This document shows, in pieces, positions 1-64,000 of a stretch of DNA of 64,000 bases. Made by a program: the position numbers and the translations under genes. The notes under the pieces were generated by a model, which saw nothing but the letters and a program-made list of their open reading frames with translations, was not told the origin of the DNA and did no database searches. The stretch spans positions 1 to 64,000 of the forward strand of contig JAGKSW010000100.1 in NCBI GenBank assembly GCA_018993265.1, in the 5' to 3' direction. Position 1 is the first letter of the stretch. Every line of letters starts with the position of its first letter. This stretch comes from Nostoc sp. TH1S01 (GTDB lineage: Bacteria > Cyanobacteriota > Cyanobacteriia > Cyanobacteriales > Nostocaceae).

Positions 1-4
1 CGCA

Positions 5-1219
5 TCACGACTCGTAAAAATTAAATATTCCAGTGTCATATCCCCCTGCATTCGCTAACAACCAATTAGCCGCTTCAGCCGCAGCATAAACTTTAAACCA
101 AGCAGTAGCCATAGCTACCATTACAGCTATTAAGCAAACCCCAACTAAATCTATATAAGGTATTTTCCTCTTCTCGACGGGAATAGAGGCAGTATGTACT
201 TTCACAGTTACTGTATGAGTTGGGGGATACGCATTACTATGCAGTATGATTTGACGTTTATATTGTGTATTTGCCATTAACCGACTAGTATCTACACAAA
301 TTCGACAGTTAATTGGCTTTTGGGTACACCTTACAAGTGGTTCTACAAAAATCCAAGCATGAGAATCTGGTGTATGTGGTGGATCATGAGGATGGGGTGC
401 AACTTCCCATCTACCTTGTAGAATTGTGTCTGGTATTGGATTCTCGACAGTGATAATTTGCGTTAGCTTCTCGCCTAACTGAGTTGCTTTAAACTCCAGT
501 ACTGATGTACTTAAATCTACTGCTGGTTGATGGATAACATCGATTGGTTGAAGTGCGGCTAAAGCTGCTTTTGCATTAGAGAAACGCTCATCTTGTCGCG
601 GTTGCACCATCTTTTCCAGCCAACTTATAAAACTCAAACTCAGATGAGTTAGGTAATTTTGAAACTGAATTTGATATGGATTATTGCGATCGCACAACTC
701 CCGTATTTCCGTTGACTTAATTCCTGTCAACATACAAATCAACGTTGCACCCAAAGCATACAAGTCTGTGGCTTGCGTCGGTTCAAACATTTGTTCTGGC
801 GGAATAAAACCAGGAGTACCCTTAAAGACACTACTCCCCGCGACTTCCTGGCTACCAATACGCGCAAAACCAAAGTCAATCAAATAAACATTGAGTTCTT
901 TGTCTACTAAAATATTTTCCGGTTTAATATCCCGATGAATTACCGGAGGATTGAGAATTTGCAAATATCTGAGAATATCTAAGGCTTTGATAGCAATCTG
1001 CTTAATTGCTTCTACGTCAAAATCACCGAGGCGTTCTGCTAAAGATGGAGCGTCAATATATTCTTGTACCAAACAAAACCCATCAGGCGTAGCAAAAGAG
1101 CTTATATATCGGGGAATGCCAGGATGAGCCAGCTTTTGTAATATTTTAATTTCTCGTTGATGTGCCTCAAACCCAGACCAACTAGAACCAACTTGAGCAA
1201 AGCAGAATTGCTTTAACAA
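5..1219 (-). pseudogene. 5'-truncated Ser/Thr protein kinase
   Basis: Eukaryotic-type Ser/Thr kinase that keeps the catalytic core but lacks the start of the N-lobe. The visible frame begins at a TTG and reads LKQF, whose Lys is probably the ATP-binding beta3 lysine, so the Gly-rich P-loop normally about 20-30 residues earlier is absent. An in-frame TAA lies directly upstream at 1223-1225, and no P-loop coding was found in the sequence just before it. HRDIKPEN (about residues 95-102), DFGFAR and GTPGFIPPEQ are intact. A beta-rich stretch follows, with one hydrophobic segment near the C-terminus (about 355-380). Known for the family: kinases lacking the P-loop are rarely active. Inference: decayed or 5'-deleted gene. 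An unusual active form, or a sequencing error upstream, is possible. Confidence 0.7.
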
Positions 1220-1332
1220 TGTTTATAAGAACTGCCAGATAAAAAACATCCAAAATTTCTTGTGGGATGGGTGTCCTCACCCGTCCTACATACAAGGCGG
1301 CTAAGATGTCCACCCCACAAGCTAACAGCTGT

Positions 1333-2352
1333 CTAACTCTTACCAAACACAGTACTCAGGGAGCGAGCAATGTTTTGTGGTTGCATCGCATCCATTGCGG
1401 CGGTTGGTTCGTAGCCGCAGTGAACCATACAATCAGCACATTGGGGATTACCACTGGCGCGGCCGTATTTACTCCAGTCTGTTTTGTCTAGCAATTCTTT
1501 GAAGCTGGTGTAATGTCCTTCATTCAACAAATAACAGGGTTTTTGCCAACCGAGGACGCTATAGCTGGGGCTTCCCCAAGGTGTACATTCGTAGTCTTTT
1601 TCACCAATCAGAAAGTCTAGGAACAAGGGATTGTGATTGAAGTTCCAGTTTTTCTTACCTGATGTGTAGGGTGTGAGAATTTCCCGGAAGAGGGCACGGG
1701 TTTGTTCGCGTTTGAGGAAATGATCTTGGTCTGGGGCCCATTCATAGCTGTAACCAGGGGAAATCATCATCCCATCAATATTTAGGCTTTCGAGAAAATC
1801 AAAGAATTCTTGCATTTCTTTGACATCTGCACCTTCAAAGATGGTGGTGTTGGTGGTGACGCGAAAACCTTTGGCTTTGGCTGCACGAATGGCTTGTACG
1901 GCAGTATCAAACACGCCTTTGCGATCAACACATTTATCATGCCACTCGCGCATTCCATCTAAGTGAACGCTAAAGGTAAAGTAAGGCGAAGGTTGAAACT
2001 TATCGAGGCTTTTTTCCAGTAACAAACCATTGGTACACAAGTAAACATATTTCTTGCGTTCTACTAAGCCTCGGACAATCTCATCAATTTGGGGGTGGAG
2101 TAGTGGTTCTCCCCCAGGAATAGAAACTACAGGTGCGCCACACTCTTCCACAGCCGCAAAGCACTCTTCTGGTGTGAGATTGCGTTTGAGAATTTCCACG
2201 GGGTGCTGAATCTTACCACAACCAGAACAAGCTAAATTACAACGAAATAATGGTTCTAGCATCAACACTAAGGGGAAGCGTTTGCGCCCTAAAAGACGCT
2301 GAGTCACCAGATACTTCCCGATATCCATCGCTTGTTGTAAATTAATTCCCAC
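1333..2352 (-). CDS. hpnH: HpnH, adenosylhopene synthase (radical SAM)
   Basis: Radical SAM enzyme (339 aa) that joins a 5'-deoxyadenosyl group to hopene, giving adenosylhopane, the first step of side-chain formation in C35 hopanoids. The cluster motif CNLACSGC lies near residue 38 in the [17 protein letters not shown]-type context of HpnH, and a second Cys set ([12 protein letters not shown]) lies near the C-terminus. The GTG start at 2352 has a purine-rich AGAGGAG upstream and gives the usual family N-terminus ([15 protein letters not shown]). It lies downstream of hpnA on the same strand, with 115 bp of heptamer repeats between, so read-through from hpnA is likely. Identification is by recognised sequence features and is strong. 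Confidence 0.93.
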
Positions 2353-2383
2353 TTTCCTATCACTCCTCTGTTATAAGTAAAAA

Positions 2384-2411
2384 GTGCTGAGTGCTGAGTG
2401 CTGAGTGCTGA
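2384..2411. repeat. STRR heptamer array (GTGCTGA)n
   Basis: Four perfect tandem copies of GTGCTGA lie between hpnA and hpnH. This is the reverse complement of the TCAGCAC/ACTCAGC heptamer found at 34.0, 34.5, 37.1, 47.3 and 55.8-56.0 kb in this window. Such short tandemly repeated repetitive sequences are typical of heterocystous cyanobacteria. Confidence 0.9.
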
Positions 2412-2420
2412 GTAAAAATA

Positions 2421-2450
2421 CTAGCCTCTAGCCTCTAGCCCCTAGCCTCT
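2421..2450. repeat. Second heptamer array (CTAGCCT)n
   Basis: Four tandem 7-nt units of CTAGCCT/CTAGCCC directly follow the GTGCTGA array. A similar CTAGCCC run follows the STRR at about 56.06 kb, so the two heptamer types are paired in the same order at two loci. Confidence 0.75.
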
Positions 2451-2467
2451 TTCTTGACTTCTGCCTT

Positions 2468-3451
2468 TCATTTGACATAACCTTCGGCGATAAACCAATC
2501 GACGGCATCTTTTAAAGCTGCTTTTAAGGGAGACTGAGGCAGTCCCAACTCGCGGACAGCTTTACTCGCGTCATAGTACATGTGTTGTTGAGCCATACGG
2601 ACACCATCTATTGGGACGGAAGGCGTTTTTCCTAGCGGTGCGAGAATTTTCTCATCAATCCAAGCCACACTCAAGGGTATCCAAGCAGGAATGGTGCGTT
2701 GGGGTGCTGGTAAATTAGTAATTTCGGCGAGTTGTTCTAGTAATTGCTTGAGGCTGAGGTTTTGGTGTCCTAAGATATAGCGATCGCCTGTTTTCCCTTT
2801 TTGCAATGCTAGTAAATGTCCCCAAGCCACATCCCGCACATCAATAAAATTCAGGCCAGTGTCTAAATAAAATGGCATTTCTCGCCGCAAAAACCGCAGA
2901 ATAATATCTCCTGTAGGTGTGGGCTTGATATCTAATGAACCAATTGGGCTACTAGGGTTGACAATTACGACATCTTGTCCTCTAGCAGCTGCTTGTTTGG
3001 CTTCTTGTTCGGCGAGAAATTTTGACTGTTTGTAACTACCAATCAGTTGTTCTACTGGACTTTGATAAGTTTCATCGACAGGTTTACTGCCTGGGCCGAC
3101 TCCTATGGCTGATACTGAACTGGTGTAAACAGTGCGTTCAATATCGGCTTTGCGGGCGGCTTCGAGGATATTCCGCGTACCGATGACGTTGTAGCGATAC
3201 AGTAGTTGTCTATCTACCTGCCACAAAGAATAATGGGCGGCGACATGAAATAAATATTGACAACCCCGCATTTGTTGCCAAATCTCAGAATCTGTCAAAT
3301 CGCCTTTCACCAGTTCCACATCCAAGCCGCGTAAATTGGCTAAATTGCTACTGGGGCGGACTAAAGCTTTGACTGTGTATCCTTGTTGCAGTAACAACCG
3401 CACCAAGTGGGAACCAACAAAGCCGGTTCCCCCTGTAACAAAGGCCTGCAT
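2468..3451 (-). CDS. hpnA: HpnA, hopanoid-associated NAD-dependent sugar epimerase
   Basis: Extended short-chain dehydrogenase/epimerase (327 aa) of the HpnA group, commonly encoded with hopanoid genes and thought to act on the sugar or side-chain moiety. The N-terminal Rossmann motif TGGTGFVGSHL (about residues 7-17) and the catalytic Y-x-x-x-K (YKQSK, about 140) are present. The ATG at 3451 overlaps the stop of the upstream RND gene in a TAATG arrangement, so translation of the two is probably coupled. hpnH follows downstream. The family assignment is firm; the substrate is not visible in the sequence. Confidence 0.88.
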   Translation of the reverse strand: MQAFVTGGTGFVGSHLVRLLLQQGYTVKALVRPSSNLANLRGLDVELVKGDLTDSEIWQQMRGCQYLFHVAAHYSLWQVDRQLLYRYNVIGTRNILEAARKADIERTVYTSSVSAIGVGPGSKPVDETYQSPVEQLIGSYKQSKFLAEQEAKQAAARGQDVVIVNPSSPIGSLDIKPTPTGDIILRFLRREMPFYLDTGLNFIDVRDVAWGHLLALQKGKTGDRYILGHQNLSLKQLLEQLAEITNLPAPQRTIPAWIPLSVAWIDEKILAPLGKTPSVPIDGVRMAQQHMYYDASKAVRELGLPQSPLKAALKDAVDWFIAEGYVK

Positions 3452-6150
3452 TAGTGTTTTGCCTCCTGACGAAAGCGCGGGAACCAGTCATCTAAGATGG
3501 CGTAAACTACAGGTACGACAATTAAGCTGAGGATTGTAGAACTGATCAAGCCGCCAGCAATAGCCACAGCCATAGGCGATCGCAATTCTGAACCAGCACC
3601 AAAACCCAAGGCAATGGGTAGCATCCCTAACAGTGTGGAAGCAGTGGTCATCATAATTGGTCGCAGGCGCACTGGCCCAGCTTTCAAGATGGCTTCTTTG
3701 CGGCTTAAACCAGCTTGACGCAGTTGATTGATATAATCCACCAACACGATCGCATTTTTGTTAGCCAGCCCCAACAAAAATACAAACCCAATTAAGGAAA
3801 TCATGCCAAAATCACTCTTGGTAAAGAGTAACGCCAGCATGGCTCCCACAATTGACAAAGGCAATGAAACACCAATAACTACAGGGTCTATCCAACTGCG
3901 GAACAACAAAATCAGTACCACAATAATGCAAAGTGCTGATAGTACCAAAGTAGAAGCAAAACTGCTAAATACTTCGTTTTGACGGGCAGAATCGCCACCC
4001 AAGTCTAAAGTTACACCAGCAGGTAAAACTTCTTTGGCCTCTGCAACGATTTTGTCTGTGGCACTACCTAAAGACAAATCCTGGCCTAGATTGGCACTGA
4101 TATAAGCCACACGCTGATTATTCAGTCGCTCAATTTGGAAAATTCCCCCCTGGTTTTTACTGTCACCCGTTACCGTCACATCCGCAAATCCTGGTATTTT
4201 GGCGATGCGTTCTTTAATCGCTTGGGCGGCTTTGTTCAGTTCTTGGAGATTTTCTCCCCGCAAGGAAACCTGTAGAGGTTTTTGTCCACCAGTATCGATA
4301 AATTGAATATCTTCCACACTGGTAGTTACGCCTGGTAAATTAGGCAACTGAGCGCGTATTTGGTCTTGTACTTCCGCCGTCTTTAGTTCTCTGTCTTCTT
4401 TCAGCTTGACGTAAAGCGTACCTTTATTGGGTTCACCTTCGCGGGAACCGACAGTAGCAAATACTGTTTCCACGGCTGGGGATTTTCTCACCACCGCTTC
4501 TAGTTTCTTGGCAACTTCCAGAGAATCATTGAGCGGGTTGGGAAGGGAAATGGGGGGTTGAGATGACAAGGGAATCCCAGCTTGTGCTGCCTGTGCTGCC
4601 TGTTTTTGCAAAGCGGCAATATCAGGTATTTGTGGCAAGGGAGCCGTATAGGTAATATTAAATTCGCCCCGGTCTAATTTCGGGATAAAGCCTTTGGGGA
4701 TGAATGGTACTAGGGCAATACCCGCAACAAAGCTGAGAACAGCTAATAAAACCACTGTTTTGCGGTGATTTAACGACCAATAAAGCAATTTCCGGTAAGC
4801 TTGGGCAAAGCCTGACCATAGCTTTCCTTCCTTTCGGGGAGCATTGCTAGAAATTGGTTTGAGCCAGTAAGTAGCTAACACTGGTGATAGTGTCCGAGCT
4901 ACTAGGGTAGAAGCAATATAAGAAGCGGAAACTGTAATCCCAAAGGGCTTGAAGAACTGCCCAACGACACCACCCATCAAACCAATTGGTAAAAACACCG
5001 CCACTGCTGTAGCTGTGGTGGCGACAACGGTTAACCCGATTTCGCTGGTTGCTGAGTAGGCGGCTTGACGAGGGTTTTCTCCTTCTTCAATATGCCGCAT
5101 GATATTTTCGACATCGATGATGGCATCATCAATCACGCTACCAATGACTAATGCCAAAGCTAACAATGTAATCGTTTCTAAGTTGAAGCCGAAAATTGCC
5201 ATGACGATAAACGTCGCCAGCAAAGAAGTCGGAATCGCCAGTGCAGAAATTAAGGTGGCTCGCCAACTCCATAAGAAAGGAAAGATTACAACAATAGCCA
5301 AGACTATGGCTTCAATCAGCGCGTCAATAGTTGACTTGGTGGCATTACGAATATACTCGGCTTGGGTAGCAGCTAAGGTGAGTTTGACATCCTTGAGGTT
5401 GGTTGTGAGCTTCTGCACTTCTTTCTCCACCCGACTCACCACTTCTAAGGTGTTGGCGCTACCCCTTTTGATTACCTGAACAGCCAGTGCATCTTGCCCA
5501 TTAAATCTAACTAATGTGGCTCCACCTTGGGGAATTGCCACAGATGTATTTTGGGCGCTTGGTAATGCGGGTGTAGGGCTAGGCTCTCCCAACAAATTGA
5601 CTTTCAAAACTCCCGGTACTTTGGTAATGACTGGGATAATTTTGTCTTTTGCTACCTTGGTCAATTCTGTGAGATTCTGCGAGGCACTCTCTATTGTGTA
5701 GCTAATGGCTGCTGATTCGTTCAGGTTCAGGGGAATAATTTTGTAATTTGCGCCTTGCGGCAGGCTTAACTGTTTGAGGGCAGTTTCTACCTTGCTAGTA
5801 GATTTTTCTAAATCAGTACCGACTGCAAAAGCTAAACTAACGGCCGTTTGACCAGGATAGGCAGATGAACGAAGATCATCTAGTCCTTCTACAGAGCGTA
5901 GGCGCTCTTCGATTGGTTTGGTGAGCTTGGCTTCTGTATCAATTGCTGTTGTCAGTGGTGCTGTGGCGTTAACTACCACCACCGGGAAAGTAATATCTGG
6001 AAACAAAGCATACTTGAGGGAACTGAACGCCAAAAGCCCAGCTACCGTTACAGCAATCCAGAAACTCACTGTCAACCACGAGAAGTCAATGGCCAATTTG
6101 GAAATATTGAAGCGTTCTCGTGCAGATTTTGCGCTACTAACCTTTACCAT
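3451..6150 (-). CDS. RND-superfamily efflux permease (AcrB/HAE1-like)
   Basis: Inner-membrane proton-driven exporter of the AcrB/HAE1 type. An N-terminal transmembrane helix (about residues 20-45) precedes the first porter region, then TM2-6 (about 275-430) with the proton-relay Asp pair in VIGSVIDDAIIDVENI, a second porter region and TM8-12 (about 725-890). At 899 aa it is shorter than the usual 1,020-1,050 aa, mainly in the porter/docking loops. No membrane-fusion or TolC partner is adjacent. The one-base overlap with hpnA and continuity with hpnH suggest a hopanoid-related job, for example lipid transport, but this is inference; the hopanoid RND protein HpnN is a different, MMPL-like branch. 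General drug or metal export is the alternative. Confidence 0.88.
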   Translation of the reverse strand: MVKVSSAKSARERFNISKLAIDFSWLTVSFWIAVTVAGLLAFSSLKYALFPDITFPVVVVNATAPLTTAIDTEAKLTKPIEERLRSVEGLDDLRSSAYPGQTAVSLAFAVGTDLEKSTSKVETALKQLSLPQGANYKIIPLNLNESAAISYTIESASQNLTELTKVAKDKIIPVITKVPGVLKVNLLGEPSPTPALPSAQNTSVAIPQGGATLVRFNGQDALAVQVIKRGSANTLEVVSRVEKEVQKLTTNLKDVKLTLAATQAEYIRNATKSTIDALIEAIVLAIVVIFPFLWSWRATLISALAIPTSLLATFIVMAIFGFNLETITLLALALVIGSVIDDAIIDVENIMRHIEEGENPRQAAYSATSEIGLTVVATTATAVAVFLPIGLMGGVVGQFFKPFGITVSASYIASTLVARTLSPVLATYWLKPISSNAPRKEGKLWSGFAQAYRKLLYWSLNHRKTVVLLAVLSFVAGIALVPFIPKGFIPKLDRGEFNITYTAPLPQIPDIAALQKQAAQAAQAGIPLSSQPPISLPNPLNDSLEVAKKLEAVVRKSPAVETVFATVGSREGEPNKGTLYVKLKEDRELKTAEVQDQIRAQLPNLPGVTTSVEDIQFIDTGGQKPLQVSLRGENLQELNKAAQAIKERIAKIPGFADVTVTGDSKNQGGIFQIERLNNQRVAYISANLGQDLSLGSATDKIVAEAKEVLPAGVTLDLGGDSARQNEVFSSFASTLVLSALCIIVVLILLFRSWIDPVVIGVSLPLSIVGAMLALLFTKSDFGMISLIGFVFLLGLANKNAIVLVDYINQLRQAGLSRKEAILKAGPVRLRPIMMTTASTLLGMLPIALGFGAGSELRSPMAVAIAGGLISSTILSLIVVPVVYAILDDWFPRFRQEAKH

Positions 6151-6437
6151 CTTGGAAAATTTTGCTGGTGTCCCAATTAATTGTCATGCTACATTAATCG
6201 TCTAAAGTTTGGGTGGTTTAGTTTCCTTGAATGGGCAATTTTACTTAATTAGTTTCTTAAAAAAGCATAAAGGATAAAGGGTCAAAAAATTTCTTCTACT
6301 CCAACACTTAATAATTAATACTGAGCAATCAGCACTAGGTAATCAGTAATGTATTACTCTATGCTGAGATAAAACTTGTGTTACTCACTACATCGTCCTG
6401 GTTCTAACGGCAATTTTAGGCACATATAACTTTACTT

Positions 6438-7289
6438 ATGAAGATTGGTTCTGTTGACCATAGGGAATTATTCTGTCGTAGTTTTATGGAGAGTTACAGG
6501 GAATATGAGCCTGAGCATCTCCCTTGGCCTGATTTGGATAATGCAGCTTTGCAACTTTTGCGAAGCATCCCTTTTTGGGGTCAGGCTTTGAATAAAGAAC
6601 GTCAAGCAGGAGTTATCGTCAGTGAATATGCCAAAACTTTAGACAATGGCATTTTACAAGATGCGATCGCTCTCCAAGGTGAAGAAGAATCTCGTCACGC
6701 TCGCTTGCTGAAAGTGTTTATTGAGCGTTATGACATTCCTATGCCTGCTTGTCCACCCATAGAAATTCCCGCCAACCTTGAACAGACATTCATTGAATTT
6801 GGTTTTGAAGAATGTCTCGATTCTTTTTTTGCCTTTGGCTTATTTGAAATTGCGCGAGAAGCTAGAGTGCTTCCTGAGCAAATCTTTACAATCTTTGACT
6901 CAATTATTGATGAAGAAGCTCGGCATATTGTATTTTTTGTCAACTGGTTCACTGATTTGCAAATTCAACGCGGTGATGGGTTTTTACCACTGCGGAGTGT
7001 CAAAACTCTCTGGTATTACGGCAGGGCATTGAGCAGTGTGATTAAAGCCTTTGGTGAATCTGATCCCAATGGTGCAGGCTTTACTGCTAGTGGAGCCAGT
7101 GTGTTTAGTCAAGATTTAACACTTGAAAAATTTCTCAAAGTGTGCATTCAAGAAAATCAACAGCGAATGAGTAAGTTCGACTCGCGGATATTGCAACCGC
7201 AACTGCTACCTCGACTCGCCAGCATAGCTTTAAATACTCTCCAGTTAATACCGAAACGGAAAGCTTTTGGGGAGGGTGTAAGGGTGTAG
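6438..7289 (+). CDS. Ferritin-like superfamily (putative di-iron) protein
   Basis: All-helical protein (283 aa) with two E-E-x-x-H-type metal motifs, GEEESRHARLL (about residue 82) and DEEARHIVFF (about 162), plus further acidic residues in the intervening helices. This is the pattern of ferritin-like di-iron carboxylate proteins. It could be a di-iron oxygenase/desaturase-type enzyme or an iron-binding protein; sequence alone does not decide. It is divergent from the RND-hpnA-hpnH unit and followed by an HpnG-like gene, so a role in hopanoid or membrane-lipid modification is an inference worth testing. The last codons read into a GGTGTAAGGGTGTAGGGG-type dispersed repeat, so the C-terminal GEGVRV tail may be repeat-derived. 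Confidence 0.75.
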   Translation: MKIGSVDHRELFCRSFMESYREYEPEHLPWPDLDNAALQLLRSIPFWGQALNKERQAGVIVSEYAKTLDNGILQDAIALQGEEESRHARLLKVFIERYDIPMPACPPIEIPANLEQTFIEFGFEECLDSFFAFGLFEIAREARVLPEQIFTIFDSIIDEEARHIVFFVNWFTDLQIQRGDGFLPLRSVKTLWYYGRALSSVIKAFGESDPNGAGFTASGASVFSQDLTLEKFLKVCIQENQQRMSKFDSRILQPQLLPRLASIALNTLQLIPKRKAFGEGVRV

Positions 7290-7765
7290 GGGCAAAATCA
7301 AGTTAAAAGTCAAAAGTTAAAAGTTAAAAACTCTCGGAACTTTTGATTTTTGAATTTTGACTTCCCCGTAGGGGTGTCAGGTGTAGGGGAAAGAAGTGGC
7401 TGCAAAGCTGAAGCATTCACCAGTACTGATACTTGTGATTCTTTAGGACTTACGCAATAACTCTCTCAAACTCTTATAACTTCGTGTCCTTTGCGCCCTT
7501 TGCGGTTCGTTTTTTCATAATTTTGCGTAAGTCCTATTCTTGTACCAAATCTCTGTAAACTTGCACTAAATAATTATTTTTGTCTTCCTTGGCGCTCTTG
7601 GCGTTCTTGGTGAAGCAGTCCGGTCTTGGGGGTTTCCCCCATGAGGAACTGCTGTTAGCGCAGCGTTAGCGACGCAGGAGCGTCACCCGAAGGGCGGTTC
7701 GTAAAAAAATTAAACACCTTCTTAAACCCCTACACCCTTTCATTCCTACTCAACAATAAAGATTG
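7290..7765. other. Repeat-rich intergenic region
   Basis: This 476-bp stretch has no credible gene. It holds GTGTAGGGG-type repeats near both ends, an inverted-repeat element at 7444-7536, and from about 7585 a chain of GC-rich hairpin modules (for example gggggtttccccc, and gcgcagcgttagcgacgc near 7660). These are typical of dispersed noncoding repeats in Nostoc-like genomes. Confidence 0.7.
7444..7536. mobile_element. MITE-like element, 14-bp perfect terminal inverted repeats
   Basis: A 93-bp segment bounded by TAGGACTTACGCAA and its exact reverse complement TTGCGTAAGTCCTA. The interior contains the widespread CTTTGCGCCCTTTGCGGTTCG-type motif and no ORF. A relative with 11 of 12 matching terminal bases lies at 57453-57538. 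This fits a non-autonomous miniature inverted-repeat element. Confidence 0.72.
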
Positions 7766-8431
7766 ATGATGAACACTGTGATTTTAGTACCGCAGGGTGC
7801 GGAGTATAAAGCTGTGTGTCGTGGCTTACGTCAAAATACGGAGTCTACACCAAGAGTTTTGGCGATACCAGTGGGAATGCAGTCGTTTACGAAATATTTG
7901 CAACAATGGGACAAACAGCAGTCACCAGCTAAGGTCGTGGTGATGGGTTTGTGTGGTAGCTTAAGTCAGAATTATGCTGTTGGGGATGTAGTGTTGTATC
8001 AAAGTTGCACTTATCAGGGACAGGTGCAAGAATGCGATCGCACCTTTATGACTCAGTTATCTTCTTTACCGCCAAAAGTCTCACTGGTGAAAGGCTTGAC
8101 AAGCGATCGCGTCATCTGGTCTGCTACAGAAAAATCTTGTTTAGGTAAAACATCCAACTGTGATGTTGTTGATATGGAAAGCTTCGCCGCTTTGAAGTTT
8201 TTTCAGCCAATGGGGGTAGAAGTTGCAGTATTGCGCGTGGTTAGTGATGACTGTCAACACGATATTCCTGACCTTACCGCAGCTATCAGCGCCGATGGTT
8301 CACTGCAAACTTTACCTTTAGCATGGGGTTTAATTAGTCAACCCATAGCGGCTACACGGCTAATTCGTGGTTCTTTACAAGGGTTAAGAGTTTTAGAAAG
8401 AGTTACTCAAGCACTGTTTTGCCAGGGATAA
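7766..8431 (+). CDS. hpnG: HpnG-like nucleoside phosphorylase (adenosylhopane to ribosylhopane)
   Basis: Purine nucleoside phosphorylase/nucleosidase-fold protein (about 221 aa). In hopanoid pathways HpnG removes adenine from adenosylhopane made by HpnH. The N-terminal ILVPQGAEY and the ribose-binding segment VVDMESFAAL (about residue 135) are typical of this family, and Gly-rich GLCGSL (about 65) fits the phosphate/base pocket. Tandem starts TTG-ATG-ATG occur at 7763-7771; an ATG is preferred, and no strong ribosome site is seen. Co-location with hpnH and hpnA supports HpnG over MTA/SAH nucleosidase. Alternative: a generic family-1 phosphorylase. Confidence 0.75.
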   Translation: MMNTVILVPQGAEYKAVCRGLRQNTESTPRVLAIPVGMQSFTKYLQQWDKQQSPAKVVVMGLCGSLSQNYAVGDVVLYQSCTYQGQVQECDRTFMTQLSSLPPKVSLVKGLTSDRVIWSATEKSCLGKTSNCDVVDMESFAALKFFQPMGVEVAVLRVVSDDCQHDIPDLTAAISADGSLQTLPLAWGLISQPIAATRLIRGSLQGLRVLERVTQALFCQG

Positions 8432-8907
8432 TATCGTGTTTTGTGAAAAACTGATCATGAAGGGCCCAGGGTGTAGCTTTCCCATTAAACAGTCAGTATT
8501 TACACTAGTTCAATTTACCTTGTAAATACTTAAAATTTTTAACCAATAATTTACGATTTCTACATATAAGAGTGTGATAACTTTATTTTATAAAGTTACT
8601 CTCTTTCTCAGTGTGTTTAGCAACATTATTATTTCTTGATAAAAGAATATCAATTAATATGAACCCTTGATAGGAAATACAAAAAATCAAGTTATGAAGT
8701 ATAGGAATCTAATTAGATAGCTGAAAATACTTATGTAGAGAAGGAACAGACAACAACAGAGCAACAGATATACTTTAGTTTCTATTTAAATAGAGCTATT
8801 TAACCTAAACATAATATAAATTAATTGGTTTTTGATTATTTTGAAATTTATCAAGATTTAACCAGTTATTAATATCAATTAAAACTAGAATAAATCAAAT
8901 TTAAAGT
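8432..8907. other. AT-rich promoter region of the secretion operon
   Basis: No gene is seen in these 476 bp. A 9-bp stem hairpin (taactttat / ataaagtta, 8578-8598) lies 310 bp before the exporter start and could be an operator or part of the leader. The remainder is strongly AT-rich, as expected of a long 5' leader or promoter. Confidence 0.4.
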
Positions 8908-11904
8908 ATGACATATATTAAAAGTGCATTCCAAGAATTTATTACTAATTTAGAAGGCTTTGACCAATTACCTTCAGAAGTGATTGTTAACCTTTCCGAA
9001 AAACTAGAAGCTTGGCGCTACCGCATTGGACAGAAAATTATTGGCAACGAAACAATACCACAAAAAGTCATCTTTTTGTATGAAGGACAAGTACGCCTCT
9101 TAGGCTATGACCCGCAAACACAAGCTGTAGTTACTTTAAAGTTGCTCAAACCAGGAGCGGTGATTGGGGAAATTAGTTTCTTGCGTCAGGTGCCTTGTGA
9201 AATTGCGATCGCTTCTACAGAAGTGATATGTTTAGCATTGAGCATTGAAGAATATTCCCGCCTATTATCAGAATATCCAGCATTTGTTCACACTCGTCAA
9301 TATCGCAGCAATATTTCCGAAGTTTTTAGTGTTTTGGGTGTACAAGTAGCCAAACAAGCTAATGCTGTAGCGAATTTTCAAGAACTATCAGAACAAGCTT
9401 TATTAAGTGCTAGCATACATTACTTGTCACCGGGAAAAACTTCATCTTATCAGATAGATAGCAGCAGTATTTGGTTTGTTAGTGGTGGCGAAATTAAGAA
9501 TTTTGTCCCAGGTTCTCGCCTAGACTTAAGTAATGGAACAATAGAAGTTTCTGGGAGAAATCCTGCACGCTTAATTGGTTTTGAACCAGCAGATTTATCA
9601 TTTCTCGATAATTATTCTCAGACTGAAGAACTGTCTGTATATGATACACAAGCAAGCAATACAGATGAGTTAGATATTCCCTACGCACCGGAAGAAATTA
9701 CTCCGGTAGACTATTCAGGATCGAAAAAACAAAAACATCGAAAATACCCCTTTGTTCGTGGTACCGGAGAAGTAAATGCGACCTTTGCTTGTTTTCAAAT
9801 GCTGTCCAAGCATTTACAAATTCCTCTGCGTCGAGAAGTTGTACGTCGCATTTTATCTGAGCAAATTAAACGCCAAGGTAGTATATCTTTTCCCGCTTGT
9901 GCTTATATAGCAGAATTAATTGGTTTAAAAGCACAGTTAGTAGATTTACCAGCATCCACAATTGAACGTCTCCCCACACCAGCACTCATTCGTTATCAAG
10001 GCAATTTTGCCGTATTGTATGCAGCAGATGCACATCATGTTGTTGTTGGTGTGCCATCCCAAGGGATAGTACGCTGTAAACCAAAAGAATTGTTAGCAAA
10101 TTTAGAACTCGAAGAAGGTAATTACCAGCCACAAATGCGGGTGTTACTGCTAAGTGCTACCAAAGAAACGCCACAAGAAAGATTTGGCGTATCGTGGTTT
10201 TTACCTTACTTGTCACGCTACCGTCGAGTGCTAATTGAAGTATTTATTGCTTCGTTTTTTGTACAGTTAGCGCAACTAGCAAACCCACTGGTTATTCAGT
10301 TAATTATCGACAAAGTAATTGTCCAAAACAGTATTAGTACCTTGAACGTTTTGGGAGCATTACTGTTAGTAGTGGGACTATTTGAAGCGATAATTGGGAC
10401 TTTGCGGACTTACCTATTCGTTGATACTACCAACCGTATTGATATGGGGTTGGGTTCGCAGATTATTGACCACTTATTAAGATTACCACTGCGCTATTTT
10501 GAACGCCGTCCAGTGGGCGAATTATCAACCAGAATTAATGAGTTAGAGAATATTCGCCAGTTTTTGACAGGGACAGCATTGACTGTCGGGTTAGATGCGT
10601 TATTTTCTGTGGTTTATATTGTTGTCATGCTGTTTTACAGTTGGCAACTTACCTTAGTAGGTTTAGGGACAATTCCCATATTTGTGATTATTACTTTAAT
10701 CGCCTCACCCACAATTAGTAAACAGTTACGCAACAAAGCCGAACGCAACGCCGAAACCCAGTCGTATTTAGTTGAGGTGATGTCTGGTATTCAAACAGTG
10801 AAAGCGCAAAATATCGAATTGCGATCGCGCTTTTCCTGGCAAGAGCGTTATGCTCGTTATGTTGGGGCAGGATTTAAAACTGTTGTGACTTCTACCTTGG
10901 CTAATTCTACTAGTAACTTCCTGAATAAACTCAGCAGTTTATTAGTTTTATGGGTGGGTGCTTATTTAGTTTTGCAAGGTGAACTGACATTAGGTGAATT
11001 AATCGCTTTTCGGATTATTTCTGGTTATGTTACCAGCCCAATTTTACGTTTAGCCCAACTCTGGCAAAACTTCCAAGAAACGGCTTTATCTTTAGAACGA
11101 TTAAGTGATATTGTCGATACCCCAGAAGAAGGCGAAGCAGACAGAGGTAATATTCCCTTACCAGCCATTGACGGTACCGTTAAATTTGAAAATGTTTCCT
11201 TCCGCTTTAACCCCAATGGCCCCTTACAACTAACTAATATTAATCTGGAATTTCAGGCAGGACAATTTGTGGGCATTGTCGGGCAGAGTGGCTCAGGTAA
11301 AAGTACGATGATGAAATTACTGCTGCGACTATATGATGTGGAGTCGGGCAGAATTTTAATTGATGGTTATGATATTGCCAAAGTCGAACTTTACTCTTTA
11401 AGAAGACAAATAGGTGTAGTTCCCCAAGAAACACTGTTGTTTGACGGGACAGTACAAGAAAATATTGCTTTAACGAACCCAGAAGCAACTACCGAAGAAA
11501 TTATTGAAGCAGCGCGAGTAGCTTGCGCCCATGAATTTATTATGGGCTTACCCAACGGTTACAATACCCGTGTTGGTGAAAGAGGTGCGGGACTTTCTGG
11601 GGGACAAAGACAAAGAATTGCGATCGCTCGTTCTGTACTCCAACGACCTAAACTGCTAGTCTTAGATGAGGCTACTAGTGCCTTAGATTACCCCACAGAA
11701 CGCCAAGTTTGTTTAAACTTAGCCAAAGCCTTTCAAGGTAGTACAGTATTTTTCATTACCCACCGCCTCAACACTGTCAGCCATGCAGATACCATTGTTG
11801 TCATGGATGCAAGCCGAGTCATAGAACAAGGAAGTCATCAAGAATTAATGGCTGCTAATGGTCATTATTATTACCTCTATCAACAGCAAGAAGTTAATTT
11901 GTAA
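8908..11904 (+). CDS. CNBD-C39-like-ABC type I secretion exporter (HlyB-like)
   Basis: Inner-membrane ABC exporter (998 aa) for a type I secretion system. In order: a cyclic-nucleotide-binding-like domain (about residues 15-125), a linker, a C39-like domain (about 285-405), an ABC transmembrane domain (about 430-720), and an ABC ATPase with Walker A GQSGSGKST, Q-loop VPQE, signature LSGGQRQR, Walker B LLVLDEATSALD and the switch His in ITHR. The C39-like domain reads NATFACFQML where peptidases have DCGxACLxML, so the catalytic Cys is Ala and leader cleavage is unlikely; such domains usually bind C-terminally signalled substrates. HetC and Synechocystis sll1180 share this general layout. It forms an operon with the HlyD gene 65 bp downstream. 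No substrate gene or TolC is in the window. Confidence 0.92.
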   Translation: MTYIKSAFQEFITNLEGFDQLPSEVIVNLSEKLEAWRYRIGQKIIGNETIPQKVIFLYEGQVRLLGYDPQTQAVVTLKLLKPGAVIGEISFLRQVPCEIAIASTEVICLALSIEEYSRLLSEYPAFVHTRQYRSNISEVFSVLGVQVAKQANAVANFQELSEQALLSASIHYLSPGKTSSYQIDSSSIWFVSGGEIKNFVPGSRLDLSNGTIEVSGRNPARLIGFEPADLSFLDNYSQTEELSVYDTQASNTDELDIPYAPEEITPVDYSGSKKQKHRKYPFVRGTGEVNATFACFQMLSKHLQIPLRREVVRRILSEQIKRQGSISFPACAYIAELIGLKAQLVDLPASTIERLPTPALIRYQGNFAVLYAADAHHVVVGVPSQGIVRCKPKELLANLELEEGNYQPQMRVLLLSATKETPQERFGVSWFLPYLSRYRRVLIEVFIASFFVQLAQLANPLVIQLIIDKVIVQNSISTLNVLGALLLVVGLFEAIIGTLRTYLFVDTTNRIDMGLGSQIIDHLLRLPLRYFERRPVGELSTRINELENIRQFLTGTALTVGLDALFSVVYIVVMLFYSWQLTLVGLGTIPIFVIITLIASPTISKQLRNKAERNAETQSYLVEVMSGIQTVKAQNIELRSRFSWQERYARYVGAGFKTVVTSTLANSTSNFLNKLSSLLVLWVGAYLVLQGELTLGELIAFRIISGYVTSPILRLAQLWQNFQETALSLERLSDIVDTPEEGEADRGNIPLPAIDGTVKFENVSFRFNPNGPLQLTNINLEFQAGQFVGIVGQSGSGKSTMMKLLLRLYDVESGRILIDGYDIAKVELYSLRRQIGVVPQETLLFDGTVQENIALTNPEATTEEIIEAARVACAHEFIMGLPNGYNTRVGERGAGLSGGQRQRIAIARSVLQRPKLLVLDEATSALDYPTERQVCLNLAKAFQGSTVFFITHRLNTVSHADTIVVMDASRVIEQGSHQELMAANGHYYYLYQQQEVNL

Positions 11905-11969
11905 TGAAATGACTCAAGAGTCAATCGTCAATAGTCAATCACTAATTATTAATCAAGGGTAAAACTACT

Positions 11970-13553
11970 ATGACTCAAGTTAATGGTAATCGGCTCAATG
12001 GCAATAATGGTAACGGCAAACATCATACAGAAAATACTACAGAATCCCCAGTATTAACATCTGCAAATAAAGTTTCGCAACAGCCTTTAATTAATCAAAA
12101 ATTTGATAACTTTGAGCAGTCTGTTGTCTTACGTCAATCTCCAGTTTGGTCACGGACAATTATGTTGACCTTGATAGCATTAGCTGGGTTTGGTATTGCT
12201 TGGGCTTGTATTGCCAAAATCGAGCAAGTTGTCCCCGCGACTGGTCAATTAAAACCCCAAGGAACAGTCAAAGAAGTCCAAGCACCAGTCAATGGCGTAG
12301 TCAAAGAAATCTATGTTAAAGATGGACAAAAAGTCAACAAAGGAGACTTACTACTAACCTTTGAAACTGTTGCGACTGTCGCAGAATTAAATTCATTAAT
12401 TCAAGTTCGCAATAGTTTAATTAGAGAAAACCAAATTTATCGCCGTTTGATGAGTTCTAGTTATACTGTTGGCTCGGAACTAGAATTTTTACGGAGTAAA
12501 TTACCAACAGATGCTGTCTTTTTGTTGAAAAGTCGCGCCGCCTTAGTTGCTGAAAATGAATTGTTACGTAAAGAATTAAGAAATTCAACAACTACTCAAG
12601 GACTAGGAGTAGATGAACAACAACGTTTGCAAGTGTCTAAGTTAGAATTAGCTACTCGTGCCAATGCAGCACAGTTAGAAGTTGAAAAAATTAAAAAACA
12701 ACTCACACAAAATCAAGTAAAAATAGCTGACACTCAGTCTAGTTTAGCTATTCAAAAGCAGATTTTAGATAGACTGAAAACCTTAGCTGAAGAAGGTGGC
12801 GTTTCTCAGTTGCAGTATCTAAACCAGCAACAACAAGTACAAACGCTGCAAGCAGAAGTTGCCCAACTACAAGAAGAAGAAAAACGCCTCAAATATGACA
12901 TAGAAAAGGGACGGCAACAATTAACTAATACTGTGGCGGTATCTGGCAAAAATGTTTTAGAAAAAATCTCAGAAAATAAACAAAGAATCGCTGACATTGA
13001 TAGCCAGTTTATCAAAATTGTTATAGAAAACGAACAGCGTTTAGCAGATATTAGCAGCAAAATTTCTCAGGCTCAACTAAACCTCAGATATCAGGAACTA
13101 CGCGCTCCTGTAAGTGGAACAGTTTTTGATTTACAAGCAAAAAATCCTGGTTTTGTAGCGAATTCAACGCAAAAATTACTGCAAATTGTCCCCAACGATA
13201 AGTATATTGCTGAAGTATTTATTACTAATCAAGATATTGGGTTCGTGCGGGAAGGTATGAAGGCAGATGTGAGAATTGATTCTTTCCCTTTCAGCGAATT
13301 TGGTGATATTAAAGGAGAATTAGTTTCTGTAGGTTCTGATGCTTTACCACCCGATGAAACTCATAAATTTTACCGATTCCCCGCCAGAGTATCCTTAGAT
13401 AAGCAAGCACTAGAAATGAATGGTAAACAACTACCATTGCAGTCTGGAATGTCAATCACAGCTAATATTAAGGTACGTGAAGAAAGAACAGTGATGAGTC
13501 TGTTTACTGAGTTGTTTACCAAACAGGTTGAAAGTTTAAAGGAAGTTCGTTAA
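11970..13553 (+). CDS. HlyD-family membrane fusion protein
   Basis: Periplasmic adaptor (527 aa) linking the upstream ABC exporter to an outer-membrane TolC-like channel. A short Asn-rich cytoplasmic N-terminus is followed by one transmembrane helix (about residues 65-85), a split biotinyl-lipoyl domain (GQLKPQGTVKEVQAPVNGVV, then LRAPVSGTVFDL), long coiled coils (about 160-360) and a C-terminal beta-barrel region. Length and order are typical of HlyD. It lies 65 bp after the exporter on the same strand, with no promoter or terminator evident between. Confidence 0.92.
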   Translation: MTQVNGNRLNGNNGNGKHHTENTTESPVLTSANKVSQQPLINQKFDNFEQSVVLRQSPVWSRTIMLTLIALAGFGIAWACIAKIEQVVPATGQLKPQGTVKEVQAPVNGVVKEIYVKDGQKVNKGDLLLTFETVATVAELNSLIQVRNSLIRENQIYRRLMSSSYTVGSELEFLRSKLPTDAVFLLKSRAALVAENELLRKELRNSTTTQGLGVDEQQRLQVSKLELATRANAAQLEVEKIKKQLTQNQVKIADTQSSLAIQKQILDRLKTLAEEGGVSQLQYLNQQQQVQTLQAEVAQLQEEEKRLKYDIEKGRQQLTNTVAVSGKNVLEKISENKQRIADIDSQFIKIVIENEQRLADISSKISQAQLNLRYQELRAPVSGTVFDLQAKNPGFVANSTQKLLQIVPNDKYIAEVFITNQDIGFVREGMKADVRIDSFPFSEFGDIKGELVSVGSDALPPDETHKFYRFPARVSLDKQALEMNGKQLPLQSGMSITANIKVREERTVMSLFTELFTKQVESLKEVR

Positions 13554-13616
13554 TGCTGTTGAAAAAGACGAAGGTCAACAACAGTAATGTTTTGGCCTTC
13601 TGTCTATTGATATAAA

Positions 13617-14087
13617 TCAATGTGATATTAAAAACTTCTCCATTGCATAATTAATAAAGGTTTCCCCCCTTCGTTCTACTTGTTGTTCTCTGAGAATCGA
13701 GAATCCCTTATGTAAGAAAAATGGTTTGGCAGTGATACTTGCTTCAACATGCAGGCGATTAAGTCTTAATTCTTTAGCTTTGTCCTCAATTGCCGCATAA
13801 ATTTTACTACCAACGCCCATTCGCTGATAATTTTTATGACAGTAGAAGCAATCTATATGCCCATTGAATTCTAATTCGCCAAAGCCTGCGATTACACCTT
13901 GGTTATCAGCAACGTATGTAAATCTTTCTGAACAAATTTTTGCCCAGTCTCTAAAATAAATATCATTTGGCGCCCAAGCTGCGACTTGATTTTTTGAGTA
14001 GTCGTTAATATTAACTTGACGTACTGTGTCGTGGAATAATTGCGCTATTTGTTCTGCATCTTGCGGCTGAAACAATCGGATTTTCAT
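13617..14087 (-). CDS. GNAT-family N-acetyltransferase
   Basis: Small acyl-CoA-dependent acetyltransferase (156 aa). The acetyl-CoA-binding motif is visible as YQRMGVGSKIYAAIE (about residues 88-102), following an antiparallel sheet pattern. The opening MKIRLFQPQDAEQIAQLFHDTV resembles YafP/PhnO-like GNAT proteins. Substrate unknown. It is convergent with hlyD and divergent from the DUF427 gene. Confidence 0.88.
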   Translation of the reverse strand: MKIRLFQPQDAEQIAQLFHDTVRQVNINDYSKNQVAAWAPNDIYFRDWAKICSERFTYVADNQGVIAGFGELEFNGHIDCFYCHKNYQRMGVGSKIYAAIEDKAKELRLNRLHVEASITAKPFFLHKGFSILREQQVERRGETFINYAMEKFLISH

Positions 14088-14160
14088 AACAGCATTTACG
14101 CTCTTAGTGTACCTTTACGGTAAAGTAAAGGCGATCGCATATTTATTTTTACCTACTTGT

Positions 14161-14658
14161 ATGGTTTTTCCTCAACGCATCGAACCTGCACCCGGACAAG
14201 AATCAGTATGGGATTATCCCCGTCCCCCGCGCTTAGAACCTACCAACAAACACATACAGATAATTTTTAATGGCGTAACCATTGCAGATACCCACAACGC
14301 TAAACGTGTATTAGAAACCAGCCATCCGCCTTCTTACTACCTTCCCCCTGAAGATATCAAAATGGAATACCTCATATCAGTACCGCAATCTAGTTTTTGC
14401 GAGTGGAAAGGACGCGCAGGCTATTACACGATTCGTGTCGGCGATAAAGAAGCGCAAAACGCGGCTTGGTATTATCCCAGCCCAACATCAGCTTTTGCAT
14501 CTATTCAAGATCATGTAGCTTTTTATGCTCATTTAATGGATGTTTGTTATGTAGATGGTGAAAAAGTACAACCACAACCAGGAAACTTCTACGGTGGTTG
14601 GGTTACTAGTGATATTGTCGGGCCATTTAAAGGCGGGCCTGGTACTTGGGGATGGTGA
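14161..14658 (+). CDS. DUF427 domain protein
   Basis: Small soluble protein (165 aa) with a DUF427 domain, a compact beta fold of unknown biochemical role. Landmarks are the internal VRVFNG-like segment IIFNGVTIADT, ETSHPPSYYLPPEDI, the CEWKGRAGYY motif (near residue 80) and the C-terminal GGPGTWGW. A GTG at 14107 would add 18 residues, but the ATG at 14161 matches the usual N-terminus (MVFPQRIEPAPGQESVWDYP). Monocistronic as far as can be seen. Confidence 0.85.
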   Translation: MVFPQRIEPAPGQESVWDYPRPPRLEPTNKHIQIIFNGVTIADTHNAKRVLETSHPPSYYLPPEDIKMEYLISVPQSSFCEWKGRAGYYTIRVGDKEAQNAAWYYPSPTSAFASIQDHVAFYAHLMDVCYVDGEKVQPQPGNFYGGWVTSDIVGPFKGGPGTWGW

Positions 14659-14713
14659 ATTGTTAAGTTAAAAAACTCTCTAACCTATCACCTGTAACCT
14701 GTCACCTATAACC

Positions 14714-14825
14714 CAATACAGTTCAGTTAAGACTAAAACTCTTTGTTAAAGTCATTTTTTTTAACGAACCGCAAAGAGCGCAAAGAGCGCGAAGAGAAGA
14801 AAAAATTACTAACTGAACCGTATTG
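14714..14825. mobile_element. MITE-like element with 16-bp terminal inverted repeats
   Basis: A 112-bp segment whose ends, CAATACAGTTCAGTTA and TAACTGAACCGTATTG, are inverted repeats with one mismatch. The core holds the AACCGCAAAGAGCGCAAAG motif common in cyanobacterial intergenic repeats. A 21-bp stretch of the left end and its flank recurs exactly, inverted, at 36991-37011. Confidence 0.7.
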
Positions 14826-14842
14826 ACCTATAACCTACTCAA

Positions 14843-14993
14843 AACAACAACACCCAAGCTTCTACTCACTTAGCGATTTCCTCAAATAAATCATTCATCT
14901 TAGGCTTTTACTGATTTACATTTAACTATCAGTAATAACGCCTCAGTTTACACACAGGAGGAAATATTAGTGTTCGAGTTGGGTGTTGTTGTT
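14843..14993. repeat. 15-bp exact inverted repeat pair
   Basis: AACAACAACACCCAA at 14843-14857 is the exact reverse complement of TTGGGTGTTGTTGTT at 14979-14993. The second arm falls inside the possible leader ORF, so pairing in RNA would enclose its ribosome site and start codon. Confidence 0.6.
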
Positions 14994-15041
14994 AATACGA
15001 GACAGATTGAAATTAAACAGCGTTTTTTACCTCTTAACTAA
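14970..15041 (+). CDS. Possible 23-codon leader ORF
   Basis: A GTG-started ORF of 23 codons is preceded by CAGGAGGAAAT, the strongest Shine-Dalgarno match in this intergenic region. It reads FELGVVVNTRQIEIKQRF after the start. Not recognised. It could be a leader peptide or a chance ORF; it lies 445 bp upstream of the permease. Confidence 0.3.
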   Translation: MFELGVVVNTRQIEIKQRFLPLN

Positions 15042-15249
15042 TTTGAACATTGGCTGTTAATCTGCCAGGGAAGCTTTTCAACTTCAATTATTAATTTATC
15101 ACAGCTAAATCAAGAGTATTAGCTTTGATACTAAAGTTTACTATTAGACTTTTAACACTTACAAATATGTGGATAAATGTTAAGTCTTAATTTATTAGCA
15201 AGTTGGGTTCCGCCTCATTACACCCAAGTTACGCAATTTTATGAAATAG

Positions 15250-15278
15250 ATACCCGGCTTGTTTAGCAAGTCGGGTAT
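15250..15278 (+). promoter_or_regulatory. 12-bp stem hairpin upstream of SLC13 permease
   Basis: ATACCCGGCTTG pairs with CAAGTCGGGTAT through 12 bp (one G-U) around the 5-nt loop TTTAG. No long U-run follows, so it may be a leader or attenuator structure and not a simple terminator. Confidence 0.5.
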
Positions 15279-15326
15279 TTGGAGTGAGTATGAGATTGAC
15301 GACGTGAGTCAACTGCCGATGGTTTC

Positions 15327-15342
15327 ATGAGACTTTTCTCAT
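15327..15342. promoter_or_regulatory. Operator-like palindrome ATGAGA-N4-TCTCAT
   Basis: ATGAGACTTTTCTCAT lies 144 bp upstream of the SLC13 permease. Its arms equal those of the perfect palindromes at 20368-20395 (before the porin) and 22615-22630 (before the histidine kinase). Probably a shared regulator-binding site. Confidence 0.55.
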
Positions 15343-15485
15343 TTTTCCTTAATTATCCTCTCATAAAGGTCGAATTAAATTTAGATTAAGCCAAAGTTAA
15401 ACCATACTGATTCAAACTGTACTTTTTGCCAGGGGGTACATATACAAACAATTTTGTGTAAATAAATACAAGCAAAAGCTAGAAA

Positions 15486-16949
15486 ATGAAACTAAATATA
15501 GATAAATCCAGGCATATCCCTATAAATCCTTTATTAATGAGATTTAGCGTGTCTTTTCGCCGTTCAAGTCCTTGGCAGATTAAATCACTTGTAGCAATAT
15601 TTTTAACTTCTCTATCGGGAGTATTAGTATTTATACCACAAGGTTTATCTATACAAGGACGGTTGACAATATTTGTATTTCTCCTAGCTGTTATTTTGTG
15701 GTCAACAACCTCAATTAATGCTGGTTATGTAGCTTTATTTTCTGTGCTGTTGTTGCTGTTAACTGGAGGCATTTCTCAAGCACAATTTTTTGAGTCTTTG
15801 GGTTCTGATGTTGTCTGGTTAATGATAGGTGCGTTTATTTTAGGGGGTGCAGTTAAGCAAACAGGTTTAGCTACACGACTGACTCAAATAGTGGCTGCAA
15901 AAGCACACAATGTCAGCAGTTTATTTTGGTTACTGACGACAGTTTTAATTCCCCTATCGTTTTTAATTCCCTCGACTTCGGGACGCGCTGCTGTTACCCA
16001 TCCGATTTTTCGCAGCGTCGCCAATGCTACGGAGGATCAACGAATTCGTCGGGCGATCGCATTATTAATGCCCACTGTGATTCTAGTCTCTACCATCGTT
16101 TCTCTCACAGGCGCAGGTTCGCATTTAGTCGCTCAAGATTTATTACAAGAAATTTCCGATACCAGTATTTCTTTTAGCCAGTGGTTGCTTTATGGCTTAC
16201 CTTTTGGAGTTGTTGCTAGTTACGCCTCTTGCTGGGTAATCATGCGGTTGTTTTTAGATAAACAACGCTTGCAACAAAAGTTAAATGTGGAATATCTGCA
16301 AACAGAATCTTTATCTATGCCAGAACGCAAAACATTATGGATTGTTTTGTTAATGTTGGCACTGTGGATCACTGAACAATGGCATGGGTTAGAAATTGCT
16401 ACTGTCACCGTCATTGGTGCAATGATTCTCACCGCGCCTAATTTTGGGGTAATTCAATGGAAAGATGCTGTCAAAGCTGTTTCATGGAATCTAATTATTT
16501 TTGTCGGTGCAACTTTAGTATTAGGCAAAGCATTAATCAGTTCTGGTGTTTCGGGATGGTTGATTAATAATATTTTTCAATTTAGTGACATCAACAGTGC
16601 CAAATCTCACTTCTTGATTTTGCTAATAATTGCCATTATTTCTCTCACTTCTCACATATACATGACTTCTCACACCGCTAGAGCAGCAGCTTTAGTTCCG
16701 CCGTTGCTTTACCTCGCTAACAGTTTAAATATTAATCCTGTCGCTGTCTTATTTCTTAGCACTTTGGGTATGGACTATTGCCTGACTTTTCCTGTCAGTT
16801 CTAAAGCATTAATGGTTTATCAAGATGCAGACGAAGGCTTTAAAACCACAGATTTACTCCGGTTAAGTTCAGTGATGATTTTGATCCACTTGGCTTTAAT
16901 TCTGGTGTTTTACTACACCTGGTGGCGTTGGGTAGGATTATCTCTCTAA
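15486..16949 (+). CDS. SLC13/DASS-family anion permease
   Basis: Polytopic membrane transporter (487 aa, about 12 hydrophobic segments) of the divalent-anion:Na+ symporter superfamily, which imports dicarboxylates, sulfate or similar anions. Helix-breaking repeats with conserved Ser/Thr are visible in SLTSHIYMTSHTARAAALVPP (about residues 384-404) and IPSTSGRAAVTHPIF (about 160-175). Glycerate kinase follows 64 bp downstream on the same strand, so an organic acid feeding that enzyme is a plausible substrate, but this is inference. The leader contains the ATGAGA-N4-TCTCAT motif shared with the two-component cluster. Confidence 0.85.
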   Translation: MKLNIDKSRHIPINPLLMRFSVSFRRSSPWQIKSLVAIFLTSLSGVLVFIPQGLSIQGRLTIFVFLLAVILWSTTSINAGYVALFSVLLLLLTGGISQAQFFESLGSDVVWLMIGAFILGGAVKQTGLATRLTQIVAAKAHNVSSLFWLLTTVLIPLSFLIPSTSGRAAVTHPIFRSVANATEDQRIRRAIALLMPTVILVSTIVSLTGAGSHLVAQDLLQEISDTSISFSQWLLYGLPFGVVASYASCWVIMRLFLDKQRLQQKLNVEYLQTESLSMPERKTLWIVLLMLALWITEQWHGLEIATVTVIGAMILTAPNFGVIQWKDAVKAVSWNLIIFVGATLVLGKALISSGVSGWLINNIFQFSDINSAKSHFLILLIIAIISLTSHIYMTSHTARAAALVPPLLYLANSLNINPVAVLFLSTLGMDYCLTFPVSSKALMVYQDADEGFKTTDLLRLSSVMILIHLALILVFYYTWWRWVGLSL

Positions 16950-17013
16950 TTCTTCCCCATCTCTCTAAATTTAACGACAAAAAAAGCGGCTGGATTGCCG
17001 CAGGAAAATAATA

Positions 17014-18264
17014 ATGACACTAAACATTTTAATCGCTCCTTCTGGATTTAAAGAAAGTCTAGATGCAGAACAAGTTGCTGACTGCATTGCTACAGGTATC
17101 ACCAGAGTTATACCCGATGTAAATATTTGCAAAGCACCTTTAGTAGATGGCGGTGAAGGCTTTACCAAAACCTTAGTTGCAGCTACAGGTGGAACCTTGC
17201 ATCACTTGGAAGTAACTGGCCCTGTAGGACAAAAAGTACAATCTCACTTTGGCTTTTTAGGTGGAACTATTAAAAAAACCGCAGTGTTAGAAATGGCGGC
17301 TGCTGCTGGGTTGCGGCTGGTACCTACTGATATGCGAAATCCCATGATAACAACCACTTATGGAGTAGGTGAGTTAATTAAGACTGCTTTAGATGCTGGT
17401 GCAGAACGCATTTTAGTTGGTTGTGGTGATTCTGGCACGAATGATGGTGGTGCGGGGATGGCGCAAGCTTTGGGGGTGAAGTTGCTAGATGAGAATGGTA
17501 ATGAGTTAGGTTTGGGTTGCAGTGAATTAGTTAAACTCCAACGCATAGATTTATCTACAAAGGACTCTCGTTTAAATCAAATTCAGATTGATGTTGCTTG
17601 CAATTGGCATAATCTTTTGTGTGGTGAAAAAGGGGTTGCGAGAGTTTTCGGCCCGCAAAAAGGCGCATCTGCTGAAACGGTAGAGAAAATGGCTTTCGCA
17701 TTAGAACACTACGCTGCGGTTATCAAAGCAGATTTGGGTTTGGATGTGCGAGAAATGCCTGGTAGTGGTGCTTCTGGTGGTTTGGGTACTGGCTTGCACG
17801 CCTTAATCGGCGCGAAATTACACCCACGCTACGATATTGTGATGCAGTATTTAGAATTAGATAATTTAATTCCTCAAGCTGATTTGGTGATTACAGCAGA
17901 AGGTTGCATTGATTTTCAAACGCCACGGGGTAAAATTCCGGCGGAAGTTGCTAAACGTGCCAAGCGTTATCAATTACCAGTGATTGCATTAGTTGGGACG
18001 ATTGGCGAAGGTGCAGAAATTAATTTTCAGCAAGGAATAGACTATTTCAATAGTATTTTGACTCATCCTTGTCAATTAAATGAGGCGATTTCTCAAACAG
18101 AAATTTTGTTAACTAATGCGGCTGAACAAGTAGCAAGGTTGTTGTTAGTTGGGAAGCAAATTAGACGTTATCAAGATTTACGTAAGGGGAATAAAACGAA
18201 CCACAGAGGACGCAGAGTTTCCGAGAGTCTGTTAGTGACTTCGAGCTATAAAAATATCAGTTAG
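17014..18264 (+). CDS. glxK: Glycerate kinase (GlxK/GarK family)
   Basis: ATP-dependent glycerate kinase giving phosphoglycerate. The family N-terminus LIAPSGFKESLDAEQVA, the VDGGEGF motif (about residue 46), GCGDSGTNDGGAGMAQALG (about 137-155) and the C-terminal TAEGCIDFQTPRGKIP segment are all present. Cells use it to return glycerate from photorespiration or uptake to glycolysis. At 416 aa it exceeds the usual ~380: the last ~25 residues come from a dispersed AACGAACCACAGAGGACGCAGAG-like repeat that displaced the original stop. It is probably co-transcribed with the SLC13 permease and ends at a strong intrinsic terminator. Confidence 0.9.
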   Translation: MTLNILIAPSGFKESLDAEQVADCIATGITRVIPDVNICKAPLVDGGEGFTKTLVAATGGTLHHLEVTGPVGQKVQSHFGFLGGTIKKTAVLEMAAAAGLRLVPTDMRNPMITTTYGVGELIKTALDAGAERILVGCGDSGTNDGGAGMAQALGVKLLDENGNELGLGCSELVKLQRIDLSTKDSRLNQIQIDVACNWHNLLCGEKGVARVFGPQKGASAETVEKMAFALEHYAAVIKADLGLDVREMPGSGASGGLGTGLHALIGAKLHPRYDIVMQYLELDNLIPQADLVITAEGCIDFQTPRGKIPAEVAKRAKRYQLPVIALVGTIGEGAEINFQQGIDYFNSILTHPCQLNEAISQTEILLTNAAEQVARLLLVGKQIRRYQDLRKGNKTNHRGRRVSESLLVTSSYKNIS

Positions 18265-18294
18265 TAATTTACAGCTAATCTGAATTGAAATATT

Positions 18295-18336
18295 TCCCCA
18301 AAATTTACTATTTATCTGTTGATTTTGGGGATTTTT
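18295..18336 (+). terminator. Intrinsic terminator of the permease/glycerate-kinase unit
   Basis: TCCCCAAAAT and ATTTTGGGGA form a 10-bp stem with a 17-nt loop, followed immediately by TTTTT. Located 30 bp after the glycerate kinase stop. Confidence 0.85.
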
Positions 18337-18361
18337 GAATGTGTATAAATCAGGAGTAGTT

Positions 18362-18727
18362 ATGCAGAAGATTTTGATTGTTGAAGATGAGACGCGGATT
18401 GCCATATTCATAGAGAAAGGCTTGCAGCGGAATGGGTTTAATACTGCGATCGCTAATAATGGCGAACAAGCTTTACAAATGTTAACTACAACTAAATTTG
18501 ACTTGTTGTTATTAGATATTAATTTACCTGTTAAAGATGGTTTAACAGTCATATCGGAACTGCGCGAACATAATTTGCTCATTCCTACAATTATAGTTAG
18601 CGCGAATCATGAAATTCTCAAACAAATACCTCAATCAGGAAATAAAGCTGTTCCTTACATCAGTAAACCATTTCGATTTACTGAGTTGTTAGACAGCGTG
18701 CGCGCTCATTTATCACCAACTAATTAA
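18362..18727 (+). CDS. Stand-alone response-regulator receiver
   Basis: Single receiver domain (121 aa) with no output domain. The acidic pair in LIVEDE, phospho-acceptor Asp in LLLLDINLP, conserved switch Ser (VSAN) and Lys in SKPFR are all present. The ATG at 18362 has AGGAG at 18352-18356; an upstream TTG would add nine unsupported residues. Its opening, EDETRIAIFIEKGLQRNGF, closely resembles that of the OmpR-type regulator at 22.6-23.3 kb (EDEPRIAAFIEKGLRSHGF), so it is likely a shortened paralogue that could receive phosphate from the same kinase. It overlaps the convergent porin gene by 4 bp. Confidence 0.85.
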   Translation: MQKILIVEDETRIAIFIEKGLQRNGFNTAIANNGEQALQMLTTTKFDLLLLDINLPVKDGLTVISELREHNLLIPTIIVSANHEILKQIPQSGNKAVPYISKPFRFTELLDSVRAHLSPTN

Positions 18728-20298
18728 AATTCTAAGCTGGTGCGAATAGTCCCGACCAAAAGGCTATCGTTATTCGCGTTATGTTCAGGGTTAGTAATTA
18801 AAAATATTCCTGGAGTAATCGAAATATTTTCTGACACCTGAAACCGATAAAAACCTTCTATATGTAAAGAAGTATCTCTATCAGCTACTAAACTACTACT
18901 GATAACTTTTGGTGGCATTCCCACAACTAAACCGGCTAAATTACCCTCACTACCTAAATCAGGAAAGGCTAAACTAATGGCATAATTTAAAATTTCGGCA
19001 TCATCATTTGTGACTGGTGACTCTGCTTGTGTATAGCCAACCCAACCAGAAACAATAAATTTAGAATTAATTCGCCAGCTAGTTTCTAAACCAAAGGAAT
19101 TTGCTGTAGTCGAAACATTACCAAAAGGGCTACGTGCTGTTAAACTACCTGTGCTACCTGTCAAATTTACATCGCTGTCTCCACCGCCTGCATAGTAAGT
19201 ATGAATATAGGTAAAAGCAATGCCTAAATTGTTAGTTGGTTGATAAGTTAAATTTCCTAGTGCTGCAAAGTTACCATTAAATAAACCGTTCTTTTCTGTT
19301 GGTAAAGCCGCATTATTAGTTAGGTAAGCAAAGCCAAGATTAGTATTATTATTTATTTGATAATTTAGTCCTAATCCTGTGCCATCCATGCTGCGAACAA
19401 TCGGATTATATCTACCAAAACGGGAAACTGCACCACTATCGCTACTGGCTAAAGGATTGATTGGTTCAGCAATATCATTTAATTCCATTTCAGTCACAGC
19501 AAGTGTAGTTTTGATTTTGTCTCCAATAGGAAATGAATAATATACTTCATCTAAACCAATGTTATTATTTGTATCTTCATCAAAGCCTAAACGCGTCATT
19601 GCTGTTCCGGTAATGCTTTCATCAAATTCAGGAATATTACCCGATTCTAAGCGGATGTTTAATTCATCTTGATCAGTAAAACTAGTCAGAAAATTTAACC
19701 GTACACGTTGAGCCAATGTAATATTTGTATTTAAGTCGGGATTGTTATTAGAATTATTATCACTATCGGCAATCGTTTTACCAACAATGCCAGCCGCACC
19801 TATAATTACTTCAGCTTCTAGTTTTGTTGTAGGTGAAAACTGGTTTGCAGCCAACTCCGAGGTTTGAATTTCTAAAATATCTACCCGATTGCGGATTGTG
19901 GCTAATTCTGAAGCAAATTCTATTTGCAGTTTTTGAATTAAATCTAAGTCTGTTGTAGTTATAAGAGTATCTTTTGTTGTTATAATTAGTTCTTGAATTC
20001 TTGCTAAACAAGTATTTAAACCTGCTGCAAACTCATAACGTGATATGGCGCGATTGCCACGATATGCCCCATTAGGATAACCAGCAATACAACCGTATCT
20101 TTCTACTAAAGATTGTAGAGCTTGAAATGCCCAATCTGTAGGTTGAATATCAGAAAGTTGAGAAACTGAAGTTAACTGTGCCAATTCTGCTTGAGGTGCC
20201 ATTGGCTGATTTTCAAAGGCAAAACTTGGTGAAACAATTGGGAATGTAGTGAATATTAAACTTGATGAGGAAATGATTTTTTTACACAAATTAGACAT
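18724..20298 (-). CDS. SLH/OprB-type outer-membrane porin (iron-uptake porin family)
   Basis: Cyanobacterial outer-membrane porin (524 aa from the ATG at 20298; a TTG at 20322 is less likely). Order: signal peptide ending near SFAF, an SLH domain (DIQPTDWAFQALQSLVERY, then ISRYEFAAGLNTCL), a coiled coil, and a long OprB-like beta-barrel rich in alternating hydrophobic strands ending in an aromatic residue (SLEF). The SLH domain binds pectic/peptidoglycan polymers and the barrel passes inorganic ions or small solutes. A 28-bp palindrome sharing the regulator motif lies about 70 bp upstream. The PepSY-like lipoprotein and the two-component genes precede it on the same strand. Confidence 0.9.
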   Translation of the reverse strand: MSNLCKKIISSSSLIFTTFPIVSPSFAFENQPMAPQAELAQLTSVSQLSDIQPTDWAFQALQSLVERYGCIAGYPNGAYRGNRAISRYEFAAGLNTCLARIQELIITTKDTLITTTDLDLIQKLQIEFASELATIRNRVDILEIQTSELAANQFSPTTKLEAEVIIGAAGIVGKTIADSDNNSNNNPDLNTNITLAQRVRLNFLTSFTDQDELNIRLESGNIPEFDESITGTAMTRLGFDEDTNNNIGLDEVYYSFPIGDKIKTTLAVTEMELNDIAEPINPLASSDSGAVSRFGRYNPIVRSMDGTGLGLNYQINNNTNLGFAYLTNNAALPTEKNGLFNGNFAALGNLTYQPTNNLGIAFTYIHTYYAGGGDSDVNLTGSTGSLTARSPFGNVSTTANSFGLETSWRINSKFIVSGWVGYTQAESPVTNDDAEILNYAISLAFPDLGSEGNLAGLVVGMPPKVISSSLVADRDTSLHIEGFYRFQVSENISITPGIFLITNPEHNANNDSLLVGTIRTSLEF

Positions 20299-20367
20299 TG
20301 GAAAGCAAGATTTAATTGTCAATATCTTGAGTTAACTATATCTTAATTTAAACTTAAATTGACTTAA

Positions 20368-20395
20368 TAAAGTATGAGAAATTTCTCATACTTTA
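20368..20395. promoter_or_regulatory. 28-bp perfect palindrome with ATGAGAAATTTCTCAT core
   Basis: A perfect 28-bp palindrome centred on ATGAGAAATTTCTCAT, 4 bp beyond the lipoprotein stop and about 70 bp before the porin start. The identical 16-bp core occurs at 22615-22630. It may act as operator, terminator, or both. Confidence 0.7.
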
Positions 20396-20399
20396 AAAC

Positions 20400-20852
20400 T
20401 TAATCTTCATACAAGTCTACTTGTGTATTTCCATTCACATCAAAATATAGCTCGTATTCCATCTCACCATCAGTGATATCTACTTCATAAAAATTGCCTT
20501 TAGGCGTGATTTCAATTTCATATTTGGTAATTTTAAATGTAGGATATTCTTGGCGAATGCGTTTTAAGACAATCTCAGGAAATTCTTTTTCTGTGACATA
20601 GTATTCCGTTTCTAACCATTCACCTGAATCAGAAAACTCAGCTTCGTATTTGATATTATTTTGAATAAAAGTAGCTTCATAACCATAGTAATTTTTTTGC
20701 CAAAGGCGCGGAATGTCAGAATACTCATTTTTGAATGCAGCGTCTACAATAGCAGGCACATTTAGAGATTTTTGTGAACTATTACAAGCAGCGAGCGCAA
20801 AAATTAGCACAGCTTTAACAGTACCAGCTATAATCTTGTGTAGAGGCATCAT
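20400..20852 (-). CDS. PepSY-like lipoprotein
   Basis: Predicted exported lipoprotein (150 aa): a hydrophobic signal ends in the lipobox FALAAC with the lipidated Cys near residue 23. The mature part carries two PepSY-like/BLIP-like repeats, recognised by the alternation of Y-x-A-x-F/Y strands with acidic helices (KYEAEFSDSGEWLETEYYV; FYEVDITDGEMEYELYFDVNG). Such proteins often sit beside two-component systems as periplasmic sensors or inhibitors. It lies 60 bp downstream of the histidine kinase on the same strand and may modulate it; this role is inference. Confidence 0.72.
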   Translation of the reverse strand: MMPLHKIIAGTVKAVLIFALAACNSSQKSLNVPAIVDAAFKNEYSDIPRLWQKNYYGYEATFIQNNIKYEAEFSDSGEWLETEYYVTEKEFPEIVLKRIRQEYPTFKITKYEIEITPKGNFYEVDITDGEMEYELYFDVNGNTQVDLYED

Positions 20853-20912
20853 ATAATTTGAGTTTTACTTATTACCTTTAGATAATTTTATTTTTACTTT
20901 ATCAATAATCTT

Positions 20913-22463
20913 TTAATTATTACTCTCTTGAGGTGGTTCTAAAGGTAATGTAATTGTGAATGTGGCTCCTGCTCCTAGTTGACTTTCGAGAGTCACTTCT
21001 CCACCGTGAGCCTCTACAATAGCTTGAACTATAGATAATCCTAACCCGGCTCCTTCAGAACGACGGCGACTGTTTGCAGCACGCGCAAAACGTTCAAAAA
21101 TTCTTTTTTGGTCGGCTTTTGCAATACCCTCGCCAGTGTCGCTTACCCAAAAGTAAACTTTATTTTTATGAATAGCTGAACCCAGGGTGATGGTATCGGT
21201 AGTTTTTGTATGTTGAGTAGCGTTTTGGACTAAATTCATCACAGCCTGTGTCAAACGCTGGCGATCTGCAACAATTCTACCTTTAGCAGTGGCTCTTAGT
21301 TGCCAGTTGCGATCGCCTAAAGCTTGCACTTTGACAAATAATTCTTCGATTAAAATATAAATATCAACTGTTTCTAAATATAAAAAATTAGGATGTTCCG
21401 CCTTTGTCAGTAAACTTAAGTCATTTACAAATCGGTTCATACGTTCTAATTCATCTATTACTAATGCTAGAGTTTCTTGTATTTCTAGTGGATCATAACC
21501 CATCAACTCTAAATGTCCACGAATAATTGTAATCGGCGTGCGTAATTCATGACCAGCATCATTAATAAAATTGCGCTGGCTAATAAAAGCAGCTTGTAAT
21601 CTATCCATCATTTCATTAAAAGTAGCTGTTAATTCTGCAAGTTCTCCCTCACCAATTATTGAAAGACGTTGATTTAAATCTGACTCGCTAATATTACGCG
21701 CAGTTTGAGTTAAAAAGCGTAAAGGGGCAAGAATTCTTCCTGACGCAAACCAAGCTAAAACTAAAGCTAATAATATAATTCCCGCACTTACAGGGATAAT
21801 CACTCTAATAGCTTCTCCTACCTCGCCGTGTTCGCCAGCAGTAGTGTGTGCAATGACAAATACTCCGATAACTTCATTATTAATTTTGACAGGTTGAGCA
21901 AGATAAATAATATTACCAACGCTGCTACTAGGGATTATCTTTTCCCCTTCTTCTGGTTGAGTTAATGTTGCCCAATATCGAATTAGTTTGGAGTCTCTAC
22001 TCAGTTCTTTTGGTCTACCTCTAGGACTAGATTTATAAAACGTTCCTTCTGTTAAGGCAATTAAAAACGTGTCATCTTCAGGAATTTGATTTACCAAGAA
22101 AGCATCAAAAAAATCTTTTAACTCATTTAAAGTTTTTGGAGGTTTAATTAAGCGATTATCCGCCTCTCTTAAGAGATTAATTTTCTCTTCCGCTTCGCCA
22201 TTTTCTAGATAATCAAATAATTGAGGTTTACCGTTAACTAATTCTAAAAATATTTCCATTTTTTCGTTAATTTCTTTATGAACGCGTCTATTAACTTGTG
22301 CATACAAGAAATAACGAAATACTGGCACAAAAAAGATAAATATAAAACATAAAATTAGGAAGTACCAAAAAAGTATTTGAGTACGTGTCGCCCAAAACAA
22401 ACCTTTAATATACTTGAAGCAGCTTTTTTTAACTTCTTGTTGATGATTGGGAATTTTTCTCAT
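20913..22463 (-). CDS. Membrane sensor histidine kinase
   Basis: Class I sensor kinase (about 516 aa). An N-terminal TM helix (about residues 25-50) and a second one (about 225-245) flank a periplasmic sensor of about 170 residues. HAMP (about 245-295), the HisKA H-box NDAGHELRTPITI and HATPase_c with N, G1 (DTGEGI) and G2 (GAGLGLSIV) motifs follow. The ATG at 22463 is preferred to the TTG two codons earlier. It lies downstream of the response-regulator gene on the same strand, the cognate order. The palindrome ATGAGAAATTTCTCAT lies 150 bp upstream. The signal is unknown; the porin and lipoprotein neighbours suggest a periplasmic solute or metal. Confidence 0.93.
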   Translation of the reverse strand: MRKIPNHQQEVKKSCFKYIKGLFWATRTQILFWYFLILCFIFIFFVPVFRYFLYAQVNRRVHKEINEKMEIFLELVNGKPQLFDYLENGEAEEKINLLREADNRLIKPPKTLNELKDFFDAFLVNQIPEDDTFLIALTEGTFYKSSPRGRPKELSRDSKLIRYWATLTQPEEGEKIIPSSSVGNIIYLAQPVKINNEVIGVFVIAHTTAGEHGEVGEAIRVIIPVSAGIILLALVLAWFASGRILAPLRFLTQTARNISESDLNQRLSIIGEGELAELTATFNEMMDRLQAAFISQRNFINDAGHELRTPITIIRGHLELMGYDPLEIQETLALVIDELERMNRFVNDLSLLTKAEHPNFLYLETVDIYILIEELFVKVQALGDRNWQLRATAKGRIVADRQRLTQAVMNLVQNATQHTKTTDTITLGSAIHKNKVYFWVSDTGEGIAKADQKRIFERFARAANSRRRSEGAGLGLSIVQAIVEAHGGEVTLESQLGAGATFTITLPLEPPQESNN

Positions 22464-22614
22464 TGTCAAACAACAATGCGACAGATAAACTACTCATTGA
22501 AACGCTATCTGTCGCATTTTAATTAATATTAATTAACCTCAGATGAAACTTCTAGGCCTATAAGTTACATCTTGATTATTTTATTGAGTATACGATAATG
22601 AAGATAAAAGTTTG

Positions 22615-22630
22615 ATGAGAAATTTCTCAT
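22615..22630. promoter_or_regulatory. Perfect 16-bp palindrome ATGAGAAATTTCTCAT
   Basis: Overlaps the stop codon of the response-regulator gene (22627-22629) and lies upstream of the histidine kinase. It equals the core of the palindrome before the porin. Likely an autoregulatory operator that splits the regulator and kinase into separately adjustable units. Confidence 0.6.
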
Positions 22631-23295
22631 GTTCGCAGACGATAACCCATACCTCGGACAGTTTCAATCAGGTGGTTGCCTAGTTTTTTACGCAAGTATC
22701 CTACATAAACATCGACAATATTAGAACCTGGGTCATAATCGTAACCCCATACCCTATCTAACAATTGCTCACGGCTCAAAACTTGTCCGGGATGGCGAAA
22801 AAAGGTTTCTGCGAGAGTGAATTCCCGTGCAGGTAATTCTAGAGTTTTGTTACCCACTTTTACTTTACGCGATCGCAAATCTAAAACTACATTTCCCACC
22901 TTCAACACCATCTCATCATTAGCTTGGCTACTAAAACTATTACGTAATCGCGCTTTTACCCGTACTAGTAATTCTTCAAATCGAAAAGGCTTAGTAATAT
23001 AGTCATCAGCACCCGCTTCAAAGCCTGCAACTTTATCTTGAATATCATCACGCGCAGTCAAAATAATTATAGGAAAGTTCTCCCCTTGTCCCCGTATTTC
23101 TTCTAAAACATCTAAGCCATCCTTACCCGGTAGCCCTAAATCTAAAATCATCAAGTCAAAAGAACTACCTAACGCCATTTCTGTAGCTGAATGTGCATCA
23201 ACCGCCACAGACGTTGTAAAACCGTGAGAACGCAATCCTTTCTCAATAAAAGCCGCAATTCTGGGTTCATCCTCCGCAATAAGAATTCGATTCAT
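22627..23295 (-). CDS. OmpR/PhoB-type response regulator
   Basis: Two-domain DNA-binding regulator (222 aa from the ATG at 23295; a GTG three codons earlier is possible). The receiver has EDE, phospho-acceptor Asp in LMILDLGLPGKDG and Lys in TKPFRFEE. The winged-helix domain (about residues 125-222) has LPAREFTLAETFFRHPGQVL and the recognition region GSNIVDVYVGYLRKKLG, ending RGMGYRLRT. Partner of the downstream kinase. The preferred ATG has GGTG about 8 bp upstream. Probable user of the ATGAGA-N4-TCTCAT sites. Confidence 0.93.
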   Translation of the reverse strand: MNRILIAEDEPRIAAFIEKGLRSHGFTTSVAVDAHSATEMALGSSFDLMILDLGLPGKDGLDVLEEIRGQGENFPIIILTARDDIQDKVAGFEAGADDYITKPFRFEELLVRVKARLRNSFSSQANDEMVLKVGNVVLDLRSRKVKVGNKTLELPAREFTLAETFFRHPGQVLSREQLLDRVWGYDYDPGSNIVDVYVGYLRKKLGNHLIETVRGMGYRLRT

Positions 23296-23304
23296 CTGAT
23301 GCAC

Positions 23305-23370
23305 CTATTTTTTGGGTTCTAAAGGTAAGACAACCGTAAATGTACCACCTGTTCCCAATGGTATTGTTTG
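23305..23370 (-). pseudogene. 3' remnant of a sensor histidine kinase gene
   Basis: The last 21 codons before a TAG (23305-23307) read QTIPLGTGGTFTVVLPLEP plus KK, which is the standard C-terminus of HATPase domains (compare GAGATFTITLPLEPP of the kinase at 20.9 kb). No continuing kinase frame is visible upstream, where the GrpB-like gene begins on the other strand. It lies 10 bp before the response regulator, so a second kinase gene once preceded it. Confidence 0.72.
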
Positions 23371-23435
23371 GTAAACATTGCTGAATTTCCTATTCTCTTA
23401 GAAAATACTCTGTATTCTGAGCTTTTCAAATAGCT

Positions 23436-23954
23436 ATGAAGGTAGAAGTTGTACCCCATAATCCTAACTGGCGTAGTCAATTTGAAAATGAATCCAAGCA
23501 GATTGCTCTGGCGTTTGGCGAGAATGTGGTTACTATTCATCATATTGGGAGTACATCAATTCCCAACATCTATGCCAAACCAATTATTGATTTTTTGATT
23601 GAAGTCAAAGATATCGCCAAGGTAGATGAGCAAAGTTCAGCGATGGAAGCATTAGGCTATGAAGTCATGGGTGAGTTTGGTATCCCAGGCCGCCGCTACT
23701 TTCGCAAAGAAAAGGACGATATCAGAACACATAACGTTCACACCTTTGAGGTGAATTCACCAGAAATAATCAGACATTTGGCATTTCGAGACTACATGAT
23801 TGCTCATCCTGAAGCAGCACAAAAATATAGTGAATTGAAGCGTCAATTAGCCAAGCAGTATCCAAATGATATCAACGGATATATGGATGGCAAAGATAGC
23901 TTCATCAAAGAGATGGAAAAAACAGCTTTGGTATGGCAACAAGAGCAGAAATAG
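23436..23954 (+). CDS. GrpB/UPF0157 family protein (nucleotidyltransferase-like)
   Basis: Soluble protein (172 aa) of the GrpB family, related to nucleotidyltransferase folds; cellular role poorly known. Landmarks are VVPHNPNWRSQFENE near the N-terminus, HHIGSTSIPNIYAKPIIDFLIEV (about residues 36-58, with the GST and the Asp of the putative active site) and FRDYMIAHPEAAQKYSELK. Full length for the family. It sits divergently next to the kinase remnant and may have landed there in the rearrangement that removed that gene. Confidence 0.88.
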   Translation: MKVEVVPHNPNWRSQFENESKQIALAFGENVVTIHHIGSTSIPNIYAKPIIDFLIEVKDIAKVDEQSSAMEALGYEVMGEFGIPGRRYFRKEKDDIRTHNVHTFEVNSPEIIRHLAFRDYMIAHPEAAQKYSELKRQLAKQYPNDINGYMDGKDSFIKEMEKTALVWQQEQK

Positions 23955-24049
23955 GTAAAATATAGCTTTCTCTCTGAAATAGAGATCGCTGCATTTTACA
24001 TTAGTAGTAATTTTAAATCTTAGCCACAAAATAGACTGTTCTGTTTTTA

Positions 24050-25042
24050 TCACTTACCAACTTTAGGCTCAAATATTAAATAAGTGCCTCCCAAACCTTC
24101 TACAATTGTGCGTGTGTTAGCCTCCAACATTTTTTGATAACTATTAGCATCACTATTGGCATCTCCAAGACCATCTGTGTAAAGTTCTCGTTCCGAAACT
24201 GTAACTTCTGCTGCTTGTGCTACCGATTGAATTAACTTCTTATTAATATTTTTCTCAGCAAAAATAGTTGGTACTTTAGCCCGTTGAATATCTTGAACTA
24301 AATTGTTCAACTGCCTATCTGTTGGTTGATTTTCGGGATTAATACCGGCTAACACCCCGACTAAAGACATACTATAAGCTTTGGCATAATAAGCCAGCGC
24401 ATTGTGACTTATCACTAATTCACGTTTATCACGAGGAATACTTGCAATTCTGGTTTTGATCCAACTATCTAACTGAGTTAACTCACTTTTAATTTGTTTA
24501 GTATTACGATTATAAATTTCCGCATTATCAGGCTCTAATTTCTTCAGATTATTGCTAATGACCTCAACCATTTTGATGCCATTTTTAGGATTATGCCAAA
24601 TATGGGGGTCTATAACTCTTGTGCCATCTTCAATAAATCTTTGTGGTTTCGGCACTGCTAACTGACTCACAGCTATTTTTGGTGCAGTATTACTAGTAGA
24701 CTTAATAATTTTGATCAAGCCTGGTTCAAAATTGTAGCCATTATAAAAAATCAGATTAGCTTGGTCAAGAGTTTCTCGATCTGCTGCTTTTGGTTGATAG
24801 TTATGGGGGTCTGTACCTGGAGGAATTAAACAGGCGAGGTTAACTGTATTTTCAGCAACTTGTTTAATTAAGTCACACAATACACTTGTTGTAGCCACAA
24901 CTTTCGGAATACTTTCGTCTACTGTTGTAGTTTGAGTAAATGAAGTATTAGTGGCTTGTCTTGCACAACCAAAAAGCCCAATCAAAAAAGTAATGCAAGC
25001 AGACAGCCTTACCAAATTATTAAATAGCAATTTATTTAGCAT
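24050..25042 (-). CDS. Metal ABC transporter substrate-binding lipoprotein (ZnuA/MntC family)
   Basis: Cluster A-I metal-binding lipoprotein (about 330 aa). A signal peptide ends in the lipobox LFGC. Expected ligands are visible: His in DPHNYQP, His in DPHIWHNPK, His in ISHNALAYYAKAY and Asp in TDGLGD, as for Zn2+ or Mn2+ binding. The His-rich loop of many ZnuA proteins is absent, which makes MntC-like specificity possible. The ATG at 25042 is preferred over a TTG two codons upstream. No ATPase or permease partner is in the window, so it is an orphan that must share a transporter encoded elsewhere. Confidence 0.88.
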   Translation of the reverse strand: MLNKLLFNNLVRLSACITFLIGLFGCARQATNTSFTQTTTVDESIPKVVATTSVLCDLIKQVAENTVNLACLIPPGTDPHNYQPKAADRETLDQANLIFYNGYNFEPGLIKIIKSTSNTAPKIAVSQLAVPKPQRFIEDGTRVIDPHIWHNPKNGIKMVEVISNNLKKLEPDNAEIYNRNTKQIKSELTQLDSWIKTRIASIPRDKRELVISHNALAYYAKAYSMSLVGVLAGINPENQPTDRQLNNLVQDIQRAKVPTIFAEKNINKKLIQSVAQAAEVTVSERELYTDGLGDANSDANSYQKMLEANTRTIVEGLGGTYLIFEPKVGK

Positions 25043-25139
25043 AATCAACTGCTAGTAGCTTTCCTGAATAAATTTAACAATAGTCATTATTATTAAATAA
25101 CAGTGAAATGTGAAATATTCAGGATTCTCAATTACAACA

Positions 25140-25170
25140 AAGTCCCTTCTACATGCCTGTAAAGGGACTT
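25140..25170. terminator. Hairpin between small ORF and ZnuA-like gene
   Basis: AAGTCCCTT and AAGGGACTT form a 9-bp stem with a 13-nt loop. On the + strand it is followed by a T-rich stretch; on the - strand it would lie at the end of the WD40/small-ORF transcript. Direction is uncertain. Confidence 0.5.
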
Positions 25171-25227
25171 GGCATTATTTTTAGTTCAGTTCAACTTTTC
25201 GATAGATATAGCTTGAGAATTTAGCAT

Positions 25228-25359
25228 TTAGCTATTATGAAGCGGCTTGCTTTGTGAATAATTTCTTGTTTTCAGCCACTTTTGCCGTTCTTTATGGCTC
25301 ATTTCAGTTTTATAACCAACTCTAACCTGATTATGAGTCAATTCTTTGTGAGTCTCCAT
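25228..25359 (-). CDS. Small hypothetical protein, 43 aa
   Basis: A 43-codon ATG ORF starts 14 bp after the stop of the WD40 gene on the same strand and ends just before a hairpin. The product is basic and polar, with a Lys/Arg/His-rich centre (KTEMSHKERQKWLKTRNY). Composition looks protein-like but no family was recognised and there is no clear ribosome site. It could be a small accessory product of the WD40 transcript, or chance. Confidence 0.35.
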   Translation of the reverse strand: METHKELTHNQVRVGYKTEMSHKERQKWLKTRNYSQSKPLHNS

Positions 25360-25373
25360 ATATGTTTGTGTGC

Positions 25374-26417
25374 CTAGTCAGAAACTTCAGTTGACCAAAT
25401 AATTAATTCGCCTTGTTCACCACCGGCGGCGAGAAACTTGCCTTGAGGATGCCAAGCTAAGGTAGAAAATCCGGCACTAACACCTGTCAGAATTTGAGAT
25501 ACTTGCGAAGCTTCAGGCCACAGACATAATAAACCATCAGCGCCGGCAGAGGCTAAGAGAAAGCTTTGGGGTGCAAATGCGATCGCATTAATCACATCTA
25601 CATGATTAGTTAAAACTCGCGCTTCCCAACCCAAAGATTCATCCTCTAATTTTTCCCAAACTACAATTCCATCAAAACTAGAAGTAGCCAGTATTGGCGC
25701 ACTTAATTGGGTAGTAGCTTCTGACCACGCCAACTGCCGAATTTTACCCGGAAAGCCACGCATAATCCAAGGGTCGGGGTTTTCCCATTCCAATACTGTA
25801 ACGCTGCGATCCATATTACCCGAAGCCAAATATTTGCTATCTGGCGACCAACCCATAGCCACACTTACAGTCGGCATACTGAGAATATATGGTTCCTCAT
25901 CCCAGTTTTGATTCTGCCAAATTTTGACTCCTTGATAACCGCTAATTGCTAGGTACTGTCCATCGCTTCGCCAATCTATACCTAAAACGGAGGAGTTATC
26001 AAAATTCAAGGTGACGACTATCTCGCGCTGATCTGCATCCCAGACTTGCACGTAACGTCCCAAACTAAAAGCTAGTTGGTTACTAGTATGATTCCAAGCG
26101 AGCTTATCCACCCAAGCGGGTGCATTTTCTAAAGTAGCGATGAGTTCATTTTCTTGCCAGATTTTTACTATTCCATTCTGTCCGCCAACCGCTAAAAATT
26201 TGCCATCAGCCGAAAAAGCAACACAGTCTACTGATTTACCGCTACCACTTTGTAACTCTATTACATTGCCATCATTCCATAGCACCACCTCTCCAGCCGC
26301 AGATGTAGCAGCAAGAATTTCACCTTGGCTAGACCAAGCCAATGCTGTGACATAATCCGAAAGCATCCCGGAATCATATATGGCAAATTCTTGGGATTGG
26401 TTAGTTGTCAAGTTCAT
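25374..26417 (-). CDS. WD40 repeat protein
   Basis: Beta-propeller protein (347 aa) of about seven WD40 blades covering the whole length, with no signal peptide or catalytic domain. Typical blade ends such as VVLWND, VKIWQEN, VQVWDAD, VKIWQNQ and LCLWPEA are visible. Probably a cytoplasmic scaffold for protein-protein contacts; partners are unknown. The ATG at 26417 is the only reasonable start. A 43-codon ORF lies 14 bp downstream. Confidence 0.9.
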   Translation of the reverse strand: MNLTTNQSQEFAIYDSGMLSDYVTALAWSSQGEILAATSAAGEVVLWNDGNVIELQSGSGKSVDCVAFSADGKFLAVGGQNGIVKIWQENELIATLENAPAWVDKLAWNHTSNQLAFSLGRYVQVWDADQREIVVTLNFDNSSVLGIDWRSDGQYLAISGYQGVKIWQNQNWDEEPYILSMPTVSVAMGWSPDSKYLASGNMDRSVTVLEWENPDPWIMRGFPGKIRQLAWSEATTQLSAPILATSSFDGIVVWEKLEDESLGWEARVLTNHVDVINAIAFAPQSFLLASAGADGLLCLWPEASQVSQILTGVSAGFSTLAWHPQGKFLAAGGEQGELIIWSTEVSD

Positions 26418-26636
26418 ATCTGGGTATCAACGCTGAAGTTTTAAATAACCTAAGTTGGGAGGACAGGTAGTTAGCTGAAAATAACCTCAAATTCAGCACC
26501 TATCATAATGTTTAGTTTAGATGCTTGCTGCTATTTTTTAGTTTTGCCGAACTCACGACGTTAAACTATGAATAGTTTTAGCCCAGATGGACAAGAATTC
26601 TCAGGCTAGACTAGGGAAAGCTACAACAAATCGGTA

Positions 26637-27320
26637 ATGCAGTTTGCTCCCTTTTTTCCTTTTATCTATCGGATTCTTCAACCAAGCTTTCCTGATTGTC
26701 TTTGGTGTGGCGATCGCAACTCTCAGGCGATCGCACTAACTTTTGACGATGGCCCCCATCCCCAATACACACGCCAAGTTTTACAAGTTTTAGACCGCTA
26801 CAACATTACAGCCAGTTTTTTTTGGTTGGGTGTTTGCGTCAACCGTTCACCAGATGTTGCTAAAGCAGTGAGTGATAGAGGCCATTGGATTGGCTTGCAT
26901 GGTTACGATCATCGTTCTTTTCCGACGCTGACTCAGGGCGAACTCAAGGAAAGTTTAGAAAAAACCCAAACTGCTATCTACAATGCTTGCAACCTCCTAC
27001 CCGAACAAGTGCTTGATGTTCGGCCTCCCAACGGTTTATTTACACCCAAAACTTTAAAATTATTTCGTCAATGGAATTACCGTCCGGTCATGTGGAGTGT
27101 TGTACCAGAAGACTGGGTAAGACCTGGAATTACTACTGTAGTGCAGCGAGTTCTCCACCAAGTACAAAATGGTTCACTCATTGTGTTACATGATGGTGTT
27201 TGTGGCGGACAAGACGTAGCTGCAACGATAGAAGTTTTAATTCCCCAATTGCTCGAACAAGGCTATCAGTTTGTGACAGTAGATAATTTATGGCAATACA
27301 ATCAAACTCATTTAATCTGA
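26637..27320 (+). CDS. Polysaccharide deacetylase (NodB homology domain)
   Basis: Carbohydrate esterase family 4 protein (227 aa) that removes acetyl groups from N-acetylglucosamine polymers such as peptidoglycan or exopolysaccharide. The metal/base motif TFDDGPHP (about residues 34-41) and the His pair motif HGYDHRSF (about 84) are intact, as is LHDGV near the C-terminus. The usual RPPYG motif reads RPPNG. No clear cleavable signal peptide is seen. It overlaps the convergent secreted-protein gene by 13 bp. Confidence 0.88.
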   Translation: MQFAPFFPFIYRILQPSFPDCLWCGDRNSQAIALTFDDGPHPQYTRQVLQVLDRYNITASFFWLGVCVNRSPDVAKAVSDRGHWIGLHGYDHRSFPTLTQGELKESLEKTQTAIYNACNLLPEQVLDVRPPNGLFTPKTLKLFRQWNYRPVMWSVVPEDWVRPGITTVVQRVLHQVQNGSLIVLHDGVCGGQDVAATIEVLIPQLLEQGYQFVTVDNLWQYNQTHLI

Positions 27321-28075
27321 ATACTTGGCTTAGATATAACGTCACTCACAGCAGGAGGAATATTCATACTCTGCGAGAAAGAGAAGTCTTTAGTCATCTG
27401 TGTTGACCAATTTTGATCATAAATCATGGGCATAGTAGCCACTGTCTTTCCTAAATTTTGCTTTTGGCAAGCTGGTAGTAATTTGACATCTACAAAATTA
27501 ATACACGAATTCTCTGGAGCAAAAGCTACGGAAGTTGTTTCTTCCAGTTCTCTAGTTATCGTATCTGATAGTGGTTGAGTATTTCGATCACTCAGATCAT
27601 TCATACCAAGGTAGCCGATGTTCTGTAAATCTTCCATTGTGCGCTGCATAATAACAGTGTTGTAATTGGTACTAACAAGAGTACCCCACTTCATATACTG
27701 AGAGTTAGCTGCATCACGTCGATTTTGCTCTAATGAACATCCAAACCAAGTTGGTTGACTTTTTGTGGGTGTAGAAGTATCCCCAGATGTAATGCTGACA
27801 ACTATCATTTTTTTGTTATGCTTGCTACTCATTACAACTTTATTCACAGTCCAACCCGCGACAACTGCTTCCATTGTCACAGGCATGGTATATGTGTTTT
27901 TGAATAATTCTGCTGGGCGAGATTGATTTTTGCTAAAACATCCCTCATGATCAACAACAAGATGAGAAATTTCTTGAGCCATCGCTTCTTGTGGTTTTTG
28001 ACTGAGGAAAGCCACCTGAACAATTGCTAAAGTTACCGTTAAGCTCAATGTCTTTAAAAATGTTTTAGTTTTCAT
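27308..28075 (-). CDS. Secreted hypothetical protein, 255 aa
   Basis: Not recognised. A classical signal peptide (KTKTFLKTLSLTVTLAIVQV, with cleavage probably after AMA near residue 33) indicates export. The mature part has several Cys (GCF, GCSL, SCINF, PACQ) that could form disulfides, and many Thr/Ser/Asn, suggesting a periplasmic or extracellular beta-rich protein. It is convergent with the deacetylase. No catalytic motif can be named. Confidence 0.7.
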   Translation of the reverse strand: MKTKTFLKTLSLTVTLAIVQVAFLSQKPQEAMAQEISHLVVDHEGCFSKNQSRPAELFKNTYTMPVTMEAVVAGWTVNKVVMSSKHNKKMIVVSITSGDTSTPTKSQPTWFGCSLEQNRRDAANSQYMKWGTLVSTNYNTVIMQRTMEDLQNIGYLGMNDLSDRNTQPLSDTITRELEETTSVAFAPENSCINFVDVKLLPACQKQNLGKTVATMPMIYDQNWSTQMTKDFSFSQSMNIPPAVSDVISKPSIQIK

Positions 28076-28170
28076 AATAGATGTTATCCATATTCAGAAA
28101 CTGCATTTCTGGCATCTATTTAACAGATAAAGAAAGATTGTGAGGATCTTGTGAGGGAAAACTAAATCAT

Positions 28171-28299
28171 TTGGATAAAACAGTCCGATCAATTGATGAC
28201 GCTACGGTTTTGTATCCTGTGTTGTCTTATGAATACTTGACGATTGAAGACGGAACACTGGAATTGATAAATGTGCCAAAGTATACGCAGTACTTATAA
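28171..28299 (+). pseudogene. Possible C-terminal gene fragment, 42 codons
   Basis: An open frame from TTG to TAA reads like natural protein (YPVLSYEYLTIEDGTLELI, ending NVPKYTQYL) but has no ATG or ribosome site, and an in-frame stop lies shortly upstream. Most likely the 3' end of a lost gene; the family is not recognised. Confidence 0.35.
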
Positions 28300-28311
28300 A
28301 GTATTAAAATC

Positions 28312-28360
28312 ACCGACAGATCATCTCTTGCTAAAGACTCTTTAGAGATGATCTGTCGGT
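28312..28360. repeat. Perfect 17-bp inverted repeat hairpin
   Basis: ACCGACAGATCATCTCT and its exact reverse complement flank a 15-nt loop. No U-run follows, so a simple terminator is not certain. It could terminate the fragment upstream or be the ends of a tiny element. Confidence 0.7.
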
Positions 28361-28540
28361 TAGTCTAGGGAATTTACAGTAGTTATGAGTTGAATTAGGA
28401 CATCCGATAGTGCCTTAAAATTCCTTCTTCTTAAGTCGGCAAATTCGGCCACGCGGTGGCCTCCCTGTTGAGGGAAGTGGTATGGAAACCCTCAAGACTG
28501 GTGCCTCTTTTGAATTCAGAATTCTGCTGTAAGACCTATG

Positions 28541-28882
28541 TTAGCCGCTTGTGGCTTTACGCTTTTGAGCGACTTCACTTTCAGAATCTAAGGTTGAGGC
28601 TGTTGTCTCAGTACCTAATATCTGATGTATTTCGTTTATTGAATTTGGTTTCGCTACAGGTTCTTCTAATGGTTCGTTCACATATTCTATTAGGTCGTCT
28701 ACTTGGCAATCTAATGCCTTACAGAACCTAATGATTCTTTCAATGTGGTCTGTCCCAGTTCTGCCGCTTTCCCAGTTTTGAATAGTGCTTTCAGTTACGC
28801 CAACAAGACGCGACAGTTCAAGCTGGGTCAGCCCTGCTCTTTCACGAAGCAAAGCGATCCTCGGTTTTGGCTTTTGTTTCAC
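28541..28882 (-). CDS. XRE-family HTH transcriptional regulator
   Basis: Small DNA-binding protein (113 aa) with a Cro/cI-type HTH at about residues 10-65 (LLRERAGLTQLELSRLVGV, then TIQNWESGR), followed by an acidic, Ser/Thr-rich tail with no recognised domain. The start is GTG at 28882, which gives a normal lead into the HTH. A 17-bp palindrome lies 28 bp upstream of the start and may be its own operator. A PIN-domain gene lies upstream on the same strand, separated by 186 bp; a shared toxin-antitoxin role is possible but unproven. Confidence 0.88.
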   Translation of the reverse strand: MKQKPKPRIALLRERAGLTQLELSRLVGVTESTIQNWESGRTGTDHIERIIRFCKALDCQVDDLIEYVNEPLEEPVAKPNSINEIHQILGTETTASTLDSESEVAQKRKATSG

Positions 28883-28910
28883 AGCTACAGCACTTTTATC
28901 TCAATATATA

Positions 28911-28927
28911 GTGCTAGATCGTAGCAC
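28911..28927. promoter_or_regulatory. Palindromic operator candidate upstream of XRE gene
   Basis: GTGCTA-GATCG-TAGCAC, a 6-bp arm palindrome, lies 28 bp upstream of the GTG start. A second half-like site (GCTACAGCAC) lies between it and the gene. This arrangement suits autorepression by a dimeric XRE regulator. Confidence 0.5.
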
Positions 28928-29068
28928 CAAAAAAAACCTACGCCTAGAAAATCCCTAAAAAAACTTTATTTTAAACCCTCTTTCTTTAAAATTTGGACTA
29001 AAAGATGTAGGTGTGTCATCTATCTAGGAGAATAAATAATAAACTATTAATTATTGGCTCCTGATTAA

Positions 29069-29518
29069 TTACAAACACTTTTGTAACTGTCTTTCTAAGT
29101 TGGCTCGCAACCACAACTCAGCTGCCGACCAAACCCAGAACTGATTTGGTGCTTCCGCAAAATCCTCCGGTTTGTGTGTGACGATCGCATCTAGCACTTG
29201 GTCACTAATACAAACGAACTCGACAGCAGATTCAAAATCTCTTATGGGTAACGAGCGTGCTATTTGCAAAATTTGCTGGTCAACAATACAAATGTGAATT
29301 TTTTCTCGTAACCAATCAATTACGATTTCTGCAATTTGACTGTTTTGCAAGCGGCTAGTATATGCAGCGATTTTTTGCCAGCCAATATCGGTTAAATACA
29401 GCTTGATTGATGGATGCACGCCATCCAGCAATTCTCGGACATCTTCTGTCAATTTGTTGCGATTTATCAAAGCATCTAAGATTAAATCGGCATCAACTAA
29501 AATCCTGAACACTTGCAA
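29069..29518 (-). CDS. PIN-domain protein (VapC-like nuclease)
   Basis: PIN-fold ribonuclease candidate (149 aa). The N-terminal metal-binding Asp occurs in RILVDADLILDALI; later acidic residues in RDFESAVEFVCISDQVLDAIVTHKPEDF match the PIN active-site pattern (E..D...D..VT.n..DF). The start is TTG at 29518 or GTG two codons later. VapC toxins usually follow a small antitoxin gene, but no convincing one precedes this gene. Alternatives are a solitary PIN nuclease or a decayed toxin module. The XRE regulator follows on the same strand. Confidence 0.8.
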   Translation of the reverse strand: MQVFRILVDADLILDALINRNKLTEDVRELLDGVHPSIKLYLTDIGWQKIAAYTSRLQNSQIAEIVIDWLREKIHICIVDQQILQIARSLPIRDFESAVEFVCISDQVLDAIVTHKPEDFAEAPNQFWVWSAAELWLRANLERQLQKCL

Positions 29519-29966
29519 CTCCCATGATATACTGAATAAATACAGCTAGTAAATGGTTAATATCCATCAAGTATGCGCCCCTGACATTGAAGCGTAGTCA
29601 GCACTGAGTTGTTTTGTAGATAACCAGCGATCGCTCAAATTAAGAATGAAGGTGCTGCTAATATATACGAGCATTAGTTGTAGTCACTGAAACTTAAACT
29701 TACATAATCAACTACAGGGGAATTAATCATTATTTCAGATTTGATTCTCCAGGTTTTTTTGCAAAATATTAAGGCACGTAAATTATTTGTGATAAAAATA
29801 TAGGTTCAGGGAAAACGCTCCATTTCACATAAAAATCAATTTAAATCCGCACAATAAAAGCAGGCTGGAACCAAGCTCTGTCTGATATTGACTATTAGCC
29901 AAAATGACGGCAGATAATTGTCTGAGTTCCAGGTACAAAATTTTTCGGCTGCTTTGTTTTAGTTGC
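29519..29966. other. Intergenic region without clear gene
   Basis: These 448 bp between the PIN gene and mltA contain only short unconvincing ORFs, including a 35-codon frame at 29567-29674 on the - strand. No antitoxin, strong hairpin or RNA gene was recognised. Confidence 0.4.
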
Positions 29967-31187
29967 TTAGGGTTTGAGTAACATATAATACAATTGGCCA
30001 TTGCTAACTGTAACGCCAGCACGTTCCCCAGCTATTTTCCCAGTACCCAAAAAATAATCTACTCTACCTGCACCTCTAATAGCTCCGCCTGTATCTTGAT
30101 CTAGCACGTAACGGCTAACAATCTGATGCTCCATCGCGCCGTTAGCTTGGACAAAAGGAAAAGCAGCACGAATCAAAGCTAAAGCCCCAGGTGGCATGAG
30201 AGATTTATCTGTAGCGATTGAACGTTCTGATGTGAGTGGTACATTAATAGAACCTTGGGCTGGTGCGCCGTGGTTTTCTTGAAAAAAGACAAAACTCGGA
30301 TCGCGGGGGATATATATATTTAATTCTGAGGGATGCTGCTGAAAATAGTCGAGGATAATGGGCATTGTCATCCCCTGTAAAGGCAATTTGCCATCATTGG
30401 CTAGTTCTCGACCAATACTTTTATAGTTATAAGCTGTATTGCCTGCGTAACCTATGGTTGTCTGGGTTTTATCGGTCAATTGCAACCGCGCTGAACCCTG
30501 AATTTGAATCATATATGGTTCCAGGCGATCGCGGAACCAAAATAACTCTAATCCTCGCAATTTGCCTTTTGTTCCTTGTAAACCATCAGCACCTTCGAGT
30601 TCTAAGCGGGTGGGATGCGGCTGAGGCCAAGAGTTGAAATCGGAAGGTAATCGATAAACTGGATAGCGAAATTCGGCTGTGGGAAGACGACTGGCAAGAT
30701 ACAGTGGTTCATAATAAGCGGTAAATAAAACTGTGCCTTTTTGGTCTTTGCCAACAGACTGATAATAAACAAACTCTCGTTCTATGGCTTGATGTAATTC
30801 GTTTGCAGATTGAGATTTTAAAAGGAGTTCGCGGAATCGTTTTAAACTTTTGATGACGCGATCGCGTGTAATTTCCGTTACCGGATATGCTTGATAAGCT
30901 GCGATCGCTCGTGATGTTTGCAAATATTGCAAACTGCGGTCAATAGAATTTATTAGTGCTTTTTTGTCTGCTAATTTATCTAAACAAGAGAGGTCATCTT
31001 GACAACAACTCACAGGCGATCGTTGAATCAGAACTGGTTGCGTGTTTTGTAAAGACTCTGGTATCTCCCATTTCTTAATTCGACATATCGATGAACTCAG
31101 TTCTCGAAATCCTAATGGTTGTATCCCCACCAAAAAAATCAACATAATTATTGGTGGGGCGCTGAAAGTTGCTAGTTTGTATTTCAT
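29967..31187 (-). CDS. mltA: MltA-type lytic murein transglycosylase
   Basis: Peptidoglycan-cleaving lytic transglycosylase that forms 1,6-anhydromuramyl ends (406 aa). The ATG at 31187 opens a signal/anchor region (residues 1-30); a TTG 21 codons earlier would translate a GGGAATAGGGAGTGGGG-type repeat and is rejected. The MltA domain spans about residues 120-300 (FTAYYEPLYLASR; IQIQGSARLQL), followed by the 3D domain with QDTGGAIRGAGRVDYFLGTG carrying the catalytic Asp residues. Located just downstream of pcxA on the same strand. Confidence 0.92.
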   Translation of the reverse strand: MKYKLATFSAPPIIMLIFLVGIQPLGFRELSSSICRIKKWEIPESLQNTQPVLIQRSPVSCCQDDLSCLDKLADKKALINSIDRSLQYLQTSRAIAAYQAYPVTEITRDRVIKSLKRFRELLLKSQSANELHQAIEREFVYYQSVGKDQKGTVLFTAYYEPLYLASRLPTAEFRYPVYRLPSDFNSWPQPHPTRLELEGADGLQGTKGKLRGLELFWFRDRLEPYMIQIQGSARLQLTDKTQTTIGYAGNTAYNYKSIGRELANDGKLPLQGMTMPIILDYFQQHPSELNIYIPRDPSFVFFQENHGAPAQGSINVPLTSERSIATDKSLMPPGALALIRAAFPFVQANGAMEHQIVSRYVLDQDTGGAIRGAGRVDYFLGTGKIAGERAGVTVSNGQLYYMLLKP

Positions 31188-31262
31188 TAATAGCAAAGTA
31201 TTGATTGCTAAGTATTTCAGACTTTTCCACGCCCCACTCCCTATTCCCAATTCCCTATTTTA

Positions 31263-32591
31263 TTACTCATTCATATTGCGATAGGTTGCAACAGCAGAAG
31301 GCGAAATGCGGTTGAGATAACGGAATATCCAGTATTTAAAAATCGTGTCTAAAATTACAGGAAATGTGGCAATAAACAAAAAGATGAAATCTCGGTTAGC
31401 TGGTAAACCCCAATGGCGCGATACACCTTCTAAAATTACTTCCCAACCGTGGGGAGAGTGGAATCCTACAAATACATCAGTAAACAAAATGATAATAAAC
31501 GCCTTGGCACTATCACTCAAACCATAGACAATATTATCAAAGAAATCTTTTAGTACTGCGATAGATTGCTTACTCACAAGCAGCAACCAAACAAAAGCAA
31601 TTACTGAGAAAATATCGGCAAAAACATTTTTAATCGCATTGGCACTTTCACCACGAAATTCTTCAGCAATCTCTGCGGCTTTTTCTTTCAGTTTATCTTC
31701 TATGGCTTCTGCATTCAGAGGTGGTGCAATGCCAATTAAATTTTCAAATCTAATTCTTTCTTCAAATTTTTGTAACTCTGATAAAGCTTCTTCTTCCATT
31801 TCAAAATTCAGGAAGACACTTGCGGTTTCTGCTGGTTTAAAATGGTTAATTAATGGCCCAACAATCAAAGCTTTTGATAGTTGATGGGCTAAAAGAGGTA
31901 CAATAATTAGTAATAATATAAATCTGATAGATATAATAGTTCTTCTTTGAGCTTGACGAAAGCTTTTAACAACATCTTGCTCAGAATTTGGGTCTAATTC
32001 GACTTGTAAACGACTAATAGTGCCTAAAATTGAGCGAGGTAATACACCTGTTGTATCAGCTTTCCGGCGTGGTTTTAGTTTTGGTTCGGAATTTTTATTA
32101 GGTAATGGAGTCGGTAAAGGTGCAGGAGATTTTGACGTAGCGAACTCATCAACTTTAACTAATTGTGGTTGGTTAACTATTGCAGAGTTAACCTCAATAT
32201 CAGGTAAAGTATATTTTGATATGACTTCATCAATAAATCTTAACTTTTCTAAAATGATGTCAGCACTGGGATATTCTATACCTGTTTTTCGGGCTGCTTT
32301 TTGATTAGATTCATTAGAAAACCAACGGCTGGCTCGAAACTCCGTCAGCCGCATCCGAGCAATTTTTAATTGTTTTTTGAGGTCTAACTCAAAATAATCC
32401 ATCATGCTGCTGCTGTAGGGGCTGGAGTCAGCATCTATTTTCTTACCGTTGAAATGCTCATCTTCTATGGATTTAATTTGTAACGCTGCTTGATAAGCTT
32501 CATCAAGAGAACGCTGTGGCGTTAATAAGTACCAACGATAAGCAGCTAGTAAGTAAGAGTAAATTTTTTGAGTGAAAGCGAAATTATTCAT
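31263..32591 (-). CDS. pcxA: PcxA/CemA-like proton extrusion protein
   Basis: Inner-membrane protein (about 442 aa) required for light-induced Na+-dependent proton extrusion and pH/CO2 homeostasis in cyanobacteria; homologue of plastid CemA. A long soluble N-terminus (YAYRWYLLTPQRSLDEAY-like opening, about 1-215) precedes four hydrophobic segments (about 222-245, 325-350, 365-385, 400-430). The C-terminal core HSPHGWEVILEG and FPVILDTIFKYWIFRYLNRISPSAV match the family. The ATG at 32591 is preferred to a TTG at 32600. mltA follows after 75 bp. Confidence 0.93.
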   Translation of the reverse strand: MNNFAFTQKIYSYLLAAYRWYLLTPQRSLDEAYQAALQIKSIEDEHFNGKKIDADSSPYSSSMMDYFELDLKKQLKIARMRLTEFRASRWFSNESNQKAARKTGIEYPSADIILEKLRFIDEVISKYTLPDIEVNSAIVNQPQLVKVDEFATSKSPAPLPTPLPNKNSEPKLKPRRKADTTGVLPRSILGTISRLQVELDPNSEQDVVKSFRQAQRRTIISIRFILLLIIVPLLAHQLSKALIVGPLINHFKPAETASVFLNFEMEEEALSELQKFEERIRFENLIGIAPPLNAEAIEDKLKEKAAEIAEEFRGESANAIKNVFADIFSVIAFVWLLLVSKQSIAVLKDFFDNIVYGLSDSAKAFIIILFTDVFVGFHSPHGWEVILEGVSRHWGLPANRDFIFLFIATFPVILDTIFKYWIFRYLNRISPSAVATYRNMNE

Positions 32592-32679
32592 TGTAGGCAA
32601 TTATCCAGCCTTTTGTAGTGATTCTTAACCCTAAGTTAACGCACAAGATATACTAACCAAATCTAGAAGGAGAAAGTTT

Positions 32680-35004
32680 GTGGTTTCACATTCTGTTTGG
32701 ATTGTCGGCAATAGCCGCAGCGGTAAGACAACTCGTTTGATAGAGCATTTTTGTCGTTGGCTACAAATAGAAAATCACAACTTTGGATTATTTTATACTA
32801 AAAAAGCCGGAAAGAAATCAGATCATTCCATCTCCAAACCCTTAGTTTTGAAGCAAACAGAACCAGGAGTTTTAGTCTTAGCTGCCAATGATGACAATCG
32901 TCGAGAATTATCGGATAAAATTGTTACAAAAACCGTAGGAAAATACCCAATTCGTGCTAAAACTCCATTAGGTTTTTTTCAAGATGAAGTTATTTTATTT
33001 TGGCCTTTACTGATTGAGTTGCTGCATCTTAAGGCACAATTTCCAGTAAGATTGCGCCCAGAAACTGAACAGGAATTAGCAACAAAACTCTGGCGCGAGC
33101 AATTAGATGCAGAAACGCTACGTCGTGCAGGAGTGAATGAATACCGTTTAGTACGACGGATTTTGGACTTATTGCAATTAGCTGCTTATAGTGGTACAGC
33201 TTGCGAAGGAATTGCGGAGGTTTTACAAAGCGGTTTAGAGGAAAATGGCATAAATCTAGAGCCGGAATTTTTGGCATCCTTGCTGCTAGATTGGCGTAAT
33301 TGGTGTTTAGAGCGAGGCTTACTCACTTATGGGATTATAACTGAACTCTACACGCAGCATTTGTTAAGCGATCGCCATTATCAAGAACGTCTTAGCCAAA
33401 GGTATCAAGCCATACTTGCTGATGATGTTGATGATTACCCAGCAGTAACACGTCAGTTATTTGAAACACTTTTAAAACAGGGCGCTGTTGGTGCATTTAC
33501 ATACAACCCTGATGGAGCCGTACGCTTGGGATTAGGCGCTGATCCCAACTATTTGGAAGGGTTGGCTAGGCATTGTCGGGTAGAAACTTTGTTTGCACCC
33601 GCCGAACCATCCTTAGCAGAGAAACTAGCTAGACCAATGGTCGAATTTATTACGCAACCAATGGTGATGTTAGAGCTACCCGCAACAGTACAGTCAATTC
33701 AAACTACCTCCCGTGCTGAATTACTGCGAACCACAGCAGAAGTCATTGGTAAAGCTATTAAGTCAGGACGAATACAACCAGAAGAAATTGCCATCATAGC
33801 ACCTGGTTTGGATGCGATCGCTCGTTACACCCTCATCGAAATCCTCACCAAGCAAAACATCCCCGTCGAATCACTCAACGACCAACGCCCCTTAATTAGT
33901 TCACCAATGATTAGGGCATTGTTAACTATGTTGGCACTCGTTTATCCCGGCTTAGGACGCTTGGTAGACCGAGATGCGGTGGCTGAGATGTTGGTAGTGT
34001 TGAGTAGGAGGCAGGAGGCAGAAGAAGTATTAAATACTCAGCACTCAGCACTCAGCACTCAGCACTCCATACTCAGCACTCAGCACTCCATACTCAGCAC
34101 TCACCTTGACCCGGTACGTGCTGGTTTAATCGCTGATTATTGCTTTGTACCTCATCCCGACAGACCTAATTTACTACCTGTCACCTCTTTTGAACGCTGG
34201 GATAGAATTGGCTATGCAGCGACCACCGCTTATAGTCAGATATTACAGTGGATTGAAAAACAGCGATCGCAACAAGAACAGCGTTTAATTCCTAGCCCTA
34301 TTTCTCTGTTGTATCTGGCAATTCAAGACTTTCTGTGTAAAGACAGCAACCCCCCCTACGACCAAATGGCAGCCCTGCGAGAACTGCTAGAAACTGCCCA
34401 ACATTATTGGGAAATTGATACTAGGTTGAGGCAAGAGGCAGGGGGAATAGAATCTTTAACTCAGCACTCAGCACTCAGCACTCAGCACTCAGCACTCAGC
34501 ACTCAGCACTCCTCACTCAGCACTCAGCACTCCTCACTCAGCACTCAGCACTCAGCACTCAGCACTACCTTGGCTGAATTTATTCAACTGCTGCGACGTG
34601 GTACGATTACCGCCAATCCCTATCCATTGCGTCCTATTGGTTTATCTAGAAAAGCCGTCACCTTAGCAACTATTTTCCAATATCGTTCGAGCAGGCGATC
34701 GCATCGTTGGCATTTTTGGCTAGATGTTGGTTCACCATTGTGGGCAAAAGGTGGTGCTGCTACTTTATTTGGTGCGCCATTATTCTTAAAAGACAGATTA
34801 GGTCAACCTTGGACAGCAGAAGATGAAAAAATGACAGAGCAAGAAAGAATCAGCCGAATTTTGGCTGATTTACTCTCGCGCGTCTCCGAAAAAGTGTATT
34901 TGTGTCACAGCGATTTAGCTGTCAACGGCCAAGAACAACTAGGGCCTTTATTACCCTTGGTACATACCTGTGTGTCTGTTATTTCTGAGTCAAGTGTAAG
35001 TTAA
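32680..35004 (+). CDS. SF1-helicase-like P-loop ATPase with translated STRR inserts
   Basis: Large ATPase (774 aa) related to UvrD/RecB-type superfamily 1 proteins. Walker A GNSRSGKTTRL starts near residue 10. A Walker-B-like ILADDVDDYPAVTRQLF (about 246-262) replaces the usual DExQD. Further helicase-like segments (EIAIIAPGLDAIARY; QRPLISSPMIRALLTML) follow, and no nuclease motif was found. The GTG start has AGAAGGAG upstream. Two heptamer arrays (34036-34105, 34459-34566) are read in frame as TQHSALS-type heptapeptides at about residues 453-475 and 594-629, both preceded by GGCAGGAGGCAG-like DNA. The frame stays open through both. Probable DNA repair/recombination role; activity uncertain. 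Confidence 0.75.
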   Translation: MVSHSVWIVGNSRSGKTTRLIEHFCRWLQIENHNFGLFYTKKAGKKSDHSISKPLVLKQTEPGVLVLAANDDNRRELSDKIVTKTVGKYPIRAKTPLGFFQDEVILFWPLLIELLHLKAQFPVRLRPETEQELATKLWREQLDAETLRRAGVNEYRLVRRILDLLQLAAYSGTACEGIAEVLQSGLEENGINLEPEFLASLLLDWRNWCLERGLLTYGIITELYTQHLLSDRHYQERLSQRYQAILADDVDDYPAVTRQLFETLLKQGAVGAFTYNPDGAVRLGLGADPNYLEGLARHCRVETLFAPAEPSLAEKLARPMVEFITQPMVMLELPATVQSIQTTSRAELLRTTAEVIGKAIKSGRIQPEEIAIIAPGLDAIARYTLIEILTKQNIPVESLNDQRPLISSPMIRALLTMLALVYPGLGRLVDRDAVAEMLVVLSRRQEAEEVLNTQHSALSTQHSILSTQHSILSTHLDPVRAGLIADYCFVPHPDRPNLLPVTSFERWDRIGYAATTAYSQILQWIEKQRSQQEQRLIPSPISLLYLAIQDFLCKDSNPPYDQMAALRELLETAQHYWEIDTRLRQEAGGIESLTQHSALSTQHSALSTQHSSLSTQHSSLSTQHSALSTTLAEFIQLLRRGTITANPYPLRPIGLSRKAVTLATIFQYRSSRRSHRWHFWLDVGSPLWAKGGAATLFGAPLFLKDRLGQPWTAEDEKMTEQERISRILADLLSRVSEKVYLCHSDLAVNGQEQLGPLLPLVHTCVSVISESSVS
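34036..34105. repeat. STRR array 1, inside coding sequence
   Basis: Ten heptamers of ACTCAGC with ACTCCAT and ACTCACC variants. Because 7 and 3 share no factor, the array encodes a repeating heptapeptide (TQHSALS/TQHSILS) and keeps all its own codons sense in this frame. Confidence 0.92.
34459..34566. repeat. STRR array 2, inside coding sequence
   Basis: About fifteen heptamers of ACTCAGC with ACTCCTC variants, in the same orientation and reading phase as array 1, 354 bp further on. Encodes TQHSALS/TQHSSLS repeats. Confidence 0.92.
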
Positions 35005-35194
35005 ATATCCAAACCGCGAGTTTACGTAAATTTTACGTACAAACACGCAATAATTCATTAAAAGTTTACATAAAATCTTTTAGTTTTTTAACCAGAATAT
35101 TAAACTCTTACTGAGTTTCAGTTTTTTGGTGTTCTCAAACCCTTCAATTTCATTTTCTTTCATAAATAAAGATAGCAAATGGTATGCGGGAGTA

Positions 35195-36499
35195 ATGACT
35201 CAGTATAATCACGTTATTTTAGGAATGCTCCTGATGACCATCTCTAAACTTTTCAATAGGCTATCAATGACTGCCTTAAGTGCAGCATTTGTAATTATAG
35301 GTACAGCTAGTAACTCTCAAGCAGCAGGATTTTTGCTAAATGGATTAGGTGGTGATGCAGATTTTGGAGAGTTAGCCCTTCCCAGGAATGATGATGATTC
35401 ATCAAACCAACTTGACCTGCCCTTTCAAATCAACTTTTTTGGTAACACTTTTAATAACTTTTTCGTTAACAATAATGGGAACCTCACCTTTAGAAGTCGA
35501 TTAAGCACCTTTACTCCCAATCCTTTTCCCATTGCTAACCAACCAATCATTGCACCATACTGGTCGGATGTTGATACTCGGTGTGCAACATGCGGTGAGG
35601 TTTATGTTGCTTCCCCTAACCCAGACACCGTTGTTGTGACTTGGAACAACGTTGGTTACTTCTCTAACCACGATGATAAAAAGAATACTTTTCAGACAGT
35701 TCTTCGCAATCGTAGTGACACAGGTGCAGGCAACTTTGACATTGAATTTCGTTACGGTCTCTTGGAGTGGACTACGGGAGATGCTAGTGAAGGTGTCAAC
35801 GGTTTAGGTGGAATTCCTGCTCAAGCAGGCTTTGATGCAGGTGATAATACTAACTTCTTGACTCTACCTGGCTCACGCACAGCTGACATCCTGGACATAC
35901 AAAATACCAGCAATCTTCCTGATCCTGTTCCTGGTCTTTGGTCGTTTGCTGTTCGTAACGGTGTATTACCAGGCGCAACTCCAGATAATCCCTTACTACC
36001 AGTAGTGACAGAAGATGGTTGGAACTTCGACTTTAACATTGCTGATCCTACTCAGCCAGTATTTATCGACCCGCCAGTAGCAATTGGTTACGACTACATT
36101 GTTGATTCCGGGCCAAACATTGCTTCTGTGATTTTGCCAACTGGTATTGGGGATGACCTCTACGATTTATACACTTTTGACACCATAGCAAATGATTTTG
36201 TTGATTCTGGAATAGATATTGCCGGAGGTTTCAGCTTTGATTTTGGTGATGGAGGTGTAGACAGATTTCGTATTTTAGGGATTGAACCCAGCGCAGGACT
36301 TGATCCTAATGATACAACTGCATTTGTAACAGGGTTAACGTTTACCAGTAATGGTCAAGTACAACTTCGTCAAGTCCCAATTAGCCAAAATACTACACCC
36401 GTGCCAGAACCAGCCACTATTCTTGGTTCGTTCATAGCCTTGGGATTTGGCAGAAAATTACATAGAATGCGATCGCAGTCTAAAAATAAAGTTGCATAA
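35195..36499 (+). CDS. Nidogen-like PEP-CTERM protein
   Basis: Exported protein (about 434 aa from the ATG at 35195, which has GGGAG just upstream). A signal peptide ends near SQAAGF. A NIDO-type region (about residues 45-215) shows FFGNTFNNFFVNNNGNLTF, PIIAPYWSDVDTR and TVVVTWNNVGYF, typical of nidogen-like extracellular modules. The C-terminus carries the PEP-CTERM sorting signal VPEPATILGSFIALGFG followed by a basic tail. Expected to be processed by an exosortase and released to the envelope or exopolysaccharide. A second PEP-CTERM protein is at 56.7 kb; no exosortase is in the window. Confidence 0.87.
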   Translation: MTQYNHVILGMLLMTISKLFNRLSMTALSAAFVIIGTASNSQAAGFLLNGLGGDADFGELALPRNDDDSSNQLDLPFQINFFGNTFNNFFVNNNGNLTFRSRLSTFTPNPFPIANQPIIAPYWSDVDTRCATCGEVYVASPNPDTVVVTWNNVGYFSNHDDKKNTFQTVLRNRSDTGAGNFDIEFRYGLLEWTTGDASEGVNGLGGIPAQAGFDAGDNTNFLTLPGSRTADILDIQNTSNLPDPVPGLWSFAVRNGVLPGATPDNPLLPVVTEDGWNFDFNIADPTQPVFIDPPVAIGYDYIVDSGPNIASVILPTGIGDDLYDLYTFDTIANDFVDSGIDIAGGFSFDFGDGGVDRFRILGIEPSAGLDPNDTTAFVTGLTFTSNGQVQLRQVPISQNTTPVPEPATILGSFIALGFGRKLHRMRSQSKNKVA

Positions 36500-36518
36500 A
36501 TTAGGTAACATCAAAACA

Positions 36519-36905
36519 TTAATTCTCTAGCTTCCAACCAAGGGCAGTGGCGACTTGACTGGCTAATTCTAGGGGGTTGAAGGGTTTAGCGATCGCTGTT
36601 ACTATACCCATTTGAGCATAACGACGGCGATCGCTTGCTTGGATTTTGGCAGTTAATAAAATTACGGGAATTTCTTTCGTAGCCGCATTTGCCTGGAGTT
36701 TCTCAAAAGTGGTTATTCCATCCATATCTGGCATCATCACATCCAGCAAAATCGCATCTGGTTGATAAGTCTGGGCTTGCGTAATCCCTTCTTTGCCAGA
36801 ACTCGCTGTCATCACATCCCAACCAGCAACAGTTTCTAAACAAATTTTGGCAACTTCTTGAATATACTGTTCGTTATCTACAACGAGAATCCGTTTTACG
36901 GTCAT
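36519..36905 (-). CDS. Single-domain response regulator
   Basis: Receiver-only protein (128 aa). Acidic pocket in LVVDNEQ, phospho-acceptor Asp in AILLDVMMPDMDG, Thr in LLTAK and Lys in AKPFNP are intact. It lies 175 bp downstream of the giant hybrid kinase on the same strand, separated by repeats, and is a plausible phosphorelay partner of it. Confidence 0.9.
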   Translation of the reverse strand: MTVKRILVVDNEQYIQEVAKICLETVAGWDVMTASSGKEGITQAQTYQPDAILLDVMMPDMDGITTFEKLQANAATKEIPVILLTAKIQASDRRRYAQMGIVTAIAKPFNPLELASQVATALGWKLEN

Positions 36906-36990
36906 AACTCATACCAATTTATAATTCGTAATTAATTAAAAGGGAACAGGGAACGGGGAACGGGGAACAGTAAAAGACAAAAAAGCTTAT

Positions 36991-37011
36991 CTGAACTGTA
37001 TTGGGTTATAG
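36991..37011. repeat. Solo end of the 14.7-kb MITE-like element
   Basis: Twenty-one bases are the exact reverse complement of 14706-14726, covering the left terminal repeat and its flank. No second terminal repeat was found nearby, so this is a partial copy. Confidence 0.7.
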
Positions 37012-37025
37012 TCAAACTCTCTTTT

Positions 37026-37093
37026 ACTCAGCAACGCCAGTTGCTACAACGGAGGGAAACTCCGCAACGCACTGGCTCCTCAGCACTCAGCAC
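37026..37093. repeat. Composite repeat: hairpin module inside an STRR
   Basis: ACTCAGC is interrupted by AACGCCAGTTGCT, a CGGAG/CTCCG hairpin and AACGCACTGGCTCCT, then resumes CAGCACTCAGCACT. The same frame of blocks occurs at 47254-47332 with a different central hairpin. It supplies the last codons and stop of the hybrid kinase gene. Confidence 0.8.
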
Positions 37094-40000
37094 TTTCAAC
37101 TGTATGATGAGTGATTCGCTGAAGTAAATCCACCACTCTTTGTTCAAATTCTTGGGTAGTTACACGTCCTTTGGTTAAAAATTCTGTGTATCCTAATTTA
37201 AGTCGCTGGCGTTCAGATTCATCCAAATCTTTAGCAGAGTAAACTACTACAGGCATGGTACATAAATGATTGTGTTGTCTTAACCAATCAATTACCACAA
37301 AGCCATCACTTTCTGGCAAAATTAAGTCAAGAATTAATAAGTCAGGATTCAATTCTTGGCTGAAGTGAATAGCTTCTTTACCAGTTTGTGCCAAGCAAGT
37401 TTCAATGTCATGGCGCTCAAATAAAGTAATTAGTAATTGTGCTAAGTCGTTGTCATCTTCCACAATTAGAATGCGAGCGCGTTTAGAAGGTTTGGCAACA
37501 ACTTGTTTGAGCGATTGTAAAAGATAACTTTCTTGTACTGGTTTACTTAGCCAATCAGCAAAATCTGTTATGGGTTTGTTATTAGTATCTGAGCGATAAA
37601 CACTACAAATTACAATAGGAATGTGTTTAGTATCGGCACGTTCTTTTAAAATAGCCATTGTTTGCCAGCCGTTCATTTTTGGCATGAGCAAATCGAGTAA
37701 AATCACATCTGGTTGTTGAGTTGATGCAGTGGCGATCGCTTCTTCTCCGGTAGCAACTGTTACTACTCGGTATCCACCTTTTTGCAATAAAGTTTCCAGT
37801 TCGTTACAGATAGTTTGGTCATCATCACAAACTAAAACCAAGGGAGAATAAGCAATTGGCAGTGGACAGTGGTGATTATGTTGTATGGCTTCGGTAGTTT
37901 GCGGAGCTTTATAAATGGGGAGAGTAAAGTAAAATCTACTACCTTCCCCTAAAATACTTTCCACCCAAATACGACCGCCATGTTGTTGCACAATGCTTTT
38001 ACAAATTGCTAAACCCAAACCTGTGCCATCATGGTTGCGTGAATCAGAAGAATCTACTTGTTGAAACCGCTCAAAAATACTTTCTAATTTATCTTCTGGA
38101 ATACCACGTCCGGTATCTTTAACTGTGAGTAAAACTTCATTTTGTTGCTGCTGAATTTCTAACCAGACTGTCGCCCCACTCACCGAGAATTTAATGGCAT
38201 TACTCAACAAATTGGTTAATGTTTGCACAATCCGGTCAGGGTCAGCCCATAACATCACCGATAAGCTAGAAATTGCTAATTGTACGCCTTGTTTATTTGC
38301 TAAAGGTTGAATAATATTGACTGCTGATTGCACTAATTCATCAAGGTCGCAGATTTCCCGCGCCATCTTGACTTTGCCTGATTCAATGCGTTCGATGTCT
38401 AAAATATCATTAATCAACCGGACTAAGCGATCGGTGCTATCTGTGGCAATTTGCAACAGCCGTTTTCCTTGATCGGAATCTGCTTTTAATAAACCACTGG
38501 TGAGCATTCCCAGTGAACCATGAATTGATGTTAGAGGTGTGCGGAGTTCGTGACTAACCACAGATACAAACTCATCTTTCATCCGCTCAATTTGTTTGCG
38601 TTCTGTGACATCACGCAAAATCACTGTATAGTAAATTTCCTCACCCATATTTAACTTAGAAATGGAAGCCTCAGCCGGAAATTCACTTCCATCTTTGCGC
38701 TTACCAAATAATTCCCGTCGTTCTCCCATACGCCGCGCTAAATTTGCCGATTTACCAAAATCAGATACATGGTGACGATGGGCTTGGATAAATCGCAGTG
38801 GTAAAAGTATATCTAACTTCTGCCCAATAACTTCCTGAGCAGTATAACCAAAGATTTTCTCGGCTCCTTGATTAAATAAGGTAATAAATTGGCTGCTATC
38901 TATAGAAATAATCGCATCATCCGCAATATCTAAAATCCGTGCCAATTTCACTTGCGAAACTCGCAATTCTTCTTCGATGCGTTGCCGTTTATCTAGTTCT
39001 GATTGTAATTGACGGTTGACAGTAATTAATTCGGCAGTGCGTTCGGCAACTCGTAATTCTAATTCATTATTCGCTTTTTGTAAGGCGGCTTGAGTTTGTT
39101 TTAATGCGGCTTCGGCTAAAGTGCGATCGCGTTGGTTACGTAATGCGACAATACCATAAGTTAAATCTTCTGCCAGTTTTTTTAAGAGATGTACTTCATC
39201 ATCATCAAAAGCGTTTGGTTCCGCTGCATAAATATTCAACGCGCCAAAAGTTCGGCTGTCTGTTTTTAAAGGTAAAGCAATTACAGCTGCATAACCGCGT
39301 TCTTCTGCTTGACAGCGCCAAACTTCATATTTGGGGTCAGTTAAAATGTTCTGAATAATGGAGGTTTTACCTGTACGAATGGCGGTACCCGTCGGCCCTT
39401 GACCACGTACAGTATCTGACCAAGTAAGCTGGAGCGTTTGTAAATAGCCATCATCATAGCCAGCTTGCGCCACTGGCCGAATATTTTTTTGTGCATCGTT
39501 TTCCGCAAAGCCTACCCACGCCAGCCGATAGCCGCCAACTTCCACAATAATTTGGCAAATTTTCTCAAGTAACTCTAGTTCGTCTGGCGTGCGGACAATA
39601 ATTTGATTGCAACTACTCAATGTCTGGAGTGTGCGATTAATCCGCTGAATTTCGGTTTGTACTTGTTTGTAGTGGGTAATATCGCGGGTAATTGCCAATT
39701 GGACAAATTTGCCATCAGTTTTATTTTGCAGTGGTACAGCGTGAGTTTCCATCCAGCGACGATTACCTTGACAAGTAATCATTTCAAACTGCAAACTGCC
39801 TTTATTACCTTGACAGACACTTTCATGAAGTTGCCGAAATGCGGTTTGATATTCTGAAGCAATTAAAGAATAAACTGATTTGCCAATCACCTTGGCTTTA
39901 CTTTTTGCTTCGATAACAGCCAGTCCGGCAGAATTGATTTCTAAAACTGTGCCATCAGCCGCTATCACTTTCACACATTCCGGTTCACCTTCAAAGATGG

Positions 40001-41927
40001 TACGCCAGTCAGCTGAGAAGTTGGCAGTTGAAGATGAAAGAGCAACTGCTTCCTGGACTTGCTTCTGCTCGGTTTGTCCCATCCGCTTGAGCAGTTTTAT
40101 CCGCTCCAGACGGTTGACAATTCGAGTTACCAGTTCTGGCCCGACAATTGGTTTGCTGACAAAATCATCAGCCCCGACGCTATACACCTGATTTACAATG
40201 TCGGCATCGCTGTGGACTGTGAGAAATAAAATCGGTAACTCGCTCCAATTGGGGTCATTCCGCACAACTTGGCAAAGCTCAATCCCATTGCTGTGGGGCA
40301 TTTCTACATCCAGAATCAACATATCTGGCTTGACTGTTTCCAAAGTTTCCCAAAAGCGACGCGGATCTTCTAAACCTATTACTTGTAATCCCCAAGGTAT
40401 GAGTAAATTTTGTAACAAAGCGAGAATTTGGGGATCATCATCTACGGCCAGGATTTTCGCTTCTCCTTGGGGTAATTGTTGGAGTAATTGCGCGATCGCC
40501 TCTGCCACTTTTGCTGCTGTCATTGGCTTTTGTAAAAATGTGTGTCCTCCTTGACGAGCCAATTGCAAGCGATTACCTAAATCTGTTTGCTCTGTAAAAA
40601 CTAAGACTGGCACAGGTGGTTTTCTTTGCGCCAGTTCGCCTAAAAAACTCCAACTATCTTCTTGACGGTCAGAAAAACTGGGGTCAAGTAACACTGCACT
40701 GGGATGGTCGCGGTAAAGTATAGTTCTGGCAGAATCTAGATTTGTGGCAATGCTCACTTGAAATTCTGCACCAGCCGTAGTTTGTGTCAGTTGTTCTGCG
40801 ATAGTCGGGTCTTGATCAACCATCAAAACTAATGGCAATCTACTATCAACTGCGGCTGAGTTTGCATCCTCAGCTTGAGTTTGAATTTCCTGGCGCAAAG
40901 ATTTCACCCAAGTTTGCAGCTTGGCTGTTTCTTTGGATGTTAACTCTTGACCAGATTTAAGTAATTGCTCAATTTGACGCGCCAGTTTTGAACCCGTCGG
41001 AAAGCCAAATGTCCCTAATGAACCGGCTAAAGTATGCGCTTCTTTGGCGGCTTGGTTGAGCAATTCACTATTTAAAGCTGACTCAGCGAAAGCTGCTTGC
41101 TCGATGACTTTGATTTGCTCATCGACTCTCCCTTGAAATCTCTGCCAAATTCCCGCAACCGCTTGCAGTGTTTGCTGCTGAGATGATGCTTCTTCTTTCG
41201 GCTGATTGTTTTTAGATTTGGCATTGGCTGGTTTTGCTGCGATTTTCTCTTCTTCCAGGGGTTTGAGCCGATAGCCAATTCCATACACAGTCTCAATTAA
41301 ATCACTAGGCGCACCCACCGCTTTTAATCTCTGGCGTAACCCTTTAATATGAGTCCGCACTGCTTCTTCCCCTGGTGTATCTTCGTAAGACCACAAATGT
41401 TCTAAAATCATGCCGCAGCTAAAAACTCGGCGACTGTTGCGTAAAAATAACTCCAAAAGCGCATATTCTTTGGGAGTTAATGATAGTAAATTGTTGCTAT
41501 AACTAACTTCACAACTACTAGGGTCAAGGCGCAAATTTCCCCACTCTAAAACAGGTTGTGATGTTGCATTGCCACGACGTAATAAAGCCCGCACGCGGGC
41601 GACTAATTCTTCTTCGGCAAATGGTTTAACTACATAATCATCTGCGCCTGCATCTAAACCAATCGCTTTCTCATGGCTACTATCACATCCTGTTAACAGC
41701 AAGATTGGCATTTGCCAGCCATGAGAGCGAATTTGCTGACACAAACTAATTCCATCTAGCTTTGGTAAAATTACATCTAATAAAATTAAATCATAATTGT
41801 AAGTTTGAATTAAATCCCAAGCAGTTTCACCATCATTTGCGACTTCAACTGCATAGTTTTGGTTGGTAAGAACGGCAGTCAGCGCATAAGCATTTAACTC
41901 GTCATCCTCGACAACTAAAATTTTCAT
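37080..41927 (-). CDS. Multi-domain hybrid histidine kinase/response regulator
   Basis: Very large phosphorelay protein (1615 aa). Order by approximate residue: REC (1-115, LILLDVILPKLDG), OmpR-type winged helix (125-225), Hpt (245-340, AHTLAGSLGTFG), REC-like (360-480), REC (490-610, MLILDVEMPHSNG), PAS (645-765), GAF (785-935), coiled coil, PAS (1000-1120), HisKA (SHELRTPLTSIHGSLGML), HATPase (1230-1340, DTGRGIPEDK; GTGLGLAICK), REC (about 1360-1480) and REC (1490-1605). A DNA-binding domain and a kinase in one chain is uncommon. The final residues ESAEC and the stop come from the STRR heptamer, so the original 3' end was replaced. A single receiver gene follows. Confidence 0.93.
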   Translation of the reverse strand: MKILVVEDDELNAYALTAVLTNQNYAVEVANDGETAWDLIQTYNYDLILLDVILPKLDGISLCQQIRSHGWQMPILLLTGCDSSHEKAIGLDAGADDYVVKPFAEEELVARVRALLRRGNATSQPVLEWGNLRLDPSSCEVSYSNNLLSLTPKEYALLELFLRNSRRVFSCGMILEHLWSYEDTPGEEAVRTHIKGLRQRLKAVGAPSDLIETVYGIGYRLKPLEEEKIAAKPANAKSKNNQPKEEASSQQQTLQAVAGIWQRFQGRVDEQIKVIEQAAFAESALNSELLNQAAKEAHTLAGSLGTFGFPTGSKLARQIEQLLKSGQELTSKETAKLQTWVKSLRQEIQTQAEDANSAAVDSRLPLVLMVDQDPTIAEQLTQTTAGAEFQVSIATNLDSARTILYRDHPSAVLLDPSFSDRQEDSWSFLGELAQRKPPVPVLVFTEQTDLGNRLQLARQGGHTFLQKPMTAAKVAEAIAQLLQQLPQGEAKILAVDDDPQILALLQNLLIPWGLQVIGLEDPRRFWETLETVKPDMLILDVEMPHSNGIELCQVVRNDPNWSELPILFLTVHSDADIVNQVYSVGADDFVSKPIVGPELVTRIVNRLERIKLLKRMGQTEQKQVQEAVALSSSTANFSADWRTIFEGEPECVKVIAADGTVLEINSAGLAVIEAKSKAKVIGKSVYSLIASEYQTAFRQLHESVCQGNKGSLQFEMITCQGNRRWMETHAVPLQNKTDGKFVQLAITRDITHYKQVQTEIQRINRTLQTLSSCNQIIVRTPDELELLEKICQIIVEVGGYRLAWVGFAENDAQKNIRPVAQAGYDDGYLQTLQLTWSDTVRGQGPTGTAIRTGKTSIIQNILTDPKYEVWRCQAEERGYAAVIALPLKTDSRTFGALNIYAAEPNAFDDDEVHLLKKLAEDLTYGIVALRNQRDRTLAEAALKQTQAALQKANNELELRVAERTAELITVNRQLQSELDKRQRIEEELRVSQVKLARILDIADDAIISIDSSQFITLFNQGAEKIFGYTAQEVIGQKLDILLPLRFIQAHRHHVSDFGKSANLARRMGERRELFGKRKDGSEFPAEASISKLNMGEEIYYTVILRDVTERKQIERMKDEFVSVVSHELRTPLTSIHGSLGMLTSGLLKADSDQGKRLLQIATDSTDRLVRLINDILDIERIESGKVKMAREICDLDELVQSAVNIIQPLANKQGVQLAISSLSVMLWADPDRIVQTLTNLLSNAIKFSVSGATVWLEIQQQQNEVLLTVKDTGRGIPEDKLESIFERFQQVDSSDSRNHDGTGLGLAICKSIVQQHGGRIWVESILGEGSRFYFTLPIYKAPQTTEAIQHNHHCPLPIAYSPLVLVCDDDQTICNELETLLQKGGYRVVTVATGEEAIATASTQQPDVILLDLLMPKMNGWQTMAILKERADTKHIPIVICSVYRSDTNNKPITDFADWLSKPVQESYLLQSLKQVVAKPSKRARILIVEDDNDLAQLLITLFERHDIETCLAQTGKEAIHFSQELNPDLLILDLILPESDGFVVIDWLRQHNHLCTMPVVVYSAKDLDESERQRLKLGYTEFLTKGRVTTQEFEQRVVDLLQRITHHTVESAEC

Positions 41928-42497
41928 ATCTAAACATTTCCTGATCTTAATATTATTAGATGATTCACCAAAAAATAAAATTAAAAACTCAATAATATTT
42001 TAGATTTGCGCTTTAAAGCATATTAAAGTATCCATTCCTCTAATGTTAAGTTTAATTCACAATAATCAACAATAATCAATCTTTAGAAATAGTTGACGAG
42101 AGAATTAATCACTAAAGTTAACAACATCTATTAAAGCTGTTCTTGCTACACTGAAATCATGAAATAACTATTAAGATATTCTCCATCTAAATTACACCTT
42201 AAAATCAAAGACAAAAGCTTAAAAACCTTTCATAGCCTTATGTACACCGTCAGATATCAGGCTATATCAACATATAAATTAAGTCCTGAATGGCGGGATC
42301 ATCCTCACAAGTTCCTCAAATTCTATTTTTATAAATAAAGTTAGATGTCATTGCAGAGGGGAAAATATCACAGCTAATTCAATAAAATAAATTTCTCGAT
42401 TATTACCAATAACAGATGCAGAATTCTCAATTATGGTAATTCTGCGTTTCCCGACCAAAAACCGCCAAGTTATTAGCAATCACAGCCAGAGGTCTAT
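41928..42497. other. Divergent intergenic region (kinase / hox locus)
   Basis: These 570 bp are AT-rich with no ORF worth calling and no strong hairpin. They must hold the promoters of the hybrid kinase (left) and of the usp-hox unit (right). No NtcA or LexA box could be assigned with confidence by eye. Confidence 0.4.
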
Positions 42498-43037
42498 ATG
42501 CTGAAAAAGATTTTAGTCGCATTGGATCGTTCGGAAATGGGAACAGAGGTGTTTGAGCAAGCATTGGCTTTAGCAAAAGCTATGTCCGCCCAATTACTAC
42601 TGCTACATGTTCTATCTCCAGAAGAAGAAGGTAGCCCTTATATTCCCATGTTATCTAATGTTGACTACTATCCAGGTTTAAGCGGACAAAGTTTAGATTT
42701 ATACCAAAAACAGTGGGATAAATTTAAAGATGAAGGAGTGCGGATGTTGCAGTCTTTCTCAGCTCAAGCCAACACCACAAGTGTGACAGCAGAATTTAGC
42801 CAAATTTTGGGCAACCCTGGCAATACTATTTGTAAACTGGCTGCTCAATGGAATGCAGACTTAATTGTGATGGGTCATCGGGGACGTTCTGGGATAACAG
42901 AATTTTTCTTAGGTAGTGTGAGTAACTATGTGCTGCATCACGCCAACTGTTCAGTTTTTATTGTGCATTCGCCCAAAAGCTTAAACAGCACGGAAAAGAA
43001 CGTAGCGAAAGCTGCTGAAAATGCCAGTGTCTCTTGA
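42498..43037 (+). CDS. Universal stress protein (UspA family)
   Basis: Cytoplasmic stress-related ATP-binding fold (179 aa). The opening KKILVALDRSEMGTEVFEQAL and the nucleotide motif G-2x-G-9x-G-S in GHRGRSGITEFFLGSVSNYV are intact, so it is probably the ATP-binding subtype. An AGAGG ribosome site precedes the ATG. Only 48 bp separate it from hoxE, so it is likely the first gene of the hydrogenase transcript. Confidence 0.9.
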   Translation: MLKKILVALDRSEMGTEVFEQALALAKAMSAQLLLLHVLSPEEEGSPYIPMLSNVDYYPGLSGQSLDLYQKQWDKFKDEGVRMLQSFSAQANTTSVTAEFSQILGNPGNTICKLAAQWNADLIVMGHRGRSGITEFFLGSVSNYVLHHANCSVFIVHSPKSLNSTEKNVAKAAENASVS

Positions 43038-43085
43038 TTTGATTGTGCGCTTGCCAAATAAACTCATCAGTCTCTAGCAGTAACA

Positions 43086-43598
43086 ATGACAACCGCATCC
43101 CCTGTAGTTTGGCCTCATCCCAGTGGCGATAAACGCCTGAAGATGCTAGACGCAACCATGAAGCGTCACCAGTATCAACAAGATGCCTTAATCGAAATTC
43201 TCCACCAAGCCCAAGAACTATACGGTTACTTAGAAAACGACTTATTACTTTATATTGCTCATAAACTCAAACTGCCTCCCAGCCGAGTTTATGGAGTAGC
43301 GACCTTTTACCATTTATTTTCTTTAGCGCCCCAAGGAGTTCATAGTTGTGTGCTGTGTACAGGGACAGCTTGTTATGTCAAAGGCGCTCAGGCGATTTTG
43401 GCAAGTGTAGAAAAAACAGCTCACATTCAGGCTGGTGAAACTACAGCCAACGGTCAATTATCACTACTGACAGCAAGATGTTTAGGGGCTTGCGGGATTG
43501 CGCCTGCTGTGGTGTTTGATGGCGCAGTCTTAGGCAATCAAACACCAGAATCAGTTTGCGATCGCATCCAAGGATGGCTGGAAAATGGAACTAAATGA
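43086..43598 (+). CDS. hoxE: HoxE, bidirectional hydrogenase diaphorase subunit
   Basis: NuoE-like [2Fe-2S] subunit (170 aa) of the pentameric bidirectional [NiFe]-hydrogenase, carrying electrons between HoxFU and redox partners. Four Cys ligands are visible in [11 protein letters not shown] and [11 protein letters not shown]. The helical N-terminus has [20 protein letters not shown] and [15 protein letters not shown], typical of NuoE/HoxE. Its 3' end overlaps hoxF by 14 bp, indicating translational coupling. Confidence 0.95.
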
Positions 43599-45222
43599 AT
43601 TACTGGCAATTGCCAAACAAGAACGCTCTCAAACTAAACCGGTTCATATTCGTTGCTGCACAGCGGCTGGTTGTTTATCTGGTCGCGCCGAAAGCATTAA
43701 ACATGAACTCGAAGCAGGTGTGAAAGCCGAAGGTTTAGAAAAAGATGTAGAAGTTTCTGGTGTTGGCTGTATGCGCTTATGTTGCCAAGGGCCATTAGTT
43801 CAAGTTGATACCCCAGCCGGCAGTAAACTTTATGAAAAAGTCACTACTAAGGACGCATTTGCAATTATTGAAGCGTTGGACGGCGGCAAAACCCATGTTT
43901 CCGAAATAGATTTATCCCAACCATTCTTTACTTATCAACAGCCAATCGTTTTAGAAAATAGCGGCAAAATAGACCCAGAAAAGATTCAATCTTATATTGC
44001 TGCCGATGGTTATCAAGCTCTTTACCATGTGTTGCGAGAAAGGACTCCGGGTGAGGTCGTCGAAACAATTACCCGCAGTGGTTTGCGCGGACGGGGAGGC
44101 GCTGGTTATCCCACTGGTGTTAAATGGGCGACGGTCGCCAAAGCCAAAAGCAACCGCAAATTTGTCATCTGTAACGCTGATGAAGGCGATCCCGGCGCAT
44201 TTATGGATCGCAGTGTCCTAGAAAGTGATCCCCATCGGGTGTTAGAAGGAATGGCGATCGCAGCTTATGCGATCGGAGCTAATCAAGGCTATATTTATGT
44301 CCGTGCAGAATATCCAGTGGCAATTCGTCGGTTGCAAACTGCCATCCATCAGGCCCAACGCCTCGGTTTGTTAGGTAGCCAAATCTTTGACTCTCCTTTT
44401 GACTTCAAAATCGATATCCGCATTGGTGCTGGGGCTTACGTTTGTGGCGAAGAAACTGCCTTAATGGCCTCCATTGAAGGCAAACGCGGTCTACCGCATC
44501 CTCGTCCACCTTATCCGGCTGAATCGGGTTTATGGGGTCATCCCACCTTAATTAATAACGTCGAAACCTTCGCCAACATCGCACCCATTATTCGTAAAGG
44601 TGCTGACTGGTTTGCGAGTATTGGGACTGAAAAAAGCAAAGGGACAAAAGTTTTTGCCCTAGCTGGCAAAATTCGCAACACAGGTTTAATCGAAGTGCCG
44701 ATGGGAACATCCTTACGGCAAATTGTCGAAGAAATGGGAGGCGGTATTCCTGATGGTGGTACAGCTAAAGCCGTCCAAACAGGTGGCCCTTCCGGAGGAT
44801 GTATCCCTGCTTTTGCCTTTGATACACCTGTAGATTATGAATCCCTGACAAACCTGGGTTCGATGATGGGTTCCGGCGGCATGATTGTCATGGACGATAG
44901 TACCAACATGGTCGATGTTGCCCGTTTCTTCATGGAATTTTGTATGGATGAATCCTGTGGTAAGTGCATTCCTTGCCGAGTAGGAACAGTGCAGCTACAT
45001 GGATTATTAACCAAACTCATGCAAGGTAAAGCAACACAGGCTGATTTGGCACTCCTCGAAGAACTGTGCGATATGGTCAAAAACACCAGCCTGTGCGGTT
45101 TAGGACAGTCTGCACCCAATCCCGTGTTGAGTACATTGCGTTACTTCCGTGATGAGTATGTGGAGTTGATTGAAGAGTATTTGGAGTTGATTAAAGATGA
45201 GGAAGTAGGAGCTAGGGTTTAG
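43585..45222 (+). CDS. hoxF: HoxF, diaphorase FMN/NAD-binding subunit
   Basis: NuoF-like flavoprotein (545 aa) oxidising or reducing NAD(P)(H) for the bidirectional hydrogenase. The N-terminal thioredoxin-like [2Fe-2S] region has [12 protein letters not shown] and [10 protein letters not shown]. The NADH/FMN site is [16 protein letters not shown] (about residues 165-180) and [13 protein letters not shown]; the [4Fe-4S] ligands are [13 protein letters not shown] plus a later Cys (SLCGLG). Length is standard. The C-terminal EVGARV and stop run into a GGGTGTAAGGGTGTAGG-type repeat, so the extreme tail may be recent. Confidence 0.96.
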
Positions 45223-45326
45223 GGGTGTAAGGGTGTAGGAGAAAAAATATCCTCTTCTCCCCTGCTCCCTGCCCCCTGCGGTCTTTACGATAAGACACGG
45301 TATAACATCTCACTCATCCCCTAATT

Positions 45327-46043
45327 ATGACCGTAAAAACCTTAACAATTAATTGTCAACTGGTCAGCGCCAGCGAAGAAGAAACTTTGCTAGAAGCGGC
45401 GCAAGCAGCAGGAATTCATATTCCCACACTGTGCCATTTAGAAGGTGTGGGAGATGTCGGTGCTTGTCGGCTGTGTTTAGTAGAGATTGCTGGAAGCAGT
45501 AAATTACAACCTGCTTGCGTGACAAAAGTTAACGAAGGAATGGAGGTTTACACCAATGGCGATCGCTTGCAAAAATACCGGCGCACAATTGTTGAAATGC
45601 TATTTGCTGAAGGTAATCACATTTGCTCGGTTTGTGTAGCAAATGGTAATTGCGAATTACAAGACTTAGCGATTGAAATGGGTATGGATCATGTACGTTT
45701 AGAGTATCACTTCCCCAATCGCAAAGTAGATGTTTCCCACGATCGCTTCGGTATTGACCATAACCGATGTGTGCTGTGTACTCGTTGTATCCGTGTTTGT
45801 GACGAAATCGAAGGCGCTCACACTTGGGATATGGCAGGTAGGGGTACAAACTCCCACGTCATTACCGACTTGAGTCAGCCCTGGGGAACGTCTCAAACTT
45901 GTACCTCTTGTGGTAAATGTGTCAATGCTTGCCCCACAGGTGCGATTTTCTACCAAGGTTCCAGCGTTGGGGAAATGAAACACCATCGGGACAAACTTGA
46001 TTTCTTAGTTACCGCAAGGGAAAAACAGCAATGGAATTTTTAG
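45327..46043 (+). CDS. hoxU: HoxU, diaphorase iron-sulfur subunit
   Basis: NuoG N-terminal-like iron-sulfur protein (238 aa) that passes electrons from HoxF to HoxY. Visible are the plant-type [2Fe-2S] ligands [15 protein letters not shown] with a later Cys, the distal cluster region [13 protein letters not shown], and two ferredoxin-type sets [11 protein letters not shown] and [12 protein letters not shown]. 104 bp of repeat-like DNA separate it from hoxF. Confidence 0.95.
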
Positions 46044-46076
46044 CCGTTGACTTTGAGCTTAAGCCAGGAGGTAAAT

Positions 46077-46607
46077 ATGAAACTCCGTCGCATCCGACAA
46101 ATATTTTGGTGGCTGCTAGTGGTAAGTATTTTGACAATATCTATATTCCTGGCTTTAGCAAGTCCCACATCACAAACGGCGATCGCATCTGTTACACATT
46201 TAGAAGCAGCACCAGGCGAAATACTTTATCGCTCACAAACAAAATTAGATGATCAATCAGGACATGTTTGGCAAGTTGTTCTGTTTAAGCAAATTTATCC
46301 TGGTCAAAGCACCAGTTTAAATCTGCGGCTTGTAGGTTTTCCCAACTCAGCCGAATTAATTCATCCCCAACCACTAAAAATTACCACTGCTTCCGGCAAA
46401 GTTTTCACTGCTGCTGATGTGTTCTTAGATGAAGCCCCAGCCCCAACTATCGGTCAGTACGACCTCAAAGATATCTTGCCGCAATTACCCAACGAACCCC
46501 TACAACTAGGTATACCTTTACCCAAACAAAACTTTATTAACATCTCAGTCCCTCAATCTGTCGTGCGTGAATGGCGTGAACTCCTCACAGCCACATCTCA
46601 AAGCTAA
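46077..46607 (+). CDS. DUF3122 exported protein in hox operon
   Basis: Cyanobacterial DUF3122-type protein (176 aa from the ATG at 46077, which has AGGAGG at 46065-46070; an upstream TTG is rejected). An N-terminal hydrophobic segment (FWWLLVVSILTISIFLALA) indicates a signal anchor or signal peptide with a beta-rich periplasmic or lumenal domain after it. Function unknown. It sits between hoxU and hoxY, 34 bp after hoxU, a position where Nostoc-type hox loci also carry an extra gene, so co-expression with the hydrogenase is likely. Confidence 0.8.
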   Translation: MKLRRIRQIFWWLLVVSILTISIFLALASPTSQTAIASVTHLEAAPGEILYRSQTKLDDQSGHVWQVVLFKQIYPGQSTSLNLRLVGFPNSAELIHPQPLKITTASGKVFTAADVFLDEAPAPTIGQYDLKDILPQLPNEPLQLGIPLPKQNFINISVPQSVVREWRELLTATSQS

Positions 46608-46661
46608 CCAGATAACTAAAACTCTGCGTTTTACTCAGCGTACCTTTGCGGTTAAAAAAAT

Positions 46662-47207
46662 ATGTCTCGCTTGCGACTAGCAACAGTATGGTTAGGCGGC
46701 TGTTCTGGCTGTCACATGTCCTTTCTCGATTTAGACGAATGGCTGATCGATTTAGCCGGAAAAGTGGATATTGTTTACAGTCCCTTCGCTGATATTAAAG
46801 AATATCCCAAAGATGTCGATGTAGTCTTAGTTGAAGGTGCGATCGCCAATGAAGAACACTTAACCACAATCCGCACCGTTCGAGAACGTTCCAAACTCTT
46901 AATTTCCTTTGGAGATTGTGCAGTTACCGGCAATGTCACCGCCTTACGTAATCCATTAGGTAGCGTCGAACCAGTTCTTCAGCGATGTTATGTAGAATTA
47001 GTGGATCTGCACCCCCAAATACCCCAAGAAGCAAGCATTGTACCTCCGCTATTAGAAAAAGTCACGCCTGTACATTATGTAGTCCCCGTTGATATTTATT
47101 TACCCGGTTGTCCGCCTTCAGCACCTCGCATTCGCGCCGCATTAGAACCGCTTTTACAAGGTGAAAAACCCAAACTCGCAGGACGCGAATTCATCAAATT
47201 TGGTTGA
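46662..47207 (+). CDS. hoxY: HoxY, hydrogenase small subunit
   Basis: Small [4Fe-4S] subunit (181 aa) of the bidirectional [NiFe]-hydrogenase. The proximal cluster ligands are visible in GGCSGCHMSF (near residue 14), FGDCAVTGN and LPGCPPSAP. It is of the short type without a signal peptide, consistent with the cytoplasmic soluble enzyme. The ATG follows an AT-rich leader 54 bp after the DUF3122 gene. Partner of HoxH. Confidence 0.95.
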   Translation: MSRLRLATVWLGGCSGCHMSFLDLDEWLIDLAGKVDIVYSPFADIKEYPKDVDVVLVEGAIANEEHLTTIRTVRERSKLLISFGDCAVTGNVTALRNPLGSVEPVLQRCYVELVDLHPQIPQEASIVPPLLEKVTPVHYVVPVDIYLPGCPPSAPRIRAALEPLLQGEKPKLAGREFIKFG

Positions 47208-47253
47208 AGAGAAGGCAGGAGGCAGGGGGAATAATTTTTTACTCAATATTCAC

Positions 47254-47332
47254 AACTCAGCAACGCCAGTTGCTTCAAGTCGGCGGAGCCGCCCAACGCA
47301 CTGGCTCCTCAGCACTCAGCACTCAGCACTTT
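47254..47332. repeat. Composite repeat within the hox operon
   Basis: Same block order as 37026-37093: ACTCAGC, AACGCCAGTTGCT, a central hairpin (here GGCGGAGCCGCC), AACGCACTGGCTCCT, then CAGCACTCAGCACTCAGCACT. A GGCAGGAGGCAGGGGGAATA block lies just upstream, as it does near the STRRs at 34.0 and 34.4 kb. Confidence 0.82.
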
Positions 47333-47349
47333 ACTACAGGAGATTAATT

Positions 47350-47955
47350 ATGTTAAGAGCCGCAGACATTATGACAAAAGATGTAGCCACCATTCGTAGC
47401 TCTGCCACAGTCGCAGAAGCAGTACATTTAATGCGGGCTAGAGATTGGCGGGCATTAATTGTTGACCGTCGCCACGAACAAGATGCTTACGGGATTATTA
47501 GTGAGAGCGATATTGTTTATAAAGTTATTGCTTACGGTAAAGACCCTCATAAAACACGGGTATACGAGGTCATGACTAAGCCTTGTATCGCCATTAATCC
47601 CGACTTGGGTTTGGAATATGTCGCGCGGTTGTTTGCCCAACATCATCTGCACAGAGCGCCTGTTATCCAAGGTGAACTTGTTGGGATAATTTCGCTCACC
47701 GATATATTGGCTTTAAGTGACTTTATGGAACAGCCTCGGTCAGCTCTTTTAGAACAACAACTACAAGAAGAGATTAAAAAAGCTCGCGCCATTTGTATAG
47801 AAAAAGGAATCCACTCAGAAGAATGTGCTGCTGCTTGGGATGCAGTAGATGAAATGCAATCAGAAATAGCACACCAAACCGCTGAAACAATCAATAGAGA
47901 AGCTTTTGAAGATTATGGCGAAGAGTTATCAGAAAGTCTGAAGTTTGAAGTGTGA
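47350..47955 (+). CDS. Two-CBS-domain protein in hox operon
   Basis: Small regulatory protein (202 aa) with a CBS pair: ADIMTKDVATIRSSATVAEAV (about residues 5-25) and VYEVMTKPCIAINPDLGLEYV (about 73-93), with ISESDIVYK and ISLTDILAL closing each domain. CBS pairs bind adenine nucleotides and may sense energy charge. The helical C-terminus has two Cys. The ATG at 47350 has AGGAG at 47338-47342; an in-frame extension to 47161 would translate the composite repeat and is rejected. Position between hoxY and hoxH suggests a regulatory or maturation link with the hydrogenase, unproven. Confidence 0.88.
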   Translation: MLRAADIMTKDVATIRSSATVAEAVHLMRARDWRALIVDRRHEQDAYGIISESDIVYKVIAYGKDPHKTRVYEVMTKPCIAINPDLGLEYVARLFAQHHLHRAPVIQGELVGIISLTDILALSDFMEQPRSALLEQQLQEEIKKARAICIEKGIHSEECAAAWDAVDEMQSEIAHQTAETINREAFEDYGEELSESLKFEV

Positions 47956-48000
47956 AGTATGAAGTTGGGAGAACAACAAATCACTAATGACTAATGACTA

Positions 48001-49449
48001 ATGACAAAAATAATTATCGATCCCGTTACCCGCATTGAAGGACATGCCAAGATTAGTATTTTTTTGGATGATGCGGGTCAGGTGAGTGATGCTCACTTTC
48101 ATGTCACGGAATTTCGCGGGTTTGAAAAGTTTTGCGAAGGTCGGCCGCTGTGGGAAATGCCAGCAATTACCGCTAGGGTTTGTGGTATTTGTCCGGTGAG
48201 TCATTTGTTAGCTTCTGCCAAAGCAGGCGATCGCATTTTAGCTGTGACTATCCCAGCAACTGCTGCTAAACTCCGACGGTTGATGAATCTAGGGCAAATT
48301 CTCCAATCCCATGCGCTGAGTTTCTTTCATCTCAGCGCCCCCGATTTTTTATTGGGAATGGATAGCAATCCCCAAACCCGCAATGTCTTCGGTTTAATTG
48401 CGGCGGAACCAGAATTTGCTCGTGGTGGAATTCGCTTACGTCAATTTGGGCAAGAAATTATCGAGTTACTGGGAGGACAAAAGATTCATCCAGCTTGGGC
48501 GGTTCCCGGTGGTGTGCGCGAACCACTCACACCAGAAAAACGCAGCCATATCCAAAACCGTATTCCCGAAGCCCGCACCACGATTTTAGATGCTTTGGCG
48601 AGATTTAAACACTTGCTCGATGATTATGCCGCAGAAGCCCAAACCTTTGGTAATTTCCCTAGTTTATTTATGGGGTTAGTCACTCCCAATGGTTTATGGG
48701 AAACTTACGATGGAAATCTCCGCTTTGTGGATAGTGCAGGTAATATCCTTGCCGATAAACTCGACTCTACACGCTATCAAGAATTTATTGGGGAAGCAGT
48801 TCAACCAGACTCTTACTTAAAATCTCCCTACTATCGACCCTTGGGTTATCCTAACCAAAATGACCATTGTCGGATAGATAGTGGGATGTATCGAGTCGGG
48901 CCTCTGGCAAGGTTAAATATTTGTAATCGAATTGGGACACCTTTAGCTGATCAAGAATTACAAGAATTCCGCGATCGCGGTCAAGGTACAGTCAAGTCAT
49001 CTTTCTTTTATCACTATGCCCGCTTAATCGAAATTCTGGCTTGTATTGAACACATTGAAATCTTACTTGAAGACCCAGACATTTTATCAAAACGGTTGCG
49101 TGCCGAAGCTGGCATTAATCAGCTAGAAGGAGTTGGTGTCAGCGAAGCACCACGGGGTACATTATTTCATCACTATCGCGTTGATGAAAATGGTTTACTG
49201 CAAAAGGTAAATTTAATCATTGCTACAGGACAAAATAACCTCGCAATGAATCGCACAGTTGCTCAAATTGCCCGACATTTCATTCAAGGTAATGAAATTC
49301 CTGAAGGAATGCTCAACCGTGTTGAAGCCGGAATTCGAGCTTTTGACCCCTGTTTAAGTTGTTCAACTCACGCCGCCGGACAAATGCCTTTACAAATCCA
49401 ATTAGTAGCAGCCGATGGCAATATTATCACTCAAGTTTGGCGGCATTAA
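48001..49449 (+). CDS. hoxH: HoxH, [NiFe]-hydrogenase large subunit
   Basis: Catalytic subunit (482 aa) of the bidirectional hydrogenase. The four Ni-Fe Cys ligands are in [10 protein letters not shown] (about residue 60) and [10 protein letters not shown] (about 456). The peptide after the conserved His (about 24 residues, [17 protein letters not shown] onward) is the extension removed by the HoxW protease during maturation. [13 protein letters not shown] opens the protein as expected. No hoxW or hyp genes are in the window. The 3' end overlaps the convergent redoxin gene by 23 bp. Confidence 0.96.
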
Positions 49450-49978
49450 ATTGTGCTAATAATGTCTCCACACTCGCATTATGATCTAAAAAAGAAAACA
49501 AATGGCGATAAAGTAATTTACCATCTTTATCTAACACAAACTGTGCTGGTAAAGGCGCTCCCAAGGCTTGCCCGACTCTATATCTCCGAAATACTTGGCA
49601 ACTTGGGTCACTTAACAAGGGCATTTTTAAGCCTAAATCTTGCACAACTATTTGACTCTGCTTTTCATCGGTACTTGTAATCATCAAAACTTCAATACCG
49701 CGTTTTGTAAATTCCTCATAGTTTTCATTCAAAGCTTTAATATGGGGATAACAAAACGGGCAATATTGCTTTTCAGTAAAGATGCGGGTAAAAGCCAGTA
49801 ATACTGGTTGCTTACCGCGATAATCTGATAATTTAACTAAATTCCCGTTAGTAATATCCGGTAATTGAAAATCAGGCGTTCCTATTTCCACATGGAAGTA
49901 ACTAGTTGCTGGTATTGGCAAAAAGTTACGGAAGAATCGCTCATTAAATAAGCCGCTGAAATCAGTTGAAGTTAGCAT
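49427..49978 (-). CDS. AhpC/TSA-like redoxin
   Basis: Thioredoxin-fold peroxiredoxin/redoxin (183 aa). The active-site segment [13 protein letters not shown] holds a CxxC pair in place of the usual Prx TxxC, preceded by [18 protein letters not shown]. It may reduce disulfides or peroxides. No signal peptide is evident. It is convergent with hoxH, overlapping 23 bp at the 3' ends, so the two transcripts could interfere. A redox-protective link to the hydrogenase is only a positional suggestion. Confidence 0.82.
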
Positions 49979-50147
49979 ATTTTTCTTTTTAAAATAACAA
50001 GTCTAATTTCATATCAGCCGCACTGAGTTGACGTTACCAACTAACATCTAAACGCCAACCTGAATTGTCGTTTCTTCGTCATTCTGACGGGTTGCTGTTG
50101 TAGTTCTTGCAGCCGCTCACTAGCTAGATTTTTGCCCAAATTTATAT

Positions 50148-51029
50148 TTATCGCCTTTCTAGCCAAGTTTGTAAATCAGCCAAACTAGTAAAATCTAACA
50201 ATGCTTCACTCAAATCTTCTAAAACAGACAAAGGTAAGCCCGTAATTGCTGAACGCATTTCCTGCGAGAGTTCGCCAAATCGCTTAGTCAGCTGTCGAAT
50301 TACAAGTTTAACTGTAGCTTCCTCACGACCTTCCTCACGCCCTTCCTCACGACCTTCCTCGCGTCCTTCCTCGCGTCCTTCTTCCTTGATTTCTCGATAA
50401 ACTCTGGTTTCTTTGAGTGTGATTCCCAGCATAGACTCAACTTCCATCCTGCTTAATTGTTCAAATTTGTACACCATAATTGTTGTGATCATCTCTATTA
50501 TGGCGCGGCTGGCTTGCTCAGTTAGTTCTTGGGTTCTGCTTAACAAATACCTGGCTTCTTGTGGTGCTTGGCTTTCCTCTACAGTAGTCAGTACCATCAA
50601 TGCTACCCAAATTGGTAAGGAGCGAATATCCCCTAATTCATCCAAATACACTCTATGCACTTGTTCGCCGTTCAATAATGAGCGATGAGGATAAATATCA
50701 CTCTGTTCAATATTGCGTGATGGGTAAATAATTACTGCTTGCCAATCGCTAAATCTGGCACGGTTGCGATAGAAATATAGTGAAGATTCCGCAAATACTC
50801 TTTCGTAAAGCTGTTCATCTGTTTGGAATTGTACCTCACAAAAATATACAACTCCTGCACTTTGATTTTCTGGTGGCAGAAACACACCGTCAATTTCAAA
50901 TCTCGGTTCTTTTATCGCAACAGAATCAAATCGATAAGCATCTGCATTGCTTGGCGGTGTTGTTAGTAATTGAAACAACAGTGTAGGAGATTGTTGAAAC
51001 AGTTTATAAAAAATAGAATCTCGGCGCAT
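50148..51029 (-). CDS. Rpn/DUF2887-family PD-(D/E)XK nuclease-like protein
   Basis: Protein of the Rpn-like/DUF2887 group (293 aa), common in cyanobacteria. The N-terminus MRRDSIFYKLFQQSPTLLF and the nuclease-type core FEIDGVFLPP...VYFCEVQFQ (D and E-x-Q residues near 46-70) match PD-(D/E)XK folds. A 12-bp tandem repeat (about 50322-50387) encodes five GREE units, followed by an amphipathic C-terminus (RQLTKRFGELS) of DUF4351 type. Proposed roles include recombination-promoting nuclease. Monocistronic. Confidence 0.85.
   Translation of the reverse strand: MRRDSIFYKLFQQSPTLLFQLLTTPPSNADAYRFDSVAIKEPRFEIDGVFLPPENQSAGVVYFCEVQFQTDEQLYERVFAESSLYFYRNRARFSDWQAVIIYPSRNIEQSDIYPHRSLLNGEQVHRVYLDELGDIRSLPIWVALMVLTTVEESQAPQEARYLLSRTQELTEQASRAIIEMITTIMVYKFEQLSRMEVESMLGITLKETRVYREIKEEGREEGREEGREEGREEGREEATVKLVIRQLTKRFGELSQEMRSAITGLPLSVLEDLSEALLDFTSLADLQTWLERR
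50322..50387. repeat. 12-bp tandem repeat encoding GREE units
   Basis: About five imperfect copies of a GGAAGGACGTGA-like 12-mer (coding strand reads GREEGREE...) in the Rpn-like gene, giving a highly charged hinge. Copies differ mostly at third codon positions. Confidence 0.85.
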
Positions 51030-51120
51030 AAAATGTTATTAGGAAGCTGCGCCACATATATTACCAACTTGTGATATTTAAAGCTGATTAACTGCTAATT
51101 TTTGGATAAAAAATCATAAA

Positions 51121-51174
51121 ACCACAGATAAATACTGAAATTTACACTGATTTTATCTAATGTTTATCTGTGGT
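51121..51174. repeat. 12-bp inverted repeat ACCACAGATAAA
   Basis: ACCACAGATAAA and its exact reverse complement TTTATCTGTGGT bound 54 bp of noncoding DNA between the Rpn-like gene and the peroxiredoxin. A small dispersed-repeat type hairpin. Confidence 0.65.
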
Positions 51175-51192
51175 AGGGATGAATTTTGCCTT

Positions 51193-51219
51193 CAATTCCA
51201 ATAAATGCTATTGGAATTG
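51193..51219. terminator. Hairpin downstream of 2-Cys peroxiredoxin
   Basis: CAATTCCAATA and TATTGGAATTG form an 11-bp stem with a 5-nt loop, 15 bp after the peroxiredoxin stop. No clear U-run follows in the gene's direction, so termination is probable but not certain. Confidence 0.5.
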
Positions 51220-51233
51220 AAAGCGAAAAAATT

Positions 51234-51845
51234 CTAGACAGAAGCGAAGTAAACTTTAGACTTCACAGGGTCAGGAGTCATTGTCTGATCACCTGGTTGC
51301 CAACCAGCGGGGCAAACTTCGTCTGGATGTGATTGGACGTGCTGAATAGCTTGTAATGTCCGTAGGGTTTCATCAACGCTACGACCAAAGGCTAGGTTGT
51401 TAATGGTAGCGTGTTGAATGATACCATCTTTGTCAATCAGGAATAGACCACGCAATGCAACGCCTGCTGCTGGATCAAGCACGTTGTAAGCTGCGCTAAT
51501 CTCTTTCTTGATGTCGGAAACTAGGGGATAATTGAGGTCGCCTACGCCACCTGATTTGCGATCGGTTTGAATCCAAGCGAGGTGGGAGAACTCACTATCA
51601 ACAGAAACACCGAGAACTTCAGTGTTAAGTTTCTTGAATTCTTCGTAGCGATCGCTAAATGCTGTGATTTCAGTAGGACAAACAAAGGTAAAGTCTAGGG
51701 GGTAGAAAAATAAGACAACATACTTACCGCGATAGTCGGAAAGTTTGACTGTCTTGAATTCCTGATCAAATACAGCGGTTGCTGTAAAATCGGGAGCTTG
51801 TTGACCAACGCGGAGGCTTCCTTCTGTTCCGTAAGTGAGGGACAT
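51234..51845 (-). CDS. Typical 2-Cys peroxiredoxin
   Basis: Thiol peroxidase (203 aa) detoxifying H2O2 with thioredoxin-type donors. The peroxidatic Cys is C56 in DFTFVCPTE, the resolving Cys is in EVCPAGW, and the overoxidation-sensitivity motifs are seen as GGVG and C-terminal YF (VYFASV). Plastid/cyanobacterial type. The ATG has AAGGAG upstream. Monocistronic, followed by a hairpin. Confidence 0.95.
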
Positions 51846-52041
51846 TAACCTAATTCTCCTTCAACTTATATTCCGTTTTAGTAGCGTTAGAGTTCGGGTC
51901 AGGTAAAACTCACCCATCCACGCTGTCTCACCTTTCAGGTTCACAGTCCCCTACGGAGGGAAACCCTCCTTCAGGGCTGGTTCACAGTTTAATTACGATC
52001 TGTTACGACTATATCATAGTCATAACGATTTTGAGTAGCAA
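51846..52041. other. Short intergenic region with repeat hairpin
   Basis: It holds the divergent promoters of the peroxiredoxin and debranching-enzyme genes. A repeat-type hairpin (GGAGGGAAACCCTCC, about 51955-51969) resembles the core of the composite repeat at 37.05 kb. Confidence 0.45.
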
Positions 52042-54156
52042 ATGACCAATTTAGATACAAGAGAATGGTTACTCACCAATGGCTTGGGCAGTTTTGCCAG
52101 TGGTACAGTTTCTGATGTCCGCACACGCACCTACCACGGTTGGTTGTTTGCTGCTACAAATCCGCCGTCTGGGCGCACCCTTTTGTTATCACACCTAGAA
52201 GCGAGTTTGGAAGTATCAAAGGGAGTCGTAGCACTAGGGACAAATATCTGGGGTAGTGGTGAGATTAAGCCGACAGGTTACGAACTACTACGATCTTTCG
52301 ATATTAACCCAGTACCCAAATGGATTTGGGGTGAAGATAACTGGCAGTTAAGTAGGCAACTGCTAATGCCCTATGGTGTTGAGGGGAGTAGGGAAAATAG
52401 CCCCCACTCTCATAGAATTTTGATTCACTATCGTTATGACGGCGTAGAGACAGCGATTTTAAAACTACGGTTACTCATTTGCGATCGCGACTTTCATCGT
52501 CAACAAACCGCAGTAGGTTTACAATTTTCCCAATTACTAGGACAACAACAAGTTTGCCTACAAGCGATCGCATCTGGGCATTTTGGTAAACCTTGGTATT
52601 TACGTTGGACGCAGGGTCAATATCAAGCAGACGCATTTTGGTACTGGAATTACGTCTTACCAGAAGAAACACGCCGGGGATTAAGTGATTATGAAGACCT
52701 TTACAGTCCTGGCTATTTAATTGTCACTCTCCAGCCAGGAGATGCTATCACCCTAGAAGCAAGATTGGGTTTTCCTGACCCACAGCAAACTCCTCTATTA
52801 CCCGAAAGCTTTGCAGAAGCAGTAGAAGCAGAACAAGAAAGACTCTGCCAGATTTTTGGATGTAGTAAAACAAAAAATACTGAATGGGAATTAGGCTCTG
52901 GAGGCTGGGCGCTGTTAAAAGATAGAGGAGCAGGAGTGCAGGGTGCAGGCGGAAGACTATTCTCTCTTGCTCCGTATACTCTTCCCGATCTTCAATCTCT
53001 CATCTGGGAACGCCTACTCAAAGCCAGCGATCAATTTATTGTTTATCGGGCTGCTGTTGCTGGCCCAACAATCATTGCAGGTTATCACTGGTTTAATGAC
53101 AGGGGGCGTGATGCGTTAATTGCCTTACCCGGTCTAGCATTAGTGGCGCAACGCTATGAATTAGCCAAAGGGCTATTACACACTTTTGGGCGTTATTGTC
53201 GCCACGGTTTAATTCCGAATACCTTTCCAGATATTGATGGTGAGCCATATTACAACAGTATTGATGCGGCGCTATGGTGGATTGAAACATTAGGGCTTTA
53301 CTTAGAAGCTACCCAAGACTGGGAATTTTTGGCAGACCAATTCCCGATAGTGCAGCAAATCCACAAAGCCTTTGTGGGGGGTACACGTTATAACATCCAA
53401 GTTGATGCTACTGATGGATTAGTAGGTTGGTATGCTCGCGGTGTAGCTTTAACTTGGATGGATGCACTAGTCAACGGCCAGCCTGTAACGCCTCGTCATG
53501 GTAAGCCAGTAGAGATTAATGCCCTGTGGTACTCTGCTTTGTGTTGGATGAGTCAATGGGCGCAACGCTTAAGTCAAATGCCCGTGGATGATGCACCACG
53601 TCTAGCAAAACAGGCACAACGTTATACACAACAAGCACAACAAGTAAAAATTTCCCTGCAAAAATTCTGGAATCCAATGCTGGGTTACTTGTATGACACC
53701 ATTGAACCAGACGATCGCCGCAATTCCCAAATTCGCCCCAATGCTGTGATTGCATTGTCTTTACACCATTGTGGATTTTCCCAACAACAAGGTCGTCAGA
53801 TACTCGACTTAGCCACCTATCGCTTGCTGACTCCCTATGGCCTTCGCAGCCTGGATGCGATTGATCCAGAATACGTTGGTAAGTACACAGGTATGCCCCA
53901 CGATCGCGATCGCGCTTACCATCAAGGTACAGTTTGGAGTTGGTTGATTGGGCCGTTTATTCGTGCTTGGCAACGTTTTTATCCCAAACAACCACTGCCT
54001 TTTAATTGGCAACCTCTCATCGACCATTTTCTTTCAGATGGTTGTCTTGGCTCCATTTCCGAAATTTTTGATGGCGACCCACCACACACCCCCAGAGGTG
54101 CGATCGCCCAAGCTTGGTCAGTGGCCGAGGTAATGCGTCATATCAATGAATTTTGA
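52042..54156 (+). CDS. Amylo-alpha-1,6-glucosidase / glycogen debranching enzyme (GH133)
   Basis: Glycogen-debranching-type enzyme (704 aa): an N-terminal beta domain (TREWLLTNGLGSFASGTVSD) and a C-terminal (alpha/alpha)6 barrel with GLIPNTFPDIDGEPYYNSID-type core near residue 390, GMPHDRDRAYHQGTVWSW and SEIFDGDPPHTPRG. It hydrolyses alpha-1,6 branches of glycogen. A segment of about 30 residues (DRGAGVQGAGGRLFSLAP, near 295-320) lies between conserved blocks and is encoded by GGAGCAGGAGTGCAGGGTGCAGG-like DNA, so it may be a repeat-derived insertion. The family motif NDWGRD reads NDRGRD. Confidence 0.9.
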   Translation: MTNLDTREWLLTNGLGSFASGTVSDVRTRTYHGWLFAATNPPSGRTLLLSHLEASLEVSKGVVALGTNIWGSGEIKPTGYELLRSFDINPVPKWIWGEDNWQLSRQLLMPYGVEGSRENSPHSHRILIHYRYDGVETAILKLRLLICDRDFHRQQTAVGLQFSQLLGQQQVCLQAIASGHFGKPWYLRWTQGQYQADAFWYWNYVLPEETRRGLSDYEDLYSPGYLIVTLQPGDAITLEARLGFPDPQQTPLLPESFAEAVEAEQERLCQIFGCSKTKNTEWELGSGGWALLKDRGAGVQGAGGRLFSLAPYTLPDLQSLIWERLLKASDQFIVYRAAVAGPTIIAGYHWFNDRGRDALIALPGLALVAQRYELAKGLLHTFGRYCRHGLIPNTFPDIDGEPYYNSIDAALWWIETLGLYLEATQDWEFLADQFPIVQQIHKAFVGGTRYNIQVDATDGLVGWYARGVALTWMDALVNGQPVTPRHGKPVEINALWYSALCWMSQWAQRLSQMPVDDAPRLAKQAQRYTQQAQQVKISLQKFWNPMLGYLYDTIEPDDRRNSQIRPNAVIALSLHHCGFSQQQGRQILDLATYRLLTPYGLRSLDAIDPEYVGKYTGMPHDRDRAYHQGTVWSWLIGPFIRAWQRFYPKQPLPFNWQPLIDHFLSDGCLGSISEIFDGDPPHTPRGAIAQAWSVAEVMRHINEF

Positions 54157-54172
54157 TTGCACCTCTCCCTCT

Positions 54173-54207
54173 ACTCACCACTCACCACTCCCCACTCCCT
54201 ACTCTAT
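54173..54207. repeat. Heptamer array (ACTCACC/ACTCCCC)n
   Basis: Five 7-nt units, ACTCACC x2, ACTCCCC, ACTCCCT and ACTCTAT, lie 17 bp after the debranching enzyme stop. It is a diverged STRR. Confidence 0.7.
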
Positions 54208-54255
54208 AAGTCCTACTATTAAAAAGTGCCTCTTGAATACTAACTACCGCTACCC

Positions 54256-55806
54256 ATGCCTTTATCGCGCATAGTAACGTTAATCGTTGGTCTAATTGTC
54301 ATTTTGGCAATGAGCCTGTGGCTGATAGATTCCCTATCGCGCCTTTATTGGCAATTGTCTTATTCACCATTACTCGGAAATTTGCTGCTGTTGCTGCTAG
54401 TTGTCTTGATTGGTGGGTTAGTGGCGGCGTTTGTTTATTACGTTTTGGTGCTTCAGGCTGGAGAAAAACGTTCTCGCCAAGGGCGCAGGCGCGTGACAGC
54501 AGCGCAAATCCCAGCGGCAAAATCGGATGCAGCTTCTTCCACACTCCAAGCTGTGCGCCAACAAGTATCACAAATTCAAGATGAAGTAGCACGTCAAGCG
54601 TTATTAAGCCGATCGCGGGAAATTGAAGCTAATTTAGCACGGGGTGAAATTCAAGTTGTGGTGTTTGGTACAGGAAGCGCAGGTAAAACTTCCCTGGTAA
54701 ATGCGATTATGGGGCGGATGGTAGGTCAAGTAAATGCGCCAATGGGAACAACGACCGTAGGCGAAACTTATTGTCTGCGGTTAAAGGGATTAGAACGCAA
54801 AATTTTAATTACCGACACACCCGGAATTTTAGAAGCAGGTGTCGCCGGTACAGAACGGGAACAGTTAGCGAGAGAATTAGCGACAGCCGCAGATTTATTG
54901 TTGTTTGTGGTGGATAATGACCTGCGTCGCTCAGAATATGAACCATTGCGGGGTTTAGCAGAAATTGGCAAGCGATCGCTGTTAATTCTCAATAAAACAG
55001 ACCTTTACACCGATGAAAATAAAGAAGTAATTTTAGCGCGGTTGCGCGAACGAGTCCGGGGCTTTATTGCAGCTAATGATGTGGTTGCGATCGCTGCTAA
55101 CCCCCAATCGGCACAATTAGAAACAGGGGAACTATATCAACCAGAACCCGATATTGTGCCATTGCTGAGGCGGATGGCGGCTGTGTTGCGGGCTGAGGGT
55201 GAAGATTTAGTAGCAGATAACATTTTGCTGCAATCTTTACGTTTGGGTGAAGAAGCACGTAAACTGATCGATGCCCAGCGCCGTCGTCAAGCCGATAAAA
55301 TTGTTGAGCGATTTCAGTGGATTGGGGCTGGTGTCGTTTCGGTTACACCCTTACCAGTCGTAGATTTATTGGCGACAGCCGCCGTCAACGCCCAAATGGT
55401 TGTAGAAATTGGTAGAGTCTACGGCTGCGAGTTGAACATGGAACGCGGGCGGGAGTTAGCTTTATCTTTGGCAAAAACTATTGCTAGTTTGGGGATAGTC
55501 AAAGGCGCGATTCAATTAGTCTCTACGGCTTTGCAACTGAATGTCGCCACATTTATTATTGGCAGAGCCATTCAAGGCGTAACTGCGGCATATTTAACCC
55601 GGATTGCCGGCAAAAGTTTTATTGAGTATTTTCGCCATGATCAAGATTGGGGCGACGGCGGAATGACCGAGGTAGTGCAGCGTCAGTTTCAAATTAACCG
55701 TCGTGATGAGTTTATTAAAGCTTTTATCCAAGAAGCGATCGCCAGAGTTGTCAAACCTTTACAAGACAAAGTAGAAGCAATTGACCAAGATGAAGAAGCT
55801 CAGTAG
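54256..55806 (+). CDS. Membrane-associated GTPase with YcjF/DUF697 domain
   Basis: GTPase (516 aa) with two N-terminal TM helices (about residues 8-28 and 35-60), a dynamin/Era-like G domain and a C-terminal DUF697 region. G1 GTGSAGKTSLVN (about 137-148), G3 DTPG, and G4 NKTD are present; G2 is probably in TTTVGE. The C-terminal part has hydrophobic segments (VVSVTPLPVVDLLATAAVNAQ) typical of DUF697/YcjF. Widely conserved in cyanobacteria with unknown role, probably membrane or stress related. Confidence 0.88.
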   Translation: MPLSRIVTLIVGLIVILAMSLWLIDSLSRLYWQLSYSPLLGNLLLLLLVVLIGGLVAAFVYYVLVLQAGEKRSRQGRRRVTAAQIPAAKSDAASSTLQAVRQQVSQIQDEVARQALLSRSREIEANLARGEIQVVVFGTGSAGKTSLVNAIMGRMVGQVNAPMGTTTVGETYCLRLKGLERKILITDTPGILEAGVAGTEREQLARELATAADLLLFVVDNDLRRSEYEPLRGLAEIGKRSLLILNKTDLYTDENKEVILARLRERVRGFIAANDVVAIAANPQSAQLETGELYQPEPDIVPLLRRMAAVLRAEGEDLVADNILLQSLRLGEEARKLIDAQRRRQADKIVERFQWIGAGVVSVTPLPVVDLLATAAVNAQMVVEIGRVYGCELNMERGRELALSLAKTIASLGIVKGAIQLVSTALQLNVATFIIGRAIQGVTAAYLTRIAGKSFIEYFRHDQDWGDGGMTEVVQRQFQINRRDEFIKAFIQEAIARVVKPLQDKVEAIDQDEEAQ

Positions 55807-55810
55807 TCCT

Positions 55811-56046
55811 CAGTGCTGAGTGCCTACGGTGTAAACACAAATCCGGGTTGAGTGCATCTATCCCGCCTCGGAATCAATTCCGAGTCTCATAGCGCAAGTC
55901 CTCTTGGGAGGACTCAACCAGAAGTTCATTTCAGTCCACGCTTTGTGGACTTTGGCTATGAGCCTGGAACTTTAGTTCTAGGCGGGATGCGGTTTCATTC
56001 AGCAAATTTTCGACTTGTGTGTACACGGTAGGTGCTGAGTGCTGAG
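55811..56046. repeat. STRR (GTGCTGA) split by an inserted element
   Basis: Heptamer sequence CAGTGCTGAGTGC ends at 55823 and resumes as GTGCTGAGTGCTGAGT at 56032. Between them sits the 208-bp inverted-repeat element. A CTAGCCC-type heptamer run follows at about 56060-56085. Confidence 0.82.
55824..56031. mobile_element. 208-bp MITE-like element inserted in an STRR
   Basis: The ends CTACGGTGTAAACACAA and TTGTGTGTACACGGTAG are inverted repeats with two mismatches. The interior can fold into a cloverleaf-like set of stems (ATCCCGCCT/AGGCGGGAT outside; CTCGGAAT/ATTCCGAG, AGTCCTC/GAGGACT and GTCCAC/GTGGAC inside). No ORF. Flanking GTGC on both sides could be a target duplication, though the heptamer repeat makes this ambiguous. 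Confidence 0.75.
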
Positions 56047-56702
56047 TAACAAGACTAACCCCTAACCTCTAGCCCCTAGCCCCTAATCCCTTTCATTGTA
56101 AACTTTCCACTAAGGAAAATTTACGTAAGTATTATGGCATATTCTGACATCAGTATTGACAAATCCTTACTTTATCAAATACTGAGAGAATTTTCCCCTA
56201 AATAATACTGAAATAATAATTTAATCTTTTCGTAAAATAACCCTATTTTTATTGCCGTTTTTATTTTCTACTGACAGTATGGAAATGTGCAAAGGCAACG
56301 ATGACCATCGAGCTTCAATGAACTAGGGAGTTAATTAGAGATGTAAGGCAGCCAGCTAAATTAGTGTAATTATTTAATTGAGCAAGTGCGTAGCCACACA
56401 AACATTTTTGAAATAGAAAAAGCTATTTGACCTCATAATTTTGAATTCCGAAAATTTGCGTAAATATCGCTGTTACAGCCCAATTTTATGCGGATTCAGC
56501 ATTATGCAAAAAGTAGGAAATCACTTAAAAGAAACTACCAAGGTTATCAAGCTTGCTGATATAAAACTTGCCATTAATACAATTACTTCATATCTGATTT
56601 CTACATATCTAGGTATTTTTTCTCTAGTTTGGAAGTAATTTGGCAAAAAGTTTATTTACGATTCCCCATTTTATGAAACCTACTTTTGGAGAAACTCAAC
56701 TC
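56047..56702. other. AT-rich intergenic region before PEP-CTERM gene
   Basis: About 650 bp with the second heptamer run near its left edge, then no supported gene. A 65-codon frame starting with TTG (56441-56638) has no ribosome site or family resemblance and is not called. It probably holds a long promoter/leader for the downstream exported protein. Confidence 0.4.
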
Positions 56703-57332
56703 ATGCTGACAACATCCTACAAAAAACTATCTCAAGCTACTGCTGGTATTGCCCTAAGTGCTGCTATGTTAGCTGCTGTGGGTAATGCTCCCGCCCAAGC
56801 TGTAACTTTAAAAACATTTAATATCTCTGGAGAATTTGCATCTCAAGCAATTTCTGGTTCAACGGGAGTAGCTGTAGGATTACAAAATGGTTCTTTTTCT
56901 GGAACTTATACAGTAGATATAGACAAACTACCGACTGCTACAAGCGTCTATTTGAATGATTGGTCTATCATTCTCAAAGATGCTTCTAACAATGTTTTGA
57001 AAACATTTTCTAGCAGCTTGCTGGGACACACTGGTCAAGTTATGCAGAATAACTTGCTATTTAGCAACAACATAGGTACAAACGAAGGTGAAGTCACAGA
57101 AAGTTTTGGATTAAAATTCCCTTCTGGTTTTACAGGCTTACCTATGGCTGTTGCATCCAGTGGCAGATTCAGTAGTGTCATAGACATCAACGATAATTTA
57201 ATTGCTGGAAGATTAGCCATCAAATCTGCAACTGTCGAACCAGTTCCTGAACCTGTTTCTACTGCTGGTGTTGCTGTTGCTGGTGTTGTAGGTTTATGGA
57301 TGAAGCGTAAGCAAAAATCTTCCATAGCATAG
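56703..57332 (+). CDS. PEP-CTERM sorting-domain protein
   Basis: Exported protein (209 aa from the ATG at 56703, with GGAG at 56688; in-frame upstream starts lack ribosome sites). A signal peptide ends near PAQA. The mature part is a beta-rich domain with TFNISGEFA and FSGTYTVDIDKLP, as in many cyanobacterial PEP-CTERM proteins. The C-terminus has VPEPVSTAGVAVAGVVGLW and a basic tail (MKRKQK). Substrate of an exosortase encoded elsewhere. An intrinsic terminator follows. Confidence 0.85.
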   Translation: MLTTSYKKLSQATAGIALSAAMLAAVGNAPAQAVTLKTFNISGEFASQAISGSTGVAVGLQNGSFSGTYTVDIDKLPTATSVYLNDWSIILKDASNNVLKTFSSSLLGHTGQVMQNNLLFSNNIGTNEGEVTESFGLKFPSGFTGLPMAVASSGRFSSVIDINDNLIAGRLAIKSATVEPVPEPVSTAGVAVAGVVGLWMKRKQKSSIA

Positions 57333-57413
57333 TTGCATTCCTGAAAGACGGGGATAATTCATAAACTGGATTAGCTTGATTGCAGAGTTATTTTCTACGC
57401 AAATACGCACTAG

Positions 57414-57449
57414 GGTTCCTTCTCTCCTCGCAAAGGAACCTTTTTCTTT
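57414..57449 (+). terminator. Intrinsic terminator of PEP-CTERM gene
   Basis: GGTTCCTT and AAGGAACC form an 8-bp stem with an 11-nt loop, followed by TTTTTCTTT. Located 82 bp after the stop. Confidence 0.85.
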
Positions 57450-57452
57450 GGT

Positions 57453-57538
57453 AGGAATTACGCAGTGATACGAAAAAACCCTTACACCCCTACACCCTCA
57501 CACCCATTCTTAACAAACAACCTTTGTGCGTAAGTCCT
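57453..57538. mobile_element. MITE-like element related to 7444-7536
   Basis: The ends AGGAATTACGCA and TGCGTAAGTCCT are inverted repeats with one mismatch and match the 7.4-kb element ends. The 86-bp element has a different interior, made of CCCTTACACCCCTACACCC-type repeat. Confidence 0.65.
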
Positions 57539-57753
57539 GTGTGGTTTTGCGGATCTTATTCGTGAAAACACGGCATCTATGCCTATTTTCTCGATACTAT
57601 GGTCAATGTTTGGCTAATTTAGATGTATATGTAGTGCAGATAGCAAAAAAAATTTATTTTTTTGATAAAAATACGTAAAAATTAATAAGCTAGGACGACC
57701 GTAAGCAAAGCTCAAGTGATTTATTTTCCAAGACATCCGGAAACAATCAGGTG

Positions 57754-59556
57754 ATGTCTGAAAAGTTATATAAGGACTTACTAAGTAACCAGCTTATGAG
57801 CCACTACATGATCGGTAAAGTACTACAATCGCGGTACCAAATCGTTGAAAGTCTGGGTGCAGGGGTATTTGGACAGACATATACTGCTATAGACATAGAA
57901 TACCCAGAAAACCCTAAATATGTCGTGAAGCAGTTGAAAACTAACAATTGCCAAACTAGCTATTTAGAGACATTAAGGTTACATTTCCTGACGGAAACGG
58001 AAACTCTTAAGCGTCTGGGTAGCCATCCCCAGATTCCTGAACTCATCGCTTGCTTTGAAGAAAATGAGCGGCTCTATCTGGTACAAGAGTTTGTCGAAGG
58101 ACATGATTTAACAGCAGAACTACCCATTAATCAACTGTGGGGATGTTTGTGGACTGAAAGCGAAGTTGTGGAATTTTTAGAGGATGTTTTACAAATTTTA
58201 GAATTTGTGCATTCTCAAAGTGTTATTCATTGTGATATTAAACCAGAAAATTTAATTAGACGTTGTGTTGATGGCAAACTAGTTTTAATTGACTTTGGTT
58301 CTATCCAATCTGTGAAGTTTTCGCTAGATACGGAATTACCAATTGATTGGATTCCTGTAACATCTTTAGGTTACATTCCACCAGAGCAATTTATTGGTCA
58401 AACCCGACCTAATAGTGATATTTATGCTTTGGGGATGATTGCTATCCAAGCACTCACAGGTTTAGAACCCTTACAGTTTAAAATTGATCCGCAAACTAAT
58501 GAGATTATTTGGCGTTTACCAGACACGTTAGTGAGTGATTATTTAGCTGCTATTCTCAGCCAAATGATCCGCTATGATTTTCAAGAACGCTTTCAGTCCG
58601 CAGGTGAGGTACTGCGTGTACTTAAGCAAATGCGCCGAGAAACTCAGCTATCTCAAGTTTTGCCAACCCAATATCATGAGCCATCACCAATAGTACGTTC
58701 TAGTGATGATACTCAGCAAAATCTTACTTCTGATAAATTAGCCCCCCTGATGACAGGGATGAAAGTCGGACTAGCGGCTAATTCTTTATTGATGGGATTT
58801 GGTGTTTATTCTTTACTGAATAATTCGCCTGCATATTCAGAAAGCGAAACTTTATATAAAGCCACAGAAAACTATCAAGCTGGAGATTTACAAGGAGCGA
58901 TCGCTCTAGCTAAATCAATTCCATCCTATAGTAATGTTTATCCAGAAGTACAAGCCACTATCGAAATTTGGCAAAAACAATGGCTGCAAGCCGCTGAACA
59001 ATATTTATTAGCAGAACAAGCCTTGAATGAAGGTAGATGGTCTGATGTTCTCAAAACATCTACTCAAGTTCCAGATATTTTATATTGGCAATCAAAAACA
59101 GACCTACTCGTTCAACAAGCAAGAGTTAATATCGAAACCCAAACTCAAAGTTTACTGGCTAAAGCTTATGAAAAAGCGGAAGCTAGAGATTTTTCAGCTG
59201 CGTTGAAATATCTCCGCCAAATTCCTCAAGACAGTTCGGCTGGCGCTATAGTGCAGAAAAAATTGGCTGAGTACAATCAAAAACGGCAAATAAGAGCAGC
59301 TTATTTTTTACAAAATGCTTATAAAAAAGCAGCTTTTGGGGACTTTGACGGTGCAGTCAAATTTCTGCGACAAATTCCTAAAGATACGAAAGTATATGCT
59401 CAAGCTCAAACTAAACTGCAAGAATATACTCAAAAGCAGCGTTGGCAAACTCGCAGTCAAGATGTAGCGTTTGATATAGTTTCTCCAAAACAAAATACAA
59501 GTAAACTGATCAATTCGCATTTAGAAAATGAACTACAAGAAGTCAATATTCGCTAG
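57754..59556 (+). CDS. Ser/Thr protein kinase with C-terminal helical repeats
   Basis: Eukaryotic-type kinase (about 600 aa). The N-lobe is complete: P-loop LGAGVFGQTY (about residue 35) and Lys in YVVKQL. The catalytic loop reads HCDIKPEN, with Cys in place of the usual Arg of HRD, then DFGSIQ. The kinase ends near 290. A hydrophobic segment (MKVGLAANSLLMGFGVYSLL, about 330-350) may anchor it. The rest holds TPR-like helical repeats, two nearly parallel (DFSAALKYLRQIPQD; DFDGAVKFLRQIPKD). The loss of the HRD Arg suggests activity without activation-loop phosphorylation. A GTG just before the ATG is a less likely start. Confidence 0.9.
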   Translation: MSEKLYKDLLSNQLMSHYMIGKVLQSRYQIVESLGAGVFGQTYTAIDIEYPENPKYVVKQLKTNNCQTSYLETLRLHFLTETETLKRLGSHPQIPELIACFEENERLYLVQEFVEGHDLTAELPINQLWGCLWTESEVVEFLEDVLQILEFVHSQSVIHCDIKPENLIRRCVDGKLVLIDFGSIQSVKFSLDTELPIDWIPVTSLGYIPPEQFIGQTRPNSDIYALGMIAIQALTGLEPLQFKIDPQTNEIIWRLPDTLVSDYLAAILSQMIRYDFQERFQSAGEVLRVLKQMRRETQLSQVLPTQYHEPSPIVRSSDDTQQNLTSDKLAPLMTGMKVGLAANSLLMGFGVYSLLNNSPAYSESETLYKATENYQAGDLQGAIALAKSIPSYSNVYPEVQATIEIWQKQWLQAAEQYLLAEQALNEGRWSDVLKTSTQVPDILYWQSKTDLLVQQARVNIETQTQSLLAKAYEKAEARDFSAALKYLRQIPQDSSAGAIVQKKLAEYNQKRQIRAAYFLQNAYKKAAFGDFDGAVKFLRQIPKDTKVYAQAQTKLQEYTQKQRWQTRSQDVAFDIVSPKQNTSKLINSHLENELQEVNIR

Positions 59557-60140
59557 TTATTGGTGTGCATTGAGAAAATTTAAATAACTTAGGGATGATC
59601 ACCGAATCTTGAACATACATAAATTGAATGACATAACCTGTACATTCGTGCTATGGCTTGGATAAAAATACGGGACTAGTGAACAAATTATTATTTATAC
59701 AATGATGTGACAATCAAGTTTCCATAATAAATACAACCAAAGTTTATTTAGTTACATTTTACGTTGATCCCAATTGTCCTTACGAATAAAATCATCTAAA
59801 AAATTTTAAAATAAATAACCTAATTAGCTGCAAATTACCAAATAATGTGTTATTCTAAATAATAGAAAATATCAGCAACTAAATACATGATTAACTCCTA
59901 ACTTATCAGGAGTTAATTATTTTTAACTCCAATTAACAAGCTGAGAGTCAAACCTGGAAAGGTTGATAAACTTCTTGTATTGGGTTAATGAATGTCATCG
60001 AATATTTGAAATTTTATTTTATTACTCATTGTTGAATTAATTTGCCCCCTAATCTTACAGTTAAACAACTGATAAGATTAGGGGGTTTTACTATTTAGTA
60101 CCGTTATTCACGAATCAAATCCATTTATTAGGAGTGTTAG
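59557..60140. other. Structured intergenic region, possible small RNA
   Basis: No ORF. Three complementary octamers (TTAACTCC 59891-59898, GGAGTTAA 59909-59916, TTAACTCC 59923-59930) allow two mutually exclusive hairpins. An AACCT/AGGTT hairpin and then a strong terminator (60045-60090) follow on the + strand. This could be a short noncoding transcript of about 200 nt, or a long kinase 3' UTR. Confidence 0.4.
60045..60090 (+). terminator. Strong intrinsic terminator
   Basis: CCCCCTAATCTTA pairs with TAAGATTAGGGGG over 13 bp, with a smaller CAGTT/AACTG stem inside the loop, followed by TTTTA. Orientation is + strand, so it also guards the end of the convergent gvp transcript. Confidence 0.85.
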
Positions 60141-60635
60141 TTAACGGCTAAATGTGCCAAAAATGCTGCTAAACAAATCCTGACGGAACTGTTGCAGATA
60201 TTTTGCTTGAGCTTGAGCTTGAGCAGTTCTAGCTTTAGCTGTATCTGCTAAAAACTCATGAGTTTTTTGCTCTAGATTTTGGTGGAAGTTATGCAGATAT
60301 TTTGCTTGAGCCTGAGCTTGAGCAGTTCTGGCTTTAGCTGTATCTGCTAAAAACTCGTTAGTTGTTTGCTCTAGATTTTGGTGGAAGTTATGCAGATATT
60401 TTGCTTGAGCTTGAGCTTGAGCAGTTCTGGCTTTAGCTGTATCTGCTAAAAACTCGTGAGTTGTTTGCTCTAGATTTTGGCGGAACTGATGTAAATATTC
60501 TGCTTGGTTTTTAGCTTGTTCTTGTCTGTTTGCTGTTGTCTCCGACAAGAATTCATGAGTCTGTTTAAATAGTTGAGTTACTTCCTCAGCTATTGACTGA
60601 TGCTCTTGCCGTATTTTTACCATTAAAGCCGTCAT
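60141..60635 (-). CDS. gvpC: GvpC gas vesicle outer protein
   Basis: Gas vesicle strengthening protein (164 aa) that binds the outside of the GvpA shell. The ATG at 60635 with GGAG upstream gives [19 protein letters not shown], close to known cyanobacterial GvpC; an upstream frame to 60668 is rejected. Four 33-residue repeats are visible ([21 protein letters not shown] type), the middle ones almost identical, then [11 protein letters not shown] at the C-terminus. Last gene of the gvpA-A-A-C unit. No gvpN, J, K, L or other assembly gene follows in the window. Confidence 0.95.
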
Positions 60636-60671
60636 GAGATTCTCCACAATCATACTGAATAAACACAAATT

Positions 60672-60712
60672 AACTACATTTATTAGATATTAATTATCTA
60701 ATAAATGTAGTT
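60672..60712 (-). promoter_or_regulatory. 18-bp stem-loop between gvpA and gvpC
   Basis: AACTACATTTATTAGATA and its exact reverse complement TATCTAATAAATGTAGTT flank a 5-nt loop. Located after the third gvpA and before gvpC. Such a structure can partly end transcription and protect the gvpA message, giving much more GvpA than GvpC. Confidence 0.8.
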
Positions 60713-60845
60713 TTAATAACATCCGCTTATTTCGTTTTGCACTTTAATAAATATTAATTAAATATTATATTTACCAGTAGAAATAAGCAGATAAACATGA
60801 GAATAAACAACTAATTAAAGTTGATATTCCAGAAATACTTAAGAA

Positions 60846-61061
60846 TTAAGCAGGCATTGCAGCTGATTGTGTTAAACCAACAGCTTCTGCATATTTCAAG
60901 TAGGTTTCAACAGAAGCAATAACGATACGAGCTTCAATTGCTAGTAATTCAATACCAACTAAAGAAACACGTACCCAAGCATCTACAACGATACCTTTAT
61001 CTAAAATCCGGTCAATAACTTCTGCCAAGCTTGAAGAAGAATTAGTTTTTTCGACTGCCAT
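60846..61061 (-). CDS. gvpA: GvpA gas vesicle shell protein, copy 3
   Basis: Major hydrophobic gas vesicle shell protein (71 aa) forming the ribbed wall. The family sequence is [19 protein letters not shown] near the start, then [19 protein letters not shown]. The protein is identical to the two upstream copies; the copies are spaced exactly 318 bp. Closest to gvpC. Confidence 0.97.
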
Positions 61062-61163
61062 TTTTTTACACCTTGACTCATTGTTGTTTTGGACTTATCC
61101 GATCACAGAAGAATATCAAAATTAGCTATTAAGTAATTTTGATATTCCAGAAATACTTAAGAA

Positions 61164-61379
61164 TTAAGCAGGCATTGCAGCTGATTGTGTTAAACCAACA
61201 GCTTCTGCATATTTCAAGTAGGTTTCAACAGAAGCGATAACGATGCGAGCTTCGATTGCTAGTAATTCAATACCAACTAAAGAAACACGTACCCAAGCAT
61301 CTACAACGATACCTTTATCTAAAATCCGGTCAATAACTTCTGCCAAGCTTGAAGAAGAATTAGTTTTTTCGACTGCCAT
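61164..61379 (-). CDS. gvpA: GvpA gas vesicle shell protein, copy 2
   Basis: Identical in protein sequence to the other two copies; a handful of silent changes. The 102-bp spacer to copy 3 is almost identical to that between copies 1 and 2 and contains a TCAAAATTA/TAATTTTGA hairpin, so the unit was duplicated with its spacer. Confidence 0.97.
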
Positions 61380-61481
61380 TTTTTTACACCTTGACTCATT
61401 GTTGTTTTGGACTTATCCGATCACAGAAGAATATGAAAATTAGCTATTAAGTAATTTTGATATTCTAGAAATGCTTAAGAA

Positions 61482-61697
61482 TTAAGCAGGCATTGCAGCT
61501 GATTGTGTCAGACCTACAGCTTCTGCATATTTCAAGTAGGTTTCAACAGAAGCGATAACAATGCGAGCTTCGATTGCTAGTAATTCAATACCAACTAAAG
61601 AAACACGTACCCAAGCATCTACAACGATACCTTTGTCCAAAATCCGGTCAATAACTTCTGCCAAGCTTGAAGAAGAATTAGTTTTTTCGACTGCCAT
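61482..61697 (-). CDS. gvpA: GvpA gas vesicle shell protein, copy 1
   Basis: First gene of the gas vesicle unit and nearest to the promoter. Protein identical to copies 2 and 3. It differs from them by more silent changes than they do from each other, which suggests copies 2 and 3 were duplicated or homogenised most recently. Confidence 0.97.
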
Positions 61698-62128
61698 TTT
61701 TTTGTACCTTAACTCATTGTTGATTGTTTGTATGAACTAGGTTTTTGTCCTTGCTCATTCCTGAATTTATATTAAACCTACTTTTTTATGAATGTAAATA
61801 GTTTGACCAATCAAAAAAACATAAAAAAAACAAAAAAATACAGATTTGTTAGCGGAAAGTTGTTGATGAAAAGTTGAATTTGTATACATTAATTTGATTT
61901 TTGATTTGATATATGAGTTTTAATGTTGAACTTGGTTATTTTTGTAAGTTTTCATGTAATTTTTGGTTGAATAAAAAAATTTTCACTATCTGAATCATAA
62001 ATATTGATTAGAAGCCTGACTGTATATAGATATTGCTTGGTTCGGGAAATTATCGTGTTGCTCTAAATTTAATAGCCAAACTTCAGTAATAATACGGTTA
62101 CTAAAATATGGAGGTAATAAATATGTTA
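61698..62128. other. AT-rich gvp promoter region
   Basis: These 431 bp contain no gene. Very AT-rich with A/T runs (about 61815-61850). Holds the gvpA promoter candidate at 61769-61798 and, at its far end, the 3' end of the broken mprF-like gene, which is read toward the gvp unit. Confidence 0.5.
61769..61798 (-). promoter_or_regulatory. Candidate sigma70-type promoter for gvpA
   Basis: On the - strand, TTTACA (-35) is followed after 18 bp by TAATAT (-10), about 70 bp upstream of the gvpA ATG. A reasonable vegetative promoter by sequence only. Confidence 0.4.
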
Positions 62129-63130
62129 TTAAGCTCCTGGTTTGAAATAATCGAGGAGGCGATCGCCTGAATCAGAGCGAATTAATGCTACAACTACATC
62201 AGGTAAGGCTGTTAAACTGGGATAAACCAAATAACGGGGTTCCCAATTAGGGCGAAACTTATCTTTGTAGGCGTGTAAGCCTTGAAAGTTATAAAAGTGG
62301 TTCAAGTGTTCGTAAAGATAACGCAGCACTTTCTCTAAGCGGCGTGACTCGGAATTATCTCCAACACCAGCTAAGGCGGACAGGCCAAAATTAAAGGTGT
62401 CGTAGCCTTTCTCTTTAAAGTGCTGAAGCAGAGAAGTAAAAAGAAAGTCCATCATGCCATTTTCCATTGAGGCACGATGACGCATCATATCAATGGTAAT
62501 TTCATTGAGCTGATACTCTGGCAAAATGTTAGTAAAAGCGGCAATTCCACCATCAGGCGTATGCACAACAACAATTTCGCAATTACGCAGATAAGCTTCA
62601 TCAAACCATCCTAAAGAAAAGCGTTTTTCGGAACCTTGCGCCATCTTTAGTCATTCATCACTGACAGATTTGAGTTGATGTAATAAGTCATTAGCTATTG
62701 GTGGTTGATAAAAACTTACTTGATAGCCGAGTTTGGTTAAACGATTAATTGATGGGCGAAAGTTCTTCCCGGCTTTACCTTGGAGAGTAAAGTTGTTTAA
62801 GTCAACGATCGCTTCTTCGCCAATCTTTAGTATCCTAAATCCCAGAGAAATATAACGGTCAAGGTCATCGGGTAAGGTTTGATAAAAGGCAGGATACCAA
62901 TCATTGCGTTGACAAAACTGCTGAAAACTAACAATGACCTCTTGGCGGTCTTCAATGGGGCCGATGGGATCTCCCAAGGCGATCGCACCTCGCCCTTTCG
63001 GCACATAAGCAATTACACTTTTACCAGAAGGACTAAAGAAGTAACTTTTATCGCTTAGAAGTGTAATTGCAGCTAACGAAGAACAACCATAATCTTCTAC
63101 TATTTTTTTGGCTTTTTGCTGCTCAATCAA
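62129..63130 (-). pseudogene. MprF-like synthase domain (DUF2156) split by in-frame TGA
   Basis: Reads as the C-terminal synthase domain of phosphatidylglycerol lysyltransferase (MprF/DUF2156), here about 330 codons. The first part (from TTG 63130) has YFFSPSGKSVIAYVPKGRGAIALGDPIGP and ends SVSDE at TGA 62651-62653. The same frame continues LKMAQGSEKRFSLGWFDEAYL to FKPGA at 62129. Homologues have the conserved SDEWL here, so the TGA replaces a TGG Trp codon by one base. An ATG three codons later could restart a 171-aa product lacking half the fold. Sequencing error is the main alternative. Confidence 0.8.
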
Positions 63131-63133
63131 AGT

Positions 63134-63807
63134 TGCTGGATTCTGATACTATCGGTTTTGCTTGGCTGACTGGTAGTGCTATTCGCTATCGTTTTTATTC
63201 TAGATGGCAAGTATCAAAAATTGCGATCGCCCAAATCATTGCTTTTGTAAATTTCACATTTTGGTTGGGAATGTTTGCTGTTGCTGGGTTACTTTTTCTG
63301 ATTCACCCTTTAGTAATTCCCATACAACTACATTTGCCATTCACCACTGTGCGCCCTATCGGTTGGATATTTCTCAGCTTGATTGTGATTTATTTAATCG
63401 GTAGCTTAGTTATTCACCAACCTTTAGTTCTTCGCACCCATGAATTTCGCTTGCCATCTTTTCAAATATTGCTGATGCAAATAATTATTTCTAGTCTTGA
63501 TTGGATGTTTGCAGCAGCGGTACTGTATAGCTTATTACCTAACAATCTACCTTTAGAATATCTAGATTTCTTAGGAATTTATTTACTTGCTATGCTTGCA
63601 GGCGTTGTCAGTAATGTTCCTGGTGGTTTAGGCGTATTTGAAACAGTAATTTTATTAATTTTGGCAACTAAAGTTTCAGCAGCAGCAATTTTAGGATCAA
63701 TGCTTGCTTATCGTGGTATATATTACTTTCTGCCTTTACTATTAGCAACAGCTTTATTAACATTTGATGAGATTAAATCTATTGCGCGAAATTTAATTAA
63801 AAGATAG
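63134..63807 (+). pseudogene. MprF/UPF0104-like flippase domain, N-terminus missing
   Basis: Encodes the later helices of an MprF-type/UPF0104 lysylphospholipid flippase domain, from TIGFAWLTGSAIRYRFYS (about 63140) to a natural-looking basic C-terminus (EIKSIARNLIKR), with about six hydrophobic segments and NVPGGLGVFE. The first three or so helices of the family are absent; sequence upstream of about 63134 is the antisense of the synthase fragment, so any earlier start is spurious. The head-to-head meeting of two mprF parts within about 10 bp suggests an inversion or deletion break. Confidence 0.7.
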
Positions 63808-64000
63808 GGGATGATTATCACTTACGTATCTAGCACATCTTTATCAAAAATTAGTTTCCACTTTAAGATTTTTGCCAAAATTTGATTATCAATATTTGAA
63901 ATGATTGGGATAGCTTATATAAATTTTGAGAAAATTATATATACAATACTTCCGGATATAGTTATTCTTGAGATGTAAACACAAGTAGTAGTAGATGCAC
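63808..64000. other. Right edge, no feature seen
   Basis: AT-rich sequence after the flippase fragment. No ORF, hairpin terminator or RNA gene recognised before the window ends. Confidence 0.4.

Follow-up and report, generated by a model that had tools for sequence, protein, structure and literature searches.

Three exact copies of the palindrome ATGAGA-N4-TCTCAT in the 64,000-nucleotide stretch of Nostoc sp. TH1S01 DNA analysed here (the window) would each be the section farthest from the promoter in an operator bound by the OmpR/PhoB-family response regulator encoded at 22627-23304, which is predicted to activate its targets; this reading is given a probability of about 0.84. The original prediction, a single regulon under the two-component system encoded alongside, is supported by the rarity of the motif, its conservation, a phased operator-promoter and co-occurrence with the regulator, where sites, phasing, conservation and co-occurrence were all computed.

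Palindromes and genes of the cassette

Exact copies of the palindrome occur in the window at 15327-15342, 20374-20389 and 22615-22630 only, before the SLC13 permease, the porin and the histidine kinase, as had been proposed. The features of the locus are as follows.

15327-15342, + strand: inverted pair of operator 1 (ATGAGA-N4-TCTCAT), lying before the DASS permease gene
15359-15364, + strand: TCTCAT, the fourth half-site of operator 1, exactly 22 bp past the right half-site
15486-16949, + strand: DASS/SLC13-type anion symporter (Na_sulph_symp, CitMHS; PF00939, 154 bits)
17014-18264, + strand: glycerate kinase (PF02595); no second one was found in the genome
18362-18727, + strand: stand-alone receiver, 121 amino acids (ATG at 18362; TTG at 18335)
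18724-20322, - strand: OprB/SomB-type outer-membrane porin (NF033921, 642 bits; start TTG 20322 or ATG 20298)
20335-20340, - strand: possible porin -10 box TATAGT, one base off the usual phase
20368-20395, - strand: operator 2, perfect 28-bp palindrome around the inverted pair 20374-20389, without third or fourth half-site
20400-20852, - strand: PepSY_like protein (PF11396), probably a lipoprotein
20913-22463, - strand: sensor histidine kinase with HAMP, HisKA and HATPase domains and a putative periplasmic domain between two long helices
22587-22592, - strand: possible kinase -10 box TATACT, present in locus L099 too
22604-22609, - strand: TTTTAT, the third half-site of operator 3, 11 bp past the second half-site
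22615-22630, - strand: operator 3, inverted pair overlapping the regulator stop codon and reading toward the kinase
22627-23304, - strand: response regulator of the OmpR/PhoB family with recognition helix SNIVDVYVGYLRKKL

Copies two and three agree at all 16 bp and the porin copy lies within a perfect 28-bp palindrome, both as first described. Across the genome (7,653,454 bases, 247 contigs) the exact motif is found at four places, three of them within the window, a count that does not describe a frequent motif unrelated to these genes; it was absent from 100 dinucleotide shuffles of the window, and a reversed control pattern had no match in the whole genome. Versions with up to two mismatches are at chance level in the window (four found, 2.8 expected), and no claim beyond the exact sites is built on them. 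A chance origin of the palindromes is ruled out by the genome count, the shuffles and the control palindromes in the loci of regulator relatives.

The regulator scores above cut-off for both domains of the OmpR/PhoB family (PF00072, 98.4 bits; PF00486, Trans_reg_C, 92.2 bits) and below it for PhoB itself (TIGR02154, 196 against 296.2 bits), and its recognition helix is nearly invariant (G202 in 81/81 sequences, Y203 in 80/81). The permease falls under the cut-off of TIGR00785 (170.4 against 198.6 bits); a glycerate kinase was found in four of the 11 genus genomes searched, one copy each. The stand-alone receiver is a paralogue of the regulator's receiver domain and, judging from gene order, possibly the last gene of the permease operon. 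The predicted structure of the kinase, whose membrane topology is likewise deduced, has a pLDDT of 77 and a pTM of 0.44, and since its matches (best 50 of 1165) are kinases in general the model is uninformative on the signal. The predicted fold of the PepSY_like protein (pLDDT 87) appears to resemble periplasmic BLIP-like DUF2874 proteins, with a strong match to the calcium-binding 3u1w (E 1.6e-8) and a weak one to the calcium-regulated 3db7 (E 7.6e-3).

Operator-promoter architecture and its distribution

In a site set drawn from the window and the loci of regulator relatives, the palindrome makes up the distal portion of an extended operator-promoter, ATGAGA-N4-TCTCAT-N5-TTTCAT-N5-TTTCAT, with a -10 box usually 10 bp beyond the last half-site. 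Although 80% of this DNA is coding, 95 of the 99 sites fall between genes or at the edge of one. Phasing was counted over all 99 sites, where half-site cores lie at +11 (53) and +22 (56) and other offsets hold 0-7, except +37 (20), a peak that seems to reflect the conserved Glu codon of the regulator C terminus in sites overlapping its stop codon; the -10 profile was taken from the 82 sites that could be oriented. With redundancy removed, half-sites remain at +11 in 39/75 sites and at +22 in 35/75, where chance predicts 0.54 per offset; the -10 pattern stands at its fixed place in 49/75.

In the window, operators 1 and 3 are each accompanied by a single further good half-site in phase, one or two helical turns away (at 15359 and 22609), and none was found for the porin copy; the +11 place of operator 1, CTTAAT, is a poor half-site. 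Of 69 oriented sites listed for an operator model, 67 were aligned (one site each of L169 and L176 was left out). The 69 were picked by their scores at the third and fourth half-site positions, and the model therefore cannot count as independent support for these. Operator 1 is the genome's best match to it (37.2 bits, E 2.0e-8), the site being part of the training set, and operator 3 scores 25.2 bits over model positions 2-35. Weak matches (E 0.01-10, for example three on contig C181) fall mostly over direct half-sites and are not interpreted.

A related arrangement occurs at PhoB class II promoters, where tandem half-sites in 11-bp steps end about 10 bp before the -10 box, and the array of bound regulators takes the place of the -35 element in recruiting RNA polymerase. 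The 11-bp steps and the distance to the -10 box are shared, whereas PhoB promoters are without the inverted upstream half-site.

Beside 80 regulator relatives of 67-98% identity, the palindrome was found 33 times exactly and 35 times with one mismatch in the interval from -2.5 to +3 kb around the regulator (414 kb in all), compared with 17 and 11 times in the remaining 895 kb of these loci; eight control palindromes had no exact match near or far, and their summed one-mismatch counts were 3 near and 10 far. In 20 of the 80 loci, some of them short contig ends, the stretch from -4 to +5.5 kb around the regulator holds no palindrome even when one mismatch is allowed. The operator stands beside regulator relatives across cyanobacteria, in many genera, and in an actinomycete, this cross-phylum claim resting on two loci, L244 and L155; the predicted operator is placed as evolutionarily old.

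The operator also tracks the regulator between genomes, with matches (E<1e-4) in 26/27 genomes with the regulator against 2/33 without it (Fisher p 1.4e-13); seven of the 27 supplied sequence for the operator model, and 19 of the 20 outside its training carry the operator. The exact palindrome behaves similarly (19/27 against 5/33, p 1.8e-5), and the reversed control does not (9/27 against 9/33, p 0.78). Among genomes without the regulator, G009 keeps the genes of the type found on contig C83 with an operator decayed to 17.9 bits, G019 has a partial operator, G014, G033 and G046 have a bare palindrome, and G006 keeps a near-perfect C83-type operator (36.7 bits) together with the operator-1 palindrome, a pattern that needs recent regulator loss or another binder. 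One genome with a regulator of 59% identity (G045) has no operator match.

The genes behind the operator differ between lineages. In many relatives it precedes cell-surface glycan genes (glycosyltransferases, UDP-glucose dehydrogenase) or stand-alone receivers, the latter in many lineages; a stand-alone receiver was recorded in 31/80 loci, a count that depends on ORF limits and misses some (e.g. L100, L161, L162). Uptake therefore looks like local cargo, and the proposed single uptake-and-sensing system holds for the cargo of this clade and not for the many relatives with glycan genes and stand-alone receivers.

Known operators and competing explanations

The 16-bp, 6-4-6 inverted repeat of AgrR/CusR-type operators is present here, with the half-site ATGAGA in place of ATKACA / TGTMAT. 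For the silver-resistance regulator AgrR of Cupriavidus metallidurans, the available text describes a box of this geometry with consensus ATKACANNNNTGTMAT, extra direct half-sites in phase with it that add to activation, a type II mode at most promoters studied and positive autoregulation; a symmetrical C-G to G-C change nearly abolished activation (PMC7380067). Geometry, in-phase half-sites and, as proposed here, type II activation and positive autoregulation are alike; the cyanobacterial box differs from the one given there in its G for C at half-site position 5, the very exchange that nearly silenced AgrR sites, and in having as many as two direct half-sites in an 11-bp register, with no silver-resistance genes seen. 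The E. coli CusR/HprR box ATGACAATTTTGTCAT is again alike in geometry (L098 sequence; PMC11195947, PMC8249747), and our own reading of the cus promoter places a third half-site, TGTCAC, 11 bp on; it is unlike in its C at position 5, its helix (TNAIDVAVKRLRGKI against SNIVDVYVGYLRKKL here) and, in the sections available, its copper and peroxide signals. The site of Synechocystis CopR, also a cyanobacterial OmpR-type regulator, is described in the accessible text as TTCAT-N4-5-TTCAT, which resembles the direct half-sites here, but as a direct repeat without an inverted half-site and with copper genes as targets (PMC4182526). The Anabaena pair all4502/all4503, called sphS/sphR homologues in the part of the source available (PMC7564538), is unsupported as orthologous, and a CutR-type motif for the actinomycete relative was dropped, CutR being described there as binding TAWATAAA (PMC12802291, available text).

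The 6-4-6 geometry shared with E. coli cus and AgrR (PMC7380067, in part) would suit an ordinary CusR/CopR-type copper or heavy-metal regulon with a drifted box, as would the domain matches, TIGR01386 being the best for the kinase and TIGR01387 the second best for the regulator. Such a regulon is nonetheless unlikely: both scores are below cut-off (TIGR01386, sensor kinases, 205.1 against 292.55; TIGR01387, CzcR/SilR/CopR, 195.2 against 279.2), the CusR-type ATGACA-N4-TGTCAT has no exact match in the 80 loci, the recognition helix differs from that of CusR at 8/15 positions, the seven cassette proteins include no metal efflux gene product, and no efflux or oxidase gene is found among the window targets or the C83 genes.

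It is very improbable that a different transcription factor of the genome binds the sites in place of the adjacent regulator. Five more OmpR-type matches are encoded in the same genome (38-48% identity, E<=1e-40), and G006 and G019 hold operator matches without the regulator; yet the operator follows the regulator in the genome counts above and adjoins it across genera, and G003, G004, G007 and G009, with paralogues of 43-48%, have no operator match below E 0.02. Intergenic RNA hairpins (terminators or attenuators) would account for the positions of sites 2 and 3, at or just past stop codons, and for the folding of the 28-bp palindrome of site 2 (-14 kcal/mol, z -6.1); for sites 1 and 3, however, the folding energy is barely below that of shuffled sequence (z -1.7 and -1.0), the closest listed ORF upstream of operator 1 is about 0.7 kb away, and a hairpin has no need of conserved +11/+22 half-sites and a -10 box, all of which leaves this the remotest of explanations.

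Regulon model

As the palindromes are the core of a longer, old operator, the neighbouring genes very likely form one regulon, and as the operator tracks the regulator, it is very likely this neighbouring response regulator that activates the targets. In the model that we infer for binding, activation, operon extents and the role of the receiver, the phosphorylated regulator would bind the two inverted half-sites of ATGAGA-N4-TCTCAT, along with TTTCAT half-sites in phase at +11 and +22 bp wherever these exist; because the last half-site lies 10 bp before the -10 box, the bound array would stand in for the -35 element and recruit RNA polymerase, as has been proposed for AgrR. Its very likely targets would be the genes for the permease, glycerate kinase and stand-alone receiver and, as positive feedback, those for its partner kinase and the PepSY protein; the porin gene is a less certain one. 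A predicted fourth target, unlinked and on contig C83 (C83:18611), encodes a small secreted Asp-tailed protein with no Pfam match, with a gene for a JmjC-domain protein behind it. The stand-alone receiver, made under operator control, may compete for phosphoryl groups (negative feedback).

A wider and doubtful reading, speculative at present, would see an old envelope-sensing two-component family of cyanobacteria and actinomycetes, with its own TCTCAT code, a cell-surface core output (UDP-glucose dehydrogenase, glycosyltransferases, RTX-like repeats, Asp-tailed secreted proteins and the PepSY/BLIP-like protein), a divalent-cation signal and a receiver acting as phosphate sink; by inducing its own receiver copy, the regulator would give the regulon its own brake. 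The nearest solved relative of the PepSY/BLIP-like protein is described as calcium-binding.

No published account of this two-component system was found in a search made without a regulator gene name and with most subscription papers outside its scope. The architecture of the AgrR/CusR kind is already published; what differs here, as predicted from sequence, is the base code (G for C at position 5), the recognition helix and the target genes. The operator is precise enough to predict this two-component regulon in other cyanobacterial genomes, and with AgrR/CusR it forms a natural pair for the study of base choice by OmpR-type regulators, the geometry being alike while a single position has G for C and the helix is altered. 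In many lineages a stand-alone receiver gene sits behind the predicted operator of the regulator, a linkage that would represent a testable feedback design.

Genes and palindromic sites

Exact copies of ATGAGA-N4-TCTCAT at 15327, 20374 and 22615 precede the SLC13 permease, porin and histidine kinase genes of the window (contig C43), as the original prediction had it, and the 28-bp palindrome reported around the porin site is present at 20368-20395; 100 shuffles of the window yielded no exact copy. The genome-wide count proposed as a check was run and found the motif to be rare, with one further exact copy, at C83:18658 on another contig, in the rest of the 7.65-Mb genome (247 contigs). In the list below, half-sites are TCTCAT or TTTCAT, and scores refer to an operator model, a profile built from aligned operators.

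15486 onwards, plus strand: DASS/SLC13-type permease, then glycerate kinase
18362-18727, plus strand: stand-alone receiver
Between receiver and kinase, minus strand: OprB/SomB-type porin and PepSY_like protein
20913-22463, minus strand: histidine kinase
22627-23304, minus strand: OmpR/PhoB-family response regulator
15327, operator 1, before the permease: fourth half-site exact at 15359, third poor (CTTAAT)
20374, operator 2, before the porin
22615, operator 3, towards the kinase: overlaps the regulator stop codon, third half-site TTTTAT
C83:18611-18674, minus strand, fourth operator: second-best in the genome (35.4 bits), outside the model training set

A ZnuA-type zinc-binding protein gene (24050-25048; Pfam match on the counterpart in the relative G006) adjoins this cassette and is without the palindrome.

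The operator beyond the palindrome

Eighty loci encoding relatives of the regulator (the best 80 of 342, 67-98% identity), all cyanobacterial but one from Actinomycetota, were fetched; from -2.5 kb to +3 kb around the regulator (414 kb) they hold 33 exact and 35 one-mismatch palindromes, and their other 895 kb hold 17 and 11, respectively. Eight control palindromes, including the CusR-type ATGACA-N4-TGTCAT, have no exact copy in these loci and, summed, three one-mismatch copies near the regulator and 10 far from it. Together, the window and these best 80 loci supply 99 sites, 95 of them intergenic or at a gene edge, although the DNA is 80% coding.

The half-site core (TTCA or CTCA), counted at every offset on both sides of the 99 sites, peaks at +11 bp (53) and +22 bp (56), other offsets having 0-7 except +37 (20), which is put down to coding sequence of the regulator itself; once redundant sites are taken out, the two peaks stand at 39/75 and 35/75, against 0.54 per offset. 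Extra half-sites allow 82 sites to be oriented; with position 0 at the initial A of ATGAGA, these have A at +49 and T at +53 (85% each), which mark a -10 hexamer starting 10 bp past the last half-site. This pattern occupies its fixed place in 49 of the 75 non-redundant sites, and is not at that place in the 25 sites lacking extra half-sites (24%). Given phased half-sites and a -10 hexamer at fixed distance, the full unit is therefore ATGAGA-N4-TCTCAT-N5-TTTCAT-N5-TTTCAT-N10-(-10 box).

No site in the genome matches the model better than operator 1 (37.2 bits, E 2.0e-8), itself a training sequence; operator 3 scores 25.2 bits and is followed 11 bp on by a -10-like TATACT, as in the nearest relative. 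Operator 2 is the palindrome alone, extended to 28 bp and separated by 4 bp from the stop codon of the PepSY gene ahead of it; folded as RNA it would give a stable hairpin (-14 kcal/mol, z -6.1), so that an attenuator role between PepSY and porin is possible. The C83 operator lies 0.1 kb before the gene for a small, Asp-tailed secreted protein, a JmjC-domain gene following, and C83:16844-18674 (L096, L238) is a predicted, unlinked second regulon locus. The secreted protein also carries Asn/Ser repeats, and divergent vWA genes lie on the other side of the locus.

Co-occurrence of operator and regulator

Among 60 genomes (this one and 59 relatives), 27 encode the regulator (E<=1e-60), and the operator (model match E<1e-4) is found in 26/27 of these vs 2/33 others (Fisher p 1.4e-13); the exact palindrome occurs in 19/27 vs 5/33 (p 1.8e-5), and a reversed control pattern in 9/27 vs 9/33. 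Seven genomes supplied sequence to the model; outside these, 19 of 20 regulator-bearing genomes have the operator. The exception among bearers, G045, has a regulator 59% identical and no operator match.

Two genomes, G006 and G019, have a match without the regulator. In G006 the matching DNA ends inside operator 1, whose palindrome remains, and the JmjC gene is broken with its C83-type operator kept; G009, also without the regulator, has an intact JmjC gene and a decayed operator that scores 17.9 bits. Both genomes are consistent with loss of the regulator, and G006 alone is evidence against a strict operator-regulator rule. At G006:C1:6833008 (L088), the permease-to-regulator genes are absent between the same neighbours, a DUF427 protein and ZnuA. 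Regulator paralogues (43-48% identity) in G003, G004, G007 and G009 are poor candidates as operator binders, because these genomes have no operator match below E 0.02. Across 81 regulators, there is almost no variation in the recognition helix, SNIVDVYVGYLRKKL. The 12.3-Mb genome G028 has 12 exact copies of the palindrome, 33 matches to the operator model (E<=0.1) and three to the regulator (E<=1e-60); its regulon is perhaps expanded.

Proposed mechanism, precedents and cargo

The kinase would phosphorylate the regulator, which would fill the inverted pair and tandem half-sites and, since the last half-site stands at the place of a -35 element, would recruit polymerase. Kinase and PepSY would thereby be raised in positive feedback, together with permease, glycerate kinase, receiver, the C83 genes and, probably, the porin. 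PhoB class II promoters consist of tandem half-sites followed by a -10 box, and the full unit matches this geometry, with one more half-site, inverted, at the end away from the -10 box.

The architecture is not new, because a 6-4-6 inverted repeat with added direct half-sites is common to the window operator, the AgrR box and E. coli cus. An excerpt on AgrR of Cupriavidus (PMC7380067) describes a type II activator whose box, ATKACANNNNTGTMAT, is joined at some operators by in-phase direct half-sites, and in which C -> G at half-site position 5 nearly abolishes activation; unlike AgrR, the window half-site has G for C at that position. E. coli cus reads ATGACAATTTTGTCAT, and between cusR and cusC of K-12 (L098) the CusR palindrome is followed, 11 bp on towards cusC, by a third half-site, TGTCAC. 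New are the half-site, a regular register that takes in as many as four half-sites, the lineage of the regulator, and the regulon. Neither regulator nor kinase reaches the curated cut-offs of the heavy-metal families.

Of the best 80 of 342 loci, 31 have an ORF for a stand-alone receiver (95-175 aa) <=5.5 kb from the regulator, and 21 have a palindrome <=700 bp upstream of such a receiver. Acidic residues, Asp, Ser and Lys mark a working receiver, and OmpR-type receivers dimerise through one particular stretch; in alignment, the window's receiver keeps these residues and has lost much of that stretch. The simplest reading is a phosphate sink or kinase competitor; excerpts of PMC10368727 and PMC9430884 describe such competitors in other systems.

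The cargo in the window's clade seems to serve the uptake and utilisation of a small organic acid. This genome has no PF02595 gene other than the glycerate kinase, which, among 11 genus genomes, is found in the four with the cassette (G000, G001, G005, G008). In other genera, the operator precedes GT28-like glycosyltransferases, UDP-glucose dehydrogenase, a SulP transporter and receivers, and in genus members G008 and G010 a protein with putative RTX-like repeats, read by eye. Glycan genes, either UDP-glucose dehydrogenase or YSHDxxGLGNIRRM glycosyltransferases, follow the operator at L104, L110, L111, L121, L123, L128 and other loci. The predicted PepSY structure (pLDDT 87) resembles BLIP-like periplasmic proteins, with 3u1w, described as calcium-binding, as top match (E 1.6e-8) and 3db7, described as calcium-regulated, as a weak one (E 7.6e-3). 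Together, these matches, the UDP-glucose dehydrogenase and the putative RTX-like repeats suggest that the signal is the cation status of the surface; this is a guess.

The actinomycete Nonomuraea has a regulator 58.6% identical. An exact palindrome stands there ahead of the genes for an Asp-tailed secreted protein, the kinase and the regulator; another, less strict operator (two mismatches, 11-bp steps) overlaps the 3' end of the regulator gene and is followed by DUF4956 and VTC genes. In N. gerenzanensis (L244), the sites at 2129 and 4652 have the cyanobacterial operator design. Since the operator lies beside the regulator in other genera and in Nonomuraea with different genes, the regulator and its position beside the operator are, on these comparisons, old, while the cargo changes.
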